This document shows, in pieces, positions 1-64,000 of a stretch of DNA of 64,000 nucleotides (the first letter of the stretch is position 1; every line of letters begins with the position of its first letter). The stretch spans positions 1-64,000 of the forward strand of contig JAKITK010000003.1 of the NCBI GenBank assembly GCA_021648125.1, read 5' to 3'. Source of the DNA: Lysobacterales bacterium (GTDB lineage Bacteria; Pseudomonadota; Gammaproteobacteria; Xanthomonadales; SZUA-36). The position numbers were made by a program, and so were the translations under genes. The notes below the pieces were generated by a model. It saw only the letters and a list, made by a program, of their open reading frames with translations. It was not told where the DNA came from and did no database searches.

Positions 1-2
1 AG

Positions 3-240
3 CAACTTGAAAGAAAGGTCCTCGGTATCATGAGAAAACTACAAGCCCTTCCGGCTCGGGTTAAGAGCTACTTTTTACATCCAGCAATTCAGTACGCTGC
101 ATAGGGTATTTGGATGCTAGGTTAATATTAACGGCACTCCTAGGCATGAATGGATACCAACAGATGAAGTTATTGCCGATAACGGTAGTGGTGTAGACCT
201 TGCTCTGCACGCGGCGCGTCAATGGCTGGAGGAACAGTAG
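3..240 (+). pseudogene. Degraded coding remnant at the left edge
   Basis: Two short open stretches lie in different frames. One enters from the left edge and stops at 102-104; its peptide includes MRKLQALPARVKSYF. The other spans 121-240, has an in-frame stop just before it (118-120), and ends HAARQWLEEQ. Both read like real protein C-terminal sequence, with charged amphipathic runs, but neither has a start codon inside the window and they are separated by stops in both frames. I do not recognise the family. It may be one gene broken by indels, or the end of an upstream gene followed by a relic. Confidence 0.3.
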
Positions 241-321
241 ATTATGCACCACGATCATGGTTAGGGATCTCAAGTCAACCGAACAACCGAGTGCCAGCCC
301 ACCTCACCCATTCAGAAAGGC

Positions 322-347
322 CCCGGATAACGCGACGCGTTTCCGGG
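322..347. repeat. Near-perfect 26-bp palindrome
   Basis: The arms cccgga/tccggg and aacgcg/cgcgtt are nested around a single central base, with one unpaired T on the left side. It lies in the non-coding stretch before the Sel1-like gene. No T-run follows on the plus strand, so it is not a standard terminator. It could be a protein-binding dyad or the end of a lost repeat. Confidence 0.55.
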
Positions 348-453
348 ATGAGATTGATTTGTAAATATTTCCGGGTTGACATTGCGGTTTTTCTAGCGTT
401 TCCAGTGCAATACATCAACGATGTATTTTTTCCACTGTTAATAGCATTACCCG

Positions 454-462
454 TGGTACAAT
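454..462 (+). promoter_or_regulatory. Possible extended -10 promoter
   Basis: TGGTACAAT fits an extended -10 (TGn plus TACAAT) 16 to 40 bases before the candidate starts of the next gene. No good -35 is visible at the expected distance. This is a weak call from sequence match only. Confidence 0.3.
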
Positions 463-477
463 CAAAAACAAATCAGG

Positions 478-1254
478 ATGTTAGATGTTATCTATATGTC
501 TATGTCTACTACTAATCAAAAAATCCCCTTTAAGCTACCTGTGTACATTGCTGTTGCAATATCTGTTGTGTCCCTAGTTTTTTACCTTGGGTTTTATCAG
601 AAAAGCACTCCCGTTAAAGTATATGCTGGTGAGCCTAGTGTGCCTGCCTTTAGTTTAGATAGCGCTAACCTAGGCGAAAGTAATAAAGATATTCGAGTAA
701 ACAAACCAGCTATTGAGAAAACAACGACAGAAATGGTTGTCTTGGATGAGGCTTCACCACAAAAATCTCATAATGAAAAAATAAGATTAGAGTGGCAGCG
801 CCAAGCGGGCTACTTGAGCGCTGAATTGGCCCTTTCGTATTACAAAATGCCCATAGAAGAGCTACGAGAGCTTGCTGAAAATGGAAATGCGGGAGCAGCC
901 CACAAGCTTGGTTTGCGACTTGCAAGACAGGGGGATTCTGAAGATAGCTTATATTTTTTTAAAGAGGCTGTTCTTGGCGGCTCACTTGCTGCTGCCCAAG
1001 ATCTATCATACGCCTATCTTGGGCCTGAAAGAACTTGGTTCGAGTACGACCCAATTCAAGGTTATGCTTGGAGAAGGGTCGCAGAGGCGATGGGTGCTAG
1101 TCCAAGCCTAAGCTTTGGCCCGGTACAGTTTGCCAATAGAGAGGATCATATTCTTGCCCTTCACTTATCTCACTTTACTATCAGGGAGCTTCAAATGACT
1201 CATTACGACCGATATGGAGTTCCATTGCCATACTATCCTCAGCCACATTTATAA
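478..1254 (+). CDS. Membrane-anchored Sel1/TPR-like protein of unknown function
   Basis: This 258-residue protein has one hydrophobic segment near the N-terminus (about residues 18-40, VYIAVAISVVSLVFYLGFY) and then a soluble region expected in the periplasm. Around residues 128-185 helical pairs contain GAAHKLGLRLARQG and SLAAAQDLSYAYLGP, which resemble Sel1-like repeats used in protein contacts. The start is uncertain: ATG at 478, 496 or 502 are all in frame, and the AGGA upstream sits too close to 478. It ends 20 bp before the next secreted-protein gene, so the two may be cotranscribed. No enzymatic motif is seen; the Sel1 assignment is tentative. Confidence 0.6.
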   Translation: MLDVIYMSMSTTNQKIPFKLPVYIAVAISVVSLVFYLGFYQKSTPVKVYAGEPSVPAFSLDSANLGESNKDIRVNKPAIEKTTTEMVVLDEASPQKSHNEKIRLEWQRQAGYLSAELALSYYKMPIEELRELAENGNAGAAHKLGLRLARQGDSEDSLYFFKEAVLGGSLAAAQDLSYAYLGPERTWFEYDPIQGYAWRRVAEAMGASPSLSFGPVQFANREDHILALHLSHFTIRELQMTHYDRYGVPLPYYPQPHL

Positions 1255-1274
1255 ATCGGAAGGACCCGCTCATC

Positions 1275-1864
1275 ATGAAAATTAAAATTCATTTACTAAC
1301 TATCGCTATACTTATATCCGCAAGTGTAGTAGACGAGGTGAAAGCTTCGTGTTCTATTAGTACCGTGAACTTTACGGTCGAGTTTGATACAACCATATTT
1401 TCTAGTCAAGCCTCCAGAGCAGCATTAGTCCAAGCCGGAATTTCGGCTTATGGAGCTACTCCGGAAGGGCTTGAAAACGCGAATGATGAGGTCATGTATA
1501 ATTTGCATACAGTAATGTAATATGTATTCGATGTGGTTACCGGGTATTGGCTACCAGGGGTGGGCCAATACAGAACGCCACAATTACACCAGGCACAAAA
1601 GGGTGTAACCAAGACTGGGACGAAGAAGCTCAAGAGTATGTTGATTCAAGAGTACCGAATTTGGTCACTGGTAGTGCCGAAGAGGCAAGTGTTTTTTATA
1701 CTGGTGAACTTGGTAGCTGTGGCGGATTAAATCTTTCGGTAATGCGTGAAACCAGACGAGGTAGGGCAAAAAGCTGTGCAAGCCAAGTCTGTAGTACTGT
1801 GACGTATACCTATCAGGTATGGGTTCCGGATCCGCTGGCGGGTACAAATGCTTGCATTTTCTAA
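1275..1864 (+). pseudogene. Cysteine-rich secreted protein, probably frameshifted
   Basis: A good ribosome site (GGAAGGA, 1258-1264) precedes ATG 1275. The first frame encodes a signal peptide (MKIKIHLLTIAILISASVV) and about 55 further residues, ending at a stop at 1518-1520. A second frame, open from 1502 to 1864, continues with cysteine-rich, exported-looking sequence (NVICIRCGYRV, GCNQDWDEEAQEY, SCASQVCSTVTY). The simplest reading is one exported protein of about 195 residues broken by a one-base indel near 1500-1517. No slippery heptamer suited to programmed frameshifting is visible there. Alternatively, the second half could be a separate gene starting at TTG 1547. Family not recognised. 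Confidence 0.5.
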
Positions 1865-1866
1865 GT

Positions 1867-1997
1867 GAAACCCGAGGACAGACGCTCAAGAGGAAACCCG
1901 AGGAAACCAGAGAAACTCGAGGAAGAAACCCGAGCAAGAAACCCGAGCAAGAAACCCGAGCAAGAAACCCGAGGGAAACCCGAGGACAGACGCTCAA
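1867..1997. repeat. Degenerate minisatellite with 23-bp flanking direct repeats
   Basis: The core has exact 13-bp tandem units (gcaagaaacccga) plus more diverged aaacccgag-based units. The array is bracketed by two identical 23-bp direct repeats at 1867-1889 and 1975-1997, which begin gaaacccgagga and end cgctcaa. It starts three bases after the stop of the broken secreted-protein gene. All frames through it are strongly compositionally biased, so I do not treat it as coding. Confidence 0.8.
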
Positions 1998-2099
1998 TAG
2001 AAGCATTCCCGATTTTGCCACGAGTAAAAATCAAAGATTTCCTACATGCGGGTGGGTTGATTTACCCAAAATTTGCTAGAATGGCGCTGGTAGTGCCAT

Positions 2100-2366
2100 T
2101 CAGGACAGGCGTATTTTAGAACATTGCTCTACAATTCCTTCAGCAAGCTGGGTTTGTAACCGCGCAACTACAAGTTTTTACAAATTTTCTGTGGAAATCG
2201 TTTTCGTTTTGGTCAACTGGTCGCGAATCGTTGTGGAGATTTTATCTGCTTCAGCAAAAGACAAGCCGGCATCGAGCAAGCTTCGCACCAGTATTCCCCG
2301 CAGGAAAGGTACTTTTTCATTCTGACGCTGGTTTATGACAATAGTTTTCAAATTGATTTCCGACAG
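2100..2366 (-). pseudogene. ATP-cone domain pseudogene (nonsense codon, lost start)
   Basis: Reading leftward from about 2366, the frame gives SEINLKTIVINQR, then VPFLRGILVRSLLDAGLSF, then TISTENL, a TAA stop (2178-2180), and KLVVARLQTQLAEGIVEQ in the same frame up to a final stop at 2100-2102. The pattern (VPFxRGILxRSLxxAG followed by an acidic helix) is that of an ATP-cone nucleotide-binding domain, as found at the N-terminus of 2-phosphoglycerate-kinase-like proteins. A CTG stands where ATG would be expected before SEINL. The in-frame stop and missing start argue for an inactivated gene. The kinase part expected downstream is absent. Confidence 0.6.
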
Positions 2367-2710
2367 CCAAAGTTAGAGTTCTAAAACCGCTGCAGAACCG
2401 CAATATCGAGCAAGAGTGATATCTTATCATCCTCCATATCATATGGTTAGGTATTCATGTGGGTTTTATCCCGGCCCATCATTTGTTTTTTTCATCGTAT
2501 CTTAAATCTGACATAATATATGTGCTACTAACACTTTGACAGATCTTTCTTGAAAGACGAGAGTTGCCGATACACAATACGATTCCCGTGATGTGGCTGC
2601 ACCACTGCAACCACTGAGCAAGTATTAAACCATTCGGTAGTGTAAGAGCTGCCACCGGAGGATAAACTTGCTACCGGGCTTTTTGCCCTGAAATTCTTTG
2701 GGCTGGGGAC
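2367..2710. other. Non-coding stretch before the cassette
   Basis: No convincing gene is seen on either strand. The region contains a small GGGC-TTTTT-GCCC hairpin near 2678-2690 and an isolated TTGACA near 2534 with no matching -10. It ends at the attC-like site. Confidence 0.5.
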
Positions 2711-2771
2711 GCATAACGCTTGAGGTAACGCGAGGCGCTTTTTGCGGTCGCTGTTAATTGACTTGTTAGGG
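2711..2771 (+). other. attC-like recombination site
   Basis: A 61-bp segment starts GCATAAC and ends GTTAGGG, matching the outer core boxes of integron attC sites (RYYYAAC...GTTRRRY) loosely. The arms fold on each other with interruptions: TAAC pairs at the outer box, an inner GGTAACG pairs with TGTTAATT, and GGCGC pairs with GCGGTCGC. Length and layout fit attC. No integrase gene lies in the window. The GTTAGGG box is the exact complement of CCCTAAC found just after the toxin gene (3349-3355), as expected for the two edges of one gene cassette. Confidence 0.55.
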
Positions 2772-2821
2772 TTTTACCACTATTATGTACGGAGTTACGG
2801 TACGACTTACAGGTAAGCGAG

Positions 2822-3094
2822 ATGAACAGTATAAGTGTAAACAAATTTAGAGACAATTTAAAAACCTTTGTGGAACAGGTGGTTACCCAACACTTGCCGC
2901 TAAAAATTACGCGAAGAAGTGGTGAGGACTTTGTTGTTTTAAGTGCTGAGGATTGGGAGCGTGAACAAGAAACATTATATGTTTTACAAAACAATGACTT
3001 AATGAAGCAGATTGCGGCCTCAGCTGCTACAAATGCAAAGGGCAAAGGATATAAACCTACAGCAGGGGAGCTAGATGAGATCACTGGTATTTGA
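2822..3094 (+). CDS. Phd/YefM-family antitoxin
   Basis: This 90-residue protein starts MNSISVNKFRDNLKTF and has the N-terminal DNA-binding fold typical of Phd/YefM antitoxins (SVNKFRDNL, LKITRRSGEDFVVLSAEDW). The C-terminal part (GYKPTAGELDEI) is the usual toxin-binding tail. It is expected to neutralise the toxin encoded next and to repress its own promoter. The stop overlaps the toxin start by 20 bp, which implies translational coupling. The pair lies between the attC-like site and a CCCTAAC box, so it probably arrived as a mobile cassette. Confidence 0.85.
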   Translation: MNSISVNKFRDNLKTFVEQVVTQHLPLKITRRSGEDFVVLSAEDWEREQETLYVLQNNDLMKQIAASAATNAKGKGYKPTAGELDEITGI

Positions 3095-3344
3095 AGGTAA
3101 TACCTGGGCTGCATATGAGGAACTTAGGCTAAAGGACAAAAAGCTACACAAGGTGCTTTGTCGTTTATTGAAAGAAATGCTCCGCGAGGATCCGCGCACT
3201 GGAACTGGAAAACCTGAGCCATTAAAACATAAGCTCTCTGGTTTGTGGTCTCGTCGCATAAGCCAGAAAGACCGCGTTATTTATAAGTACGATAAAGACT
3301 ACATTTATATCTTTGCCATTGGCGGACATTACAATCAATTTTAA
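3075..3344 (+). CDS. Txe/YoeB-family mRNA interferase toxin
   Basis: This 89-residue protein is the usual size for YoeB. It carries family motifs: W-A-A-Y-E-E-L near residue 12, GTGKPEPLKHKLSGLWSRRI, and a C-terminal DRVIYKY...GGHYNQF. The glutamate, arginine and histidine positions used by YoeB for ribosome-dependent mRNA cleavage appear to be present (E in GKPEPL, R in WSRRI, H in GGHYN). The start at 3075 lies inside the antitoxin gene. An intact frame argues for a functional pair. Confidence 0.88.
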   Translation: MRSLVFEGNTWAAYEELRLKDKKLHKVLCRLLKEMLREDPRTGTGKPEPLKHKLSGLWSRRISQKDRVIYKYDKDYIYIFAIGGHYNQF

Positions 3345-3348
3345 TTTG

Positions 3349-3355
3349 CCCTAAC
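3349..3355 (+). other. Cassette-edge core box (CCCTAAC)
   Basis: This 7-bp box lies 5 bp after the toxin stop and is the exact complement of GTTAGGG at 2765-2771. In integron cassettes the first core bases and the R'' box at the 3' side of the gene pair in this way. The rest of a second attC is not visible: the sequence runs directly into the 3' end of narI. The cassette may therefore be truncated here. Confidence 0.4.
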
Positions 3356-3376
3356 ATGGGAAGACTGAATACTGCA

Positions 3377-4048
3377 TTAACCACGCTTTCTAGCGATCTG
3401 ATAACCTTTCCTAAACAAATATTTAATCGGCGCACTCCAAACATGCACTAACCGGGTAAAAGGAAACACCAGGAAAATAGTCAAGCCCAAAAATATATGT
3501 AATTTAAAGATAATATGCTGCGAGACAATATATTCAGCAGCCCCTGGTCTGAAAGTTACAATGCGCTGCGCCCATTCTGCTAAAGCAACCATAGAGCTGC
3601 CATCCAGATGTTGCGCTGATACTGGTATGGTTAACAAACCTAAAACTAATTGCACAAACAGGATTAACAAAATCGATATATCCGCAAAGCTGCTGGTAGC
3701 TTTTACTCTCGGATTAGTAAGTCGTCGGTGGATTAATATAACCATACCGACAAAACATAACAGGCCAAACGCTCCGCCAGCCACCATGGCTATCATTTGT
3801 TTGGTACCTGCGCTGATAAATGGCTCATAAAACGAATGTGGCATTAACAAGCCAACCAAGTGCCCAAAAAATAATAAAATTATGCCGACATGAAACAAAT
3901 TACTGCCCAACCTCATGCCTTTTGAGCTGAGCATCTGGCTTGAACTGGCCTTCCAGGTGTACTGGTCACGGTCGTAACGGAATATGCTGCCAAGGAGGAA
4001 TACGGTAAGGGCTATATAGGGGTAAACGCCAAATAAAAATTCATTCAT
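3377..4048 (-). CDS. narI: Respiratory nitrate reductase gamma subunit (cytochrome b)
   Basis: This 223-residue membrane protein (E. coli NarI has 225) has five hydrophobic segments. It carries di-haem b and takes electrons from quinol for the NarGH catalytic dimer at the inner membrane. Candidate haem ligands are His53 and His63 (LFHVG, FGHLVG) and His184 and His202 (KLHIF, LVHVW), matching the family spacing. The start overlaps the narJ stop by 4 bp. It is the last gene of the leftward narK1-narK2-narGHJI operon. Confidence 0.96.
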   Translation of the reverse strand: MNEFLFGVYPYIALTVFLLGSIFRYDRDQYTWKASSSQMLSSKGMRLGSNLFHVGIILLFFGHLVGLLMPHSFYEPFISAGTKQMIAMVAGGAFGLLCFVGMVILIHRRLTNPRVKATSSFADISILLILFVQLVLGLLTIPVSAQHLDGSSMVALAEWAQRIVTFRPGAAEYIVSQHIIFKLHIFLGLTIFLVFPFTRLVHVWSAPIKYLFRKGYQIARKRG

Positions 4049-4761
4049 GATACAGCTCCTGACCTATTACTTGGCCTGTTTTCTGGTTTCTCTACAGTTT
4101 CAACAAGGTTGATTTTTATTTTCTGATTTAAATAATCTCTGGATTTAAAGGGGTTTTTCGCAAATGCCTCTGGCTCTACCCACTGTTTATCAATATCATC
4201 AAAACTAATTTCATCCTTTTCTTTAGCCACCATTTGTTTTATCTCTTTTTGGTTCACTTTGGCAGCGCTAAGCTCTAATAAGGCTGAGAAAACATATTGA
4301 TAATCATGTTGTTTTTTAGCCAAGCGCTCTTTTACCAAGACAATAACTTTTGCAGTATTAGCTAATAAGCTGGTGGCTTCTTTTAAATTCCCAGTTGCCA
4401 AGAACTCTAAAAAGACGGGCAAGTAATCGGGCAACTCAGATGTGCTAATCCCCAGGCCATTGGCGTTGTACATTTCCATTAAATCGACCATCGCCTGCCC
4501 TCTATCCCTGGACTCGCCATGGATATGCTCAAACAAGTGCAATGAGTGTGCAGGACCGCGATCGAAGATAGCGACATATTCTTCTTGTGCCGTGATTAAA
4601 TCCGAAGCCTGTATGCGCTCAACTAGTGCAAACAGTGATTTTAGGGATTTATTCGACAATAGCTTTTCTTCGCTGAGTATTTGTTTGCACTCATCGAGGT
4701 GATCAAACCACTCTTGCTCAGGGTAAGCTAGTAATAAACTTAAAACTTTAAATGTTTTCAT
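4045..4761 (-). CDS. narJ: Nitrate reductase molybdenum cofactor assembly chaperone
   Basis: This 238-residue protein belongs to the NarJ/TorD chaperone family, with the typical YVAIFDRGPAHSLHLFEHIHG segment around residues 63-83 (family motif YVxxFDxxxxxSLHLFEH). NarJ binds the NarG N-terminus and lets the Mo-bis-MGD cofactor insert before NarGH docks on NarI. It lies between narH (14-bp gap) and narI (4-bp overlap), the canonical place. The C-terminal tail is charged and probably flexible. Confidence 0.95.
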   Translation of the reverse strand: MKTFKVLSLLLAYPEQEWFDHLDECKQILSEEKLLSNKSLKSLFALVERIQASDLITAQEEYVAIFDRGPAHSLHLFEHIHGESRDRGQAMVDLMEMYNANGLGISTSELPDYLPVFLEFLATGNLKEATSLLANTAKVIVLVKERLAKKQHDYQYVFSALLELSAAKVNQKEIKQMVAKEKDEISFDDIDKQWVEPEAFAKNPFKSRDYLNQKIKINLVETVEKPENRPSNRSGAVS

Positions 4762-4775
4762 AACTTATCCTCTAT

Positions 4776-6359
4776 TTATCCTTTATCCAGCGTATTATCT
4801 TTCTGGCCTCTAACTTTGCCATCCATTGTGTTAGTTTGGCTGGAGTTATCAAATAGATTCGCCCTTGGTTTATCACCTTTACCACCGTGACAACCATTAC
4901 CAAATGAAAACCCACATGAACCCTTGTTCGCAAATGCCATTTCATTATCAAATGGCGTTTTTCCAGAGTATTCTCGGTGATTTGTTGGGATCACAAAGCG
5001 GTCCTCATAATTTGCCAGTGCAATACTTCTGTACATGTCATCCATCATATCTTCAGTTACGCCATGCTCTTCCAATAACGCCAGATCAGTGATTCCATCT
5101 ACCGTTTTACGCCGCATAAACTCACGCAGCAATATAATCAGCCGCAATGCCTTTTCTACCGGCTCTACCTGCCCTGCCGTCAGCATATTCGCCAAGTATT
5201 TAATGGGAATTCTCAACTCATCAGTTTTAGGAAAGATCCCACTGCTGCCAATTAAACCTTTCTGCATAGCTGTTTTTATTGGTGATAAAGGTGGTACATA
5301 CCAAACCATAGGTAAGGTGCGGTATTCAGGGTGCAGAGGGAAGGCAATTTTCCAATCCATGGCCATTTTATAAACAGGTGATTTCTTGGCGGCCTCCAGC
5401 CAGGACAAGGGAATACCATCAGCAAGTGCTTGTTTTTGTATTTTGGGGTCATGAGGATCCAGAAAAATATCTAGCTGGGATTGATACAGGTCTTCTTCAT
5501 CCTCACAACTGGCAGCTTCACCAATTTTATCTGCATCATATAACATCACCCCTAAATAACGGATACGCCCTACACAGGTTTCTGAACAAACGGTAGGGTC
5601 ACCGGCCTCAATTCTAGGATAACAAAAAGTGCATTTTTCTGACTTACCGCTTTCCCAGTTAAAATATATTTTCTTGTAGGGGCAGCCACTTATACACATC
5701 CGCCAGCCCCGGCACTTATCTTGGTCTATAAGCACAATGCCGTCTTCTTCTCGTTTGTAGATGGCGCCAGATGGACAAGTTGCCACACAGGATGGATTAA
5801 GACAGTGCTCACAAAGGCGGGGCAGATACATCATGAAAGTTTCTTCAAACTGCCCATAAATTTCTTTTTCTATATCAGAAAAATTATAGTCTTTGCTACG
5901 CTTGCTATACTCACCACCAAGAATTTCTTCCCAGTTTGGGCCTTTTTCAATCTTTTCCATCTTCTCGCCAGTTATCGCGGAATGCGCCCTGGCTGTAGGC
6001 GGGGTTTCTACTTCTGGTGAGTTTTGTAAATTTGCGTAGTCGAAAGTAAATGGCTCGTAATAGTCATCAATGCTTGGCAAATCAGGGTTGGCAAATATTT
6101 TACTAAGTACTTTTAACTTACCCCCCATTTTAGGCTTTATTTTGCCGTTTTTTAAACGCTCCCAACCGCCATTCCATTTCGCCTGATTTTCCCAGTCATC
6201 TGGGTAACCAATACCGGGTTTGCTTTCAACATTATTAAACCAGGCATACTCTACGCCTTCTCGAGAGGTCCAGACATTCTTGCAAGTTACCGAACAAGTA
6301 TGACAACCAATGCATTTATCTAGGTTGAGAACTTTGCCTATTTGCGCTCTAATTTTCAT
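4776..6359 (-). CDS. narH: Respiratory nitrate reductase beta subunit (Fe-S protein)
   Basis: This 527-residue electron-transfer subunit has four ferredoxin-type cysteine groups: CIGCHTCSVTCKNVW near residue 16, CEHCLNPSCVATCP, CRGWRMCISGCPYKK and CTFCYPR...CVGRIR. The Trp in CRGWRMC replaces a cysteine and gives the [3Fe-4S] centre known for NarH. It relays electrons from NarI haems to NarG on the cytoplasmic side. The start overlaps the narG stop by 4 bp. The C-terminus is longer and more polar than the core (EMAFANKGSCGFSFGNGCHGG), a feature common in the family. Confidence 0.97.
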   Translation of the reverse strand: MKIRAQIGKVLNLDKCIGCHTCSVTCKNVWTSREGVEYAWFNNVESKPGIGYPDDWENQAKWNGGWERLKNGKIKPKMGGKLKVLSKIFANPDLPSIDDYYEPFTFDYANLQNSPEVETPPTARAHSAITGEKMEKIEKGPNWEEILGGEYSKRSKDYNFSDIEKEIYGQFEETFMMYLPRLCEHCLNPSCVATCPSGAIYKREEDGIVLIDQDKCRGWRMCISGCPYKKIYFNWESGKSEKCTFCYPRIEAGDPTVCSETCVGRIRYLGVMLYDADKIGEAASCEDEEDLYQSQLDIFLDPHDPKIQKQALADGIPLSWLEAAKKSPVYKMAMDWKIAFPLHPEYRTLPMVWYVPPLSPIKTAMQKGLIGSSGIFPKTDELRIPIKYLANMLTAGQVEPVEKALRLIILLREFMRRKTVDGITDLALLEEHGVTEDMMDDMYRSIALANYEDRFVIPTNHREYSGKTPFDNEMAFANKGSCGFSFGNGCHGGKGDKPRANLFDNSSQTNTMDGKVRGQKDNTLDKG

Positions 6360-9300
6360 TTTGTGTACTCCGCAGCAGATTCATTCAGAGCTTTTTCCTT
6401 CCACTCTATTTCTTTCATTTTGCGAACAATCACGAACTCATCACGATTAGAGCCAACCGTACCGTAATAATTAAAGCCATAGGATAGTTGTGCATAACCA
6501 CCAACCATATGCGTTGGTTTTACCACAGCCCTAGTCACTGAGTTATGAATACCGCCGCGCATACCACTGGTTTCTGCAACAGGTGTATTGATGATTTTTT
6601 CCTGGGCGTGGTACATCATGCTCATGCCTTCTGGTACTCTTTGGGAAACAACCGCCCTTGCAGCTATTGCTCCATTCACATTGAATAATTCGATCCAGTC
6701 ATTATCTACAACATCCATCTTTCTGGCATCAATTTCACTGACCCATACTACTGGGCCACCACGCGACAATGTCAGCATCAGCAGGTTTTCGGAATAGGTT
6801 GAATGAATACCCCATTTTTGATGAGGGGTGATCCAGTTCAGTACCACTTCTTTATTGCCATTCGATTTCAATTTTTGAATAGGCGTAATGGTTCTGGTGT
6901 TTACCGGTGGTTTATACACACAGAAACCCTCACCAAAGTCGCGCAACCATTTATGGTCTTGATAAAAGTGTTGTCGGCCGGTTAATGTACGCCAGGGAAT
7001 CAGCTCATGAATATTGGTATAACAGGCGTTATAACTCACATGCTCGTCTTCTAGACCAGACCATGTTGGCGATGAGATTATCTTTCTTGGCTGAGCTTGT
7101 AGATCGCGAAAACGAATCTTTTCATCTTCTTTTGGCTTGGCCAAGTGCGTGTGATCCCGCCCGGTTAGCACACCCAAGGCTTGCCATGCTTTTACCGCTA
7201 CTTTGCCGTTAGTTTCTGGGGCCAAAGACAAAACCACTTCGCAGGCATCAATATCAGAATCGATCCTTGGTCTACCTTTTGATATACCCTCCGCTCTTAC
7301 AGTGCGATTCAATTTAGCCAATAATTCCACTTCCTCTTTGGTATCCCAGGAGATACCTTTGCCGCCATTGCCTGATTTTTCAAGCAAGGGCCCAAGTGAG
7401 GTGAATTTTTTATAGGTATTGGGGTAATCGCGCTCCACCTCTACCAGCAGCGGCATTGTTTGCCCTGGAATCATTTCGCACTCGCCTTTGTTCCACTCTT
7501 TTACATCTAAAGCCTGGGCTAGTTCTCCCGGCGTGTCGTGTAAAATTGGTACCGTCACTAGGTCTTTCTCAATCCCTAGGTGACCTTCACAAACCTCAGA
7601 AAACTTCTCTGCTAGGCCTTTGAATATTTCCCAATCGCTTTTTGACTCCCAGGCTGGGTCAACCGCCCGACTCAAAGGGTGTATAAATGGATGCATATCT
7701 GAGGTATTTAGATCATTTTTCTCATACCAAGTTGCGGTAGGCAAAACGATATCAGAATATAAACAAGTTGTAGACATACGAAAATCTAGGGTTACCACCA
7801 GATCCAGCTTGCCTTCAGGAGCAGTATCATGCCACTTAACTTCAGAGGGTAATTGTTCGCCAGTTTCTTCAATATCCTGGCTCATAACGGCGTTCTGTGT
7901 GCCCAATAAATGCCTGAGCATATACTCGTGCCCCTTACCACTGGAGCCAAGAATATTGGATCGCCAGATAAACATATTTCTGGGGAAATTCTTTGGATTA
8001 TCGGGGTCTTCGCAAGAAAAGGCTAAATCCTTAGATTTAAGTTGCTCAAGCACATATTCAATAGTGTTTTTACCCTGCTCTTTCGCCTGCTTTGATAGCT
8101 CCAATGGGTTCTGCTCAAATTGCGGCGCGGATGGTAGCCAGCCCATGCGTTCGGAGCGGACATTACAATCAATTAATGAGTAGTTGCTCCACTCTTTTTT
8201 ATCAGCCAAGGGTGATAGAATTTCATCAACACTTAACTTTTCATAACGCCATTGATTAGAGTGATTATAGAAAAACGAAGTTGAATTCATCTGCCGCGGA
8301 GGCTTCGACCAATCTAGACCAAAGGCAAGCGGTAACCAACCGGTTTGTGGGCGCAACTTCTCTTGCCCAACATAATGAGCCCAACCACCACCCGACTTAC
8401 CGATACAACCACACATCATCAGCATATTAATAATGCCGCGATAATTCATATCCATGTTGTACCAATGGTTGATAGCCGCGCCCAGAATCACCATAGATCT
8501 ACCCTGAGTTTTATTCGCATTATCGGCAAACTCTCTGGCTATCTGAATAACGGTATATTTATCTACTCCGGTAATTTGTTGTTGCCATGCTGGCGTATAA
8601 GGTTTGTCATCATCATAAGATTCAGCGCAATTGTCATCACCCAGTCCTTGATCTACACCGTAATTTGCCATCATTAAATCAAACACTGTGGCGACATATT
8701 TTTCGCCATCTTTGGTTTGTATTTTACGCACAGGAATTTTGTGTTTAATGATTTCTTCGTGGTTGGTGTGCTTGAATATTTCTTGATCATGCGCTTTTGA
8801 AGCAAAATATGGAAACGAAACTTCTAGCACTTCATCATGCTCATCCAGCAGTGACTTTAACGGTAAGATTTCTGAACCATCGGCAACATTCTTGTTTTCA
8901 AGATTCCATTTACCTTTAACCGAATTCCAGCGTGATCCCACCGTACCATTTGGAACTACCAACTTATTGCTGTGCTCATCAATCAATATAGATTGCCATT
9001 CAGCTTTTTCATCAGCATCCAGCCCGTCTATATCACTGGCGCGTAAGGTCCGACTTGCAACATATCCAGACTCATGCTCATCCAGACGAATCAGAAATGG
9101 CATGTCGGTATAAGTACGGCAGTATTCATCAAAGTACTTGCTGGGATTATCCCTATGAAACTCAGACAAAATCACATGGCCCATGGCCATTGCCAGAGCC
9201 GCATCTGTGCCCTGCCTAGCTGGTAACCACTGATCGCAAAGTTTTGCAACTTCAGAGTAATCCGGAGTAACTGCTACGGTTTTTGTGCCTTTATACCTTA

Positions 9301-10114
9301 CTTCAGTAAAAAAATGCGCATCGGGAGTTCTGGTTTGTGGAACGTTTGAGCCCCAAGCAATGATGTAGGATGAGTTATACCAATCAGCACTTTCGGGCAC
9401 ATCGGTTTGCTCACCCCATACTTGTGGGGACGCAGGTGGTAAATCACAGTACCAATCATAAAAACTTAGGCATACTCCTCCAATCAAGGATAGATAACGG
9501 CTGCCGGCAGCATAAGAAACCATACTCATGGCCGGAATGGGTGAAAATCCAGAAATTCTATCAGGGCCATACTGCTTGATTGTATAGACATTAGAGGCTG
9601 TAATTATTTCATTAACCTCCTCCCAGTCACCGCGAACAAAGCCGCCTAGACCGCGAATTGACTTGTATGATTTACACGACTTTTCATTGCTCATGATAGA
9701 GCCCCAAGCATCTACTGGATCTGAGTGCTGCAGTTTTGCCTGTCTCCATAAACGCAATAAACGACTGCGTATCATTGGGTATTTAAGCCGTGTAGCACTG
9801 TATAGATACCAGGAATAACTGGCACCGCGCGCACATCCTCGCGGCTCATGGTTGGGTAAATCATCGCGAGTACGGGGGTAATCTGTTTGCTGAGTTTCCC
9901 AGGTTACCAAACCTCGTTTCACATATATTTTCCAACTACACGAGCCGGTACAGTTAACCCCATGAGTAGAGCGCACTACTTTGTCGTGCGCCCAACGGTC
10001 GCGGTAAACCCGCTCCCAGTCACGACTCTCATCGGTGGTTATACCGTGTCCAGATGAAAACTCTTCTGGCTTTTGTTTTGTGAAGTAGCTTAATCTATCT
10101 AAAAAATGGCTCAT
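6356..10114 (-). CDS. narG: Respiratory nitrate reductase alpha subunit (Mo-bis-MGD)
   Basis: This 1252-residue subunit (E. coli 1247) is the site where nitrate is reduced to nitrite. The N-terminal [4Fe-4S] ligands His51, Cys55, Cys59 and Cys94 (HGVNCTGSC, RGCARGAS) match E. coli spacing. The WGSNVPQTRTPDAHF segment contains the aspartate that coordinates molybdenum. The N-terminus (MSHFLDRLSYF) is the NarJ-binding type and lacks a twin-arginine signal, so this is the cytoplasm-facing Nar and not Nap. It starts 208 bp after narK2; that gap is filled almost wholly by a palindromic element. Confidence 0.98.
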   Translation of the reverse strand: MSHFLDRLSYFTKQKPEEFSSGHGITTDESRDWERVYRDRWAHDKVVRSTHGVNCTGSCSWKIYVKRGLVTWETQQTDYPRTRDDLPNHEPRGCARGASYSWYLYSATRLKYPMIRSRLLRLWRQAKLQHSDPVDAWGSIMSNEKSCKSYKSIRGLGGFVRGDWEEVNEIITASNVYTIKQYGPDRISGFSPIPAMSMVSYAAGSRYLSLIGGVCLSFYDWYCDLPPASPQVWGEQTDVPESADWYNSSYIIAWGSNVPQTRTPDAHFFTEVRYKGTKTVAVTPDYSEVAKLCDQWLPARQGTDAALAMAMGHVILSEFHRDNPSKYFDEYCRTYTDMPFLIRLDEHESGYVASRTLRASDIDGLDADEKAEWQSILIDEHSNKLVVPNGTVGSRWNSVKGKWNLENKNVADGSEILPLKSLLDEHDEVLEVSFPYFASKAHDQEIFKHTNHEEIIKHKIPVRKIQTKDGEKYVATVFDLMMANYGVDQGLGDDNCAESYDDDKPYTPAWQQQITGVDKYTVIQIAREFADNANKTQGRSMVILGAAINHWYNMDMNYRGIINMLMMCGCIGKSGGGWAHYVGQEKLRPQTGWLPLAFGLDWSKPPRQMNSTSFFYNHSNQWRYEKLSVDEILSPLADKKEWSNYSLIDCNVRSERMGWLPSAPQFEQNPLELSKQAKEQGKNTIEYVLEQLKSKDLAFSCEDPDNPKNFPRNMFIWRSNILGSSGKGHEYMLRHLLGTQNAVMSQDIEETGEQLPSEVKWHDTAPEGKLDLVVTLDFRMSTTCLYSDIVLPTATWYEKNDLNTSDMHPFIHPLSRAVDPAWESKSDWEIFKGLAEKFSEVCEGHLGIEKDLVTVPILHDTPGELAQALDVKEWNKGECEMIPGQTMPLLVEVERDYPNTYKKFTSLGPLLEKSGNGGKGISWDTKEEVELLAKLNRTVRAEGISKGRPRIDSDIDACEVVLSLAPETNGKVAVKAWQALGVLTGRDHTHLAKPKEDEKIRFRDLQAQPRKIISSPTWSGLEDEHVSYNACYTNIHELIPWRTLTGRQHFYQDHKWLRDFGEGFCVYKPPVNTRTITPIQKLKSNGNKEVVLNWITPHQKWGIHSTYSENLLMLTLSRGGPVVWVSEIDARKMDVVDNDWIELFNVNGAIAARAVVSQRVPEGMSMMYHAQEKIINTPVAETSGMRGGIHNSVTRAVVKPTHMVGGYAQLSYGFNYYGTVGSNRDEFVIVRKMKEIEWKEKALNESAAEYTK

Positions 10115-10145
10115 ATTATCTTTCTCGGTAGTTGTTATATATCAA

Positions 10146-10305
10146 GGGCATCTCTATTAATTCTGGATGTGTCAGATTGAGATTCAAAATTCTCCGGTTC
10201 AAGGCATGAAATGCAGGTAATAGCTTGCTATTGGCAAGTTTCATAACGCAGAAACGGTGAATTTTGGACTCAAGATGCGCGTTCATTGAATTAATAGAGG
10301 TGCCC
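10146..10305. mobile_element. MITE-like imperfect palindrome between narK2 and narG
   Basis: A 160-bp element has long inverted arms. The outer 18 bp match with one difference (GGGCA[T/C]CTCTATTAATTC), and diverged complementarity continues for about 55 bp per arm to a central hairpin (AATAGC-TT-GCTATT). Flanks are TCAA (10142-10145) and TCAG (10306-10309), a possible 4-bp target duplication with one change. Its ends resemble those of the element between sdhA and sdhB. No transposase is encoded. If transcribed it would form a large stem-loop between the transporter and reductase messages. Confidence 0.65.
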
Positions 10306-10322
10306 TCAGGTATGTTTGTCTA

Positions 10323-11939
10323 TCAGGGATTCTGAAACTCTGCCTTAGGGCCTAAATAAAACCACCAATTCAAAATCAGGCAGATGCCGTAAAAAGCCGT
10401 GAATCCGTACAGCGCATATTCTGGAGTAGATAATTTTATTTGCTCACCCAAAATTATAGGTATCCAAAATGCCCCGTACGCACCAATGGCAGAAGTCCAA
10501 CCCAATACTGGGCCGGTTTGCTCACGATTAAAAATAACTGCAATAGTTTTGAATGTAGATCCATTGCCAACCCCAGTTGCCGCAAACAGAACTAAAAAGA
10601 GCAGGAAGAATGGCAAGAAGTATTGTTCCGGAGTGGCACTAACATAGGCTTGCTGCATAAAGTAGGCAACACCAAGCGCGCTAATAATCATTACGATAGC
10701 AACATACTGGGTAACTTTGGCCCCACCCATCTTATCTGCCAGAATACCGCCAACAGGTCTTATCAAGGCACCGATAAAAGGGCCCATCCATGCGTACATT
10801 AATGCACTTGGCCCATTAAAATTAATCGTGTCGTGCGTCATCACACCATCAACTAGGATATGCTGGAATCCAAAAATTACTTTAATAGCTAATGCAAAAC
10901 CTGCAGAAAAGCCAATAAAGGAACCGAAAGTCATGACATAGATAACGGTCATTACCCAAGTATGTTTGTTCCCAAATATCTTATACTGCCGGCTTAAATT
11001 CCTGCCTATTGAGCCTGGGATAATCTTAAGTAGTCCCACAGTAAGAACGACTACAATCGGTAGCACAATAAATTTATTAAGCTCCAGGCCAGAGCCACCG
11101 GTATTTGCGGGTAGTAGCAACCACAAGCCAAAAGCGGCAGTAATTAGGCCAATACTCAGCATGAACAGAATTTTCCCAAAAGCCGCAATCGGCGAGCCAA
11201 CATTCGGCGAGACATGTTCATCGGCTATGTTATTTGTGCCAAACCAAATAACAAACACCAGCGGCAGCAGAATTAACATCCATACAAAACCTGCATTCTG
11301 GATATAGGTTTCAGTGCCAATCTCGATTTTGCCAATTAATGTACCGCTGGTGTTTTGTAGCACTAACGAATCACCACCTAGTGCTCCAAATAAGGCAAAT
11401 GTCATTACCAAAGGCACTAAAATTTGCATGGTGGTCACACCAAAGTTGCCTAGGCCAGCATTCATTCCTAGTGAATAACCTTGTATTTTCTTAGGGTAGA
11501 AGTAACTGATATTAGACATTGAGGAGGCAAAATTGCCGCCACCAAAGCCGCTAAGTAACGCCCACAATTGGAATTGCCACAAGGGTGTATCTGGGTTAGA
11601 TAATGCAAAACCCGCACCTAATGCAGGAATCATCAGCAATGCTGTGGTAATAAAAAGAGTGTTTCGACCGCCAGCAATGCGGATGAAAAATGTACTGGGG
11701 ATTCTTAAAGTAGCGCCTGATAAACCCGCTATAGCCATTAGGGTAAATAATTCCGCATGCTCAAACGGAAAGCCTAGATTCATCATTTGAACAGTGATGA
11801 TTCCCCAATATAACCATATGGCAAAACCACATAACAGCGCGGGAATCGAAATCCATAAATTTCGAGTGGCAATTTTTTTGCCTTCCGACAACCACTGCTG
11901 TTCATCTTCAGGGTTCCAGTTAATTAAGTCCTTAGCCAT
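10323..11939 (-). CDS. narK2: Nitrate/nitrite MFS transporter, NarK2 type
   Basis: This 538-residue polytopic protein of the nitrate-nitrite porter family has 12 or more membrane segments. It carries the nitrate signature GLGNFGVTTMQILVP in the first half and a second glycine-rich signature (GATGVGNGSTFKTI) in the second half. Length and loops fit the type II nitrate/nitrite antiporter, which exports nitrite in exchange for nitrate. It follows narK1 by 27 bp, as in the Pseudomonas narK1K2GHJI operon. The assignment of antiporter versus symporter role is inferred from family and order. Confidence 0.93.
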   Translation of the reverse strand: MAKDLINWNPEDEQQWLSEGKKIATRNLWISIPALLCGFAIWLYWGIITVQMMNLGFPFEHAELFTLMAIAGLSGATLRIPSTFFIRIAGGRNTLFITTALLMIPALGAGFALSNPDTPLWQFQLWALLSGFGGGNFASSMSNISYFYPKKIQGYSLGMNAGLGNFGVTTMQILVPLVMTFALFGALGGDSLVLQNTSGTLIGKIEIGTETYIQNAGFVWMLILLPLVFVIWFGTNNIADEHVSPNVGSPIAAFGKILFMLSIGLITAAFGLWLLLPANTGGSGLELNKFIVLPIVVVLTVGLLKIIPGSIGRNLSRQYKIFGNKHTWVMTVIYVMTFGSFIGFSAGFALAIKVIFGFQHILVDGVMTHDTINFNGPSALMYAWMGPFIGALIRPVGGILADKMGGAKVTQYVAIVMIISALGVAYFMQQAYVSATPEQYFLPFFLLFLVLFAATGVGNGSTFKTIAVIFNREQTGPVLGWTSAIGAYGAFWIPIILGEQIKLSTPEYALYGFTAFYGICLILNWWFYLGPKAEFQNP

Positions 11940-11966
11940 TTATACGATCCTAGTTGGTTTATATAA

Positions 11967-13274
11967 TTATTTAATATTGCGCAATTCAGGCAAAAATCCT
12001 GGCTCCGCCAGATCTGGGTGAACTTCTTTTTCTGCTTGGCGTATAGAAAAGTGCATCCAGCCGAGAGCGATCGCAATCAACAAAGATAGCAACATGAAAC
12101 AACTGGTCCAAACGCCAATAATGTCATTCATAATACCAAAAGTTATGGGTAGAAAAAAGCCACCTAAACCACCAATCAAACCTACAATGCCACCCACTGA
12201 GCCTACATTTTCCGGGAAATAATGGGGTATATGCTTGAAAACGGCGGCCTTACCTAAAGACATAAAAAACCCAAGCACAACGCTAAGACTGATGAACATC
12301 CACAGGGGGATGGTAATATTGAATTCAATTTGCCCCTCTATGCCAGCAACAGAGTAGTCAGTAGCCGGGTATGACATGATTACAGTGCTTATCAAGGCGA
12401 CAATAAAAGTCCAGTACATAACTTTGCGTGCACCCACTTTGTCGGACAGCCAGCCACCATAGGCTCTGAAAACCGAGCCTGGTAAGGCGAAAACTGCTGC
12501 TAATAAGCCCGCTGTAGCCAACTCCAGCCCATAGGCTCCCATATAATAGCGAGGCAACCACAAAGCCAGAGCAACATAGGCGCCAAAGACAAAAAAGTAA
12601 TATAAGGAAAACCGCCAAACCATTAAATTCTTTAACGGTTTTAGTTGTTCGGTGAATGATTTTACCGGTCTGTTTTTATCTCTATGAGCAGGCTCGGTTT
12701 TTGAAAACAGGAAAAACAAAATAGCCGTTGTTATCAATATACCAGCATAAACCAATACCACTTGTCGCCACTCGCCGCCCATTGCTATTAGCAAAATTGG
12801 CGCGGCAAAGTTAGTGACTGCCGCGCCCACATTTCCGACGCCAAATATCCCCAAGGCTGTACCCTGTTTATTATTTGGATACCATGCCGAGACATAGGTC
12901 ACACCAACTGCAAAAGAGCCTCCAGCCAAACCTAAGCCTAAGGCACCTAACAGGTACATTTCATAAGAGTTTGCTAGGGTTAAGAAAAGTGCTGCAACTG
13001 CGGTAGTTAGCATTTGTAAGACAAAAACTAGCCGCCCGCCGTATTGATCAGCCCAAATACCTAGAAATAACCGGCTTATTGAGCCCGTTAATATTGGTGT
13101 TGCCACCAAAATACCAAACTGGGTGTCGTTTAAGCCCAGTTCGGCTTTGATTTTGATACCAATTATGGAAAATATCGTCCATACTGCAAAACACACAGTA
13201 AACGCAAGTGTGCTGGATATTAATGCTCTATTTTGGTCGCTTTTTGTTACATTTTCCAGGTTCTTGATTACCAC
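11967..13274 (-). CDS. narK1: Nitrate MFS transporter, NarK1 type
   Basis: This 435-residue major-facilitator protein has about 12 membrane segments. Nitrate signatures include GIFGVGNVGAAVTNF in the first half and VGSVGGIVGLIGGLGGFFL in the second. The shorter length is typical of type I NarK, thought to be a nitrate/proton symporter that starts uptake. The start is GTG with GGGAG about 10 bases upstream. It is the first gene of the nar operon, about 60 nt after the predicted FNR-dependent transcription start. Confidence 0.92.
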   Translation of the reverse strand: MVIKNLENVTKSDQNRALISSTLAFTVCFAVWTIFSIIGIKIKAELGLNDTQFGILVATPILTGSISRLFLGIWADQYGGRLVFVLQMLTTAVAALFLTLANSYEMYLLGALGLGLAGGSFAVGVTYVSAWYPNNKQGTALGIFGVGNVGAAVTNFAAPILLIAMGGEWRQVVLVYAGILITTAILFFLFSKTEPAHRDKNRPVKSFTEQLKPLKNLMVWRFSLYYFFVFGAYVALALWLPRYYMGAYGLELATAGLLAAVFALPGSVFRAYGGWLSDKVGARKVMYWTFIVALISTVIMSYPATDYSVAGIEGQIEFNITIPLWMFISLSVVLGFFMSLGKAAVFKHIPHYFPENVGSVGGIVGLIGGLGGFFLPITFGIMNDIIGVWTSCFMLLSLLIAIALGWMHFSIRQAEKEVHPDLAEPGFLPELRNIK

Positions 13275-13332
13275 TGCACGGTCACTCCCAGCTTATATAT
13301 ACAGGTCTCAATACCTGAATCATCAAAGCTTA

Positions 13333-13381
13333 AAGCGTTATTATACGAATCTCACTGGTAGACTAAATTGACCAAGATCAG
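13333..13381 (-). promoter_or_regulatory. FNR/ANR-type promoter of the nar operon
   Basis: On the minus strand a perfect TATAAT lies at 13345-13340, placing the transcription start near 13333. The dyad TTGAC-CAAG-ATCAG (plus strand 13368-13381) matches the FNR consensus TTGAT-N4-ATCAA at 8 of 10 positions, and its centre falls at -41.5. That spacing is the classic class II FNR activation position. No good -35 is needed or seen. A small inverted repeat (caggt...acctg) lies in the untranslated leader near 13303-13318. Confidence 0.75.
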
Positions 13382-13424
13382 GTGAATACCCGATTTTCTA
13401 TATTTCCAAATGAAGCCAAGTCGG

Positions 13425-14891
13425 TTATTTTTCGGGGCTGATTGCCGGATCCTCATATTTTTTTATAAAGTCATCCCCTGAAAATATACTTAGTTGCTGC
13501 TTTTTCAAAAAATCCAAGCCCTGCAAATAGGGTTTTGGAAAATTACCGCCTACATAAGCCCTCTGTGGAACTTTTTCAAGCGCGCCATTGGCGTTACTTT
13601 CCATTATTTGGGATAGCTCCACAATCCCTTCCCTAATAAACGGGGATGCCTTCCACCCCTTAGTTGCCGAGAAAATTTGGCTGCCTATAACTACTAAAGA
13701 GAACACTCCAATTAATACAACTTTTGTTCGCACAAAATCAGATTTTACCGCCACATAGCACCATATCCATATCACCCCGATTGGAGCCAATACATAATTC
13801 AAGTAGTGTCTCGGAAAGACTGCACTTACGGCCTGCATTTCAGGATCAAATCGAAACACGGCTGCTCCAGCAGCCATTAAAATAGCCGTTATGATAAATA
13901 TCGCGGGTAAAATAGTTTCGTTGAACAAGCCACTGCGAGCATAAACAAATAAACTCACTATATATAGCCCCAGAACCCCCACCCCAAGAACAGTTACTAA
14001 TGATTCATTTACGCTATTTTCGGTCATTATCGCTGCAATATTGACCCATACTGACAAAAGACTTATACCAATATAAAACAGATATTCCTTAAAATAACTG
14101 ACATTACCAAGAATCTCTATCCAAGCAGAGGGAACACTATATTTATCGCCACTTATTACCATTTCATAAAATATGGTTTGAGCCAACACTGCAACGACTA
14201 TTAAACCGACCATATATACCGAATTGATATTTCTTTTAATTATGGCCTGCATAAATACTACAATACAAGTTGCCATGATAAACAATAGTGCTGCGTTGCC
14301 AAAGGTTATCAGAAATAATACAAGTGATATAGATAAAAACACCCAGTTTCGGAATATGGGTGGTTGTCTTACTCCGGTATTCACTACTCTAGCTACACTG
14401 ACCGCAAAAAACAAAAAGACATATACCAAAGTCACTAAAGACCATACATAGACAACTCGACTGGTTAAGCTGAACAGAAATAATGCAATAAGAAATAGAG
14501 CTAGATAAAAATAAGTACTATCTTTATCATCACCAAAAGACTTCTTTATTAACTTTGCGAGCTGTAAAAACACAGCCATTGAGACTATTACGGAAAATAA
14601 TGCCTCATAGTCCATCCTTAAGCCAAACAACTCAGAATTTGCTATGAAAAGTAAAGCTACCAAAGGCTGAGGATGATGATCTGCCCACAACATCTGCCAT
14701 TGAAAGCTGCCTTCATACCAGGGTACAAGAAATAACTGAATGAATCGCCAACCATCTGATTTGACCAGCGGTATTGCATTGTAATATGTAAACAACACAA
14801 CATTCAGGAAAAGTATACTCACGCTTATGGCTAATATTGCCAATTTTATTCTTTTAGTATCCCTTATCGGAATAGAGTGAGGAAATTTCAT
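13425..14891 (-). CDS. Polytopic inner-membrane protein of unknown function
   Basis: This 488-residue protein has an N-terminal membrane segment (about 18-37), a large polar loop with WADHHPQPLVALLF, then about ten more membrane segments and a 60-residue soluble tail. The loop after the first segment and the overall plan resemble GT-C glycosyltransferase-like or O-antigen-related membrane proteins, but I see no diagnostic metal-binding motif. Start ATG 14891 has AAGGAGG about 15-20 bases upstream, rather distant. It reads toward narK1, and the nar promoter lies in the gap between them. Confidence 0.6.
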   Translation of the reverse strand: MKFPHSIPIRDTKRIKLAILAISVSILFLNVVLFTYYNAIPLVKSDGWRFIQLFLVPWYEGSFQWQMLWADHHPQPLVALLFIANSELFGLRMDYEALFSVIVSMAVFLQLAKLIKKSFGDDKDSTYFYLALFLIALFLFSLTSRVVYVWSLVTLVYVFLFFAVSVARVVNTGVRQPPIFRNWVFLSISLVLFLITFGNAALLFIMATCIVVFMQAIIKRNINSVYMVGLIVVAVLAQTIFYEMVISGDKYSVPSAWIEILGNVSYFKEYLFYIGISLLSVWVNIAAIMTENSVNESLVTVLGVGVLGLYIVSLFVYARSGLFNETILPAIFIITAILMAAGAAVFRFDPEMQAVSAVFPRHYLNYVLAPIGVIWIWCYVAVKSDFVRTKVVLIGVFSLVVIGSQIFSATKGWKASPFIREGIVELSQIMESNANGALEKVPQRAYVGGNFPKPYLQGLDFLKKQQLSIFSGDDFIKKYEDPAISPEK

Positions 14892-15300
14892 TTCAAGAGC
14901 CCCTTAAGGAGGTGAATGGTAGATATATTTTGTGGCAGCCACACAAGCGAGTAATTATTTTTAACCAACATTAAATTCAGATGATGATATGTATCATTCG
15001 CGCTATTGTCAAACTTAGCTGGCTTTAGTGAATTCAGAATGATTTACTCAAAAATATCAGTAAAAACCAGTTTTTTATGGTTACGTACATATATTAGACT
15101 GACTTCGATAACAGTTGCAGGCTGTATTCGTATCTTTTATACGAAAAACCGAATCAGTATAAAATGGAAATGAAGGAATTAAAAGAAGTTACGTAATTGG
15201 GTTGTGACAAATACCTTGACCAGGTCAGTCCCCTATTACTTCATACATACTAGGTCTTTTGTTACAATGGGCTTCCATTTTTCAGAAAGATACCCACACC
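14892..15300. promoter_or_regulatory. Divergent intergenic region with yaaA promoter
   Basis: The gap separates the leftward membrane-protein gene from rightward yaaA. A candidate yaaA promoter is TTCATA (15240-15245), 17 bp, TACAAT (15263-15268). A 7-bp stem hairpin (ttcgtat/atacgaa) lies at 15127-15145. No small gene is convincing. Confidence 0.4.
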
Positions 15301-16068
15301 ATGCTACTTGTTATCTCGCCCGCCAAAACCCTCGATTACACTAGCCCGGTTCAAACCAAGCTATCCAGTCAAGCGAGCTTTCTCGATGATTCTGAATTAT
15401 TAATCGGCTACATGCGCCAATTTTCACCCGAAAAAATCAGCGAACTCATGAAAGTTAGTACAAAAATCGCCGAGCTTAACTTTGACCGCTACCAAAACTG
15501 GGATAAAGACTTTAATAAAGCCGATGCGAAACAAGCACTGCTGGCGTTTAAGGGCGGGGTATATCTGGGGCTAGATACCGACTCTTTTAGCGCAGCTGAT
15601 TTTAACTTTGCTCAGCAACACTTGCGGATTATTTCAGGCTTATATGGCTTGCTACGACCACTGGATTTAATCTTGGCCTACCGTTTGGAAATGGGTACTA
15701 AATTAAGCACAGATCGAGGTAGTAATTTATATGAATTCTGGGGTTCAAGCATTACTCAAAGCTTAAATGCGCAACTACAAGAAATTAACTCTCAGTATTT
15801 AATAAACTTAGCATCGAACGAGTATTTTAAAGCGCTAAAACCCAAAGAACTTAATGGTGAAATCATTACCCCGGCTTTCAAAGAATATAAAAACGGCGAG
15901 TATAAAATGATTGGCGTATATGCGAAAAAAGCCAGAGGCTTACTCAGTCGCTATATTATCCAACACCAGTTAAATGAACCGGAAGATATTAAATCCTTTG
16001 ATCATGATGGCTATAAATTCAGCCAGAAATTATCGCAAGGGAATACTTGGGTGTTTGCTCGCAAGTAA
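15301..16068 (+). CDS. yaaA: YaaA-family peroxide stress protein (DUF328)
   Basis: This 255-residue protein starts MLLVISPAKTLDY, the hallmark N-terminus of YaaA, so ATG 15301 is chosen over the in-frame upstream ATG at 15259. Other family motifs are KISELMKVSTKIAELN, AFKGGVYLGLD, SGLYGLLRPLD and the C-terminal KKARGLLSRYII. E. coli YaaA (258 residues) limits iron-driven DNA damage during hydrogen peroxide stress, and the fold can bind DNA. It stands alone and ends 26 bp before a convergent gene. Confidence 0.95.
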   Translation: MLLVISPAKTLDYTSPVQTKLSSQASFLDDSELLIGYMRQFSPEKISELMKVSTKIAELNFDRYQNWDKDFNKADAKQALLAFKGGVYLGLDTDSFSAADFNFAQQHLRIISGLYGLLRPLDLILAYRLEMGTKLSTDRGSNLYEFWGSSITQSLNAQLQEINSQYLINLASNEYFKALKPKELNGEIITPAFKEYKNGEYKMIGVYAKKARGLLSRYIIQHQLNEPEDIKSFDHDGYKFSQKLSQGNTWVFARK

Positions 16069-16094
16069 TGTTTTCCCGCGCGGCAGGTGTTTAT

Positions 16095-16982
16095 TTAGCT
16101 CATGACTATATATGCCGAGATTGTTGCCCCATTGTAGACACTATGAAATACCATAGGCGCCCAAACTGATTTATATTTAATGTAAAGCCAGCACATAATT
16201 ACTGATAAAATAAAGTATGTGCTAGTAAAAAACATTTGCCAGACCCAGTCGTTTATAACAAATCCGTGTATTATCGAAAAAAGAATTGAGACTATCACCG
16301 TGCCTACCAAGGCATTGTATTTACCAATAAAATACTTTAATAACACCCCGCGAAATAGCAGCTCTTCGATAAATGGCGCTAGGAAAACGACAAGAATAAT
16401 AAGTGCTGGCTTACTCAATGATTCAAGTAAACTTTCAACTTCTGGGAATGGAATAAGTTGCTCTAAGAGACTCACAAGCAAGTATAAAACACCAAATGCA
16501 CTAACTGCTAAACCAGCGGAAACAATAACTGCTCTGCTTCTGCCCTCAGATGGAAAAGAAAATATTTGGCGGAGTATCTTCGCTCGCCAAAGTGCGAACA
16601 GAACAGCAAGAGCCTCGATTATAAGCACGCTGTAAATCAAAATTATAAAAAATAAATCTTTATTTATAATAAATTTGGAGTGGTCTCTATGCGAGGAAAT
16701 CCCGTATGGCTGAAGTATTTCAGTAACGCCACCGCCTAAACTAAGGTTGCCCACGCCAGGCATAGTCTCCCCAAAGCTACGAACGCCTCCCTGACAAACT
16801 ACCGCTCGCCATTGATCACAGGGGATAACTACATCACATCGTTCAGTTTTATCCAGAACTGAATTTATTTTTTCTAGAATTTCGTTTTTTGGTAGCGGGT
16901 CATCACACTGCACAAAGACACTAATAGTTACATGTTGTTCCAATACAGGAATAAATAAGCCGGATATTATTAATAGAGTCAA
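16095..16982 (-). CDS. CPBP-family (CAAX-like) intramembrane protease
   Basis: The C-terminal half has the CPBP/ABI pattern: FIEELLFRGVLLKYF (EExxxR) near residue 210, FSIIHGF and VFHSVYNG, which supply the glutamate, arginine and histidines of this membrane metalloprotease family. Several membrane segments surround them. The N-terminal 100 residues are poorly conserved and contain a periplasm-like loop with cysteines. The start given is TTG 16982. However, the frame stays open upstream to an ATA at 17025-17027 that sits 9 bases after AGGAG (17037-17041) and would add KKFLVNYFIANFFL, a plausible N-terminus. Substrate unknown. Confidence 0.75.
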   Translation of the reverse strand: MTLLIISGLFIPVLEQHVTISVFVQCDDPLPKNEILEKINSVLDKTERCDVVIPCDQWRAVVCQGGVRSFGETMPGVGNLSLGGGVTEILQPYGISSHRDHSKFIINKDLFFIILIYSVLIIEALAVLFALWRAKILRQIFSFPSEGRSRAVIVSAGLAVSAFGVLYLLVSLLEQLIPFPEVESLLESLSKPALIILVVFLAPFIEELLFRGVLLKYFIGKYNALVGTVIVSILFSIIHGFVINDWVWQMFFTSTYFILSVIMCWLYIKYKSVWAPMVFHSVYNGATISAYIVMS

Positions 16983-17341
16983 TAAAAAAAAATTGGCAAT
17001 AAAATAATTAACTAAGAATTTTTTTATGTTTTGTTACTCCTTTGTTTAAGAAAACACTTTAGAAATATCATCACCTAAGTTACTGATCCTTCAGTATCCT
17101 TAGTTAATGTCTAATCACCCTTAGGGCTCCCTTGGAGAGCAATATACACGAATTACTTTTTGTGGTCAAACTATTGAATATGACATGTTAGTAGCGCACT
17201 ATATAGCGTGCTTTGATAGCGTACTTTGAATAACATTTGATGAGGCGTATTTTTTTATGAACCTTTGCAATATCTGCTCGGAGCAACAGTAAACGTAGGA
17301 AATGGAGTTACGGGACATCCGTTATTTTTCAAGAAAACACT
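16983..17341. repeat. Intergenic region with 13-bp tandem repeat
   Basis: No complete gene is seen. At 17204-17216 and 17217-17229 the unit TAGCGT[G/A]CTTTGA occurs twice in tandem with one change, and a half copy (tagcgcac) lies at 17192-17199. Together they form a partial dyad around tatata. It could be an operator upstream of the CPBP protease gene; this is inference from position only. Confidence 0.45.
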
Positions 17342-18538
<1,197 letters not shown>

Positions 18539-18571
18539 TGATGGCATCTTGTGACTTCTATGGAAACTTAT

Positions 18572-18802
18572 ATGCCCAGCCTAAGCGTGAGAAAATTAGA
18601 TGATGAGACTATTTTGAACTTGCGGATACAAGCCGCCAGACACGGTGTTTCAATGGAAGAAGAAGTTCGTCAAATAATAAAACAAGCCGTCAGCAGACCA
18701 GAAAACCTGGGTGATTTTGCACTTAGCTTGTTTTCTGAAACATATGACAACAAAGACTTTAAGCTTCCGCAGAGAGAGACTAGCTCTGCTCTAAAGTTCT
18801 AA
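18572..18802 (+). CDS. FitA-like ribbon-helix-helix antitoxin
   Basis: This protein of 76 residues starts MPSLSVRKLDDETI and continues LRIQAARHGVSMEEEVRQII, the ribbon-helix-helix signature of FitA/VapB antitoxins. ATG 18572 is preferred over the in-frame GTG 18551 and ATG 18560 because GGAA lies 6 bases before it and family members begin MASLxIRxLDD. It should inhibit the PIN toxin encoded 22 bp downstream and autoregulate the operon. The C-terminal tail (KDFKLPQRETSS) is the likely toxin-binding arm. Confidence 0.85.
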   Translation: MPSLSVRKLDDETILNLRIQAARHGVSMEEEVRQIIKQAVSRPENLGDFALSLFSETYDNKDFKLPQRETSSALKF

Positions 18803-18824
18803 AGTCATATTAGGGATTTATTCA

Positions 18825-19241
18825 ATGATTATTCTTGATACCAACATTGTTTCTGAATTCATGACCTCCCCACCCGCAAGTTCGGTGCTTAGTTGGTTGA
18901 ACAAACAGAATGTATCATCGCTATACCTATCAACAATTAGTATCGCTGAAATCGGCTTCGGTCTAAACACAATGCCAAGCGGTAAACGGCAAAGGTTGTT
19001 GCAACAGCGTTTCGAGGAATTTATTGCCACAGCATTTGAGGATCGGATACTTTCTTTTGATCAAGCCGCTGCCAGAATATATCCTGAATTGCTCACACAC
19101 CGCCGCAACATCGGTCGCCCTATGAGTAACTTTGATGGGCAAATTGCTTCCATTGCTCGCGCCAATGGCTTTGCCGTTGCCACACGGAATATAAAAGATT
19201 TTGAAGAATGTCAGCTTGAACTGATTAATCCATTTATATAG
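18825..19241 (+). CDS. FitB/VapC-like PIN-domain toxin
   Basis: This PIN-domain ribonuclease of 138 residues has the expected acidic metal ligands: MIILDTNIVSEF (Asp5), STISIAEIGFG (Glu), NFDGQIASIA (Asp) and ATRNIKDFE (Asp). The last motif and PMSNFDGQIAS match the FitB subgroup. Such toxins cleave RNA, often tRNA or rRNA, when freed from the antitoxin. It forms a two-gene operon with the FitA-like gene. The intact frame suggests an active pair. Confidence 0.9.
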   Translation: MIILDTNIVSEFMTSPPASSVLSWLNKQNVSSLYLSTISIAEIGFGLNTMPSGKRQRLLQQRFEEFIATAFEDRILSFDQAAARIYPELLTHRRNIGRPMSNFDGQIASIARANGFAVATRNIKDFEECQLELINPFI

Positions 19242-19317
19242 TGTTCAGTCTTTTTTGCCTTACTGACAATGATTTACGCCTTGTTTTGCTTCGCACCGAA
19301 CACCTGCATGAGAGCTT

Positions 19318-20814
19318 CTAAGTACTGGGAAAAGTGTAAGCCGTGCCTTCACGCACACCTGCTGAGGGCCAGCGTTGGGTGATGGTTTTGCGGCGGGTGT
19401 AAAAACGCACGGAATCCGGGCCATAAGCATACAAGTCGCCAAACAATGAGCGTTTCCAGCCGCCAAAGCTGTGGAACGCTACGGGCACTGGCAAGGGGAC
19501 ATTTACCCCCACCATGCCTACCTGAATATTGTCACAAAAATAATGTGCGGCTTCGCCATCACGAGTGAAGATACAAGTACCATTGCCGTATTCATGCGCA
19601 TTTATCAGCTTCATGGCATCTTCCATGGTCTCTACCCGCACCACACAAAGTACCGGGCCAAAGATTTCATCTTCATAGACTTTCATACCCGGTCGCGCTT
19701 TATCAATCAGGCTGCCACCGAGGAAATATCCCTCTTCATACCCCTTCACGCTAAGTTGACGGCCATCGACAACCAGCTCGGCACCCTCTTCGGCTGCCAT
19801 GCCGATATAGCCTGCAACCTTAGCCATATGTTGTTTGCTGATTAACGGCCCCATTTCCATGCTGTTATCAGTACCAGGGCCCACTTTTAGTCCCTGCAGT
19901 TGCACCGTCAACTTTTTCACAAGTTCATCGGCAATCTCGTTACCGACTGCAACTACTACTGAAATCGCCATGCAGCGTTCACCGCAAGAACCATAAGCCG
20001 CACCCATCAGGGCATTAACGGCATTATCGATATCAGCATCGGGCATAACAATGGCGTGGTTTTTGGCCCCGCCTAAAGCCTGCACGCGCTTACCATTGGC
20101 GCTTGCTGTTGCATAAATATATTCTGCAATTGGGGTGGATCCAACAAAGCTTACTGCCTGTATGCGGGGGTCATGCAGCAAGGTATCTACTGCTTCTTTG
20201 TCGCCGTTGACCACATTAAGTACACCATCCGGAAGGCCAGCTTCGGTGAACAGCTCGGCAACTCGCATAACCGCGCTAGGATCTTTTTCTGAAGGTTTGA
20301 GAACAAAGGTGTTGCCACAGGCAATCGCCATTGGAAACATCCACATTGGCACCATTGCTGGAAAATTAAACGGGGTAATCCCGGCAACCACTCCTAAGGG
20401 CTGAAACTCGCTCCAGGAATCGATCATTGGCCCAGCATTTTTACTGTGCTCGCCTTTGAGAAACTCTGGGGCACCACAGGCGTATTCAATTACTTCCATA
20501 CCGCGCCGGAACTCGCCCAGTGCATCGTGGTGTATCTTGCCGTGCTCGGTGGAAATCAGCGCCGCAATTTCATCAGCATGGGCTTCCAGCAGGCTGAGGA
20601 AACGAAACATCACCCTAGACCGTTTTAGCGGTGGCGTATTGCGCCAATCTGGGAATGCCGCTGCTGCGGCAGCAATAGCCTGTTCAACTGTCGCGGCACT
20701 TGCCAACGACACTTGGGATATTGCTTTCCCAAGAGCAGGATTGAATACAGCCTGTGTCCGCTGCCCACCTTCCTGCAATGCTCCGGATATAAAGTGTCCT
20801 ATGGTATGTGTCAT
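19318..20814 (-). CDS. mmsA: Methylmalonate/malonate-semialdehyde dehydrogenase (CoA-acylating)
   Basis: This 498-residue aldehyde dehydrogenase has MmsA features: GVVAGITPFNFPAMVPMWMFP, SFVGSTPIAEYIY, GAKNHAIVMPDAD and the catalytic cysteine in GSCGERCMAIS. It converts malonate semialdehyde to acetyl-CoA (or methylmalonate semialdehyde to propionyl-CoA) with NAD and CoA. It lies 29 bp after the transaminase gene, so beta-alanine degradation is the likely joint role; valine catabolism is the alternative. Confidence 0.94.
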   Translation of the reverse strand: MTHTIGHFISGALQEGGQRTQAVFNPALGKAISQVSLASAATVEQAIAAAAAAFPDWRNTPPLKRSRVMFRFLSLLEAHADEIAALISTEHGKIHHDALGEFRRGMEVIEYACGAPEFLKGEHSKNAGPMIDSWSEFQPLGVVAGITPFNFPAMVPMWMFPMAIACGNTFVLKPSEKDPSAVMRVAELFTEAGLPDGVLNVVNGDKEAVDTLLHDPRIQAVSFVGSTPIAEYIYATASANGKRVQALGGAKNHAIVMPDADIDNAVNALMGAAYGSCGERCMAISVVVAVGNEIADELVKKLTVQLQGLKVGPGTDNSMEMGPLISKQHMAKVAGYIGMAAEEGAELVVDGRQLSVKGYEEGYFLGGSLIDKARPGMKVYEDEIFGPVLCVVRVETMEDAMKLINAHEYGNGTCIFTRDGEAAHYFCDNIQVGMVGVNVPLPVPVAFHSFGGWKRSLFGDLYAYGPDSVRFYTRRKTITQRWPSAGVREGTAYTFPST

Positions 20815-20843
20815 CGTACTTGTATCATCCTGTTTGTCTAAAT

Positions 20844-22151
20844 TTACAGTGTATTGATTACTTTACGGACGGTATCGAATATCTGACTATAGTAGTCTTC
20901 GTCACCATCGAAGAAAGGTGAAAATTGCAGAGTATCCATACCATTGCGAACGAACAGGCCTTGGCGAAAACATTCTGTATGGACAGCAAAGCCCCGTGCA
21001 CCCGGTTGCTCGGATGGTGCCAGTTCAATTGCGCCCATCAAGCCGAAATTACGAATATCTATTACATTGGGCTCACCTTTGAAGCTGTGAAGTGCATCTT
21101 CAAATATTTTTTCATTCGCCCGTGCCTGCTCAAACAGACCCTCATCACGGTAAATATCCATCACCGCAAGGCCGGCAGCACATGCCAGTGGATGACCGGA
21201 ATAAGTATAACCATGAAATAGCTCAATCGCATTAGGCGGTCCCTGCATGAATTGCTGGTAGATTTTCTCCTGTACCAACACCGCTCCCATCGGTACAAAG
21301 CCGTTTGTCAGACCTTTGGCGCAGGTGATAATATCTGGCACAACACCAAAGCGGTCGCTGGAAAACGCCTCGCCAATTCGCCCAAATGCTGTAATAACCT
21401 CGTCAAATATCAACAAGATACCGTGCTTATCGCATATTTCACGCAAAGTTTTCAAGTAACCCACTGGTGGCACCAAAACACCCGTTGACCCGGCAACCGG
21501 CTCAACGATAACAGCCGCCAGATTGCCGCCATCGTGCAAGGCGGCCAGACGCTCAAGCTCTGTGGCTAAATGTCCGCCCCACTCCGGTTGTCCTTTGGAG
21601 AAGGCCTGTTTTTCCAGATTGAAGGTATGCGGCAAGTGATCAACATTAGGCAGCAGTGAAGTGCCAAACATTTTGCGATTGGGAGAAATCCCCCCCACTG
21701 AAATGCCACCAAAATTCACCCCATGATAGCCGCGTTCCCGGCCGATTAAACGATTCCGTTGACCTTCGCCGCGCAAACGATGATAGCCAAGGGCTATTTT
21801 TAATGCAGTATCAACGGCCTCTGAACCTGAGTTGGTAAAAAAACAGTGGTTAATACCATCCGGCGCAAGCTCACAGACTCGTTCAGCCAGCTCAAAAGCC
21901 TGTGGGTGCCCCAACTGAAATGCCGCTGAATAATCCAATTTCGCCGCTTGCTTCTGAACAGCCTCAACGATTTTCGGGTGACAATGACCTGCGCCTGTTG
22001 TCCACAGCCCCGAAAATGCATCCAGTATCTTGCTGCCATCTTCAGCTGTGTAGTAATGACCCTCGGCGGAAACTACCATCCGCGGGGAGGCTTTAAAAGA
22101 ACGATTTGCCGTAAATGGCATCCAGTAGGGGTCGAGGTTTTGATTTTGCAT
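20844..22151 (-). CDS. Beta-alanine (omega-amino acid):pyruvate transaminase
   Basis: This 435-residue class III PLP aminotransferase starts with the characteristic LDPYWMPFTANRSFK. Further motifs are YTAEDGSKILDAFSGLWTTGAGH, NSGSEAVDTALKIA, FDEVITAFGRIG and TCAKGLTNGFVPMG (lysine binds PLP). These match beta-alanine:pyruvate transaminases. It makes malonate semialdehyde plus alanine, feeding the MmsA enzyme encoded next. Located 110 bp after ygfX on the same strand, possibly its own transcript. Confidence 0.93.
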   Translation of the reverse strand: MQNQNLDPYWMPFTANRSFKASPRMVVSAEGHYYTAEDGSKILDAFSGLWTTGAGHCHPKIVEAVQKQAAKLDYSAAFQLGHPQAFELAERVCELAPDGINHCFFTNSGSEAVDTALKIALGYHRLRGEGQRNRLIGRERGYHGVNFGGISVGGISPNRKMFGTSLLPNVDHLPHTFNLEKQAFSKGQPEWGGHLATELERLAALHDGGNLAAVIVEPVAGSTGVLVPPVGYLKTLREICDKHGILLIFDEVITAFGRIGEAFSSDRFGVVPDIITCAKGLTNGFVPMGAVLVQEKIYQQFMQGPPNAIELFHGYTYSGHPLACAAGLAVMDIYRDEGLFEQARANEKIFEDALHSFKGEPNVIDIRNFGLMGAIELAPSEQPGARGFAVHTECFRQGLFVRNGMDTLQFSPFFDGDEDYYSQIFDTVRKVINTL

Positions 22152-22261
22152 ATTTATTTCTATCTTATGTTGAGGTAACTTCCAGCATGCACTTTACAAC
22201 TTTTCTTGCAAAAGACAAACCAAATTATTATTGGCCTTTATCAAAACTAGCAGTTTCCGTC

Positions 22262-22807
22262 TCAAAAGTCAGCGGATCCGGACATTTTAAGCATTACCTT
22301 AAAACGCCTGAACGCATCTGCGTGGTTACCTAATGCATGAAATACCAGCTGTATTGTAGCGCCCTTGTGTAAGTGTAGCTTGGCAAAAACAATATTTCGA
22401 GTTTGCAGGGTAAAATCAGAACGAGAAATTATAAAAGTAGCGTCGGTACCGCTACGCCGTTGTCGTAATACTAGCGGCCCTGCCCCACCAATTTTCCCAT
22501 CGATTTTCCCATCGATTTTCCCATCGATTTTCCCATCGATTTCCCCATCGATTTCCCCATCGATTTCCCCATCGATTTGCCCATCGATTTGCAAATAGTA
22601 TTTTTGCTGTTTCTGCTGTTCCCGGAAAATCCCAAAGCCGGTAAAAAGGGAAATAACAGAAAGTAATCCAGTCCAGGCCCAGTCAAGTTCAGACTGGTAT
22701 GACCTGAAAGCAAGATAGAGCGGAACAGAAACAACGACCAGCATAAAAACCAGTAAATAACGGCGTGGAAAACCAGCCAGTAGATTAATTTTAGCGTCGA
22801 ATGTCAT
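22262..22807 (-). CDS. ygfX: YgfX/CptA-like membrane protein with an IDG-repeat insertion
   Basis: The protein has 181 residues from ATG 22807 (TTG 22810 is just upstream), against about 135 in E. coli. Two membrane segments (about 16-35 and 41-60) are followed by KQQKYYLQIDG, which aligns with the post-membrane strand of YgfX (LLMDGRLRW in E. coli). There the sequence runs into eight IDG[Q/E/K] tetrapeptides plus a degenerate IGG, then resumes with GPLVLRQRRSG and a polar tail. In E. coli YgfX (CptA) is an inner-membrane protein paired with SdhE and reported to affect MreB and FtsZ. The start overlaps the sdhE stop by 17 bp, the canonical gene order. Confidence 0.75.
   Translation of the reverse strand: MTFDAKINLLAGFPRRYLLVFMLVVVSVPLYLAFRSYQSELDWAWTGLLSVISLFTGFGIFREQQKQQKYYLQIDGQIDGEIDGEIDGEIDGKIDGKIDGKIDGKIGGAGPLVLRQRRSGTDATFIISRSDFTLQTRNIVFAKLHLHKGATIQLVFHALGNHADAFRRFKVMLKMSGSADF
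22493..22594 (-). repeat. 12-bp tandem repeat inside ygfX
   Basis: ATCGAT recurs at exactly 12-bp spacing at 22499, 22511, 22523, 22535, 22547, 22559, 22571 and 22583. The plus-strand unit is CCCATCGATTTT, with a C-for-T variant in the later units. The period is a multiple of three, so copy changes keep the reading frame and add or remove IDG[K/E] tetrapeptides. The sub-blocks of K units and E/Q units suggest stepwise duplication. Confidence 0.95.
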
Positions 22808-23003
22808 CAATCAAACGGGAAAATGCGGTGTTATCGCAGGTTTTCTGACCTGAAAGCCAGAGCCAGAGTATATCATCTTCGGTATCCAGCAGCAGCTCAA
22901 GAGAATCTCTCGAGGCCTCATCCAAGCCGGCGTAGTATGCATCAAGATAGTCATTTAAAAGGGTATCCAACTCCTGCATTCCACGCCGACTGCGCCAGCG
23001 CAA
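22791..23003 (-). CDS. sdhE: Succinate dehydrogenase assembly factor SdhE (SDHAF2 family)
   Basis: This small acidic protein has the RGxxE signature (RRGMQELD) essential for helping covalent attachment of FAD to SdhA, followed by DTEDDILWLWLSG. Length is 70 residues from TTG 23003; E. coli SdhE has 88. The frame is open back to the sdhB stop (23028-23030) and would read IIDLRLKKLRWRSRRG, which fits the family N-terminus better, but only ATT, CTG or TTG are available as starts. It follows sdhB directly, so reinitiation after the sdhB stop is likely. Confidence 0.88.
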   Translation of the reverse strand: MRWRSRRGMQELDTLLNDYLDAYYAGLDEASRDSLELLLDTEDDILWLWLSGQKTCDNTAFSRLIDDIRR

Positions 23004-23027
23004 TTTTTTTAATCTCAGGTCAATAAT

Positions 23028-23813
23028 TTACACACCTCGCCGGGTGAGCAGGAGTTTCTTTATTTCAGCAATCGCCTTGGCGGGGTTTAAATGTTTCGGG
23101 CAGGTATTGGTACAGTTCATGATGGTGTGACAGCGATATAACTTAAACGGGTCTTCAAGCTCATCCAAGCGTGTACCTGCATCCTCATCCCGAGAATCAA
23201 TAATCCAACGGTAAGCCTGTAATAAAACAGCGGGGCCTAAGTATCTGTCGCCGTTCCACCAATAACTGGGGCAAGATGTGGAACAGCAGGCGCAAAGAAT
23301 ACATTCATACAGCCCATCGAGGTGTTTGCGGGCTGCTACCGATTGCAGGCGTTCTTTATCTGCAGGTGTGGGGCTCTGGGTTCGCAGCCAAGGCTTGATG
23401 GAAGCATATTGGGCATAAAAATGGGCCATATCCGGAACCAGATCTTTAACCACTGACAGATGCGGTAATGGATAAATTTTAATATCACCAGAAATATCAC
23501 GGATCGCCGAAGTACACGCCAAAGTGTTGGTGCCATTGATATTCATTGCACAGCTGCCGCAGATGCCTTCGCGACAAGAGCGCCTGAATGTCAGGCTTTG
23601 GTCGATTTCGTTTTTTATTTTTATAATCGCATCAAGCACCATCGGCCCGCAGTTATCAAGGTCAATATCAAAACTATCAACCCGAGGGTTTTCGCCGGTA
23701 TCCGGATCCCATCGATATACCTTGACGGTCTTAATCCGCGCAGCACTTTCAGGGGCGGGATAATGCTGACCTTTAGATATTTTTGAATTTTCGGGTAGGC
23801 TTAACTCTGCCAT
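23028..23813 (-). CDS. sdhB: Succinate dehydrogenase iron-sulfur subunit
   Basis: This 261-residue subunit carries the [2Fe-2S] motif CREGICGSC, the [4Fe-4S] motif [12 protein letters not shown] and the last group [13 protein letters not shown] for the [3Fe-4S] centre. It passes electrons from SdhA flavin to ubiquinone at the SdhCD anchor. The N-terminus is about 20 residues longer than in E. coli. A good ribosome site (AAGGA) precedes the ATG at 23813. It is separated from sdhA by a 262-bp palindromic element, unusual inside this operon. Confidence 0.97.
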
Positions 23814-23837
23814 AATTATTCCTTAGTCAATCCTTAA

Positions 23838-24099
23838 GGAGACTCTGATTAATATACACATCCTCAGGCTTTCAGCGATTTTCAAGATCAAGACGGGTTG
23901 TTGCAGGGTTGGTCACTCCATCTCAAAATAACCCACCGCCGAGATTGGAAATCGCTGGAAGCCCCGTAGGGCTTGTCTTTAAGCGTGCATCTGCGTTGTT
24001 TTAAATTGAAGTAATATGAAGAACTATTACTTCCAATCTACGCCTAGCAGCTACAAGCTTAAAGGCAAGCTGAGGTTATGTCTATTAATCAGAGTCTCC
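23838..24099. mobile_element. MITE-like palindromic element between sdhA and sdhB
   Basis: A 262-bp element has perfect terminal inverted repeats of 17 bp (GGAGACTCTGATTAATA), and similarity between arms continues through CCTCAG. TTAA lies directly outside both ends (23834-23837 and 24100-24103), a possible target duplication; the right copy contains the stop codon of sdhA. Inside are two clean hairpins: AAGCCC-CGTA-GGGCTT (23959-23974) and gaagtaata/tattacttc (24008-24033). There is no transposase. It lies within the sdh operon, so it would be transcribed as a large structured RNA. Confidence 0.7.
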
Positions 24100-25893
24100 T
24101 TAATAAACTCGAGCTTTTGGTGGAACCACTTCAACTTCATCGGTCAGGGTATACATATGTACGGGGCGATACTGGATATCAACCTTGCCATTGGTATCAA
24201 CACTCAATAGCGAATGCTTCATCCAGTTTTCATCATCTCGTTCGGAATAATCCTCGCGTGCATGGGCGCCGCGGCTTTCTTTACGGTTTTCAGCGCCATA
24301 CATTGTAGCGATGGCATTTCCCAGCAAATTGCGTAATTCCAAGGTCTCGACCAGATCAGAATTCCAGATTAATGAGCGATCACTAACCCCCACATCACTA
24401 AATGAATCCCAGATCGCACTGATTTTATTACAGCCTTCCTGAAGGATTTCTTCAGAGCGGAACACGGCCGCATTCGACTGCATGGTTTTTTGCATGGCTA
24501 GGCGAATTGCAGATGTGGTATTAGGCCCATCGGCATAGCGTAAGCGATCAAAATCTTCCAATAAGGCATTCAACTTGTCCTGATCGGTGTCGCTGTGTTT
24601 GGTGTCCGGCTTGATAATTTCAGCACAGCGATGCGCAACTGCACGCCCGAAGACCACGATATCGAGCAATGAGTTGGAACCCAGGCGATTGGCACCATGC
24701 ACAGAAACACAGGCGGCTTCGCCAATGGCAAACAAACCGGGAACAACTGCATCAGGATCGTCGTCTTTAATATGCACCACTTCGCCGTGATAGTTGGTTG
24801 GTATACCGCCCATATTGTAATGGCATGTTGGCAATACCGGAATCGGGTCTGTGGTGACATCGACATTGGCAAAGATCATCGCAGACTCGGCAATTCCTGG
24901 CAGGCGTTCGTTAATCACATCCGTGCCCAGGTGCTGTAAATTAAGGAATATATGGTCTTTTTCTGGACCGACTCCACGCCCTTCCTGAATTTCCATAGTC
25001 ATTGCCCGGCTAACCACATCTCGGGATGCAAGATCTTTGGCGCTGGGTGCATAGCGTTCCATAAACCGCTCACCTTCAGAGTTGGTCAGAAAACCGCCCT
25101 CCCCGCGTACACCTTCAGTAATCAATGGTCCGGCCCCATATATGCCAGTGGGATGAAATTGTATGAATTCCATATCCTGCAATGGCAAACCTGCCCGCAG
25201 TGTCATGCCGGCACCATCACCGGTACAAGTATGTGCGGAGGTACAAGAGAAGTAAGCGCGACCGTAACCACCGGTGGCGAGAATAACTGCATGGGCCCGA
25301 AACAGATGCAATGTGCCTTCTGACAAATCCCAGGCGAGCACGCCCTTACAGGCACCATCCTCATCCATCAGCAAATCTAATGCGAAATATTCAATATAGA
25401 AAGTGGCGTCATGTTTTAGTGCTTGCTGATACAGCGTATGCAAAATAGCATGCCCAGTGCGATCAGCGGCGGCACAGGTTCGCTGTGCGGCGCCACCCTC
25501 GCCGAATTCTGTGGTCATACCACCAAACGGGCGTTGGTAAATTTTGCCTTCTTCAGTGCGTGAAAATGGCACTCCGTAATGCTCCAGCTCGATCACTGCC
25601 GGAACTGCCTCACGACACATATATTCGATAGCATCCTGATCACCCAACCAATCTGAACCTTTAATGGTGTCATACATATGCCAGCGCCAATCGTCCTCGC
25701 CCATATTGCCCAATGCTGCCGACATTCCTCCCTGGGCTGCCACCGTATGACTGCGTGTAGGAAAAACCTTGGTAAGGGCTGCTGTTTTCAGGCCAGCCGC
25801 AGCCAAGCCCATCGTGGCGCGCAAACCCGCACCACCGGCACCCACTACGATGACATCATATTTATGTTCTTGTACTTTATAAGCGTTCGACAT
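24100..25893 (-). CDS. sdhA: Succinate dehydrogenase flavoprotein subunit
   Basis: This 597-residue flavoprotein oxidises succinate to fumarate on the cytoplasmic side of the inner membrane. The dinucleotide-binding motif [16 protein letters not shown] is at about residue 16, [16 protein letters not shown] holds the histidine that binds FAD covalently, and HPTGIYGAG and [18 protein letters not shown] are active-site segments. The C-terminal [16 protein letters not shown] is typical. The stop codon sits in the TTAA that borders the palindromic element. The protein is the client of SdhE and probably of the SDHAF4-like protein encoded in the same operon. Confidence 0.98.
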
Positions 25894-25904
25894 TAATTCA
25901 ATCC

Positions 25905-26282
25905 TTACTGCAATGCCAGACGAATTACCGCCAGCACCCCGGTCACTGCACCCGCAAAAGCGAAAAGTTTTACCAGCAACTGCAAAATGGTTTCCAGCGG
26001 CTGTGAATGTACATAATCTTCGATAACCACCTGCATACCCAACTGCGCATGCCGAAGCATGCTGAGAATGAGTAGGATGGCAAGAATGCTATTTATTGTG
26101 TGGCCAAAAAAGGTCTGAATCACCTGGAAAGGCTGTCCGGCATAAACAATAATCACATACAACATCCAGATAACCAGCGGGATCAATAACAAGGCTGTAA
26201 CCCGTTGCCCCCACCAGTGCGAGGTACCAGATTTGGCACTGCCAAGACCACGGGCATGGGCTAAGGGGTGACGCATTTTCAT
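25905..26282 (-). CDS. sdhD: Succinate dehydrogenase membrane anchor subunit
   Basis: This 125-residue protein has three membrane segments. [17 protein letters not shown] near residue 80 carries the haem-ligand histidine and the conserved acidic-tyrosine pair near the quinone site. Its start overlaps the sdhC stop by 4 bp, implying translational coupling, and it lies 11 bp before sdhA. Confidence 0.95.
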
Positions 26283-26695
26283 AACCAGCCTCCCACTGTA
26301 GCAATGGTTAACGCAGATGCAATGAACGAGCAGGAGAGTATAAAAATTGCCGAGCGATTGGCTTGTTCAATCTTCATCATTTTCCCGGTATCCCAGATCA
26401 GGTGACGAAGACCATTGAAAAAGTGATAATAAATGGCAAAACACAAGGCAGATAACAACAGCATTCCGGGGGTAGATGCCAGCCAAAGCATTGCTTCATG
26501 GTAGGCTGCCGGACCTTGGCTGAGTGAAACCAGCCAGTAAATTAATAGTGACGAACCAAAAACTGACAGAAAAACCCCGCTTGCGCGGTGGGCTATCGAT
26601 AAAATGGAGCTCAGTTGCGGCTTATAATATGGGCCGATCATAAAAGGCGATATTGGCCTTTGATGTCGCTCTGGCGGGTTTTTTTCAGGTGCCAT
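26279..26695 (-). CDS. sdhC: Succinate dehydrogenase cytochrome b556 subunit
   Basis: This 138-residue protein has three membrane segments and the family motif SIAHRASGVFLS near residue 34; the Ser and Arg line the quinone site. YYHFFNGLRHLIWD supplies the haem-ligand histidine. A proline-rich polar N-terminus precedes it (RPISPFMIGPYY). It follows the SDHAF4-like gene by 28 bp. Confidence 0.95.
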   Translation of the reverse strand: MAPEKNPPERHQRPISPFMIGPYYKPQLSSILSIAHRASGVFLSVFGSSLLIYWLVSLSQGPAAYHEAMLWLASTPGMLLLSALCFAIYYHFFNGLRHLIWDTGKMMKIEQANRSAIFILSCSFIASALTIATVGGWL

Positions 26696-26723
26696 TATCT
26701 ATTGATCTCCATTGAATAAACGC

Positions 26724-26981
26724 CTAAAAGTCACTACAGCGGCCGTTGATCTGCCAATCGCCATAGCGAGTGGGTTCAAGACCGGCAGGGCCTCCAATTT
26801 CACGCGCTGGCTGAGCTGGCTTATCCTCATCACCCAACTGAAGCTGAGAGAATTTACTAGCAACCAAGCGCTTCTCACCAGACGCTTTGGGATTATCAGA
26901 CTCGTCGATAACTTGTGTGTCAATAATTGTTTTTGAGGCTGGCTGCATTGAATCTATTACCGCATGCGTGAGTCGGGTCAC
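26724..26981 (-). CDS. SDHAF4-like (DUF1674) succinate dehydrogenase assembly factor
   Basis: This 85-residue protein has a disordered, acidic N-terminal half and ends EIGGPAGLEPTRYGDW followed by a GRCSDF tail. This is the DUF1674 signature of mitochondrial SDHAF4 and its bacterial relatives (GGPKGPEPTRYGDWERKGRCIDF-like). SDHAF4 binds flavinylated SdhA, limits radical formation and promotes assembly with SdhB. Being the first gene of the sdh cluster strongly supports this role. GTG 26981 or the in-frame ATG at 26948 may be the true start. The function is inferred from family and context. Confidence 0.85.
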   Translation of the reverse strand: MTRLTHAVIDSMQPASKTIIDTQVIDESDNPKASGEKRLVASKFSQLQLGDEDKPAQPAREIGGPAGLEPTRYGDWQINGRCSDF

Positions 26982-27095
26982 GATTATATGTTATCGAATG
27001 ATTATATCGCTAATATTAAATTCGTGTACACGATAATCAATTTAATTTTTTTTCGAGCAGGTTTTATCGTCAGTAGCAATGATTCCCTGCGCTAT

Positions 27096-27132
27096 TAGGA
27101 GTATTATACTCTCGTTAATGAAAATCATTCTT
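27096..27132 (-). promoter_or_regulatory. sdh promoter with Fur-box-like operator
   Basis: On the minus strand TATAAT (27108-27103) predicts an sdh start near 27096, about 115 nt before the SDHAF4-like gene. GTTAATGAAAATCATTCTT (27114-27132) matches the 19-bp Fur consensus GATAATGATAATCATTATC at 15 positions and covers about -18 to -36. It also lies 19 bp before the ATG of divergent ygfZ, so Fur could control both. No strong -35 is visible on the sdh side. Motif match by eye only. Confidence 0.65.
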
Positions 27133-27151
27133 ATTTGGTCTCGCGCTTACA

Positions 27152-27991
27152 ATGAACAAATCAATAACTGAAGCCCCACTAACTACTCTGCTCTGTTTAA
27201 AAATACACGGCAGTGATGCCAGCACATTTTTACAATCCCAGCTGACTATCGATGTCGACCGGATCGAAAATGGCCAGTCGCGCATGGCTGCCTATTGTGA
27301 ACCTAAGGGCCGTGTCATTAGCACTTTGGTTTTGGCGTTCATTGATGGGGACTTTTATATGTTGATTCCTACAGTGCTCAAAGATGATGTGCTCAACACG
27401 CTATTAAAATATCGCTTTCGGGCAAAAGTTGAATTTGACCCGGCAGCCGATAGCCAAGTTTATGCCGCTACTGTAAATAGCACGGGCATAATTATTCCTC
27501 ACCCCCTGGATGAGTTACGGTCTTATCGTGTTGGTTCAGCCGGGCATGCTGATAAATCCGTCAGCACAAAGGAATTGGCTGCGTGGTCGATGGCAGATTT
27601 CGATAGCGGCATGGTGTGGCTGGATCAACGCACTAGCTGCCGCCATCTACCGCAATCACTCGGCCTGATAGCAAATAACGCCGTTGATTTTGACAAAGGC
27701 TGTTATCCTGGCCAGGAAATCATTGCCCGGCTTAAGTATCTAGGTAAGGCTAAACATACCATCCGAAAATTTCATACCCGCATCAACAGTGATGCGCTTG
27801 CTGCGGCTAATTATCTCCGTGATCATTCCGGTAAACGCCAGGGTCAACGCCTGAACAGCATCAGCCTCGACAGTAACGCCCATGGCCTAGCTGTGGTCAG
27901 CTGTGCGGCGCTTGCCACAGATAGCCGACTGTATTTTGCCGATGAAAATGCGCAACGAATAGGCGGGGATATTGTCTTCGATCAAGCTTAA
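27152..27991 (+). CDS. ygfZ: YgfZ/GcvT-like folate-binding protein (Fe-S cluster maintenance)
   Basis: This 279-residue protein has the YgfZ signature DKGCYPGQEIIARLKYLG (family K-G-C-Y-x-G-Q-E) near residue 187. The N-terminal FLQSQLTIDV and MAAYCEPKGRVISTL segments match folate-dependent aminomethyltransferase relatives. YgfZ uses tetrahydrofolate to support certain Fe-S enzymes, including the tRNA thiolase MiaB and succinate dehydrogenase. Divergence from an sdh operon across a Fur-box-like site fits this role. The cysteine of KGC is present. Confidence 0.92.
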   Translation: MNKSITEAPLTTLLCLKIHGSDASTFLQSQLTIDVDRIENGQSRMAAYCEPKGRVISTLVLAFIDGDFYMLIPTVLKDDVLNTLLKYRFRAKVEFDPAADSQVYAATVNSTGIIIPHPLDELRSYRVGSAGHADKSVSTKELAAWSMADFDSGMVWLDQRTSCRHLPQSLGLIANNAVDFDKGCYPGQEIIARLKYLGKAKHTIRKFHTRINSDALAAANYLRDHSGKRQGQRLNSISLDSNAHGLAVVSCAALATDSRLYFADENAQRIGGDIVFDQA

Positions 27992-28088
27992 CATCGCTGT
28001 TGGTTGATCACAGAGTTCAACTTTTACAATAGATGGGGTATTATAAGATTTCAGATCACTCGGGAGTCACTCTGGGAGGGGTTAGTCG

Positions 28089-28118
28089 ATGAATATAAAA
28101 CCAGAAAAAATAATATGA
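28089..28118 (+). CDS. Possible 9-residue leader peptide upstream of the PhnD-like gene
   Basis: ATG 28089 follows the very strong ribosome site GGGAGGGG by about 7 bases and encodes MNIKPEKII before TGA 28116-28118. That stop overlaps the ATG of the downstream gene (ATGA), a standard coupling arrangement. The downstream ATG has no ribosome site of its own. Whether the peptide matters or only delivers ribosomes is unknown. Confidence 0.5.
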   Translation: MNIKPEKII

Positions 28119-28939
28119 AAAACACTACTGGAACACCAGTCTTACTATCAGTTTCTTTATTCTTACTTGGCGGCTTATTGACCAGCCAGACCAGTGCCGA
28201 GGAACTAACCTTGGTGGCGCAGCCTAACTATCCGCAAGAACGCTCCGCTGAAGTGTATGCCCCGTTGATTGAATATCTAAACGCTACCAGTGGACATACC
28301 ATTACCCTGAAGTCCCCGCGTGATTTCCAGCACCACTGGCTGAGCGTTCGCAACGGCGATACGCCCGATCTGGTACTGGAAGATGCGCCACTTACCGATT
28401 ACCGGATTCAAAACCAGGGATATACACCCCTAGTACGAGTAAAAGAAGAAGTCAGCTACTCCATTCTTACCGGTGGCGCTTATGCAGATGATCAACTGGA
28501 CCAGTTTGTGGGTAGGATAATATCCACGCTGGCTGCCCCCAGCCTCGGTTATCTGGTGTTGCTGGATGCCTTCCCCAACCCATTCTCCCAGCCTGCGATT
28601 ACTTCAAGTGCCACCGCCTGGCTTGATGGTGTAGAAATGACATTCAGTATGGAAGCCGATGCCGCGGTAGCTCCGATCTGGTTGGTTGAGCAATACCAGA
28701 ATCTATACCCTGTATACACATCAAAAAACTTCCCGGGTCTGACATTATCAGCCTCCAGTAGTGTTAGTGACGAAGTCAAAGATGCCATTACCGAGGCTTT
28801 GTTGAAACTGCATGAAGATGAAAATGGGTCTCATTTTTCCGCCCTGCACGAGCTAAACGCAACAGAAATGATTAAGGCTGAAGTTAGCGATTATGCCGGT
28901 TACAAAAAGATGCTTGGACAATTATACGGCGGTAACTAA
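28115..28939 (+). CDS. PhnD-like periplasmic substrate-binding protein
   Basis: This 274-residue protein starts MKNTTGTPVLLSVSLF with a signal peptide cleaved near SQTSAEE. The mature part begins LTLVAQPNYPQERSAEVYAPLIEYLNATSG, the pattern of PhnD-type phosphate/phosphonate-binding proteins. Later segments (SLGYLVLLDAFPNP, VKDAITEALLKLHEDENG) also fit. No ABC permease or ATPase gene is adjacent, so it is an orphan binding protein, perhaps a sensor input or part of a distant transporter. An upstream in-frame start at 28004 would give an unlikely charged leader, so ATG 28115 is chosen. Ligand unknown. Confidence 0.75.
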   Translation: MKNTTGTPVLLSVSLFLLGGLLTSQTSAEELTLVAQPNYPQERSAEVYAPLIEYLNATSGHTITLKSPRDFQHHWLSVRNGDTPDLVLEDAPLTDYRIQNQGYTPLVRVKEEVSYSILTGGAYADDQLDQFVGRIISTLAAPSLGYLVLLDAFPNPFSQPAITSSATAWLDGVEMTFSMEADAAVAPIWLVEQYQNLYPVYTSKNFPGLTLSASSSVSDEVKDAITEALLKLHEDENGSHFSALHELNATEMIKAEVSDYAGYKKMLGQLYGGN

Positions 28940-28991
28940 GGTTAGGGATTTATTGCGAATTTATAGCTAATTTATAATGAAACTTGAAACA

Positions 28992-29016
28992 ACGGGCCTT
29001 TATGGCCCGTTTTTTA
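28992..29016 (+). terminator. Rho-independent terminator after the PhnD-like gene
   Basis: ACGGGCC-TTTAT-GGCCCGT forms a perfect 7-bp GC-rich stem followed by TTTTTA. It lies 50 bp after the stop, between convergent genes, and could also slow leftward transcription. Confidence 0.92.
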
Positions 29017-29036
29017 ATTCTAATAAAGCGTAATTT

Positions 29037-29891
29037 TTAGGCTTCTGCGACAATATAGGCAATCCAACCGGGATCAGCATCACCTTGAGTAGCCGCTGCA
29101 TAGATGCCATTGCCCTCTTCCGGGTTATCTTCATCGGTGCCTTCCCAATAAATGCTAACCTTGGAAAAACCCGCCTCCAGCAGAATTTCTTTTATTTCCG
29201 GAAGTGTCCATAAGCGCCAATGATAGCTGAAGGCTTTTTCAAGGCGCGACCCGTCGCTAAATTCAAAATGAATATGGCAGTCCATCAGTGAGTCAATAGG
29301 ATTGAATCTTGCCTGATCCCAAATATAAGTAAAACCTTCACACTCTCTAGGTTCTTGCAATTCCATCGGGGCTTCGTAACCACCATAGGCATCCATCACT
29401 AATAATCCATCGCTATGCAAACCCAGGAGCGCGCTGCTGAAATAATCACGCAACTGTTCGCGCGTGAGGAACAGGTAATAACTAAAGTTCATCGCCAGAA
29501 TGATGTCTGCTTTTTCTTCCATCACATCCAGTACATTATGCTCTCGTAAAACAATTCGCTGTTGCTGCTCGGCGCTTAATTTGGCGATATTATGTTGCCT
29601 GCCCCATTGCAGTACTTCGCCATCAAGGTCTACGCCGATGGCTTGATGGTGCAGTCCGCGGCGCACCCATTCGCAAGCGGTATTGGCCGTGCCACAAAAA
29701 TCTTCCCGCAAAAGCTCAGCCCGGCGCGAGCGTAACTCGCCCCATGCTTGGATAACAAAATCGAGTTCGGATTCAACATCCTGAACAGAGGATTGATAGA
29801 GCAAGTGGCGATCGGTAGATTCTGCCTGGGTTAAGCGGGATTTTTTCATTTTTTTTTTGAATTTATAGTTATTTTGACAAACCGGCGACAC
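29037..29891 (-). CDS. Class I SAM-dependent methyltransferase, substrate unknown
   Basis: This protein of 284 residues (GTG 29891) or 270 residues (ATG 29849, MKKSRLTQAESTDRH) has a Rossmann methyltransferase core: LREDFCGTANTACEWVRRG (motif I, GTG-like), AIGVDLDGEVLQWG (acidic residue binding the SAM ribose), DIILAMNFSYYLF and SDGLLVMDAYGG. FCGTAN in motif I is characteristic of a subgroup of uncharacterised methyltransferases. No ribosome site favours either start. It is convergent with the PhnD-like gene and not clearly in an operon with pgsA, 35 bp upstream. Substrate not recognised. Confidence 0.78.
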   Translation of the reverse strand: MSPVCQNNYKFKKKMKKSRLTQAESTDRHLLYQSSVQDVESELDFVIQAWGELRSRRAELLREDFCGTANTACEWVRRGLHHQAIGVDLDGEVLQWGRQHNIAKLSAEQQQRIVLREHNVLDVMEEKADIILAMNFSYYLFLTREQLRDYFSSALLGLHSDGLLVMDAYGGYEAPMELQEPRECEGFTYIWDQARFNPIDSLMDCHIHFEFSDGSRLEKAFSYHWRLWTLPEIKEILLEAGFSKVSIYWEGTDEDNPEEGNGIYAAATQGDADPGWIAYIVAEA

Positions 29892-29925
29892 TAAAATAAT
29901 AGCTTGTCTGGTTTACACAGAATAT

Positions 29926-30546
29926 CTAATTATCATTTTTTTCAGACGAGTTAGAATCTTCTAATTCTGTATCTATATCACGCATTGCCGGCCAGGCCGC
30001 ACGAATATAATTCACCATCGACCAAATGGTTAGAATAGCCGCAATATAGAGCAGCAATTCGCCAATCAGAGACACATTAATTATCCACACAGGCTCACGG
30101 TAAAGAAGAAAACCAATAGCCGTCATCTGAAATCCGGTCTTCAGTTTACCAATAGGACTAACCTTTAAGCGCGAACTCTCACCCATCTTGGCAAGCCATT
30201 CGCGCAGTGCTGAAATTGAGATTTCACGGCCAATAATTACCGCGGCTGAGACAGTGAATAGAATACTGGTTGCGGTATAGTCTCGGCTGTGTAATTGGGT
30301 CAGCAAAACCAAACTGGTTGCCACCATAAGCTTGTCTGCTACAGGATCCAAAAAGGCCCCGAAGTTGCTATGGGAATTCATCGTACGGGCGATATAACCA
30401 TCCAACCAGTCGGTTGCACCGGCCAGCGAAAATATGATCACACAGGCGATGTTTGACCAGGTATAAGGCAAATAGAAAAAAATCACCAGTACTGGAATCA
30501 TCATAATCCTCAGCAGGGTAATCATTGTGGGTATGGTGAGGTTCAA
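29926..30546 (-). CDS. pgsA: CDP-diacylglycerol-glycerol-3-phosphate phosphatidyltransferase
   Basis: This 206-residue integral membrane enzyme makes phosphatidylglycerol phosphate. The CDP-alcohol phosphatidyltransferase motif spans DWLDGYIAR to FLDPVADK (D-G-x2-A-R-x8-G-x3-D-x3-D) around residues 42-65. The start MNLTIPTMITLLRIMMIP matches the family. It follows uvrC by 100 bp, the pairing known in Pseudomonas and E. coli. The C-terminal tail is acidic and 15-20 residues longer than in E. coli. Confidence 0.96.
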   Translation of the reverse strand: MNLTIPTMITLLRIMMIPVLVIFFYLPYTWSNIACVIIFSLAGATDWLDGYIARTMNSHSNFGAFLDPVADKLMVATSLVLLTQLHSRDYTATSILFTVSAAVIIGREISISALREWLAKMGESSRLKVSPIGKLKTGFQMTAIGFLLYREPVWIINVSLIGELLLYIAAILTIWSMVNYIRAAWPAMRDIDTELEDSNSSEKNDN

Positions 30547-30646
30547 ATCAGATTTTCCGGTCTATTAGTAATATTTGTCAATTAGTTGACGCATTATCGC
30601 ACATCGCAGCAGTTGCGTTCGCCTATGAAAAGTTTTCCCGCATAAA

Positions 30647-32485
30647 TCATTCCCGTAATGCCGCATAGACCAGTTCAGCCAGCTTGGCATTAATACCATT
30701 TACTCTTTGTAATTGCTCGAGGCTGGCATCGCGCACACCCTGAATACCGCCAAAAAACCGCAGCAATTCACGGCGTTTACCCGCACCAATACCGGCGATC
30801 TCTTCCAGTTGGGATTTTTTCATGGTTTTTTTCCGTCGTGCCCGATGCCCAGCGATAGCAAAGCGATGGGCTTCATCACGGATATTTTGGATAAGATGCC
30901 CGGCAACTGCATCAGGCGGTGGCTGAATAGCCGTTGTATTCCAAGACCGATACCAGTCCTCGTGACCAGAGCGCCGCGAGACTCCCTTAGCAATTCCCAG
31001 CAATGGGATTTCCGTCAGATTCAACTCTCGCATGACTTCAATAGCCCGACTTAACTGACCTTTACCACCATCTACAACAATCAGGTCGGGCAACATGGCT
31101 TCTTCTTTGACTACCCGGGTATAACGGCGTTTGAGCACCTGCGCCATTGCTGCATAATCATCTGCCGGGGTAATCCCGGTTAAATTGAAACGGCGATACT
31201 GGCCCTTCAACGCACCGCTTTTATCAAACACTACACAGGAAGCCACTGTACGGGTACCACTGGTATGACTGATATCAAAGCACTCAATTCTTTCCGGCAT
31301 CTGCTCAAGGCCGAGCAATTGTTCCAACTCAAGAAACTGTCGCTCAATGCTGGCTTTACTTAAGCGTCTCAGCGCAACCGCGTTTTGTCCGCTGGCGGTA
31401 GCCATAGCCAATAATTTGGCGCGTGTCGTTCGCGGTCGGCTAATAATCGTAATCCGTCTGCCCGCAGACTGACTGAGTGTTTCGGAAAACAACGGCTGGT
31501 CATCGGCTTTGTCTGAAAGCACAAGTACCGCGGGTGCCTGCTTGTTGTTATAAAACTGGCCTAAAAATGCGGCCATCACTTTACCGGCACGCTCACCGCT
31601 GGCACCACTTGGATAATAAGTACGGCTGCCAATGTTTCGGCCACCTCGAATACTCATTAATTCAATCGCGGTGATACCGGATTCAACTATCAGCGCGATA
31701 ATATCGGTGTCATCAGCGGTATCGACATACTGTTTAGCCTGTATGCTGCGTAAATTTGCGATCTGGTCACGGTAACGCGTGGCATCTTCGTAGGCCTGCT
31801 TTTTTGCTGCCTGATGCATGCGCTCGGACAGACGATCAATAACCATTTCATTTTTTCCCTGCAAAAACTCTAATGCATCACTGACATCTGTTTGATACTC
31901 AGCCACACTGATGTGTTTAACACAGGGTGCGCTACAGCGTTTGATTTGATATTGCAGGCAGGGTCGCGAACGGTGGGAAAAGACACTATCCTCACAGTTG
32001 CGTAAGCGGAAAATTCGTTGAATTAAATGAATGCTCTCGCGTACTGAGCCGGCACTAGGAAAGGGGCCAAAGTAACGCCCCGGACGGGATTTACCCCCAC
32101 GATGAAAAGCTACTCTCGGGTATTCATCACGACTTGAGACATACACGAAAGGGTAGCTTTTATCATCTTTAAGGAGCACATTATAACGCGGCTGATGAGC
32201 TTTAATGCGTTGATTTTCAAGAATTAAAGCCTCGGCTTCAGTCTGGGTAATTGCTAGGTCAATATATTGAATTTGCGCGATCATCCGGCTTAGACGACTA
32301 TTCTTAGGCCGCGCATCAAAATAGGAAGACACTCTTTTTTTAAGCTGTGAAGCTTTGCCGATATACAGCGCTACACCTTTTTCATCAAGCATAGTATACA
32401 CACCCGCCTGATTACTTAGATTGCGGCAAAATGCTTTACCGTCAAAAGCACTGACTGCCGGTTTATCTGCTGCCGGTTCAGTCAT
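30647..32485 (-). CDS. uvrC: Excinuclease ABC subunit C
   Basis: This 612-residue nucleotide-excision-repair endonuclease has an N-terminal GIY-YIG domain (AGVYTMLDEKGVALYIGKA), a UVR motif for UvrB binding near residue 205, the RNase H-like 5' nuclease (CFDISHTSGT, DLIVVDGGKGQL) and C-terminal helix-hairpin-helix repeats (LEEIAGIGAGKRRELL). The cysteines CLQYQIKRCSAPC are also conserved. The start overlaps the phosphatase gene by 8 bp. GacA/UvrY, often adjacent in relatives, is 14 kb away here. Confidence 0.98.
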   Translation of the reverse strand: MTEPAADKPAVSAFDGKAFCRNLSNQAGVYTMLDEKGVALYIGKASQLKKRVSSYFDARPKNSRLSRMIAQIQYIDLAITQTEAEALILENQRIKAHQPRYNVLLKDDKSYPFVYVSSRDEYPRVAFHRGGKSRPGRYFGPFPSAGSVRESIHLIQRIFRLRNCEDSVFSHRSRPCLQYQIKRCSAPCVKHISVAEYQTDVSDALEFLQGKNEMVIDRLSERMHQAAKKQAYEDATRYRDQIANLRSIQAKQYVDTADDTDIIALIVESGITAIELMSIRGGRNIGSRTYYPSGASGERAGKVMAAFLGQFYNNKQAPAVLVLSDKADDQPLFSETLSQSAGRRITIISRPRTTRAKLLAMATASGQNAVALRRLSKASIERQFLELEQLLGLEQMPERIECFDISHTSGTRTVASCVVFDKSGALKGQYRRFNLTGITPADDYAAMAQVLKRRYTRVVKEEAMLPDLIVVDGGKGQLSRAIEVMRELNLTEIPLLGIAKGVSRRSGHEDWYRSWNTTAIQPPPDAVAGHLIQNIRDEAHRFAIAGHRARRKKTMKKSQLEEIAGIGAGKRRELLRFFGGIQGVRDASLEQLQRVNGINAKLAELVYAALRE

Positions 32486-32957
32486 CAGTCAGATGGTTTT
32501 CTATTAATACCTTGCACGCCCTATCCAATTGTTGCGAAACCGCCTGAAAATCTGCATAACTGCCATACCAGGGATCCAGCACATCAATAAAGCCGGGCTT
32601 ATCAATTAAATCAGAAAATAAACTCAGCCGACAATCCGTTGAAATGTTTGCTTTTAAATGCTGTAAATCAGTCAAGTTTTCTCGATCCAGTGCAATAATA
32701 TGTTGAAACCGATCAAAATCAACACTGCTAATCTGGCGAGCGCGCAAGGCTGAGATATCAACGCCGTGTTCTGCTGCTGCGCGTATCGCCCGCCTGTCAG
32801 GTGACTTCCCCGAATGCCAGTTACCAGTGCCCGCCGAATCGATATTAAAAAAATCAGTGCAGTGGTTCAGCTCGGCATAATGGCGCAAGAAGCCTTCCGC
32901 AAGCGGTGACCGACAGATGTTACCAAGACATATAAATAGTATGTTATTCATTGTCAT
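32478..32957 (-). CDS. Low-molecular-weight protein tyrosine phosphatase
   Basis: This 159-residue protein has the catalytic P-loop CLGNICRSP (CX5R-S) at about residue 10 and the general-acid loop DPWYGSYADF near residue 125. It removes phosphate from phosphotyrosine; Wzb-type members act on capsule kinases, but no such kinase lies here. It sits between kdsB (11 bp) and uvrC (8-bp overlap), an arrangement seen in several gammaproteobacteria. Confidence 0.94.
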   Translation of the reverse strand: MTMNNILFICLGNICRSPLAEGFLRHYAELNHCTDFFNIDSAGTGNWHSGKSPDRRAIRAAAEHGVDISALRARQISSVDFDRFQHIIALDRENLTDLQHLKANISTDCRLSLFSDLIDKPGFIDVLDPWYGSYADFQAVSQQLDRACKVLIENHLTDD

Positions 32958-32968
32958 ATGAAATATAA

Positions 32969-33727
32969 CTAGAATTTAGATTGTATTTTAAATTGAATTT
33001 CAGATAAGGCTTTATCAGCACGCTCTAAGTCCTCAGGCGAGTCAACTCCCGGAGGAATAAACTCGACGGCTTTGGCCATACGAATTTGATTGCCATTGGC
33101 CAGCCAGCGCAGCTGTTCGAGACGCTCCTGACGCTCAAGGGCATTTTCCTGCAACTGGGACAAAGCCTGTAACTCATGATTTCTATAGGCATACAGCCCC
33201 AGATGACGATTTGCCTGGCGGTAATTCGGTACCGGGCCACAGGGAATCGGGCTACGACTGAAATACAAGGCTTGCTGTTGCTCACCACAGACGACCTTTA
33301 CCGCATGATTATCGTTAAATTCTGCGGTGTCAGCAATGGGCCAATACAGACTGGCGATCCCGGCAGTTGACTCCTGATCCAGTAAACTGGCTACCTGGTC
33401 CAGGCATGCGGGTGGCATCAATGGCTCATCACCTTGCAGGTTGACGACCAATTGCTGATCCCCCCACCCTAACAGGTTACAACACTCTGCGATCCGGTCA
33501 CTGCCACTGACATGCTGACCTGAAGTCATTAGGACTTTGGCACCAAAGGCCTCAGCAACTTGCAAAACCCGTTGATCATCTGTGGCAATCACAACTTCGC
33601 TGGCAGCCGACTTTAAGCCTGCTTGATATACCCATTCAATCATTGGCTTACCCGCGAGCATAGCCAAGGGTTTGCCAGGTAATCGAGTGGAAGCGTAGCG
33701 CGCAGGTATAACAATACGGTAACTCAT
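32969..33727 (-). CDS. kdsB: 3-deoxy-manno-octulosonate cytidylyltransferase
   Basis: This 252-residue enzyme activates Kdo with CTP to CMP-Kdo for lipopolysaccharide inner core synthesis in the cytoplasm. The nucleotide-binding start YRIVIPARYASTRLPGKPL, plus VVNLQGDEPLMPP and the C-terminal GVDSPEDLERA, are diagnostic. The start overlaps the lpxK stop by 4 bp, so it is translated in a unit with the lipid A genes upstream. Confidence 0.97.
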   Translation of the reverse strand: MSYRIVIPARYASTRLPGKPLAMLAGKPMIEWVYQAGLKSAASEVVIATDDQRVLQVAEAFGAKVLMTSGQHVSGSDRIAECCNLLGWGDQQLVVNLQGDEPLMPPACLDQVASLLDQESTAGIASLYWPIADTAEFNDNHAVKVVCGEQQQALYFSRSPIPCGPVPNYRQANRHLGLYAYRNHELQALSQLQENALERQERLEQLRWLANGNQIRMAKAVEFIPPGVDSPEDLERADKALSEIQFKIQSKF

Positions 33728-34788
33728 TTTTGGCTCCCAGATTGATTTTCAATCAGGCGGTTTATATCACAGATAAGACCCGCCCAAGCCTCAGCATCAA
33801 CTTCTGCTTCTACTGACAATACCCAGGCATTGTCGAGACCGAGACCAGTGCATTTAATCGCATCTTTAGCGGTCATAATTATAGGCAAATCCCGCATTTG
33901 TGAAAAATCTTCCACGCGGTATTGATGATGGTCGGGGAATGCTTGCAGCAGCGGTTGCATTCCGAGGGCTTCTAGGGATTTACAGAAACGCCCTGGGTTA
34001 CCAATTGCGGCCACTGCGTGAACCTTTTTTCCTTTCCAGCTTTGAACCTCCTCGCTAGATTGTTGCATGCTTCGATCCTTTGAAAAAAACCTCAACGCTT
34101 CAAGTTTTGAGGGCACTAGAGCCATGCTAAAAGCAGCAGCTGGTGCTTGCAAGCCCAGGTCACTAAAGTGGCTTAGGAAGTTCTGTAACTGATCCGAACT
34201 GCCATTAACCACCAGATAATCTACCGTGCTTAAGCGCTTAACCGGCTCACGCAAAGGACCAGCCGGAAGCAAATGCCCATTACCCAAGAGCCGCTCACCA
34301 TCAATCAGACAAATTTCAAAATCCCGATTCAGGCGGGTATTTTGCAAGCCATCATCAGCAATTATAATATCAATTTCATGCTCATCAAGGGCTGAAATTG
34401 CTAGCCGACGGTCTTCTGCGAGCACCACCGGTACACCAGTCTCCTGTTTTATCAGCAGGCTTTCATCACCGCACACTAAAGGCTCATCTGTGGCATGCAC
34501 AATATGCAAGCCCTTGGTCTTGCGGCCGTAACCACGGCTGATCACAGCCGGCCGAAAACCAGCCGCTTGTAATTGTTTGCATAAGGCAATCACCAGTGGT
34601 GTCTTGCCGGTTCCACCCGCCGTTATATTACCGACCACCACCAGTGGCATCCTGGTTAATCCTTTTGCTTTCTGGGGTACTGTCGGAAGCGCACGCCGGT
34701 AAACAGCTTCAAGCTGGCGCAAAAACCAGGGCGGTTGGGTATCCGCATACCAGATGCCTATCAACCATTTCTCCAGTCTGGCGCGCAT
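33724..34788 (-). CDS. lpxK: Tetraacyldisaccharide 4'-kinase
   Basis: This 354-residue kinase phosphorylates the 4' position of the lipid A precursor at the inner membrane. The Walker A loop VVGNITAGGTGKTPLVIAL is near residue 55. RGYGRKTKGLH, DDGLQNTRLNRDFEI (catalytic DDGxQ) and VVNGSSDQ follow. The N-terminal WYADTQPPWFLRQLEAVYRRA is the membrane-interacting helix. It shares one base with the msbA stop and overlaps kdsB by 4 bp. Confidence 0.97.
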   Translation of the reverse strand: MRARLEKWLIGIWYADTQPPWFLRQLEAVYRRALPTVPQKAKGLTRMPLVVVGNITAGGTGKTPLVIALCKQLQAAGFRPAVISRGYGRKTKGLHIVHATDEPLVCGDESLLIKQETGVPVVLAEDRRLAISALDEHEIDIIIADDGLQNTRLNRDFEICLIDGERLLGNGHLLPAGPLREPVKRLSTVDYLVVNGSSDQLQNFLSHFSDLGLQAPAAAFSMALVPSKLEALRFFSKDRSMQQSSEEVQSWKGKKVHAVAAIGNPGRFCKSLEALGMQPLLQAFPDHHQYRVEDFSQMRDLPIIMTAKDAIKCTGLGLDNAWVLSVEAEVDAEAWAGLICDINRLIENQSGSQK

Positions 34789-36554
34789 TAGCTCTTGTCT
34801 GTCTGGCGTCGATAAAAACCGGCATATATACCCTGTTTTGCTAGCAGTAGTTTATGCGAGCCCTGCTCTACAATCTTCCCATCTTCAAGCACCACTATTT
34901 GATCAGCATGCTCGATGGTGCTCAGGCGATGAGCGATAACCAGTGTGGTTCGATTAGCCATTAATTTATTTAATGCTTCATGAATAATATGTTCAGAATG
35001 ACTATCCAGTGCCGAGGTGGCTTCATCGAGAATAAGAATTGGCGCATCTTTTAATAACGCCCGAGCGATAGCGATTCGTTGGCGCTGCCCGCCAGATAAG
35101 GCGGCCCCATTCGGACCAACACGAGTATCCAGGCCATCTGGTAATCGCTCGATAAACTCCAGGGCATTGGCAGCCCGTGCCGCCGTAATAATATTTTCAC
35201 GGCTGGCACCGGCCAGCTCACCATAGGCGATATTATTGGCAATGCTGTCATCAAACAACACCACATCTTGTGACACCAGAGATATATTCTGACGCAACGC
35301 CGCCAGACTGATATCGGCAATATCAACACCATCGAGTAATATCTTGCCCTGCGACTGGTTGAAAAAACGCGCAACCATATTCGCCATGGTTGATTTACCA
35401 CTTCCAGAGTGTCCTACCAGCGCGGTAACCGTGCTAGCAGGCAGCAGTAAATTAATATTTTCCAGTACCGTTTCAGCCCCATTGTAGGCAAAGCTGACAT
35501 TTTGAAACTCCAGTTCGCCGCGAGGATTTTCGATAAGCGCCCTACCTTCGTCAACTTCAGCAGGTTGGTCGATCAACTCAAAAACACTTTCTGCCGCTGC
35601 GATACTTTTGCCAATTTGCTCCTGCACATTGGATATTCGTTTCAGCGGTGGGATAGAGGCGAACAAAGCCAAAAAGATCGATGAGAAACCCGCCGGACTG
35701 ATATTTTCCAGCATGCTCGGCTGCAGGGAGATTAACAACACTAAAATAAATGCTAGGATAGCCACTGCTTGGGTAACAGATGATGAAATCAGACGGATAC
35801 CTACCAGGCGCATACCAAAGCGACGAGCATTTTCGTTGGTGGCATCAAAGCGCTGTTGTTCCTGTTGTTGGCCGGAAAAAACTTTTATCACCCGGTGGGC
35901 ATTAACCGCTTCAAATGTAACATCGGAAACCCCGCCCATGGCCTTTTGCACACGCTTACTAAGTTTGCGAAACTTGCTGTTGACCAGTTTAACCACCAGC
36001 ACAATTATCGGCACCAGGATCAGCACGCTGGCACTTAACTTGGCATTTATACTAAACATTACGCCCATGCTGCCAACCACAATTACCACATCCCGGCCCG
36101 CAGCAACGATCGTGGTTGTTACCGCGTTTGCCACCTGCTCCAAGTTGTAGGTTAGCCTAGAAATAAGATCTCCAGAGTTTTTCTGATCAAGATAGCGAGC
36201 AGGCAGGCGCAGGTAACTGGCAAATAACTCCTTGCGCAGATCCGCAACAATGCGCTTGCCGACCCACTCCAGAAAGTACACGCCAAGGTAATTTCCAACA
36301 ATACGAACCACACCCAGAATGGCAATGGCAGCTGCTATCATATAACCGAGCTCAATATTTTTATCCTCGAAGACGCCGCCAATCATGTATTCATTCAATT
36401 TGATGAATGCTACTTGTGCCACACCATCCAGCAACATGCCGAATATTCCGATCAACATCATGCCTTTATAGCGGCCGGTATAACCTAGCAAGCGGCGAAA
36501 TGTTTCCCGACCGGACGGCAGTTCAGTAGATGGGTTATCTTCCAAATTTGCCAT
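34788..36554 (-). CDS. msbA: Lipid A export ABC transporter MsbA
   Basis: This 588-residue half-transporter has six membrane segments and a C-terminal ATPase with GHSGSGKST (Walker A), LSGGQRQRIAIARA (signature) and ILILDEATSALD (Walker B), then the H-loop AHRLSTIE. It flips lipid A-core across the inner membrane, in line with flanking lpxK and kdsB. It shares one base with exbD upstream. Confidence 0.97.
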   Translation of the reverse strand: MANLEDNPSTELPSGRETFRRLLGYTGRYKGMMLIGIFGMLLDGVAQVAFIKLNEYMIGGVFEDKNIELGYMIAAAIAILGVVRIVGNYLGVYFLEWVGKRIVADLRKELFASYLRLPARYLDQKNSGDLISRLTYNLEQVANAVTTTIVAAGRDVVIVVGSMGVMFSINAKLSASVLILVPIIVLVVKLVNSKFRKLSKRVQKAMGGVSDVTFEAVNAHRVIKVFSGQQQEQQRFDATNENARRFGMRLVGIRLISSSVTQAVAILAFILVLLISLQPSMLENISPAGFSSIFLALFASIPPLKRISNVQEQIGKSIAAAESVFELIDQPAEVDEGRALIENPRGELEFQNVSFAYNGAETVLENINLLLPASTVTALVGHSGSGKSTMANMVARFFNQSQGKILLDGVDIADISLAALRQNISLVSQDVVLFDDSIANNIAYGELAGASRENIITAARAANALEFIERLPDGLDTRVGPNGAALSGGQRQRIAIARALLKDAPILILDEATSALDSHSEHIIHEALNKLMANRTTLVIAHRLSTIEHADQIVVLEDGKIVEQGSHKLLLAKQGIYAGFYRRQTDKS

Positions 36555-36976
36555 TATTGTTCCTCTGCTTCTGTTGCCGCAGCGATAGATAAATTACTGA
36601 AACCCATCTTCGCTAGAACATCCATAGTGGTGACTACATAATGATGGGCGGTTTCACCATCGGCGCGTAAAACCACTGGAACACTGCGGTTAGAGCCTGC
36701 TGCTGCTGTCAATGCTGCTTTCAAAGTTGCCGCCCGGGAATTCAGCAAACCTTGTTGATTGACATACATTCGACCTTCCGCATCAATCGCCACCTCGATG
36801 GCATCGTCTTTTTTCAATTCAGCTTGTTGGCTGGCTTTAGGCAGGGAAATTTTCAAGGCCGTTTGTTTTTCGAAGCTGGTGCTGACCATAAAGAATATAA
36901 GTAACAAAAAGACCACATCAATCAACGGGGTAAGGTTGACCTTGGGTTCTTCCAGTGGGGCGCGTAAAAAATTCAC
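36554..36976 (-). CDS. exbD: ExbD/TolR-family proton-channel protein
   Basis: This 140-residue protein has one N-terminal membrane helix with the functional aspartate (NLTPLIDVVFLLLIFFMVS) followed by a periplasmic domain (EVAIDAEGRMYVNQQG). With ExbB it converts proton motive force into movement of a TonB-like protein or related envelope work. It lies 2 bp after exbB and one base from msbA; the envelope-gene context is typical of an ExbBD pair cotranscribed with lipid A genes. Confidence 0.94.
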   Translation of the reverse strand: MNFLRAPLEEPKVNLTPLIDVVFLLLIFFMVSTSFEKQTALKISLPKASQQAELKKDDAIEVAIDAEGRMYVNQQGLLNSRAATLKAALTAAAGSNRSVPVVLRADGETAHHYVVTTMDVLAKMGFSNLSIAAATEAEEQ

Positions 36977-36978
36977 GA

Positions 36979-37614
36979 TCAGGCGCCTGGAAGGTTCCTG
37001 TGTTTACTCACATTGCCGCGCTCGATAGCATCAATCAAATGAATGGCTTGTTGTTCCATTAACACTACATGCTCGGAAATCAGTCCACGGAAATACCGGT
37101 AAAAGAGCAGCGAGGGAATCGCCACGCTCAAACCCGCGGCGGTGGTAACCAGAGCCTGTGAAATACCTCCAGCCAATTGATTAGCATCACCTACACCATA
37201 GGTTACGATTGCGGCAAAGACCTTAATCATCCCCAGCACAGTACCCAGAAGACCTAATAATGGCGTGATATCGGCAATAGTACCGAGGGTATTTAAAAAT
37301 CGTTGCAACTCATGCACCACATGACGACCGCTTTCTTCTACGGCTTCTTTGAGAATATCGCGTGACCGGTGTCGGTTGAGTAAGGCTGCTGCCAGAATTT
37401 CACCCAGCGGAGAACTCTTCCGCAAGGCGGTCAGGTGGCTATAATCGAGGTCGTCAGTATTGGCCCATGCCTCAACTTTTCCCGGAATATCAGCAGGCAC
37501 AACCCGGCTACGGCGTAAGGTCCAGAAGCGTTCAAGCACAATGGCAAGCGCCAGCACTGAACAGAGGATAATCGGTGCCATGATCCAACCACCGGCTTTA
37601 ATAAATTCCAGCAC
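36979..37614 (-). CDS. exbB: ExbB/TolQ-family proton-channel protein
   Basis: This 211-residue protein has three membrane helices. The TolQ/ExbB signature LGTVLGMIKVFAAIVTYGVGD and ISQALVTTAAGLSVAIPSLLFYRYF line the proton channel. N-terminal IKAGGWIMAPIILCSVLALAIVLERF is typical. First gene of the exbB-exbD-msbA-lpxK-kdsB unit, 156 bp downstream of comEC. Confidence 0.95.
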   Translation of the reverse strand: MLEFIKAGGWIMAPIILCSVLALAIVLERFWTLRRSRVVPADIPGKVEAWANTDDLDYSHLTALRKSSPLGEILAAALLNRHRSRDILKEAVEESGRHVVHELQRFLNTLGTIADITPLLGLLGTVLGMIKVFAAIVTYGVGDANQLAGGISQALVTTAAGLSVAIPSLLFYRYFRGLISEHVVLMEQQAIHLIDAIERGNVSKHRNLPGA

Positions 37615-37770
37615 TGCTAAAGTACTCCCTAAAAATCAACTAAACTATTAACTTGATATTAATTTAAACATCGAGCAAACAACAAGCCCAATATTAGCTT
37701 AATCATCAGCTCGAATTCTAAACCATCTATGCCCTAATGCATATTACCATTATCGGCAGTCACAAGCAGA

Positions 37771-40197
37771 TTAACACTCGCGTGCAGACTGGCGCCATAT
37801 CGCAGCACGGCTGTGTCTAGCGTGTGTCACTTTAGGACTACTGCTGCCGACAGAATAATCCAGCCTGATAGCACCGCAGCGGGCAGTATCCAGCGTTTGA
37901 GCGCCGACCGCTGTATAACGCTCGACAACCGCTGATGACGGCAGTTTAAAGCGATTGCCATGACCGCTAGAAATCAGCGCTATTGATGGTTCCAGTGCAG
38001 TTACAAAGCTTTGCCCTGAGGATGAGGTAGAGCCATGGTGCGGCACGAGTATGAGATTGGCGCGTAATTGTGGATACAATCGCAACAGGCGTTGCTCCAC
38101 GGTCTTACTGATGTCGCCGGTAAATAACCAGTGGAAGTTGCCTGTACGAAATAACAGCACACAGGAGCTATCATTACCCATATAAGGCAGCTCGGGGTTC
38201 GGGTGTAGCACTTCTATACTCAGCCCTGCGGCTTCAAACAAGGGCATGTTCTGGCCGATCGTGCAAGCTGTTGCATTATCAATTTTTGGTCGATTCAAGT
38301 AATAAGCTGCGCTCGGATAAAGGTTACGCAAACTGTGAAGACCACCGGAATGATCATGATCGCCATGGGAAATTACCACGCTAGACAGGGGTTTACCCGT
38401 GGCAGTAATTGCCGGTGCGACAATTGAACCAATAACATCCAGCCCCCTGCCATCACCCGGACCACTGTCATATAACAGTAGGTGGTCAGCTGTCTCGACC
38501 AGTACTGCCAATCCCTGACCAACATCCAGCATTTCCACTCGATAAATAGACTTGCCGAGGCGCTCGTAAGGCAATAGAAGCGGTAGCAGACAGACCAAAA
38601 CCAGACTGTACTTCCAAATACCACCCGCCGATAACAATAGTACTACCGCCACTGTTGCCAGCAACAATAGCGCGGCGTGGGGAACACTAAGCTGTACCGT
38701 AATTGCTGGCATCCAGTGATCTAGCCAGCTTAAATACGCGATTAAATGGTCCAGCAACCAGGCAGCCACAGCCAAAAGCGTTTGTGCAATTGCCGGCCAC
38801 AGCCCCGAAAAGAATATCGCCAGCAGAATTAAAGGCACTAACAACATCCCCGTCAACGGGATGGCCACCAGATTAGCCAACAGGGATGCCACCGGGATGC
38901 GCGAAAATAACATCAGTGTCAGCGGTAACAGCCCGAGCACCACCACCCATTGCGCCCGTAACATAGAATACCAACGGTTTTTGCTGCGTCTACCACCCAG
39001 AAAGAATATCAACCAGGCAACTGCCGTGAACGACAACCAGAAACCCGGATCAATGGCGGACAGAGGATCCAGCAATAACACCCCTATCAAGGCCAGTGAC
39101 CAGGCATGCCATGGATTGATTTTGCGGCGTAAAAACACTCCCACACTCAATACTAGCAGCATAACCAGCGCGCGCTGTGTCGGTAATGACCAGCCTGCCA
39201 GGCAGGCATAAATCAGCGCTAGCACAATTGCGGGAATCAGAATCAACCGTTGTCGGCTGATTCTCGCCAACCACCGGGCACTATTGTTTGGCATTATCAA
39301 TCCGCTTAGACCCAGTAATACCCGGCCTAGGGATAAACCGACCAAAGCTACCAAGCCAATATGCAAGCCTGAAATGGCTAGCAAATGTGCTGTTCCTGTG
39401 CGGGCAAACAAGTCTCGTGTTACTGGATCCAGACGCGATTTATCGGCGATCCCAAGTGCTCGTATTAGCGCATTTGCTGGTTCAGAATTCCCTACCCCCA
39501 GATTTTCCAGTTGCTCGGAGAGTTGCTGGCGCCAGCGTAATCCGAACAATCCCTGGGGCTCGTCCTCGCTCGCCGATAGCGGCTCACCGCTAATAACAGT
39601 AGCCAAGCCTCCAATATTTTGGCGAAACAACCAGCGTTCGTAATCAAAACCGGTAAAATTTAACTTACCTCTGGGTGGTTTGAGTCGCAATTGTAGTTGC
39701 CATCGTTCAGCCGCAGCAATCATCGGCGCATTTGCATACCACTGCACCAGTAGATTTTTGGGCAGGCCGGGAATCGGCTGATCGAGCTGAAAAAGAAACC
39801 TGGCATCAAACCCAATGGCATCACTATTGGTACTCGAATAACGATTCTTCGACACCCGTATGCTTGGTAGGTTTGTTACTACCCCTGTCAGCATCAGGGT
39901 TTGCCCATTGAACGCGGGATCGAGCTGGTCTGCAAGGATAGCTCTCGCCAAAAACAGAGTGACTCCGACAGCGAGTAGAAAACAAACGACTAAACTGCGA
40001 TAAACAAATATGACTTTATCACTTTTGGGTAGCCAGCAAATAACACCAGCAAGTAGCAGGCAAACCACTTCGAAACGAAATTCCGGCAACTGCGGCAGTT
40101 GCACTACCGATAACACCCCAGCAAGATACACCAGAGCCAACACACTGCTGCTAAGCCTGCGGCTCGTAGCATTACTGCCATTACCCTCTAATTTCAT
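37771..40197 (-). CDS. comEC: ComEC/Rec2-family DNA uptake channel
   Basis: This 808-residue protein has an N-terminal membrane pair and soluble DUF4131-like domain, a central Competence domain with many membrane helices (LLAISGLHIGLVALVGL, GWSLPTQRALVMLLV), and a C-terminal metallo-beta-lactamase-like domain (DVGQGLAVLVE, SHGDHDHSGGLHSL, LVPHHGSTSSS). It is thought to carry single-stranded DNA across the inner membrane during transformation. Complete frame and motifs suggest potential competence. Located between lolD and exbB. Confidence 0.95.
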   Translation of the reverse strand: MKLEGNGSNATSRRLSSSVLALVYLAGVLSVVQLPQLPEFRFEVVCLLLAGVICWLPKSDKVIFVYRSLVVCFLLAVGVTLFLARAILADQLDPAFNGQTLMLTGVVTNLPSIRVSKNRYSSTNSDAIGFDARFLFQLDQPIPGLPKNLLVQWYANAPMIAAAERWQLQLRLKPPRGKLNFTGFDYERWLFRQNIGGLATVISGEPLSASEDEPQGLFGLRWRQQLSEQLENLGVGNSEPANALIRALGIADKSRLDPVTRDLFARTGTAHLLAISGLHIGLVALVGLSLGRVLLGLSGLIMPNNSARWLARISRQRLILIPAIVLALIYACLAGWSLPTQRALVMLLVLSVGVFLRRKINPWHAWSLALIGVLLLDPLSAIDPGFWLSFTAVAWLIFFLGGRRSKNRWYSMLRAQWVVVLGLLPLTLMLFSRIPVASLLANLVAIPLTGMLLVPLILLAIFFSGLWPAIAQTLLAVAAWLLDHLIAYLSWLDHWMPAITVQLSVPHAALLLLATVAVVLLLSAGGIWKYSLVLVCLLPLLLPYERLGKSIYRVEMLDVGQGLAVLVETADHLLLYDSGPGDGRGLDVIGSIVAPAITATGKPLSSVVISHGDHDHSGGLHSLRNLYPSAAYYLNRPKIDNATACTIGQNMPLFEAAGLSIEVLHPNPELPYMGNDSSCVLLFRTGNFHWLFTGDISKTVEQRLLRLYPQLRANLILVPHHGSTSSSGQSFVTALEPSIALISSGHGNRFKLPSSAVVERYTAVGAQTLDTARCGAIRLDYSVGSSSPKVTHARHSRAAIWRQSAREC

Positions 40198-40229
40198 TCC
40201 CTTTTTCGCCCCCCCGCGATTGTGTTTTT

Positions 40230-40922
40230 TTAGACTGGAACTAAGCTGCCCTGACGAAGCTCATAAAGCCGATCCATGCGTTTGGCCAGACCCGGGTCAT
40301 GAGTGACCATCACCAGTGAAGTTTTGTTTTCCTGATTAAGATCCAGCATCAGATCCCAAACCAGCGATGCATTGGTTTCATCCAAATTACCGGTTGGTTC
40401 GTCCCCGAGTATTATTGCCGGTTGCCCGGCAAGCGCACGGGCAACCGCAGCGCGCTGGCGCTCGCCACCGGAGAGCTCTCCGGGCTTGTGATTCAAGCGC
40501 TGCCCTAAACCCACGGCATCCAGCTGGCGTTTTGCAATACTGGCTGCAGATTCCGCGCTTTCACCGCGAATCAATAAGGGCATGGCAACATTCTCCAGCG
40601 CGGTGAATTCCGCCAATAGATGATGAAATTGGTAAATAAAGCCCAACTTCAAGTTGCGCAGTTTTTCGCGTTTACTGGCCGATTGCTGCCACAGTGACTG
40701 ACCCGCAATAATGACTTCACCGGCATTGGGTTTATCCAAGCCACCAAGGATATGTAATAGCGTACTTTTACCGGTGCCTGAGGCGCCAAGAATAGCGATA
40801 TTTTCTGCCGGGGCTATTTCCAGACTTACCCCATCCAGTACTTTCAGTTCTTCCACGCCTTGCCGATAGGATTTACTAATACCCCTACAGGTTAAAACCG
40901 GCGGTATTGTGTTGTCATTCAT
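40230..40922 (-). CDS. lolD: Lipoprotein-releasing ABC transporter ATPase
   Basis: This 230-residue ATPase starts MNDNTIPPVLTCRGISKSY at ATG 40922, 8 bp inside the end of lolC; a longer in-frame start at 41024 would lie within lolC and is rejected. Motifs are GASGTGKSTLLHILGGLD (Walker A), LSGGERQRAAVARAL and IILGDEPTGNLDE. It powers release of lipoproteins from the inner membrane to LolA, which is also encoded in this window. Confidence 0.96.
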   Translation of the reverse strand: MNDNTIPPVLTCRGISKSYRQGVEELKVLDGVSLEIAPAENIAILGASGTGKSTLLHILGGLDKPNAGEVIIAGQSLWQQSASKREKLRNLKLGFIYQFHHLLAEFTALENVAMPLLIRGESAESAASIAKRQLDAVGLGQRLNHKPGELSGGERQRAAVARALAGQPAIILGDEPTGNLDETNASLVWDLMLDLNQENKTSLVMVTHDPGLAKRMDRLYELRQGSLVPV

Positions 40923-42159
40923 AGCTGAGCGCCTCTGCTGGATGCACCCTACCCGCTCTCCAAGCCGGATAAATTGTGGAAAGCACTGAAATAGCCAAGG
41001 ACATGCTGGCAAATTTGTATACATCCGGCCACTTCAAATCAGATGGCAGCTCACTAATATAATAAATATCAGACGGCAGTAACTCATAACCGGCTAGTTG
41101 TTCTATCCACGGCACCACAGTGCCAACATTCAAGGCCAGCGTTACCCCGCCGATAACCCCAAAGAGTGTACCGATGATGCCGATAAGTGTTCCCTGAATT
41201 ATAAATATGCGCATGATAGTGCCAGATGATGTCCCCATAGTTTTAAGAATGGCAATATCGGCCTGTTTATCCGTTACCACCATCACCAGAGTAGAGATTA
41301 TATTAAAAGCAGCTACGGCGACAATCAGAAAAAGGATGATAAACATGACGGACTTTTCCGTTTTTACCGCACGGAAATAGTTCGCATTTTCCTGAGTCCA
41401 GTCGCGCACCTGAAATAAACCCTGTAGTTCTGAGGCGATATCCTGACCAACTTGCCGGGCTTTGAACATATCATCCAACTGTAGGCGAATACCCCCAGCA
41501 GCATTTCCCAGTCGGAACAGCTTACCGGCATCGGTGAGGTGAATAATCGCCAGTGAGGTATCGTATTCATGCACCCCGATTTCAAATACTCCAGCCACAG
41601 TAAAGCGTCGCATCGGTGGAATAACCCCAACCGGGGTCGCGCGTAATTCTGGCGCATAGACTGTCACCTTATCGCCCACCCTCATCCCCAAGCGCCGAGC
41701 TAGACCGCTGCCCAGAAAAACCCGATATTCACCAGCCACCAGATCGCCTAGCTCGCCTTCAAGCATGTGCTCGCCTACATCCGAAACCGTCATCTCTAAT
41801 TGCGGGTCGATACCGCGAACCAAAACACCTTTAACAGCACGACCCTGGATCATGGTTTCGCGTTCAATAAAAGGTGCCGCACCCACAACTTGCGGATGTG
41901 CGCGTGCCATCTCCACCACCTTTTGCCAATCTTTTAGTTTGCCATCCCAGGGTGTAACCACTGCATGGGAAACCATTCCGAGTATGCGTTCACGAATTTC
42001 CTTCTCGAAGCCATTCATTACCGACAGCACGGTAATCAGCGCGGTCACGCCAAGAGCAATACCCAGCATTGAGATCAGGGATATGAATGAAATAAAATGA
42101 TTTTGTCGTTTGGCGCGCAAATAACGCAGGCCAACGAATAGTGATAAGGGCTGATACAT
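40915..42159 (-). CDS. lolC: Lipoprotein-releasing system permease (LolC/LolE family)
   Basis: This 414-residue permease has one N-terminal and three C-terminal membrane helices around a large periplasmic MacB-like domain. Family motifs are LFVGLRYLRAKRQNHFISFI, LGVTALITVLSVMNGFEKE and DIAILKTMGTSSGTIMRIF. It works with LolD to extract lipoproteins destined for the outer membrane. No second permease follows lolD in this window, so it may act as a single LolF-type homodimer, or lolE may lie elsewhere. Confidence 0.93.
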   Translation of the reverse strand: MYQPLSLFVGLRYLRAKRQNHFISFISLISMLGIALGVTALITVLSVMNGFEKEIRERILGMVSHAVVTPWDGKLKDWQKVVEMARAHPQVVGAAPFIERETMIQGRAVKGVLVRGIDPQLEMTVSDVGEHMLEGELGDLVAGEYRVFLGSGLARRLGMRVGDKVTVYAPELRATPVGVIPPMRRFTVAGVFEIGVHEYDTSLAIIHLTDAGKLFRLGNAAGGIRLQLDDMFKARQVGQDIASELQGLFQVRDWTQENANYFRAVKTEKSVMFIILFLIVAVAAFNIISTLVMVVTDKQADIAILKTMGTSSGTIMRIFIIQGTLIGIIGTLFGVIGGVTLALNVGTVVPWIEQLAGYELLPSDIYYISELPSDLKWPDVYKFASMSLAISVLSTIYPAWRAGRVHPAEALSYE

Positions 42160-42174
42160 TGCGGAATTAGACCT

Positions 42175-43104
42175 CTAAATGGGTAGTTTGTCGAGTAATT
42201 CGCGAAGTTTTTCTGGTAAAGGCGCTGTAATCGGTAACATTTCACCGCTGGACAATGGAATATCCAGCCGTTGCGCATGCAGAAATAAGTTTTTCAAACC
42301 CAAAACCCGTAGCGCTTTATTAAATTCCTTATCCCCATATTTACTATCCCCGGCTAATGGATGACCGAGTGCCTGGGCATGTACGCGGATTTGATGGGTG
42401 CGCCCGGTGGTGATTTGCACCTCAACATAATCAGCCTGTTGATAGCTTTGCAGGCGGGTAAAAATTGAATGCGCTTGCTTGCCGAAGTTATGATCGACAA
42501 CAACCACACGCTCGCCACCACGGCCGCTGGCTTTAATTAAAGGCAAATTCACCTCTATAGGTTGCTCCGGTAAGCGCCCCTGAAGCAAGGCAAGGTAAGA
42601 TTTATGCATACCACCTTGCTTTAATAAATCATGAATCCGTTTTAGACTTTCACGGCTCCGCGCTAACACCAAGCAACCCGAGGTCTCGCGATCAAGCCGA
42701 TGAGCCAAGTCTAAATCAGGTTCAGAAAACGCCAATCGGGCAGCATCAATAAGGCCCCAGCTTAATCCGCTACCGCCATGTACGGCCAAACCGGCGGGTT
42801 TATTCAGCACCAACAAGTCTTTGTCATTAAATAACACGGCATTTCTAAGCTGCTGCACCACCGAGCCAGGCGGTACGGCCTGTGACTTATCTATTAGGTA
42901 GGCCGGTGGAATTCGTACCCGGTCGCCGGTGAGCAACTTCTGTGTAGGCTTAGCCCGCTTGCTATTAACCCTGACCTGACCTGTGCGAATCAGGCGATAC
43001 AAGGCCGACCGAGGCAAACCTTTCATTTCCCGTAGTAAAAAATTATCCAGTCGTTGACCTTCGCGATTTTCCGATATTTCCACTGTGCGACTATCTTGTT
43101 GCAT
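42175..43104 (-). CDS. rluC: 23S rRNA pseudouridine synthase, RluC family
   Basis: This 309-residue enzyme has an N-terminal S4 RNA-binding domain (QRLDNFLLREMKGLPRSALYR) and a catalytic pseudouridine synthase domain with the nucleophile in HRLDRETSGCLVLAR. QITTGRTHQIRVHAQALGHPLAGD follows. RluC modifies U955, U2504 and U2580 of E. coli 23S rRNA. It is divergent from rne, the same pairing as in E. coli. Confidence 0.94.
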   Translation of the reverse strand: MQQDSRTVEISENREGQRLDNFLLREMKGLPRSALYRLIRTGQVRVNSKRAKPTQKLLTGDRVRIPPAYLIDKSQAVPPGSVVQQLRNAVLFNDKDLLVLNKPAGLAVHGGSGLSWGLIDAARLAFSEPDLDLAHRLDRETSGCLVLARSRESLKRIHDLLKQGGMHKSYLALLQGRLPEQPIEVNLPLIKASGRGGERVVVVDHNFGKQAHSIFTRLQSYQQADYVEVQITTGRTHQIRVHAQALGHPLAGDSKYGDKEFNKALRVLGLKNLFLHAQRLDIPLSSGEMLPITAPLPEKLRELLDKLPI

Positions 43105-43440
43105 AAAAAAGCCTCTGCTACATACTTGCTTGAACTATAAATTTTGCCCGCAACTCTCAATGAATTTCTTTTAGAAGATCGCCTAAGCTATTGAATATAT
43201 GAAAGCAAGCCATTATAATTCACCTGTTCGACAGAATGTATCAATTTATTCTCTTGTTATTACTCTTGAACAAACAGTTTTATTTGCATTGTCCGCCCTC
43301 TGCGCAAAATTTATTTTAGCAGCAGTAGCATCAGTACAGTGCAATATATCAAGTATTTAAGTTGCGGAATATAACCGCCAAAATACTGCCAGCCGAGACC
43401 GCCTTTATAACTAAAAAACAGCGGTTAGTTTCCGGCACTA
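43105..43440. promoter_or_regulatory. rluC-rne divergent spacer, rluC side
   Basis: The stretch upstream of rluC is AT-rich and holds no convincing gene. A TATAAC near 43403-43408 in cgcctttataactaaa is a candidate -10 for rne and would give a leader of roughly 350 nt. The assignment is tentative. Confidence 0.3.
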
Positions 43441-43767
43441 GGCGTAAGTTAAATTTTGACACGCCAGAAAATTATTACAGGTGGCCTTAACAAACCCACC
43501 TACCGGTGAAACCGAATGAATAACGGTTTCACATTTAAATTAAAACTAATAGCGGTGTTCCTGGAGCGGCAAGCCGATTTCAGGGAAATAATTTAATCAC
43601 AGCGCCTGCATCATCGGTCGCTGTAAATTAGAGAATATCGAAACAATAGACTGTTGAGGGGTTTTCCTCCGGTCTTGTTTAAAATGATATTTTATTCAGA
43701 TAAAACAGCCTAATAGCTAGATTTTATCTGGTGTTCTGCTCCGGGAAAACCCGAGGAACACGCTAAA
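43441..43767 (+). promoter_or_regulatory. Structured 5' leader of rne
   Basis: Several hairpins occur in series: ggcgt/acgcc (43441-43465), aggtgg/ccacct (43479-43501), gtgaaaccg/cggtttcac (43506-43532) and cagataaaa/ttttatctg (43697-43730). In addition gggttttcc (43659-43667) pairs perfectly with ggaaaaccc (43744-43752), next to the ribosome site GAGGAA (43753-43758). The overlapping ttcctc (43664-43669) is complementary to that ribosome site, so two exclusive pairings are possible. E. coli rne is autoregulated through leader hairpins; a similar role is inferred here. Confidence 0.7.
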
Positions 43768-46617
43768 ATGAAACGCATGTTAATAAATGCTACACAGCCT
43801 GAAGAGCTGCGCGTAGCAATCGCAAACGGTCAGCACTTGCTTGACCTTGATATCGAAGTCCCCTCTGCCGATCAAAAGAAAGGCAATATTTACAAAGCTA
43901 AAATCACCCGTGTAGAAGCCAGCCTTGAAGCTTGCTTTGTGGACTTTGGCTCAGAACGCCACGGCTTCCTGCCGATGAAGGAAATCAATCCGTCCTGTTA
44001 TAAGGATTCCGCAAGCAAAACCGATGGCCGTCCCAAGATTCGAGAAGTCGTCAGCGAAGGCCAGGAAATCATCGTCCAGGTGACTAAAGAAGAACGCGAC
44101 CACAAGGGCGCTGCTCTGACCACCAATATTTCCTTGGCAGGACGGTATATGGTTTTGATGCCAACCAATGGTCGAGCCGGTGGTGTATCTCGCCGCATTG
44201 AGGGTGAAGAACGCCAACAGATTAAAGAACAGCTGAAACATCTGGAAGTCCCTAAAACCATGGGACTGATCGTCCGCACAGCTTGTGTTGGACGGGATCT
44301 TGAAGAACTCCAATGGGATCTCGACTACCTGTTACACCTGTGGTCAGCCATAGAAAAAGCTGCCGAGACCCGTAAAGCCCCGTTCCTGATCTATCAGGAA
44401 AGCAATCTTATTATCCGCGCGCTACGCGATTACCTGCGCAACGATATCGGTGAAATCCTCATCGACAGCGAGTCTACTTTTAATGAAGCACGCGAATTTA
44501 TGCAGCAAGTTATGCCGCACAACATTCGCAAACTTAAGTTATACACCGATAGAACGCCATTATTTAATCGCTACCAAATTGAAAGCCAGATTGAATCAGC
44601 TTTCTCACGCCAGGTACACCTGCCCTCAGGTGGTTCAATCGTGATTGACAATACTGAAGCGCTGATCGCTATTGATATTAACTCTGCCCGCTCCACAAAA
44701 GGAGCCGGGATTGAAGAAACCGCTTATCACACCAACTTGGAATCGGCCGAAGAAATAGCTCGTCAATTTCGTCTGCGTGACATGGGTGGGCTGGTGGTCA
44801 TCGACTTTATTGATATGACCAATCGCCGTCACCAAAAAGATGTAGAAGACCGTTTGCGTAGCGCGGTAAAAATGGATAAGGCCAGAATTCAAGTGGGTCG
44901 AATTTCACGCTTCGGACTACTGGAAATGTCACGCCAGCGCTTACGACCTTCTCTTGGCGAGTCTAGCAAAGAAACCTGCCCTCGTTGTGACGGCCAGGGT
45001 CGTATTCGTAGCGTAGAATCATTGTCGCTATCTATCCTAAGGCTTATGGAAGAAGAGTCGATGAAGGACTTCAGCGGCCAAATCATTGCTGAAGTACCCA
45101 CAAGTGTCGCTAATTTCCTACTCAACGAAAAGCGCGATGCCGTACGCATATTAGAGAAACGCAGTAAAATTTCGATCCTAATTCTTGCCAATAACCAGAT
45201 GAAGCATCCGAAGTTTGAAATTCGCCGGATTCGCAAAGATGAAGTATCCGAAGATGCCAGTTTTGAACAAACCACCGAAACCAAAGTGGATATTATTGCC
45301 AACCAGGTTACTCAGGCGAACATCGCATTGGATAAACCGGTAGTATCACGCATCGCACAACAACGCGCCCCGGCTCGCCAAGCTTCAACAACTGCCACAG
45401 ATACCAAGAACCCTGGGCTGCTTGCCCGCGTGTTCAGTTTCCTTAGTGGTAGCGCCGAAGAAGAAACGCAAAAATCCGATAGCCGCAGCAAGAAAACCAC
45501 TAAAAAACGCGGCAAGAAAACCACCCCTCAAGGTAGCGCACAATCGAGCCAACGCAACCGCAGACAGCCGCAACAACAGAATCAACAACAAGCTGCAGGC
45601 GGCAGTAATCAGCAACAGAAAAAGAAAGTCAGCAAAAAAACCAGTAAAAAGAAAACTACGCGGAGACGCGGTGGTCGCAATCAGAATCAAAATAAAAACC
45701 AGAACCAAAATCAGCAGCAGATGCAAAATCAACAACAACCCGCGGCTAAACAACAAAACCAGCAGCCGAACTCAGCAGCCGGGAATGTAAAAACCAACGA
45801 AGCGAAAGTGGTTGAAGCCGATGGCAATGCTCGCCCTGCCATAGATGGCAATACACAGCAACCGGCTAGCGATACACCGCGCAGGCAACCGCGTCGTCGC
45901 CGCTCGCCCTATAAAACATCCGGTAAAGGAAATAATCGAGCGCCCGCAAAACCGACTGAAAACAAAGTCGAGACAACAACTACAGACAAACCCTCAGGCG
46001 TTACGCCAAGTCAAAGCCAAAGTCAGAGTCAGAGCCCGAGCCAAGACCAGGGCCAAAGCAAAGCAGTAAATACACCGGTAAAAACCGAGAAAACCGAAAA
46101 AATCACGGCTCAACCCGTTATTGAATCTAAGCCAAGCACGCCGGTAAAAACCGAAAAGCCAGCTGCCGATAAAGCGGCAAGTACTGAAACCAGTAACGAA
46201 AAGCCTGTAGCAAAAGCCAGTAGTACTGTAGAAAAACCCGTTGCTAAAACTACTCGCAGCAGAAAACCGGCAGCGAAAAAAATCGCGGCAGCCAGCGATG
46301 CTAATCCCGCAAAGAAAACTGATACAGGAGCACCGGGATCAGAGAAACTTAGTAAAACAGCAGAAAAGACATCCGACAAGCCAAGCAAGGCTCCAGTTAC
46401 TAAAAAAGCGGATACTAAAAAACCAGTGGCTAAAAAAGTCGTGGCCAAAAACACCAGCACCTCAAGCGGTCTGGAAAACGCACCATCCGCTGCAGCTGAG
46501 CCACCTCCGGGCCTGTTTAAACTAAAGAGCAGTGCTGATGGAAAAATCAAGGTTGAACCGTTGAAGAAAAACCCGTTGCAGGCCTCGATTGATGCCTCTC
46601 GTACAAAGTCTGATTAA
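43768..46617 (+). CDS. rne: Ribonuclease E
   Basis: This 949-residue endoribonuclease initiates mRNA decay and processes rRNA and tRNA. The catalytic half has the S1 domain from residue 38 ([20 protein letters not shown]), the 5' sensor and DNase I-like region with [13 protein letters not shown] and [11 protein letters not shown], and the zinc-link CPRCDGQG near residue 404. Beyond residue 510 the tail is low-complexity, rich in K, Q, N, R and A with short repeats (KPVAKK, QNQNQ, SQSQS), typical of the degradosome scaffold and RNA-binding regions. Start [17 protein letters not shown] matches the family. Followed by a strong terminator. Confidence 0.97.
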
Positions 46618-46629
46618 GCATAATGCTTT

Positions 46630-46661
46630 AGCCGGGACAGTATGAATGTACTGCCCCGGCT
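46630..46661 (+). terminator. Terminator between rne and gacA
   Basis: AGCCGGGACAGTA and TACTGCCCCGGCT form a 13-bp stem with one mismatch around the loop TGAATG, followed by ATTTTAATTT. It lies between convergent genes and probably serves both strands. Confidence 0.88.
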
Positions 46662-46669
46662 ATTTTAAT

Positions 46670-47314
46670 TTAGTGATTCTCGACCTCAATAATACCGTAA
46701 CGCAAGGCCAGCTTCATCAGTTCAACTTCCTTGTGGACATTTAGTTTGTCATAAACACGATACTTATAAGTTGCCACTGTTTTCGGGCTTAACTTCATGG
46801 TCTCAGCGATTTGCGGTGCACCCATTCCCTGCATAAGCATCAAAGCAACCTCCATTTCCCGTGAGGTTAAATTATCAAACGGAGATCGACTGGCGCCAGG
46901 CAATAAAGATAGCGCCAACCTCTGGGCTATATCACCACCAATATAGCGTTTACCACAAGCAACTGAATGAATCGCTTCAAGCAGCTCTGAGGCTTCACAA
47001 CCCTTGGTAAGATACCCAGTTGCACCAGCATCCAACAATTTGGATGGGTATGGCGACTCAGCATGCACGGTGAGAATAATAATCCGCGCATCCGGTCTAG
47101 CCTGGCGTAAGCGTTTAGTAACTTCAAAGCCAGAAAGACCCGGCATAGAAATATCCAGTAACACAACATCCGGCTTGAGGTCGCGGTTTTTAATGATAGC
47201 TTCTTCGCCATCACCCGCCTCGCCAACAACCTCTATACCAGGGTCACCACTGATGATGTGGCGTAAGCCAGTCCTCACTAAGTCGTGATCATCTACAATC
47301 AATATTGTAATCAT
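46670..47314 (-). CDS. uvrY: GacA/UvrY two-component response regulator
   Basis: This 214-residue NarL/FixJ-type regulator has a receiver domain with the acidic pair in LIVDDHDLVRTGLR, the phosphorylated aspartate in VVLLDISMPG (about residue 54) and lysine in YLTKGC, followed by a LuxR-type helix-turn-helix (LTSREMEVALMLMQG, LSPKTVATYKYRVYDKL). The C-terminus VELMKLALRYGI is typical of GacA/UvrY, which with GacS/BarA activates small RNAs that titrate CsrA. Unlike many relatives it is not next to uvrC, which lies at 30647-32485. The choice of symbol between uvrY and gacA is arbitrary. Confidence 0.92.
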   Translation of the reverse strand: MITILIVDDHDLVRTGLRHIISGDPGIEVVGEAGDGEEAIIKNRDLKPDVVLLDISMPGLSGFEVTKRLRQARPDARIIILTVHAESPYPSKLLDAGATGYLTKGCEASELLEAIHSVACGKRYIGGDIAQRLALSLLPGASRSPFDNLTSREMEVALMLMQGMGAPQIAETMKLSPKTVATYKYRVYDKLNVHKEVELMKLALRYGIIEVENH

Positions 47315-47547
47315 TCTATATCCTCTCGTTGGTTTCCGAGCAAACTCATCGGCTGCTCTTGCTAACCATACTGCACCGTATTGAAGGCACTTGTAAGCAC
47401 AATTTTACGATACCCCATGTAGGAAATTTACCATACTTACAGTAGTAAAAATATATTTCACTAAATAACTAGTCAAAATAGCTGATATTGGTTAAAATTC
47501 GCAGCCTGAACCGTAGCGGATAAAATTCCGCGTCAGTCATCTAACAA

Positions 47548-47638
47548 GGAGAGGTGGCAGAGCGGTTGAATGCACTGGTCTTGAAAACCAGCATAGGTTA
47601 ATAGCCTATCGAGGGTTCGAATCCCTCCCTCTCCGCCA
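47548..47638 (+). tRNA. tRNA-Ser (anticodon UGA)
   Basis: A 91-nt gene including encoded CCA has acceptor arms GGAGAGG/CCTCTCC, D arm GTGGCAGAGCGGTTGAAT, anticodon stem CTGGT/ACCAG with loop CTTGAAA (anticodon TGA), a long variable arm (cataggttaatagcctatc) and T arm GAGGGTTCGAATCCCTC. The long variable arm is the mark of class II tRNA-Ser. It is followed at once by a terminator and two tail repeats. Confidence 0.98.
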
Positions 47639-47646
47639 ATAAACAA

Positions 47647-47672
47647 GCCTCGCAACTGCGAGGCTTTTTTAT
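47647..47672 (+). terminator. Terminator after tRNA-Ser (repeated at 47867-47892)
   Basis: GCCTCGC-AACT-GCGAGGC plus TTTTTT is a textbook intrinsic terminator 8 bp after the tRNA. Because it lies at the start of each 220-bp tail repeat, an identical copy occurs at 47867-47892. Confidence 0.95.
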
Positions 47673-47866
47673 TGGTGGAGTGAGGGATGAGAACCCTCGT
47701 GTAACGCGAAGCGTTACTGGGTTCGAAAAATTCGTCTGGAACGAATTTTCACGAGCAAAGCGAGCCCGAAGGGGGAGGCACATGGATGTGCCGAATAATC
47801 CCTCCTTCTCCGCCCTACAAGCCACCACAAAGACCAAACTAAACTCTCTAGATTCCGGATAATAAT
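47647..47866 (+). repeat. tRNA-Ser tail repeat, copy A (220 bp)
   Basis: The unit contains, in order: the terminator; ggtggagtgagggat plus gagaaccctcg (47674-47698), a degenerate inverted copy of the tRNA 3' arm; the hairpins gtaacgc-gaa-gcgttac (47701-47717) and aaaattcgt/acgaatttt (47727-47749); the dyad ggcacat/atgtgcc (47777-47792); and aatccctccttctccgcc (47797-47814), a direct copy of the tRNA 3' end with one change. It could fold into one multibranched RNA with the two tRNA-derived arms as the outer stem. A 60-codon frame crosses the unit but looks like a by-product of the structure. Confidence 0.93.
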
Positions 47867-48083
47867 GCCTCGCAACTGCGAGGCTTTTTTATTGGTGGAG
47901 TGAGGGATGAGAACCCTCGTGTAACGCGAAGCGTTACTGGGTTCGAAAAATTCGTCTGGAACGAATTTTCACGAGCAAAGCGAGCCCGAAGGGGGAGGCA
48001 CATGGATGTGCCGAATAACCCCTCCTTCTCCGCTCTACAAGCCACCACAAAGACCAAACTAAACTCTCTAGATTCCGGATAAT
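47867..48083 (+). repeat. tRNA-Ser tail repeat, copy B (217 bp)
   Basis: This is a tandem duplicate of copy A, offset by exactly 220 bp, with only two base changes, both in the tRNA 3'-like arm (aacccctcc for aatccctcc, and cgctctac for cgccctac). The near identity indicates recent duplication or conversion. The unit again begins with the terminator stem and ends gattccggataat. Confidence 0.93.
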
Positions 48084-48109
48084 GCTACCCGCATTCCAGG
48101 AAAGACGAG
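48071..48109. repeat. Dispersed GATTCCGGATAATGCT repeat, copy 1
   Basis: The segment gattccggataatgct, then acccgcattcc and gacgag, matches a second site at 50678-50715 (gataccggacaatgct, then attcgcatttcc and gacgaa). Its start overlaps the end of tail repeat B. Both copies are intergenic, with the icd gene between them. Similar CCGGA...GACG motifs are common intergenic repeats in proteobacteria. Confidence 0.65.
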
Positions 48110-48256
48110 CTGTGTTTATAAACCCAGCAAATGCAGGACTCTAATTCAAGCAAGCTGCCAGGCAGTGTTTTGGGTGTTTGAGCAAACCCTGACTTTCTAG
48201 AATCAGCCCTACACCTCTTGCCAGTACCTATCCACGCCTATGCAACTATCTGTTAA

Positions 48257-50524
<2,268 letters not shown>

Positions 50525-51001
50525 ACTGCTGCCTGGGTAGTTAGTCGTTGTTAGTACACCTGACACCCATTTTTCAAGCGTTACTTAATGGGCAAATTAT
50601 TAGCGCTGAATTATAATAGTGGCACACTTTCTCTACCCCTAAGTTGTTCAAGCAGGCGTCCTATCCAAAGCCTACTGGATACCGGACAATGCTATTCGCA
50701 TTTCCGGCATGACGAAGTTTGGGGTATTTCCGGTATAACGGGGTTTGGGGCATTTCGGGTATGACGGGGTTTAGGATAAGACTAATTGTGATTATTTCTG
50801 CTCTGATCTAAACCTTATCAGTTCACTACCCAGCCATTCAGCGCTCGGTACTGCTTCACCCCCAGGGCATTTAATCACATAAGCTTTGCCGGTGATGCTG
50901 CTTTTGGTTGCCGCATATTTTATTACCTGCTCGCTTGTGTTGACCTTGTTTTTTACATGTCTATATTTACGCAGAATATGTGACCTGCACAGCGGCCACC
51001 A
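50525..51001. other. icd-TonB receptor spacer with a start-less small frame
   Basis: Besides the tandem repeat, the minus strand keeps an open frame from the TonB receptor stop (51002-51004) to TAA at 50792-50794. It reads for example VIKYAATKSSITGKAYVI, then KCPGGEAVPSAEWLGSELIR, which looks like genuine protein. It lacks an ATG, GTG or TTG start and is in the same frame as the receptor. It may be a relic, or a small gene using a rare start. The rest of the spacer shows nothing recognisable. Confidence 0.35.
50678..50775. repeat. Dispersed repeat copy 2 with three 26-bp tandem units
   Basis: After gataccggacaatgctattc come three 26-bp units at 50698-50723, 50724-50749 and 50750-50775, each of the form G[C/T]ATTTC[C/G]GG[C/T]AT and [G/A]ACG[A/G][A/G]GTTT[G/A]GG. 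They differ at a few positions. They lie 150-250 bp downstream of icd, before the convergent TonB receptor. No gene crosses them. Confidence 0.75.
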
Positions 51002-53083
51002 TCAGTGACGATACTGCCATTCCAAACTAAGCCAGCGGCCCCTACCGGGAAAATAGCGATAATTTCCAAAGGCAAAATCCGCGCGTTCAGCGTAACGCCT
51101 GTCAAAAACATTGTTCATCCGCAGCGAGAGTTGATGGCTGCCATCGGCTATAGTTAAAACTGCCCGCAAATTAAACAATGCATGGCCGGGATAGGTAAAG
51201 GTGTTGGCTGCATCAAGGAAGTAGCCGCCTTGATACACCCACTCTGCTTCATACCGCTGGTTTTCATGCGGTTGCCAATTCAAGCGCAATGCACCCAGCC
51301 AAGGGGGTGCCGTATCGATCTCGTTGCCCCTGCTGATAACACCGGAGAAACCCAGGTCCCGGTTAAAATCATAGCTATTGTCAGCCCATGAAATATTACT
51401 ATTTAGGGCAAGTTTTGCTGACATTTGCCATTGGAACTGAGCCTCAACACCTCTATGCCGACTTTTGCCATCACTAACATTAAATCCATTTGCATCACGA
51501 AAAATAAAGTTTTGTTTACGCATAAAATAAGCAATTAACTCATAACTGATATTCTCAGCACTGCCTTTGTATCCAAATTCAAGCGAATCCAGAGTCACCG
51601 GTTTCAAGTCGGCCACAAGCTGCCCTCTTTGCAAGCGATACAACTCCGTGGCCTGCGGGGCGCGATAGCCTCGGGCAGCACGCAGATAGAGTAGTTGTTC
51701 CGATGGCAGCTGATAACTGAGCTTCAGCTCCGGTGAGATATTACTGAAACTATCAGTACGGTCTGCCGGGCGGGTATACAGACAGCCGCCAAAACCACAT
51801 ACGCTGCCATCATCCCGGGTATTACCATCCAGCATCTTATTATCATAATCATAAGCCAAGTACTCTGCCCTTAAACCTGTGGTTAACTCAAGTCCCGAAC
51901 TGAAATCATGTTGCCATTGAAACCAGACAGCCGCCATAGTTGCCGCAACATCATAGTCATAATGATAACCCTGCGGACGGGTTTCATTGAGGAATGCAGA
52001 GCCTCCATTGAGTACATTCTCCTGGAATTCCTGTAGAAAACCTTGGGTCCATTCAAGATCAATTCCGGCAGACAGTGAGCGTTCATTTGACCAGCTTGTA
52101 AGCAAGCCAAAAGAGTCCTGACCATTGGATTCCAGTGGCGTGCCGGGTAGAAAATGCTGCAAGAAGTCCATGCGACTACTACGCAGATAAGAAATAAACT
52201 CAATACTGTCGCCATTGTCGGCTTGCCAGTTCCAACGGCTGGAAAGCCGTGATGCCCAAGCTTTACGGAATGCATCCGGGTTCAGGTTTTGCCGGCGCAG
52301 GGTAGAATCCTTATAGGCATCTTTGCCGAGGATAAATCCAGCAGTATCCTGATCCAAACTGGTATAGGCAAAAGAAGTCCGGCCACTGGCACTACCCACT
52401 GAGTGTAGCGCCTGAAAATTAAATAAACCTTGCCGGTATCGCTCATCATCCCTAAAGCTGGCAGCATCCGTATAGCCAGCCTGAACAGCTAGCGTATCTG
52501 AGGACATGGCTACTTGACCACGATAATAGCTATTACCGCCCAATTGTAAAGAAAATACCGATGAAATTTCGTCGCCGCCGTTAGCTTGAGGGCCGGGCGT
52601 AAACACACTGATCGCGCCATGCAAAGCATTGGAACCATATACAACTGTACCCGGTCCGCGAAGCACATCAATTCTGCCTGCCTGTGCTACATTGACTTCA
52701 AATAACTGATTCACATTACAGAAACCCGCTGGTCGAGTCGGTACCTGATCCTCCAGCACCATAAAAGCACCACAAGCCCCTGCCCCGGTTAAAACCGGTG
52801 AACGAATCGCAGTCAGATGCTCCTGCCCAGAACCGCGACTGATCCAGACCCCAGGGATACGATCAAATATTTCATTTGGATGTATTGGCGACTCAAGTGC
52901 TAACTCAGCAGCGCTAATGACTGCCAGACTGCTGCTCGCCGAATAATTGATTCTTTCCCTGCTGGAAAAAACCTCCATCACAGCGAGTGTTTTAGAATCA
53001 GTGTTTACAGTTACTTTATTGAGCTCATTAACGGCTCCGGTATTCAGCTGCAACAGGGAAAATAACAGGAATGTATTTAACAT
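51002..53083 (-). CDS. TonB-dependent outer-membrane receptor
   Basis: From ATG 53083 the protein has about 693 residues with a signal peptide (MLNTFLLFSLLQLNTG). A plug domain follows (SAAELALESPIHPNEIFDRIPG, GPGTVVYGSNALHGAISVFTP) and then a 22-strand-type barrel with ELKLSYQL, RAARGYRAPQATELYRL and the C-terminal NVFDRRYAERADFAFGNYRY. The last residues, LSLEWQYRH, end in His and not the usual Phe. A TonB-box-like stretch may be KTLAVMEVFS. The substrate (siderophore, vitamin or other) cannot be told. An in-frame start at 53119 is also possible. It is divergent from the aldehyde dehydrogenase gene. Confidence 0.9.
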   Translation of the reverse strand: MLNTFLLFSLLQLNTGAVNELNKVTVNTDSKTLAVMEVFSSRERINYSASSSLAVISAAELALESPIHPNEIFDRIPGVWISRGSGQEHLTAIRSPVLTGAGACGAFMVLEDQVPTRPAGFCNVNQLFEVNVAQAGRIDVLRGPGTVVYGSNALHGAISVFTPGPQANGGDEISSVFSLQLGGNSYYRGQVAMSSDTLAVQAGYTDAASFRDDERYRQGLFNFQALHSVGSASGRTSFAYTSLDQDTAGFILGKDAYKDSTLRRQNLNPDAFRKAWASRLSSRWNWQADNGDSIEFISYLRSSRMDFLQHFLPGTPLESNGQDSFGLLTSWSNERSLSAGIDLEWTQGFLQEFQENVLNGGSAFLNETRPQGYHYDYDVAATMAAVWFQWQHDFSSGLELTTGLRAEYLAYDYDNKMLDGNTRDDGSVCGFGGCLYTRPADRTDSFSNISPELKLSYQLPSEQLLYLRAARGYRAPQATELYRLQRGQLVADLKPVTLDSLEFGYKGSAENISYELIAYFMRKQNFIFRDANGFNVSDGKSRHRGVEAQFQWQMSAKLALNSNISWADNSYDFNRDLGFSGVISRGNEIDTAPPWLGALRLNWQPHENQRYEAEWVYQGGYFLDAANTFTYPGHALFNLRAVLTIADGSHQLSLRMNNVFDRRYAERADFAFGNYRYFPGRGRWLSLEWQYRH

Positions 53084-53380
53084 CAGGCTCTGGAACTCAT
53101 CACTAACAACATAAAACACTTTCTCTACAGTATGAATAAATTACAACAAAAAACTTTGCTGCGACATTGTAAGCTAATTAGTTGTGATTTTTTCTTTTCC
53201 AGTTAGTTCCTTTGCATATTACAAATCTTGCTGGGTAATGCACGCCATAATACGGCTTACATGCAAAGGGTATACTGTTACCGGGCAAACAGCAGCCCAC
53301 ATTATTGTCAACTCACTACATGGCATAGGGTAGAATCATGAGTCCAGCGCCATAAGCGTTATTGTCCGGAGAACTGAGAT

Positions 53381-54835
53381 ATGAACAGCCAAATGAAACA
53401 GGCAGATTTTGACCCCGCAAACATTACCGTTAACGCTTTAAATGATTGTCTGGATTTACAGCGGCAGGCCTACCTTAATGACCCTGTGCCTGATTTCGCG
53501 CAACGAAAACAGGATCTACTCAGCCTGAAAAAAATGCTCAGTGAAAACACCGAGGCGATAATCGAGGCAATCAACCAGGATTATGGCAATCGCTCAAAGC
53601 ATGAGAGCATGTTCGCAGAAATTCTAGTAACCCTCGATGGAATTAACTTTGTCATTAAAAAACTCAAGCGCTGGATGAAAGTACAGCGCCGGGCAATCGA
53701 CTCAACCATGTATCCGGGTGCCCGCAATCGGGTTATCCCGCAACCTTTGGGCGTTGTCGGTATTATTGTTCCTTGGAATTTCCCCATTCAACTAAGCTTT
53801 GCACCGCTTACCTTCATTTTTGCTGCAGGTAACCGGGCAATGGTCAAAATGTCGGAAAATTCACGCCACCTTAGCCGTTTGCTGATGGAACTTAGTCCGA
53901 AATATTTCCCAGCAGACAAGCTCAGCTTTTTTGAAGAAATCGGCGGAGTTGGTATCCAGTTCTCACAACTGCCATTCGACCACCTGTTGTTTACCGGATC
54001 CGGGGCTACTGGTAAAGCTGTAATGGCATCAGCCGCCAAAAACCTGACACCAGTAACCCTTGAACTCGGCGGTAAGTCCCCAGCTGTCATCGGTCAAGAT
54101 TATCCGATGAAAAAAGCTGTTGAACGCATTCTATTTGTAAAAACTTATAACGCCGGGCAAGCCTGCGTTAGTGTCGATTACATTTTTATCCCTGAAAACC
54201 GTGTCGATGAGTTCGTTAGCGAGGCTCGGGCTTGGATAAACACACACTGCCCAGATATCAACAGCATAGACTACACATCTATAATCGATCAAAGTGCCTA
54301 TGAGCGCCTGCAGCAGGCACTGGAAGATGCCAGGCAGCAGGATGCTACTGTGATTAATTTGACTGAGGGTCAGGAGTCGACAGACGGTATGCGTAAAATC
54401 GGATTGCATCTTGTGTTGAACCCAAAGGATGAAATGATCGTGTTGCAGCGTGAAATTTTTGGGCCGATTTTACCAATATTAAGCTACACAGAGCCTCAGC
54501 AAGTCGTGGAATATATTAATTCGCGTGACCGACCCTTGTCATTCTACCCTTTCACCAATGACAAAAAGCTTCAGAATTTTTACCTCGACAGAGTAATGTC
54601 CGGCGGTTGCTGTATCAACGATGCCATGTTGCATGTCGCCCAGCATGACCTACCCTTTGGTGGCGTTGGTGCAAGTGGCATGGGGCATTATCATGGCTAT
54701 GAGGGCTTTGTGACTTTTTCCAAGTTGCGCCCGGTCCACTATCAAGCAGGTGTTAGCGCGATGAAATACCTGGCACCACCATATGGAAAACTGGCCACTA
54801 AAGTCATGGATATACTGCTTAAATTGAAGTCTTGA
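53381..54835 (+). CDS. Aldehyde dehydrogenase, coniferyl-aldehyde dehydrogenase-like
   Basis: This 484-residue protein belongs to the short ALDH3-like branch. It has PLGVVGIIVPWNFPIQLSF, LFTGSGATGKAVM, LELGGKSPAVI (catalytic Glu) and NAGQACVSVDYIF (catalytic Cys), then REIFGPILPIL. The N-terminal QRQAYLNDPVPDFAQRKQDL and the SRPVHYQ-like ending match CalB-type coniferyl aldehyde dehydrogenases, but such enzymes often accept long-chain aldehydes. It stands alone with its own 260-bp upstream region. Confidence 0.88.
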   Translation: MNSQMKQADFDPANITVNALNDCLDLQRQAYLNDPVPDFAQRKQDLLSLKKMLSENTEAIIEAINQDYGNRSKHESMFAEILVTLDGINFVIKKLKRWMKVQRRAIDSTMYPGARNRVIPQPLGVVGIIVPWNFPIQLSFAPLTFIFAAGNRAMVKMSENSRHLSRLLMELSPKYFPADKLSFFEEIGGVGIQFSQLPFDHLLFTGSGATGKAVMASAAKNLTPVTLELGGKSPAVIGQDYPMKKAVERILFVKTYNAGQACVSVDYIFIPENRVDEFVSEARAWINTHCPDINSIDYTSIIDQSAYERLQQALEDARQQDATVINLTEGQESTDGMRKIGLHLVLNPKDEMIVLQREIFGPILPILSYTEPQQVVEYINSRDRPLSFYPFTNDKKLQNFYLDRVMSGGCCINDAMLHVAQHDLPFGGVGASGMGHYHGYEGFVTFSKLRPVHYQAGVSAMKYLAPPYGKLATKVMDILLKLKS

Positions 54836-54986
54836 ATCACAACCACAGCAAGCAGTTGCTTGTCATATTAAGGGCTTAATAAATATATTTTTCCAATCTT
54901 GCAAGAACAATTAAGTCCCGCTACTGCAACTATTTGCGGCACTTTGTGTCATACTACCAGAGCTTATTAATAAGGAAATTACCTAC

Positions 54987-55649
54987 ATGAACACCAACTT
55001 TCAAACACCTGTTATTGTTAACCCATTACTCGCTAGCCGAGTTCTAAAAAATACTTACGCGCTGCTTGGCTTGCTATTTGTGGCCAGTGCAGTGACCGCC
55101 TGGTTTTCAGCGGGAATGCAATTGCGTATCGGGTTTTTCCCAATGCTTGCTGGGCTGTTCGGCTTTTCATTCTTAATTGCAAAAACCCGTAATAGCGGCT
55201 GGGGACTGGTTTCCGCCTTTGGTTTTAGTGCATTCCTTGGACTTATCACCGGTGGAAATATTGACTTTATGCTTGCCAATTACAGTAATGGCGGCGAATT
55301 GGTAACAATGACTTTCGGTGTCACCGCAATTGCCTTCTTCGGTATCTCGGCCTATGCCATGGTTGCCAAACGGGACTTCAGCAATATGATTGCTATGCTG
55401 GGAGTCGGCTTAATAGTGGTTGTTGTCGGCTTTATTGCTAATTACTTCCTAAAAATGCCGGCCTTTGGACTGGCACTATCAAGCTTGGCCGTGATGGTTG
55501 CCATGGGTTTGATGTTATGGCAAACCCAGCGCATCGTCAATGGTGGCGAAACCAACTATATTATTGCAGCAACTAGCCTGCTAGCAAATGTGTTCATGTT
55601 ATTCAATAACCTGCTGCACTTAATGGGCTTTGCTTTCGGTGATGACTGA
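54987..55649 (+). CDS. yccA: Bax inhibitor-1 family membrane protein (YccA-like)
   Basis: This 220-residue protein has seven hydrophobic segments, the same length as E. coli YccA (219). It opens with NPLLASRVLKNTYALLGL, and the final helix pair reads LLANVFMLFNNLLHLMGF. YccA interacts with and can modulate the FtsH protease in E. coli. Start ATG 54987 has AAGGAAA about 10 bases upstream. Followed by a clear terminator. Confidence 0.92.
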   Translation: MNTNFQTPVIVNPLLASRVLKNTYALLGLLFVASAVTAWFSAGMQLRIGFFPMLAGLFGFSFLIAKTRNSGWGLVSAFGFSAFLGLITGGNIDFMLANYSNGGELVTMTFGVTAIAFFGISAYAMVAKRDFSNMIAMLGVGLIVVVVGFIANYFLKMPAFGLALSSLAVMVAMGLMLWQTQRIVNGGETNYIIAATSLLANVFMLFNNLLHLMGFAFGDD

Positions 55650-55679
55650 GTAACACATTACACTAAAGATATAAAAAAG

Positions 55680-55701
55680 CCCGCTGTTTGCGGGTTTTTT
55701 T
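55680..55701 (+). terminator. Terminator after yccA
   Basis: CCCGC-TGTTT-GCGGG is followed by TTTTTTTAT. It lies between convergent yccA and serS. Confidence 0.9.
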
Positions 55702-55751
55702 ATATCAAAATTAAGCGCTAGTATTGGGCAAACAAATTTCAAGCATTCAGC

Positions 55752-57041
<1,290 letters not shown>

Positions 57042-57126
57042 TCAAATCAGCCTAATTTCGGCTTAATGTAGTGGCTTTAATAATTTTAAGAAATAGTATT
57101 TTACCTCAGCAAGAGATAATTATTAA

Positions 57127-57522
57127 TCAGATTGCATGAATTAAACGACCGGCTTCATAGCCGATAAAAACCGCAATCAGGGTTCCGCTGAGCGTAAGGA
57201 TAATATTTAACATCGCCCTGCCCATTTCCCCGTTTTGAAGCAGTAAGAGCGTATCCATTGAAAAAGCGGAAAAAGTAGTAAAGCCACCAAGCACACCTGT
57301 AATCACAGCAAGCCTCAGAAACTCATTGTTACCGCTATCGTGTGGCAACAGATTCAACAGATAACCGACAAGTAATGAGCCAAGAATATTCACCAGCATA
57401 GTGCCGTGGTGCGGGTCTTTAAGCCAGTTAGCGGTCGTTAGCATGGCGCCATAGCGCAGCACCGCACCTAGGGCTCCACCAGCAGAAACTGCCAGAAATG
57501 CTAATAATAAATGCTGGTTCAC
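57127..57522 (-). CDS. crcB: Fluoride exporter CrcB (Fluc)
   Basis: This 131-residue protein has four membrane helices. Fluc signatures are AGGALGAVLRYG in helix 1 and TGVLGGFTTFSAFSMDT in helix 3, with the polar track and Phe residues that form the fluoride pore as a dual-topology dimer. The GTG start overlaps the lolA stop (GTGA), so it is translationally coupled. No fluoride riboswitch is visible just upstream, as expected for an internal operon gene. Confidence 0.96.
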   Translation of the reverse strand: MNQHLLLAFLAVSAGGALGAVLRYGAMLTTANWLKDPHHGTMLVNILGSLLVGYLLNLLPHDSGNNEFLRLAVITGVLGGFTTFSAFSMDTLLLLQNGEMGRAMLNIILTLSGTLIAVFIGYEAGRLIHAI

Positions 57523-58232
57523 GGCTGCCCTAAACCACTTTCTTTACTATTTTCGATATTATCTTCGGCAGCGTTTCCATCACCAATAACATCGCTACCA
57601 GCCGGAATAACAAAAATATACTGTGCGGGTTCAATTACTTGATTGATCAGCTGCTGACTGAAACGAATTTCGGTACGCTGGCCAAAACCGTCTTCTAGCA
57701 CCAATAAGTCAGGCATGTTGTTGCGTAAACCAATCAGCAAGCGCTGGAATGCGCTATCAACGGCTTTTGGCGTTAAGGACAACAAGGCCATACCTTCGAC
57801 CACACCTAAGTCTGCCACGGTAAAGTATTGCTCTAGGGAATCGGGCTGCAATAACAGTAAGACTGGCGACTCTTCAACTGTCTGCGGTTGCGCCTTAACG
57901 GACACTTGCTCAAGCTCAATATCGTAGATCCATATTTTACTGCCATCACCGATAATCAACTGGGGAAAATCACCCACATAATCCCAGCGAAACAAGTTCG
58001 GTCGTGACAGGCTGAATGTACCGCTCACAATATCTCCGCTATGGCCATTTGGGCTAAGAACCACCTGCTCGAAGCTGGCACTGAAGGTATTTAAACTATT
58101 GGCAAAGTGCTGTAGTTGTTCAAACGCCTGTGGCTGAGTATTGGTATCCACTTCTATTTCGGCGATTGCAAGATTCGGCTGGAAAAACAACAATCCCAAC
58201 ACTAACAAGCTGCTTGGTATAACTTTGAACAT
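57519..58232 (-). CDS. lolA: Outer-membrane lipoprotein carrier protein LolA
   Basis: This 237-residue periplasmic chaperone has a signal peptide (SSLLVLGLLFFQPNLAIAE) and LolA segments SASFEQVVLSPNG, GTFSLSRPNLFRWDYVGDFPQL and GDGSKIWIYDIELEQV. It carries lipoproteins from LolCDE to LolB. The acidic C-terminal extension (NAAEDNIENSKESG) is longer than usual. The gene starts 1 bp after the ftsK stop and overlaps crcB by 4 bp. Confidence 0.95.
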   Translation of the reverse strand: MFKVIPSSLLVLGLLFFQPNLAIAEIEVDTNTQPQAFEQLQHFANSLNTFSASFEQVVLSPNGHSGDIVSGTFSLSRPNLFRWDYVGDFPQLIIGDGSKIWIYDIELEQVSVKAQPQTVEESPVLLLLQPDSLEQYFTVADLGVVEGMALLSLTPKAVDSAFQRLLIGLRNNMPDLLVLEDGFGQRTEIRFSQQLINQVIEPAQYIFVIPAGSDVIGDGNAAEDNIENSKESGLGQP

Positions 58233-58233
58233 A

Positions 58234-60561
58234 TCAATCCTTTGGAGGGGCTGGTGCTAAGACCTCACGGGCACCATTATGTTCAGGCGGAGTAACCACC
58301 CCGGCAGCTTCCATGTCTTCTATAATTCGAGCCGCGCGGTTATAACCAATTCGCAACTTGCGTTGGACACTGGAAATAGAGGCTTTACGGGTAGTAGTTA
58401 CAAAGGCAACCGCCTGATCATAAAGCTCATCAACATCACTTGGGACATCTTCGGGTAGACCGCTGGCACCAATGAGTTGACCATCAGAGGTCAGTTGGGT
58501 TTCATTTAAGACTTCCTCGATATACTCCGGCGAACCGTGGGTGCGCAGGTATTCTGCCACCGCATTGACTTCGTGATCATCGACGAAAGCACCGTGAATA
58601 CGGTCTGGCATTCCCATTCCCGGTGGTAAAAACAGCATATCACCGTGGCCCAGAAGTTGCTCGGCACCGCCCTGGTCGAGGATGGTGCGCGAATCGATTC
58701 TTGAGGAGACCTGAAATGCCATGCGCGTGGGTATATTGGCTTTAATCAAGCCTGTTATAACATCCACTGATGGCCGTTGAGTTGCCAGCACCAGATGCAA
58801 GCCAGCAGCCCGCGCTTTCTGTGCCAGCCGGGCAATCAGTTCCTCAACTTTCTTACCGACAATCATCATCATATCCGCAAATTCATCTACCACCACGACG
58901 ATAAATGGCAAGTGCTCCAGTGTTGGCACTTCCTCGTCGGAATCGGGAACCAGCGGTTTAAATAGTGGGTCTGGGATAGGCTGTTTATTAGTAATGGCAT
59001 CTTTAACCTTGCGGTTATACCCGGCGAGGTTACGCACACCAAGCGCCGCCATCAAACGATAACGCCGCTCCATTTCAGCAACACACCAGCGCAATGCATT
59101 TGCGGCCTCTTTCATGTCGGTAACAACCGGTGCCAGTAAATGCGGGATGCCTTCATACACAGAAAGCTCCAGCATTTTTGGATCAATCATAATCATCCGC
59201 ACTTCTTCCGGAGTTGCCTTATACAACAGGCTGATAATCATTGAGTTAATGGCAACAGACTTGCCTGAGCCGGTAGTACCGGCGACCAGCAAATGCGGCA
59301 TTTTTGCAATATCGGCAACACTTGCACGCCCGGATATGGTCTTGCCAAGGCCGAGTGTTAGTGGAGAGGCGGCTTTTTCGAAGGCATTTGAGCTCAAAAT
59401 TTCTTTAAGATGAACAATCTCCCGATTCACATTGGGTATTTCCAGTCCAATCACCGACTTGCCCGGAATCACATCAACAATGCGTACGGAAACCACGCTT
59501 AAACCGCGCGCCAAATCCTTCGCCAAATTCGCAACCTGAGCACCCTTAACCCCGGGAGCAGGCTGTAGTTCAAAGCGCGTTATTACCGGCCCTGGGTGAA
59601 CCTCTACCACATCAACCTTAACCCCAAAATCTGCCAATTTAAATTCAACTTGTCGCGACAGCGCCTCGAGATCCTCAGTGCTATACCCCGGCAAGTGTTC
59701 TGGCGGGTCATCGAGTAACTCCAGTGGCGGCAAGGCACCAGCGGGCAGGCTTTTAAACAGGGGTCTTTGGACTTCTTTCTGCACTCGATTACTGAGCTCT
59801 TCTACGGCCTCAGTGATTTGTGGTTCTATTCGCAGTTTAGTTTTGCTGCGTTTGCGTTTAATATCAACCTTACGACTGACATCCCGTTCAGCTTTAGCCC
59901 GTCTACCAGCAAACCAATCGTGAGCGGCGGCAAATAATTTCCCCAGACTGGCAAATATGTTCAGTGCGAACGCACCGAGTAAATCCATCACCCGTAACCA
60001 GGAAAGTCCGGTAAAAAATGAAACCCCGGTTAAAAATACCGCCAATAGTAATAATGTTGCGCCTAACTGGCCCGAAACTGATAATAACGGGTCGGCAATT
60101 ACCTGCCCCAGCAAACCGCCGCCCAAATCAGAGCTGGGCATGCTGCCAAGTGCAGGTGTCGAATGAATGTGTGCCAAACCAGTGCCAGCACCGATGACCA
60201 GCAGGAAGCCAGTAACAGAGGCCAGCGTTTCTAGACTGTGGTGCCCTTCTCGATTGCCACCTTTGTATACCAGATAACCAGCCTGTATCAACATAAACGG
60301 CAGTAACCAGGCTAGGTAACCCAACATATATAACAGCATGTCGGCAAGCCAAGCACCTGCATGCCCGCCAAAGTTATGCACAATCAGCGGATCAACGCTA
60401 TTGGAGAGACCGGGATCAGCTACATTGTAGCTAAACAAACTGAGGAACAGATATAAAGCAGCCAGAATGCAGAGTAGAAATATACTATCTCTCAGTCGCT
60501 GGACCAAGTGACTCCCAACCTCTGCCGCGCTTCTACCTTTTTTGCGTGCCTGCTTGGCCAA
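58234..60561 (-). CDS. ftsK: DNA translocase FtsK
   Basis: This 775-residue protein has four N-terminal membrane helices anchoring it at the septum, a short linker, and a RecA-like motor with [14 protein letters not shown] (Walker A), [12 protein letters not shown] (Walker B) and [15 protein letters not shown]. The C-terminal gamma winged-helix domain ([21 protein letters not shown]) reads KOPS DNA and activates XerCD. The linker is short compared with E. coli (1329 residues) and similar to Pseudomonas FtsK. First gene of ftsK-lolA-crcB; divergent from trxB. Confidence 0.98.
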
Positions 60562-60774
60562 ATGCTTACAGCTCCCTTGCTTAATCTAAATTAAGCGATA
60601 TTAGTTATATGTCTATGGTATTTAATATATTTTGCTTGGATATAATAGCAGATTATTAGCATACAACAACTCAAATTCAATCACTCCAGCCAGCATCTCA
60701 GAAGATTAATTGCAGATACACAATTATGCGCTTCACCTCTACGCTATCGCTGGGTTAAAATGTTGTTCTGCTGA

Positions 60775-61788
<1,014 letters not shown>

Positions 61789-61804
61789 CAGCAGGGCCTG
61801 GACG

Positions 61805-62491
61805 ATGGCAATTATTCAGCTGGGAAATGACCCAAACAGTCCTTTCCCTGCTGTTAGCCAGGCTGCTATCGAACCGAATGGCCTGCTTGCCTGGGGCGGT
61901 GATTTAACCCCTGTGCGTTTGCTTAATGCCTATCCTCAAGGTATTTTCCCCTGGTATAGCGAGGGCCAGCCAATTCTTTGGTGGTCGCCACGACCGCGGA
62001 GTGTGATTTATCCTGCAAATGTACATATTTCCCGGCGACTAAAACGGCGTATCCGTTCCGGAAAGTTCACAATGACCGTCGATCGGGAGTTTTCCCGGGT
62101 TGTAGATAGTTGCGCCAACCGTCGTGAGGAAGGCACTTGGATTACACCCGATATGGCCAGCGCCTACGCAGAATTGCATCAGCTTGGTTTTGCGCATTCC
62201 ATTGAAATCTGGTATGGCGATACACTAGCAGGTGGTCTCTACGGCCTCGCCATAGGTAAAGCTTTTTTTGCAGAATCCATGTTCTCTACGGTAACCGATG
62301 CAAGTAAAGTAGCGCTGGTTTATCTTTGCCAGTTGCTGGAAAAAAATAATTTTTCACTGATCGACTGTCAGCTGGAAACAGCGCATCTGAATCGCATGGG
62401 CGCGGAAAACATTTCTCGCAAACAATATCTTAAAATTCTTAAACAAGCGACAGCTATGGATGCAAGCCCTGGCGCCTGGCTGGATGCTTGA
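61805..62491 (+). CDS. aat: Leucyl/phenylalanyl-tRNA-protein transferase
   Basis: This 228-residue enzyme attaches Leu or Phe to proteins with N-terminal Arg or Lys, marking them for ClpAP degradation. Family segments are EPNGLLAWGGDLTPVRLLNAY, GIFPWYSEGQPILWWSPRPR, GGLYGLAIGKAFFAESMFS and DCQLETAHLNRMGAE. The aat-trxB neighbourhood is conserved in many gammaproteobacteria. The gene ends 18 bp before a convergent gene. Confidence 0.97.
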   Translation: MAIIQLGNDPNSPFPAVSQAAIEPNGLLAWGGDLTPVRLLNAYPQGIFPWYSEGQPILWWSPRPRSVIYPANVHISRRLKRRIRSGKFTMTVDREFSRVVDSCANRREEGTWITPDMASAYAELHQLGFAHSIEIWYGDTLAGGLYGLAIGKAFFAESMFSTVTDASKVALVYLCQLLEKNNFSLIDCQLETAHLNRMGAENISRKQYLKILKQATAMDASPGAWLDA

Positions 62492-62509
62492 CTTGGGCAG
62501 CTTGTCGGG

Positions 62510-63049
62510 CTAATTAGAATTGGCATCAGCCAGTTGGCGAATTCTCAACAAACCGCGATCATAGTCTTCTATAATCCAGTCATCCATCATCAGTGCCAGG
62601 TAACGCCCTGCGTGGCGGTACAGTGGGTTTTCTATATTGGAGAGGTCTGACTCATACTGCCACCGAAGTGTCGTACCGGTACTCGATCGTTGGAATAAAA
62701 ATCGACTATAAACTTCTCCGCTACCGCCAAACTCCATCCGCGTAGTTATTTTTTCCCATGCAATCGACTCGGTAATTTCCAAGCGACCTTCACCCCTGTG
62801 AACACTTTGCCACTCCAGTACAGCACCCCTACCTCGTTCAGACCCGCTGGGTAGATACTGCATGCTTTCATCATGCCATGGGCTCCATTCACTATAGTGC
62901 TGAAAGCCGTTTAACAGTGAAAACACCTCGGCAGGTTTTTGTTTGAGTTCAATAGAGCGTTCAACCAGCACTCGATCCGGCAGGAAAAAACTGCCGACAA
63001 TCAATCCCAGCAAAAGCACGATCAAAAACATTAAAAACTTGCGTAACAC
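62510..63049 (-). CDS. SRPBCC (START/polyketide cyclase-like) membrane-anchored protein
   Basis: This 179-residue protein has an N-terminal membrane helix (MFLIVLLLGLIVGSFFLP) and then an SRPBCC fold: VERSIELKQKPAEVFSLLNGFQHYSEWSPWHD is the usual first strand and helix pair. Such domains bind hydrophobic ligands in a cavity; no specific ligand can be proposed. It starts immediately after the rhomboid stop, so the two are probably cotranscribed. Confidence 0.8.
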   Translation of the reverse strand: MLRKFLMFLIVLLLGLIVGSFFLPDRVLVERSIELKQKPAEVFSLLNGFQHYSEWSPWHDESMQYLPSGSERGRGAVLEWQSVHRGEGRLEITESIAWEKITTRMEFGGSGEVYSRFLFQRSSTGTTLRWQYESDLSNIENPLYRHAGRYLALMMDDWIIEDYDRGLLRIRQLADANSN

Positions 63050-63757
63050 TTACTCTTCTCCTGATTGATTTTTCTTATGTGCATTGTTCGCCTCAAGATA
63101 CCAGTCGGGAACCTCATCGTCATTTCCATCCTCTCCCTCCCAGGAATATTGCTTCAACTTAATCGCATCCAGTTTACGACAGAGAATGGCCATTATTACT
63201 CCAGTTATTGCGCCTGCCAGGTGCATTTCCCATGATGTGCCCTCTTTAATGGGTAAAACCCCCCAGATCATCGGCGCGTATAAAAACCAGACCATTAATG
63301 AAACCGCAATAGTACGCGCATCGCGTCGCAACAAACCGGAAAGGAACAAAAATGCCAGCACCCCAAAAACAAAGCCACTGGCACCAATATGGTAACTGGG
63401 GCGCGCAAAAACCCAGGCCAATGCTGAGCTGCCAAAATAAATCAGCGGTAACGCACGGCGGCTTGCCTGCGGGTAGATATATAAAATAGTCGTCAAGCCC
63501 ACCAACAAGGGTAGCGTGTTGTTTAACAAATGCGCCCAGCCAGAGTGAATAAGTGGTGCGAATAAAACTCCGCTCAGCCCTGATAACTGCCGGGGATAGA
63601 GTCCCAGCCTGACAATATGTAAATTCAAAAATTGGTCGAGAATTGTCAACAGCCAAAGTAATCCGGCCGCCAGCAGTGCAATACGCAGGGATTGTTTAAA
63701 GCGCTGACGCTCCTGTTGCGTGTTCAGCCCGCTGAAATCAGGTCTGGCAAGCTGCAT
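63050..63757 (-). CDS. Rhomboid-family intramembrane serine protease
   Basis: This 235-residue protein has six or seven membrane helices. The catalytic serine lies in HIGASGFVFGVLAFLF (GxSx) and the histidine in WEMHLAGAITGVIMA; HSGWAHLLNNTLPLLVG is the conserved HxxxxHxxxN helix. It cleaves membrane proteins within the bilayer; the substrate is unknown. Its ATG shares one base with the stop of the upstream acyltransferase gene. Confidence 0.92.
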   Translation of the reverse strand: MQLARPDFSGLNTQQERQRFKQSLRIALLAAGLLWLLTILDQFLNLHIVRLGLYPRQLSGLSGVLFAPLIHSGWAHLLNNTLPLLVGLTTILYIYPQASRRALPLIYFGSSALAWVFARPSYHIGASGFVFGVLAFLFLSGLLRRDARTIAVSLMVWFLYAPMIWGVLPIKEGTSWEMHLAGAITGVIMAILCRKLDAIKLKQYSWEGEDGNDDEVPDWYLEANNAHKKNQSGEE

Positions 63758-64000
63758 TAACTATCGTCTAAGCCCGAAGCAATCGCCGCTTTGGATTTTT
63801 CCATTAGTTGAACTAAATCTTCAGGGTTATCGAGGCTCAAACCAGCAACTGAAATCGGTGGATGCAATGTCAGGCTCATTCTTCCGGGAAAAGGAGTGAA
63901 CGATCCACTGGGTAGAATTTCACGAGTGCCTTTCACTGTTACCGGCAAAATCGCTAACTGCTGCTCGATGGCAATTCTAAACGCACCTTTCTTGAATGCC
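63757..64000 (-). CDS. 1-acylglycerol-3-phosphate acyltransferase-like protein (partial)
   Basis: Only the C-terminal 80 residues lie in the window; the gene continues past the right edge. The sequence AFKKGAFRIAIEQQ followed by LAILPVTVKGTREILPSG matches the FKxGAFxxA and PVxxxGTxxxLP segments of PlsC-type acyltransferases, which make phosphatidic acid at the inner membrane. The catalytic HX4D motif would be outside the window. It overlaps the rhomboid start by one base. Confidence 0.85.
   Translation of the reverse strand, partial: AFKKGAFRIAIEQQLAILPVTVKGTREILPSGSFTPFPGRMSLTLHPPISVAGLSLDNPEDLVQLMEKSKAAIASGLDDS

Follow-up and report, generated by a model that had tools for sequence, protein, structure and literature searches.

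Genetic context of the ygfX-like gene

The DNA analysed here is a 64,000-nucleotide stretch from a Lysobacterales bacterium (the window), which carries genes in the order sdhCDAB-sdhE-ygfX on its minus strand. The two membrane subunits, encoded by sdhC (26279-26695) and sdhD (25905-26282), both match PF01127. They are followed by sdhA for the flavoprotein subunit (24100..25893, PF00890 and PF02910), sdhB for the iron-sulfur subunit (23028..23813, NCBIfam succinate dehydrogenase iron-sulfur subunit, E 3.5e-112) and sdhE for the flavinator of succinate dehydrogenase (22791..23003, exact start uncertain; PF03937 Sdh5, E 6.4e-19). The last of these genes is the ygfX-like gene (22262..22807, minus strand), an open frame of 181 amino acids that runs from an ATG at 22807 to a TGA at 22262. 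Its start overlaps the end of sdhE by 17 nt, as compared to 17 nt and 23 nt in the relatives G003 and G002. A divergent gene on the plus strand (27152..27991) contains a GCV_T domain (PF01571, E 1.2e-8) and, from its position, we take it to be ygfZ-like. In E. coli K-12, ygfX overlaps sdhE and ygfZ is located divergently beside sdhE-ygfX.

The ygfX-like product comprises two predicted membrane helices and a subsequent, mainly beta domain. A sequence-only reading of the locus had proposed that it is YgfX-like, and both gene position and alignment bear this out. The features shared with YgfX/CptA (PF07254, Cpta_toxin) are the position directly after sdhE with an overlapping start, the membrane hairpin and, behind it, a soluble domain that has an xDG turn (seen in the alignment and in low-confidence models), and a conserved arginine-rich stretch ahead of the C-terminal helix. 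The window protein differs in that it carries eight additional IDG-type turn units and has no match to the curated PF07254 profile, either above its cut-off or at E up to 1. The G003 and G002 orthologs are likewise unmatched by the profile, which finds nothing at E up to 0.01 in the genome of the window or in those of G001, G002 and G003. It matches 21 of the 25 aligned family proteins at E up to 1, the best at 4.2e-11. Since a PF07254 match is missing, the membership of the window protein rests on gene position and alignment, by which it is YgfX-like rather than a profile-confirmed member. Pfam matches to TrAA12, DUF4131 and Bactofilin all fall below their cut-offs and were taken as chance; the weak Bactofilin match covers residues 85-107, on the repeat itself.

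The ygfX-like gene is under purifying selection. Comparison with the G003 ortholog outside the array gives a dN/dS of 0.148 over 146 codons (dS ~1.1), which answers the concern, raised with the original proposal, that the frame might not be translated. Decay of the gene, with the array as a sign of relaxed constraint, is very unlikely. Decay would be consistent with the lack of PF07254 matches in the window protein and both orthologs, and with a rise in dN from 0.118 before the array to 0.205 after it. However, low dN/dS values are seen before the array (0.17) and after it (0.109, where dS is near saturation), the frame is free of stops and frameshifts, and the overlap with sdhE is kept.

Organization of the 12-bp array

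The array is located at positions 22484..22591 on the minus strand and contains nine 12-bp units, in a register set by the G003 ortholog. The units encode, in this order, QIDG twice (CAAATCGATGGG), EIDG three times (GAAATCGATGGG), KIDG three times (AAAATCGATGGG) and KIGG once (AAAATTGGTGGG). The eight in-frame units counted from the sequence alone are correct for IDG, the ninth unit being IGG, and the 12-bp period indeed preserves the reading frame. Tandem Repeats Finder (TRF) reports the array at 22491-22590, with a period of 12, 8.3 copies, 97% matches and a score of 172. Allowing up to three mismatches, a two-unit pattern is found 8 times in the window, compared to 0.02 times on average in 100 shuffles.

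The Q, E and K variants are grouped in blocks along the array, as expected from stepwise duplication. The eight IDG units vary at only 1 of 12 positions and show no synonymous differences over ~18.7 synonymous sites (eight x 2.33), which suggests that the array is young. Judging from these units, the present array would postdate the split from G003 by far, or would be held uniform by turnover. The uniformity could also reflect selection or conversion instead of youth.

Near-identical tandem units that lie within a gene and have a length divisible by three are shared with the in-frame coding minisatellites (VNTRs) of bacteria. While copy-number variation is the defining feature of VNTRs, the array is known from one sequence, and its nine units versus one constitute a gain between species.

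We consider it extremely unlikely that the number of units, or the array as a whole, is an assembly error in this metagenome-derived contig. Common short reads are longer than the 108 bp of the array, and the units differ in blocks, a pattern that a collapse would not create. On the other side, the draft genome consists of 111 contigs, and tandem repeats are a known cause of assembly errors, as stated in an excerpt of PMC6868369.

The array also has a strong predicted tendency to fold. Two adjacent units in single-stranded DNA are predicted to form a 6-bp ATCGAT stem with a 6-nt loop (-3.6 kcal/mol). The z values are -5.4 and -4.6 for the whole array as single-stranded DNA on the two strands, and -5.98 for the array and its flanks as RNA. 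In addition, each of the nine units contains at least one run of three or more G. While the folding and the G-runs would fit selection on the nucleic acid (hairpins in mRNA or DNA, or G-runs) and not on the peptide, the predicted folding is a direct consequence of repeating a unit with an ATCGAT palindrome. The array comes late in the final gene observed in the sdh run, and a similar element is carried by none of the relatives. Selection at the nucleic-acid level is thus barely credible.

Probable origin of the array from a conserved turn

The locus was compared across 39 family genomes. The sdhB gene was found at threshold in 36 of them, and a ygfX-like frame follows sdhE in 33, including the window; 25 of these frames were aligned and eight more were read (L033, L035, L055-L060). 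The genomes left out are G027, G028 and G036, with sdhB below threshold, G001 and G017, whose contigs stop at sdhB, and G008, in which no ygfX-like frame was found after sdhE. A search of G001 with the neighbouring aminotransferase, aimed at the missing end of its operon, gave a best identity of 37%, which is not the neighbour.

The nearest ortholog belongs to the same genus (G003; the Oceanospirillales MAG SZUA-51, QIKG01000070.1, encodes the same protein) and contains a single unit. It has KYYLRIDGSAALIL where the window protein has KYYLQIDG, the further units and GAGPLVL, a net gain of 96 bp or eight units. The single unit of this ortholog indicates that the eight units were gained in the lineage of the window. 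The array is absent from all 32 other family genomes with a readable ygfX.

A [D/N]G turn occupies the position of the array in 20 of the 25 aligned YgfX-like proteins, the window protein included. In the MAFFT alignment, the MDG of E. coli K-12 YgfX falls into the same columns as the xDG of the other family members, in agreement with the earlier proposal that the repeat sits where E. coli YgfX has MDG. Judged by this alignment, the array unit is the YgfX family's own turn motif. The sequence-only reading knew of no other YgfX with such a repeat; there is none in the family set, and the titles and abstract openings of the papers searched on YgfX/CptA/SdhE and on in-frame or tetrapeptide repeats mention none.

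Predicted structure of the array region

AlphaFold models of the window protein and the G003 ortholog were built from two-sequence alignments of these two proteins and are of low confidence, with mean pLDDT values of 52.5 and 54.3. Both share the same low-confidence layout of two helices and a strand that begins at residue 69. In the model of the repeat-free ortholog, the hairpin closes directly, with strands at residues 69-75 and 79-86. In the window model, the corresponding strands are placed at residues 69-74 and 112-118 with coil between them, and pLDDT is below 50 across nearly all of residues 75-110. The array follows the two predicted helices (residues 15-38 and 43-64, low confidence), as expected from its proposed placement after the membrane hairpin. 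The models suggest that the array may form a loop that bulges from a beta-hairpin turn just behind the membrane hairpin. A beta ladder, which had been put forward for the repeat, is not what the model gives, since the array appears as coil; with pLDDT below 50, the model is too weak to exclude a ladder.

Tandem arrays in the genome of the window

The genome of the window is rich in tandem arrays compared to two relatives. At a score of at least 60, the TRF listing has 29 rows for this genome (418 kb sampled), whereas G002 (236 kb) and G009 (275 kb) have 4 rows each. This corresponds to ~69 rows per Mb versus 17 and 15 per Mb, a four- to fivefold difference between non-random samples (the first 20 contigs at up to 20 kb each, plus the window here and contig C110 in G002) in which some rows overlap one array. 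With the window excluded, 25 rows in 354 kb remain, compared to 8 in the 511 kb of G002 and G009 together (p 5e-5).

Nine of the rows have a unit of 6-24 bp and at least 4 copies, compared to one such row in G002 and none in G009. Three of the nine are found in stop-free frames of at least 170 amino acids, with periods of 12, 15 and 18 bp. Those with periods of 10, 11, 11 and 13 bp lie in frames of 63 to 157 amino acids, and one 15-bp and one 21-bp array are outside any open frame. The genome would thus appear to make tandem arrays often. A 15-bp array of 11 copies (GCAGCCAAGACCAAA) is located within a 465-amino-acid open frame on another contig (L065:14481-14647, G000:C4), a further coding array whose period is divisible by three.

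Loss of repair genes was considered as a cause of the array density and rejected, as none of four genes sets this genome apart. Among the 39 family genomes, the MutS_V domain is found in 32, the exonuclease I C-terminal domain in 36, RecJ_OB in 36 and SbcD_C in 1. MutS, RecJ and exonuclease I (in two contig pieces) are matched in the genome of the window, and SbcD is absent, as in 37 others. G009 has no MutS match and G002 no RecJ match, yet both are low in arrays. The single genome with the SbcD C-terminal domain is G001; the domain was matched in the E. coli control. The two exonuclease I pieces, G000:C20:2-649 and G000:C95:40401-40691, split the C-terminal domain, and one of them is located at a contig end, which would fit an assembly break or a second partial copy.

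Similar arrays in other genomes

The exact two-unit pattern has no other site in the genome of the window. With up to two mismatches, it occurs in one other of 299 genomes of the order, at a single site with two mismatches. PF07254 has matches in 145 of the 299 genomes at E up to 0.01. Among the matches listed the longest spans 396 nt, so none of these has an insert of the size of the array. This result covers genomes with a match (the other 154 have none), and the profile, which misses the window gene, could also miss genes similar to it. A degenerate four-unit pattern was unmatched in viral contigs.

A scan of contigs with six peptides of the window protein, DGKIDGKI among them, yielded 179 pattern matches and confirmed 4 loci, counts from which the window's own record is possibly excluded. 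One of these loci is the G003 ortholog. The other three encode unrelated proteins that carry I/V-D/E-G-K arrays, in MAGs of Clostridia (L039), Mycobacteriaceae (L040) and Spirochaetes (L041). A six-frame scan of the compared loci for at least three [IVL][DENG]G-X units returned only copies of the window array and the same three loci. All three share 12-bp units encoding I/V-D/E-G-K with the window, and the L040 unit GGGAAAATCGAC is one base away from the window unit GGGAAAATCGAT. They differ from the window protein in that no homology is seen beyond the array. The L040 protein is of the epimerase/PEP-utiliser kind and carries its array at the extreme end; for L039 and L041, no Pfam match is significant. 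We infer that these arrays are of independent origin. As the loci are unrelated but have similar units, tetrapeptide arrays seem to arise independently in unrelated genes. The IDGK array at L040:4001-4111 closes the Mycobacteriaceae MAG protein.

Expansion of the turn and its possible role

The array is best explained by recent slippage that expanded a permissive turn in frame in a repeat-prone genome, within a translated YgfX-like protein in which the array is tolerated and not tuned. We assign this reading a probability of about three in four. The codons of an X-I-D-G turn would have multiplied from one to nine in this lineage by replication slippage or unequal exchange. The 6-bp ATCGAT hairpins with 6-nt loops between neighbouring units may favour slippage, and frequent tandem-array formation in the genome may contribute. 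The array may have been retained since its period is divisible by three and since, bulging from a tight turn behind the membrane hairpin, the extra length would be of little harm. The protein presumably keeps its YgfX role beside SdhE and succinate dehydrogenase, and a copy-number-dependent function is unnecessary for this explanation.

The sequence-only reading proposed that copy number could tune the length of an exposed linker. In a rival explanation along these lines, the copy number would act as a tuning knob, with gain and loss of units altering the length and charge of an exposed loop and thereby the binding of YgfX to SdhE or other partners. Arrays of near-identical units are the kind expected to be unstable. 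The 12-bp period preserves the frame, and the Q, E and K variants shift the charge along the array. However, a single sequence carries the array, the nearest ortholog has one unit and none of the 31 other readable family genomes has an array. Arrays are in excess elsewhere in the genome too, which calls for no cause specific to this gene, and the roles of YgfX towards SdhE and the cytoskeleton are disputed. The tuning of an exposed linker is favoured only by the frame-keeping length of the unit, and we regard it as very unlikely. Its extension, in which a slippage-variable YgfX beta turn would serve as a heritable length and charge dial on SdhE-YgfX and adjust the assembly of succinate dehydrogenase between cells of one population, is hardly likely.

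The sequence-only reading had tied YgfX to both cell shape and SdhE. Both ties are disputed by results on Shewanella YgfX, for which an excerpt of PMC8621075 reports no toxicity and no interaction with FtsZ, MreB or YgfY. The same excerpt describes a toxin-antitoxin role as reported for E. coli and Acinetobacter and as unconfirmed in Serratia. Given these disputed roles, it is uncertain how much a change in YgfX would matter physiologically.

With a slippage expansion as the preferred reading, the case shows the birth of a coding minisatellite, in which the sister species has one unit, the window has nine, and the unit is a conserved protein turn. An insertion of 32 residues may be tolerated at the turn that follows the YgfX membrane hairpin, which could make this site useful for tagging a poorly understood neighbour of SdhE. 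The array alone changes nothing that is known of SdhE or succinate dehydrogenase.

Other features of the window

On the plus strand, a small frame and the 138-amino-acid frame that follows it at 18551-19241 resemble, by eye, a toxin-antitoxin pair, presumably with a PIN-type toxin. A 220-bp unit is present in two copies with 99% matches at 47647-48083 and begins 9 bases past a tRNA-Ser gene (47548-47638). Positions 1911-1984 contain a 13-bp array of 5.8 copies (AGAAACCCGAGCA). A 63-bp duplication on another contig (L074:15953-16074) has the word AAACCCGAGCA in common with this array.
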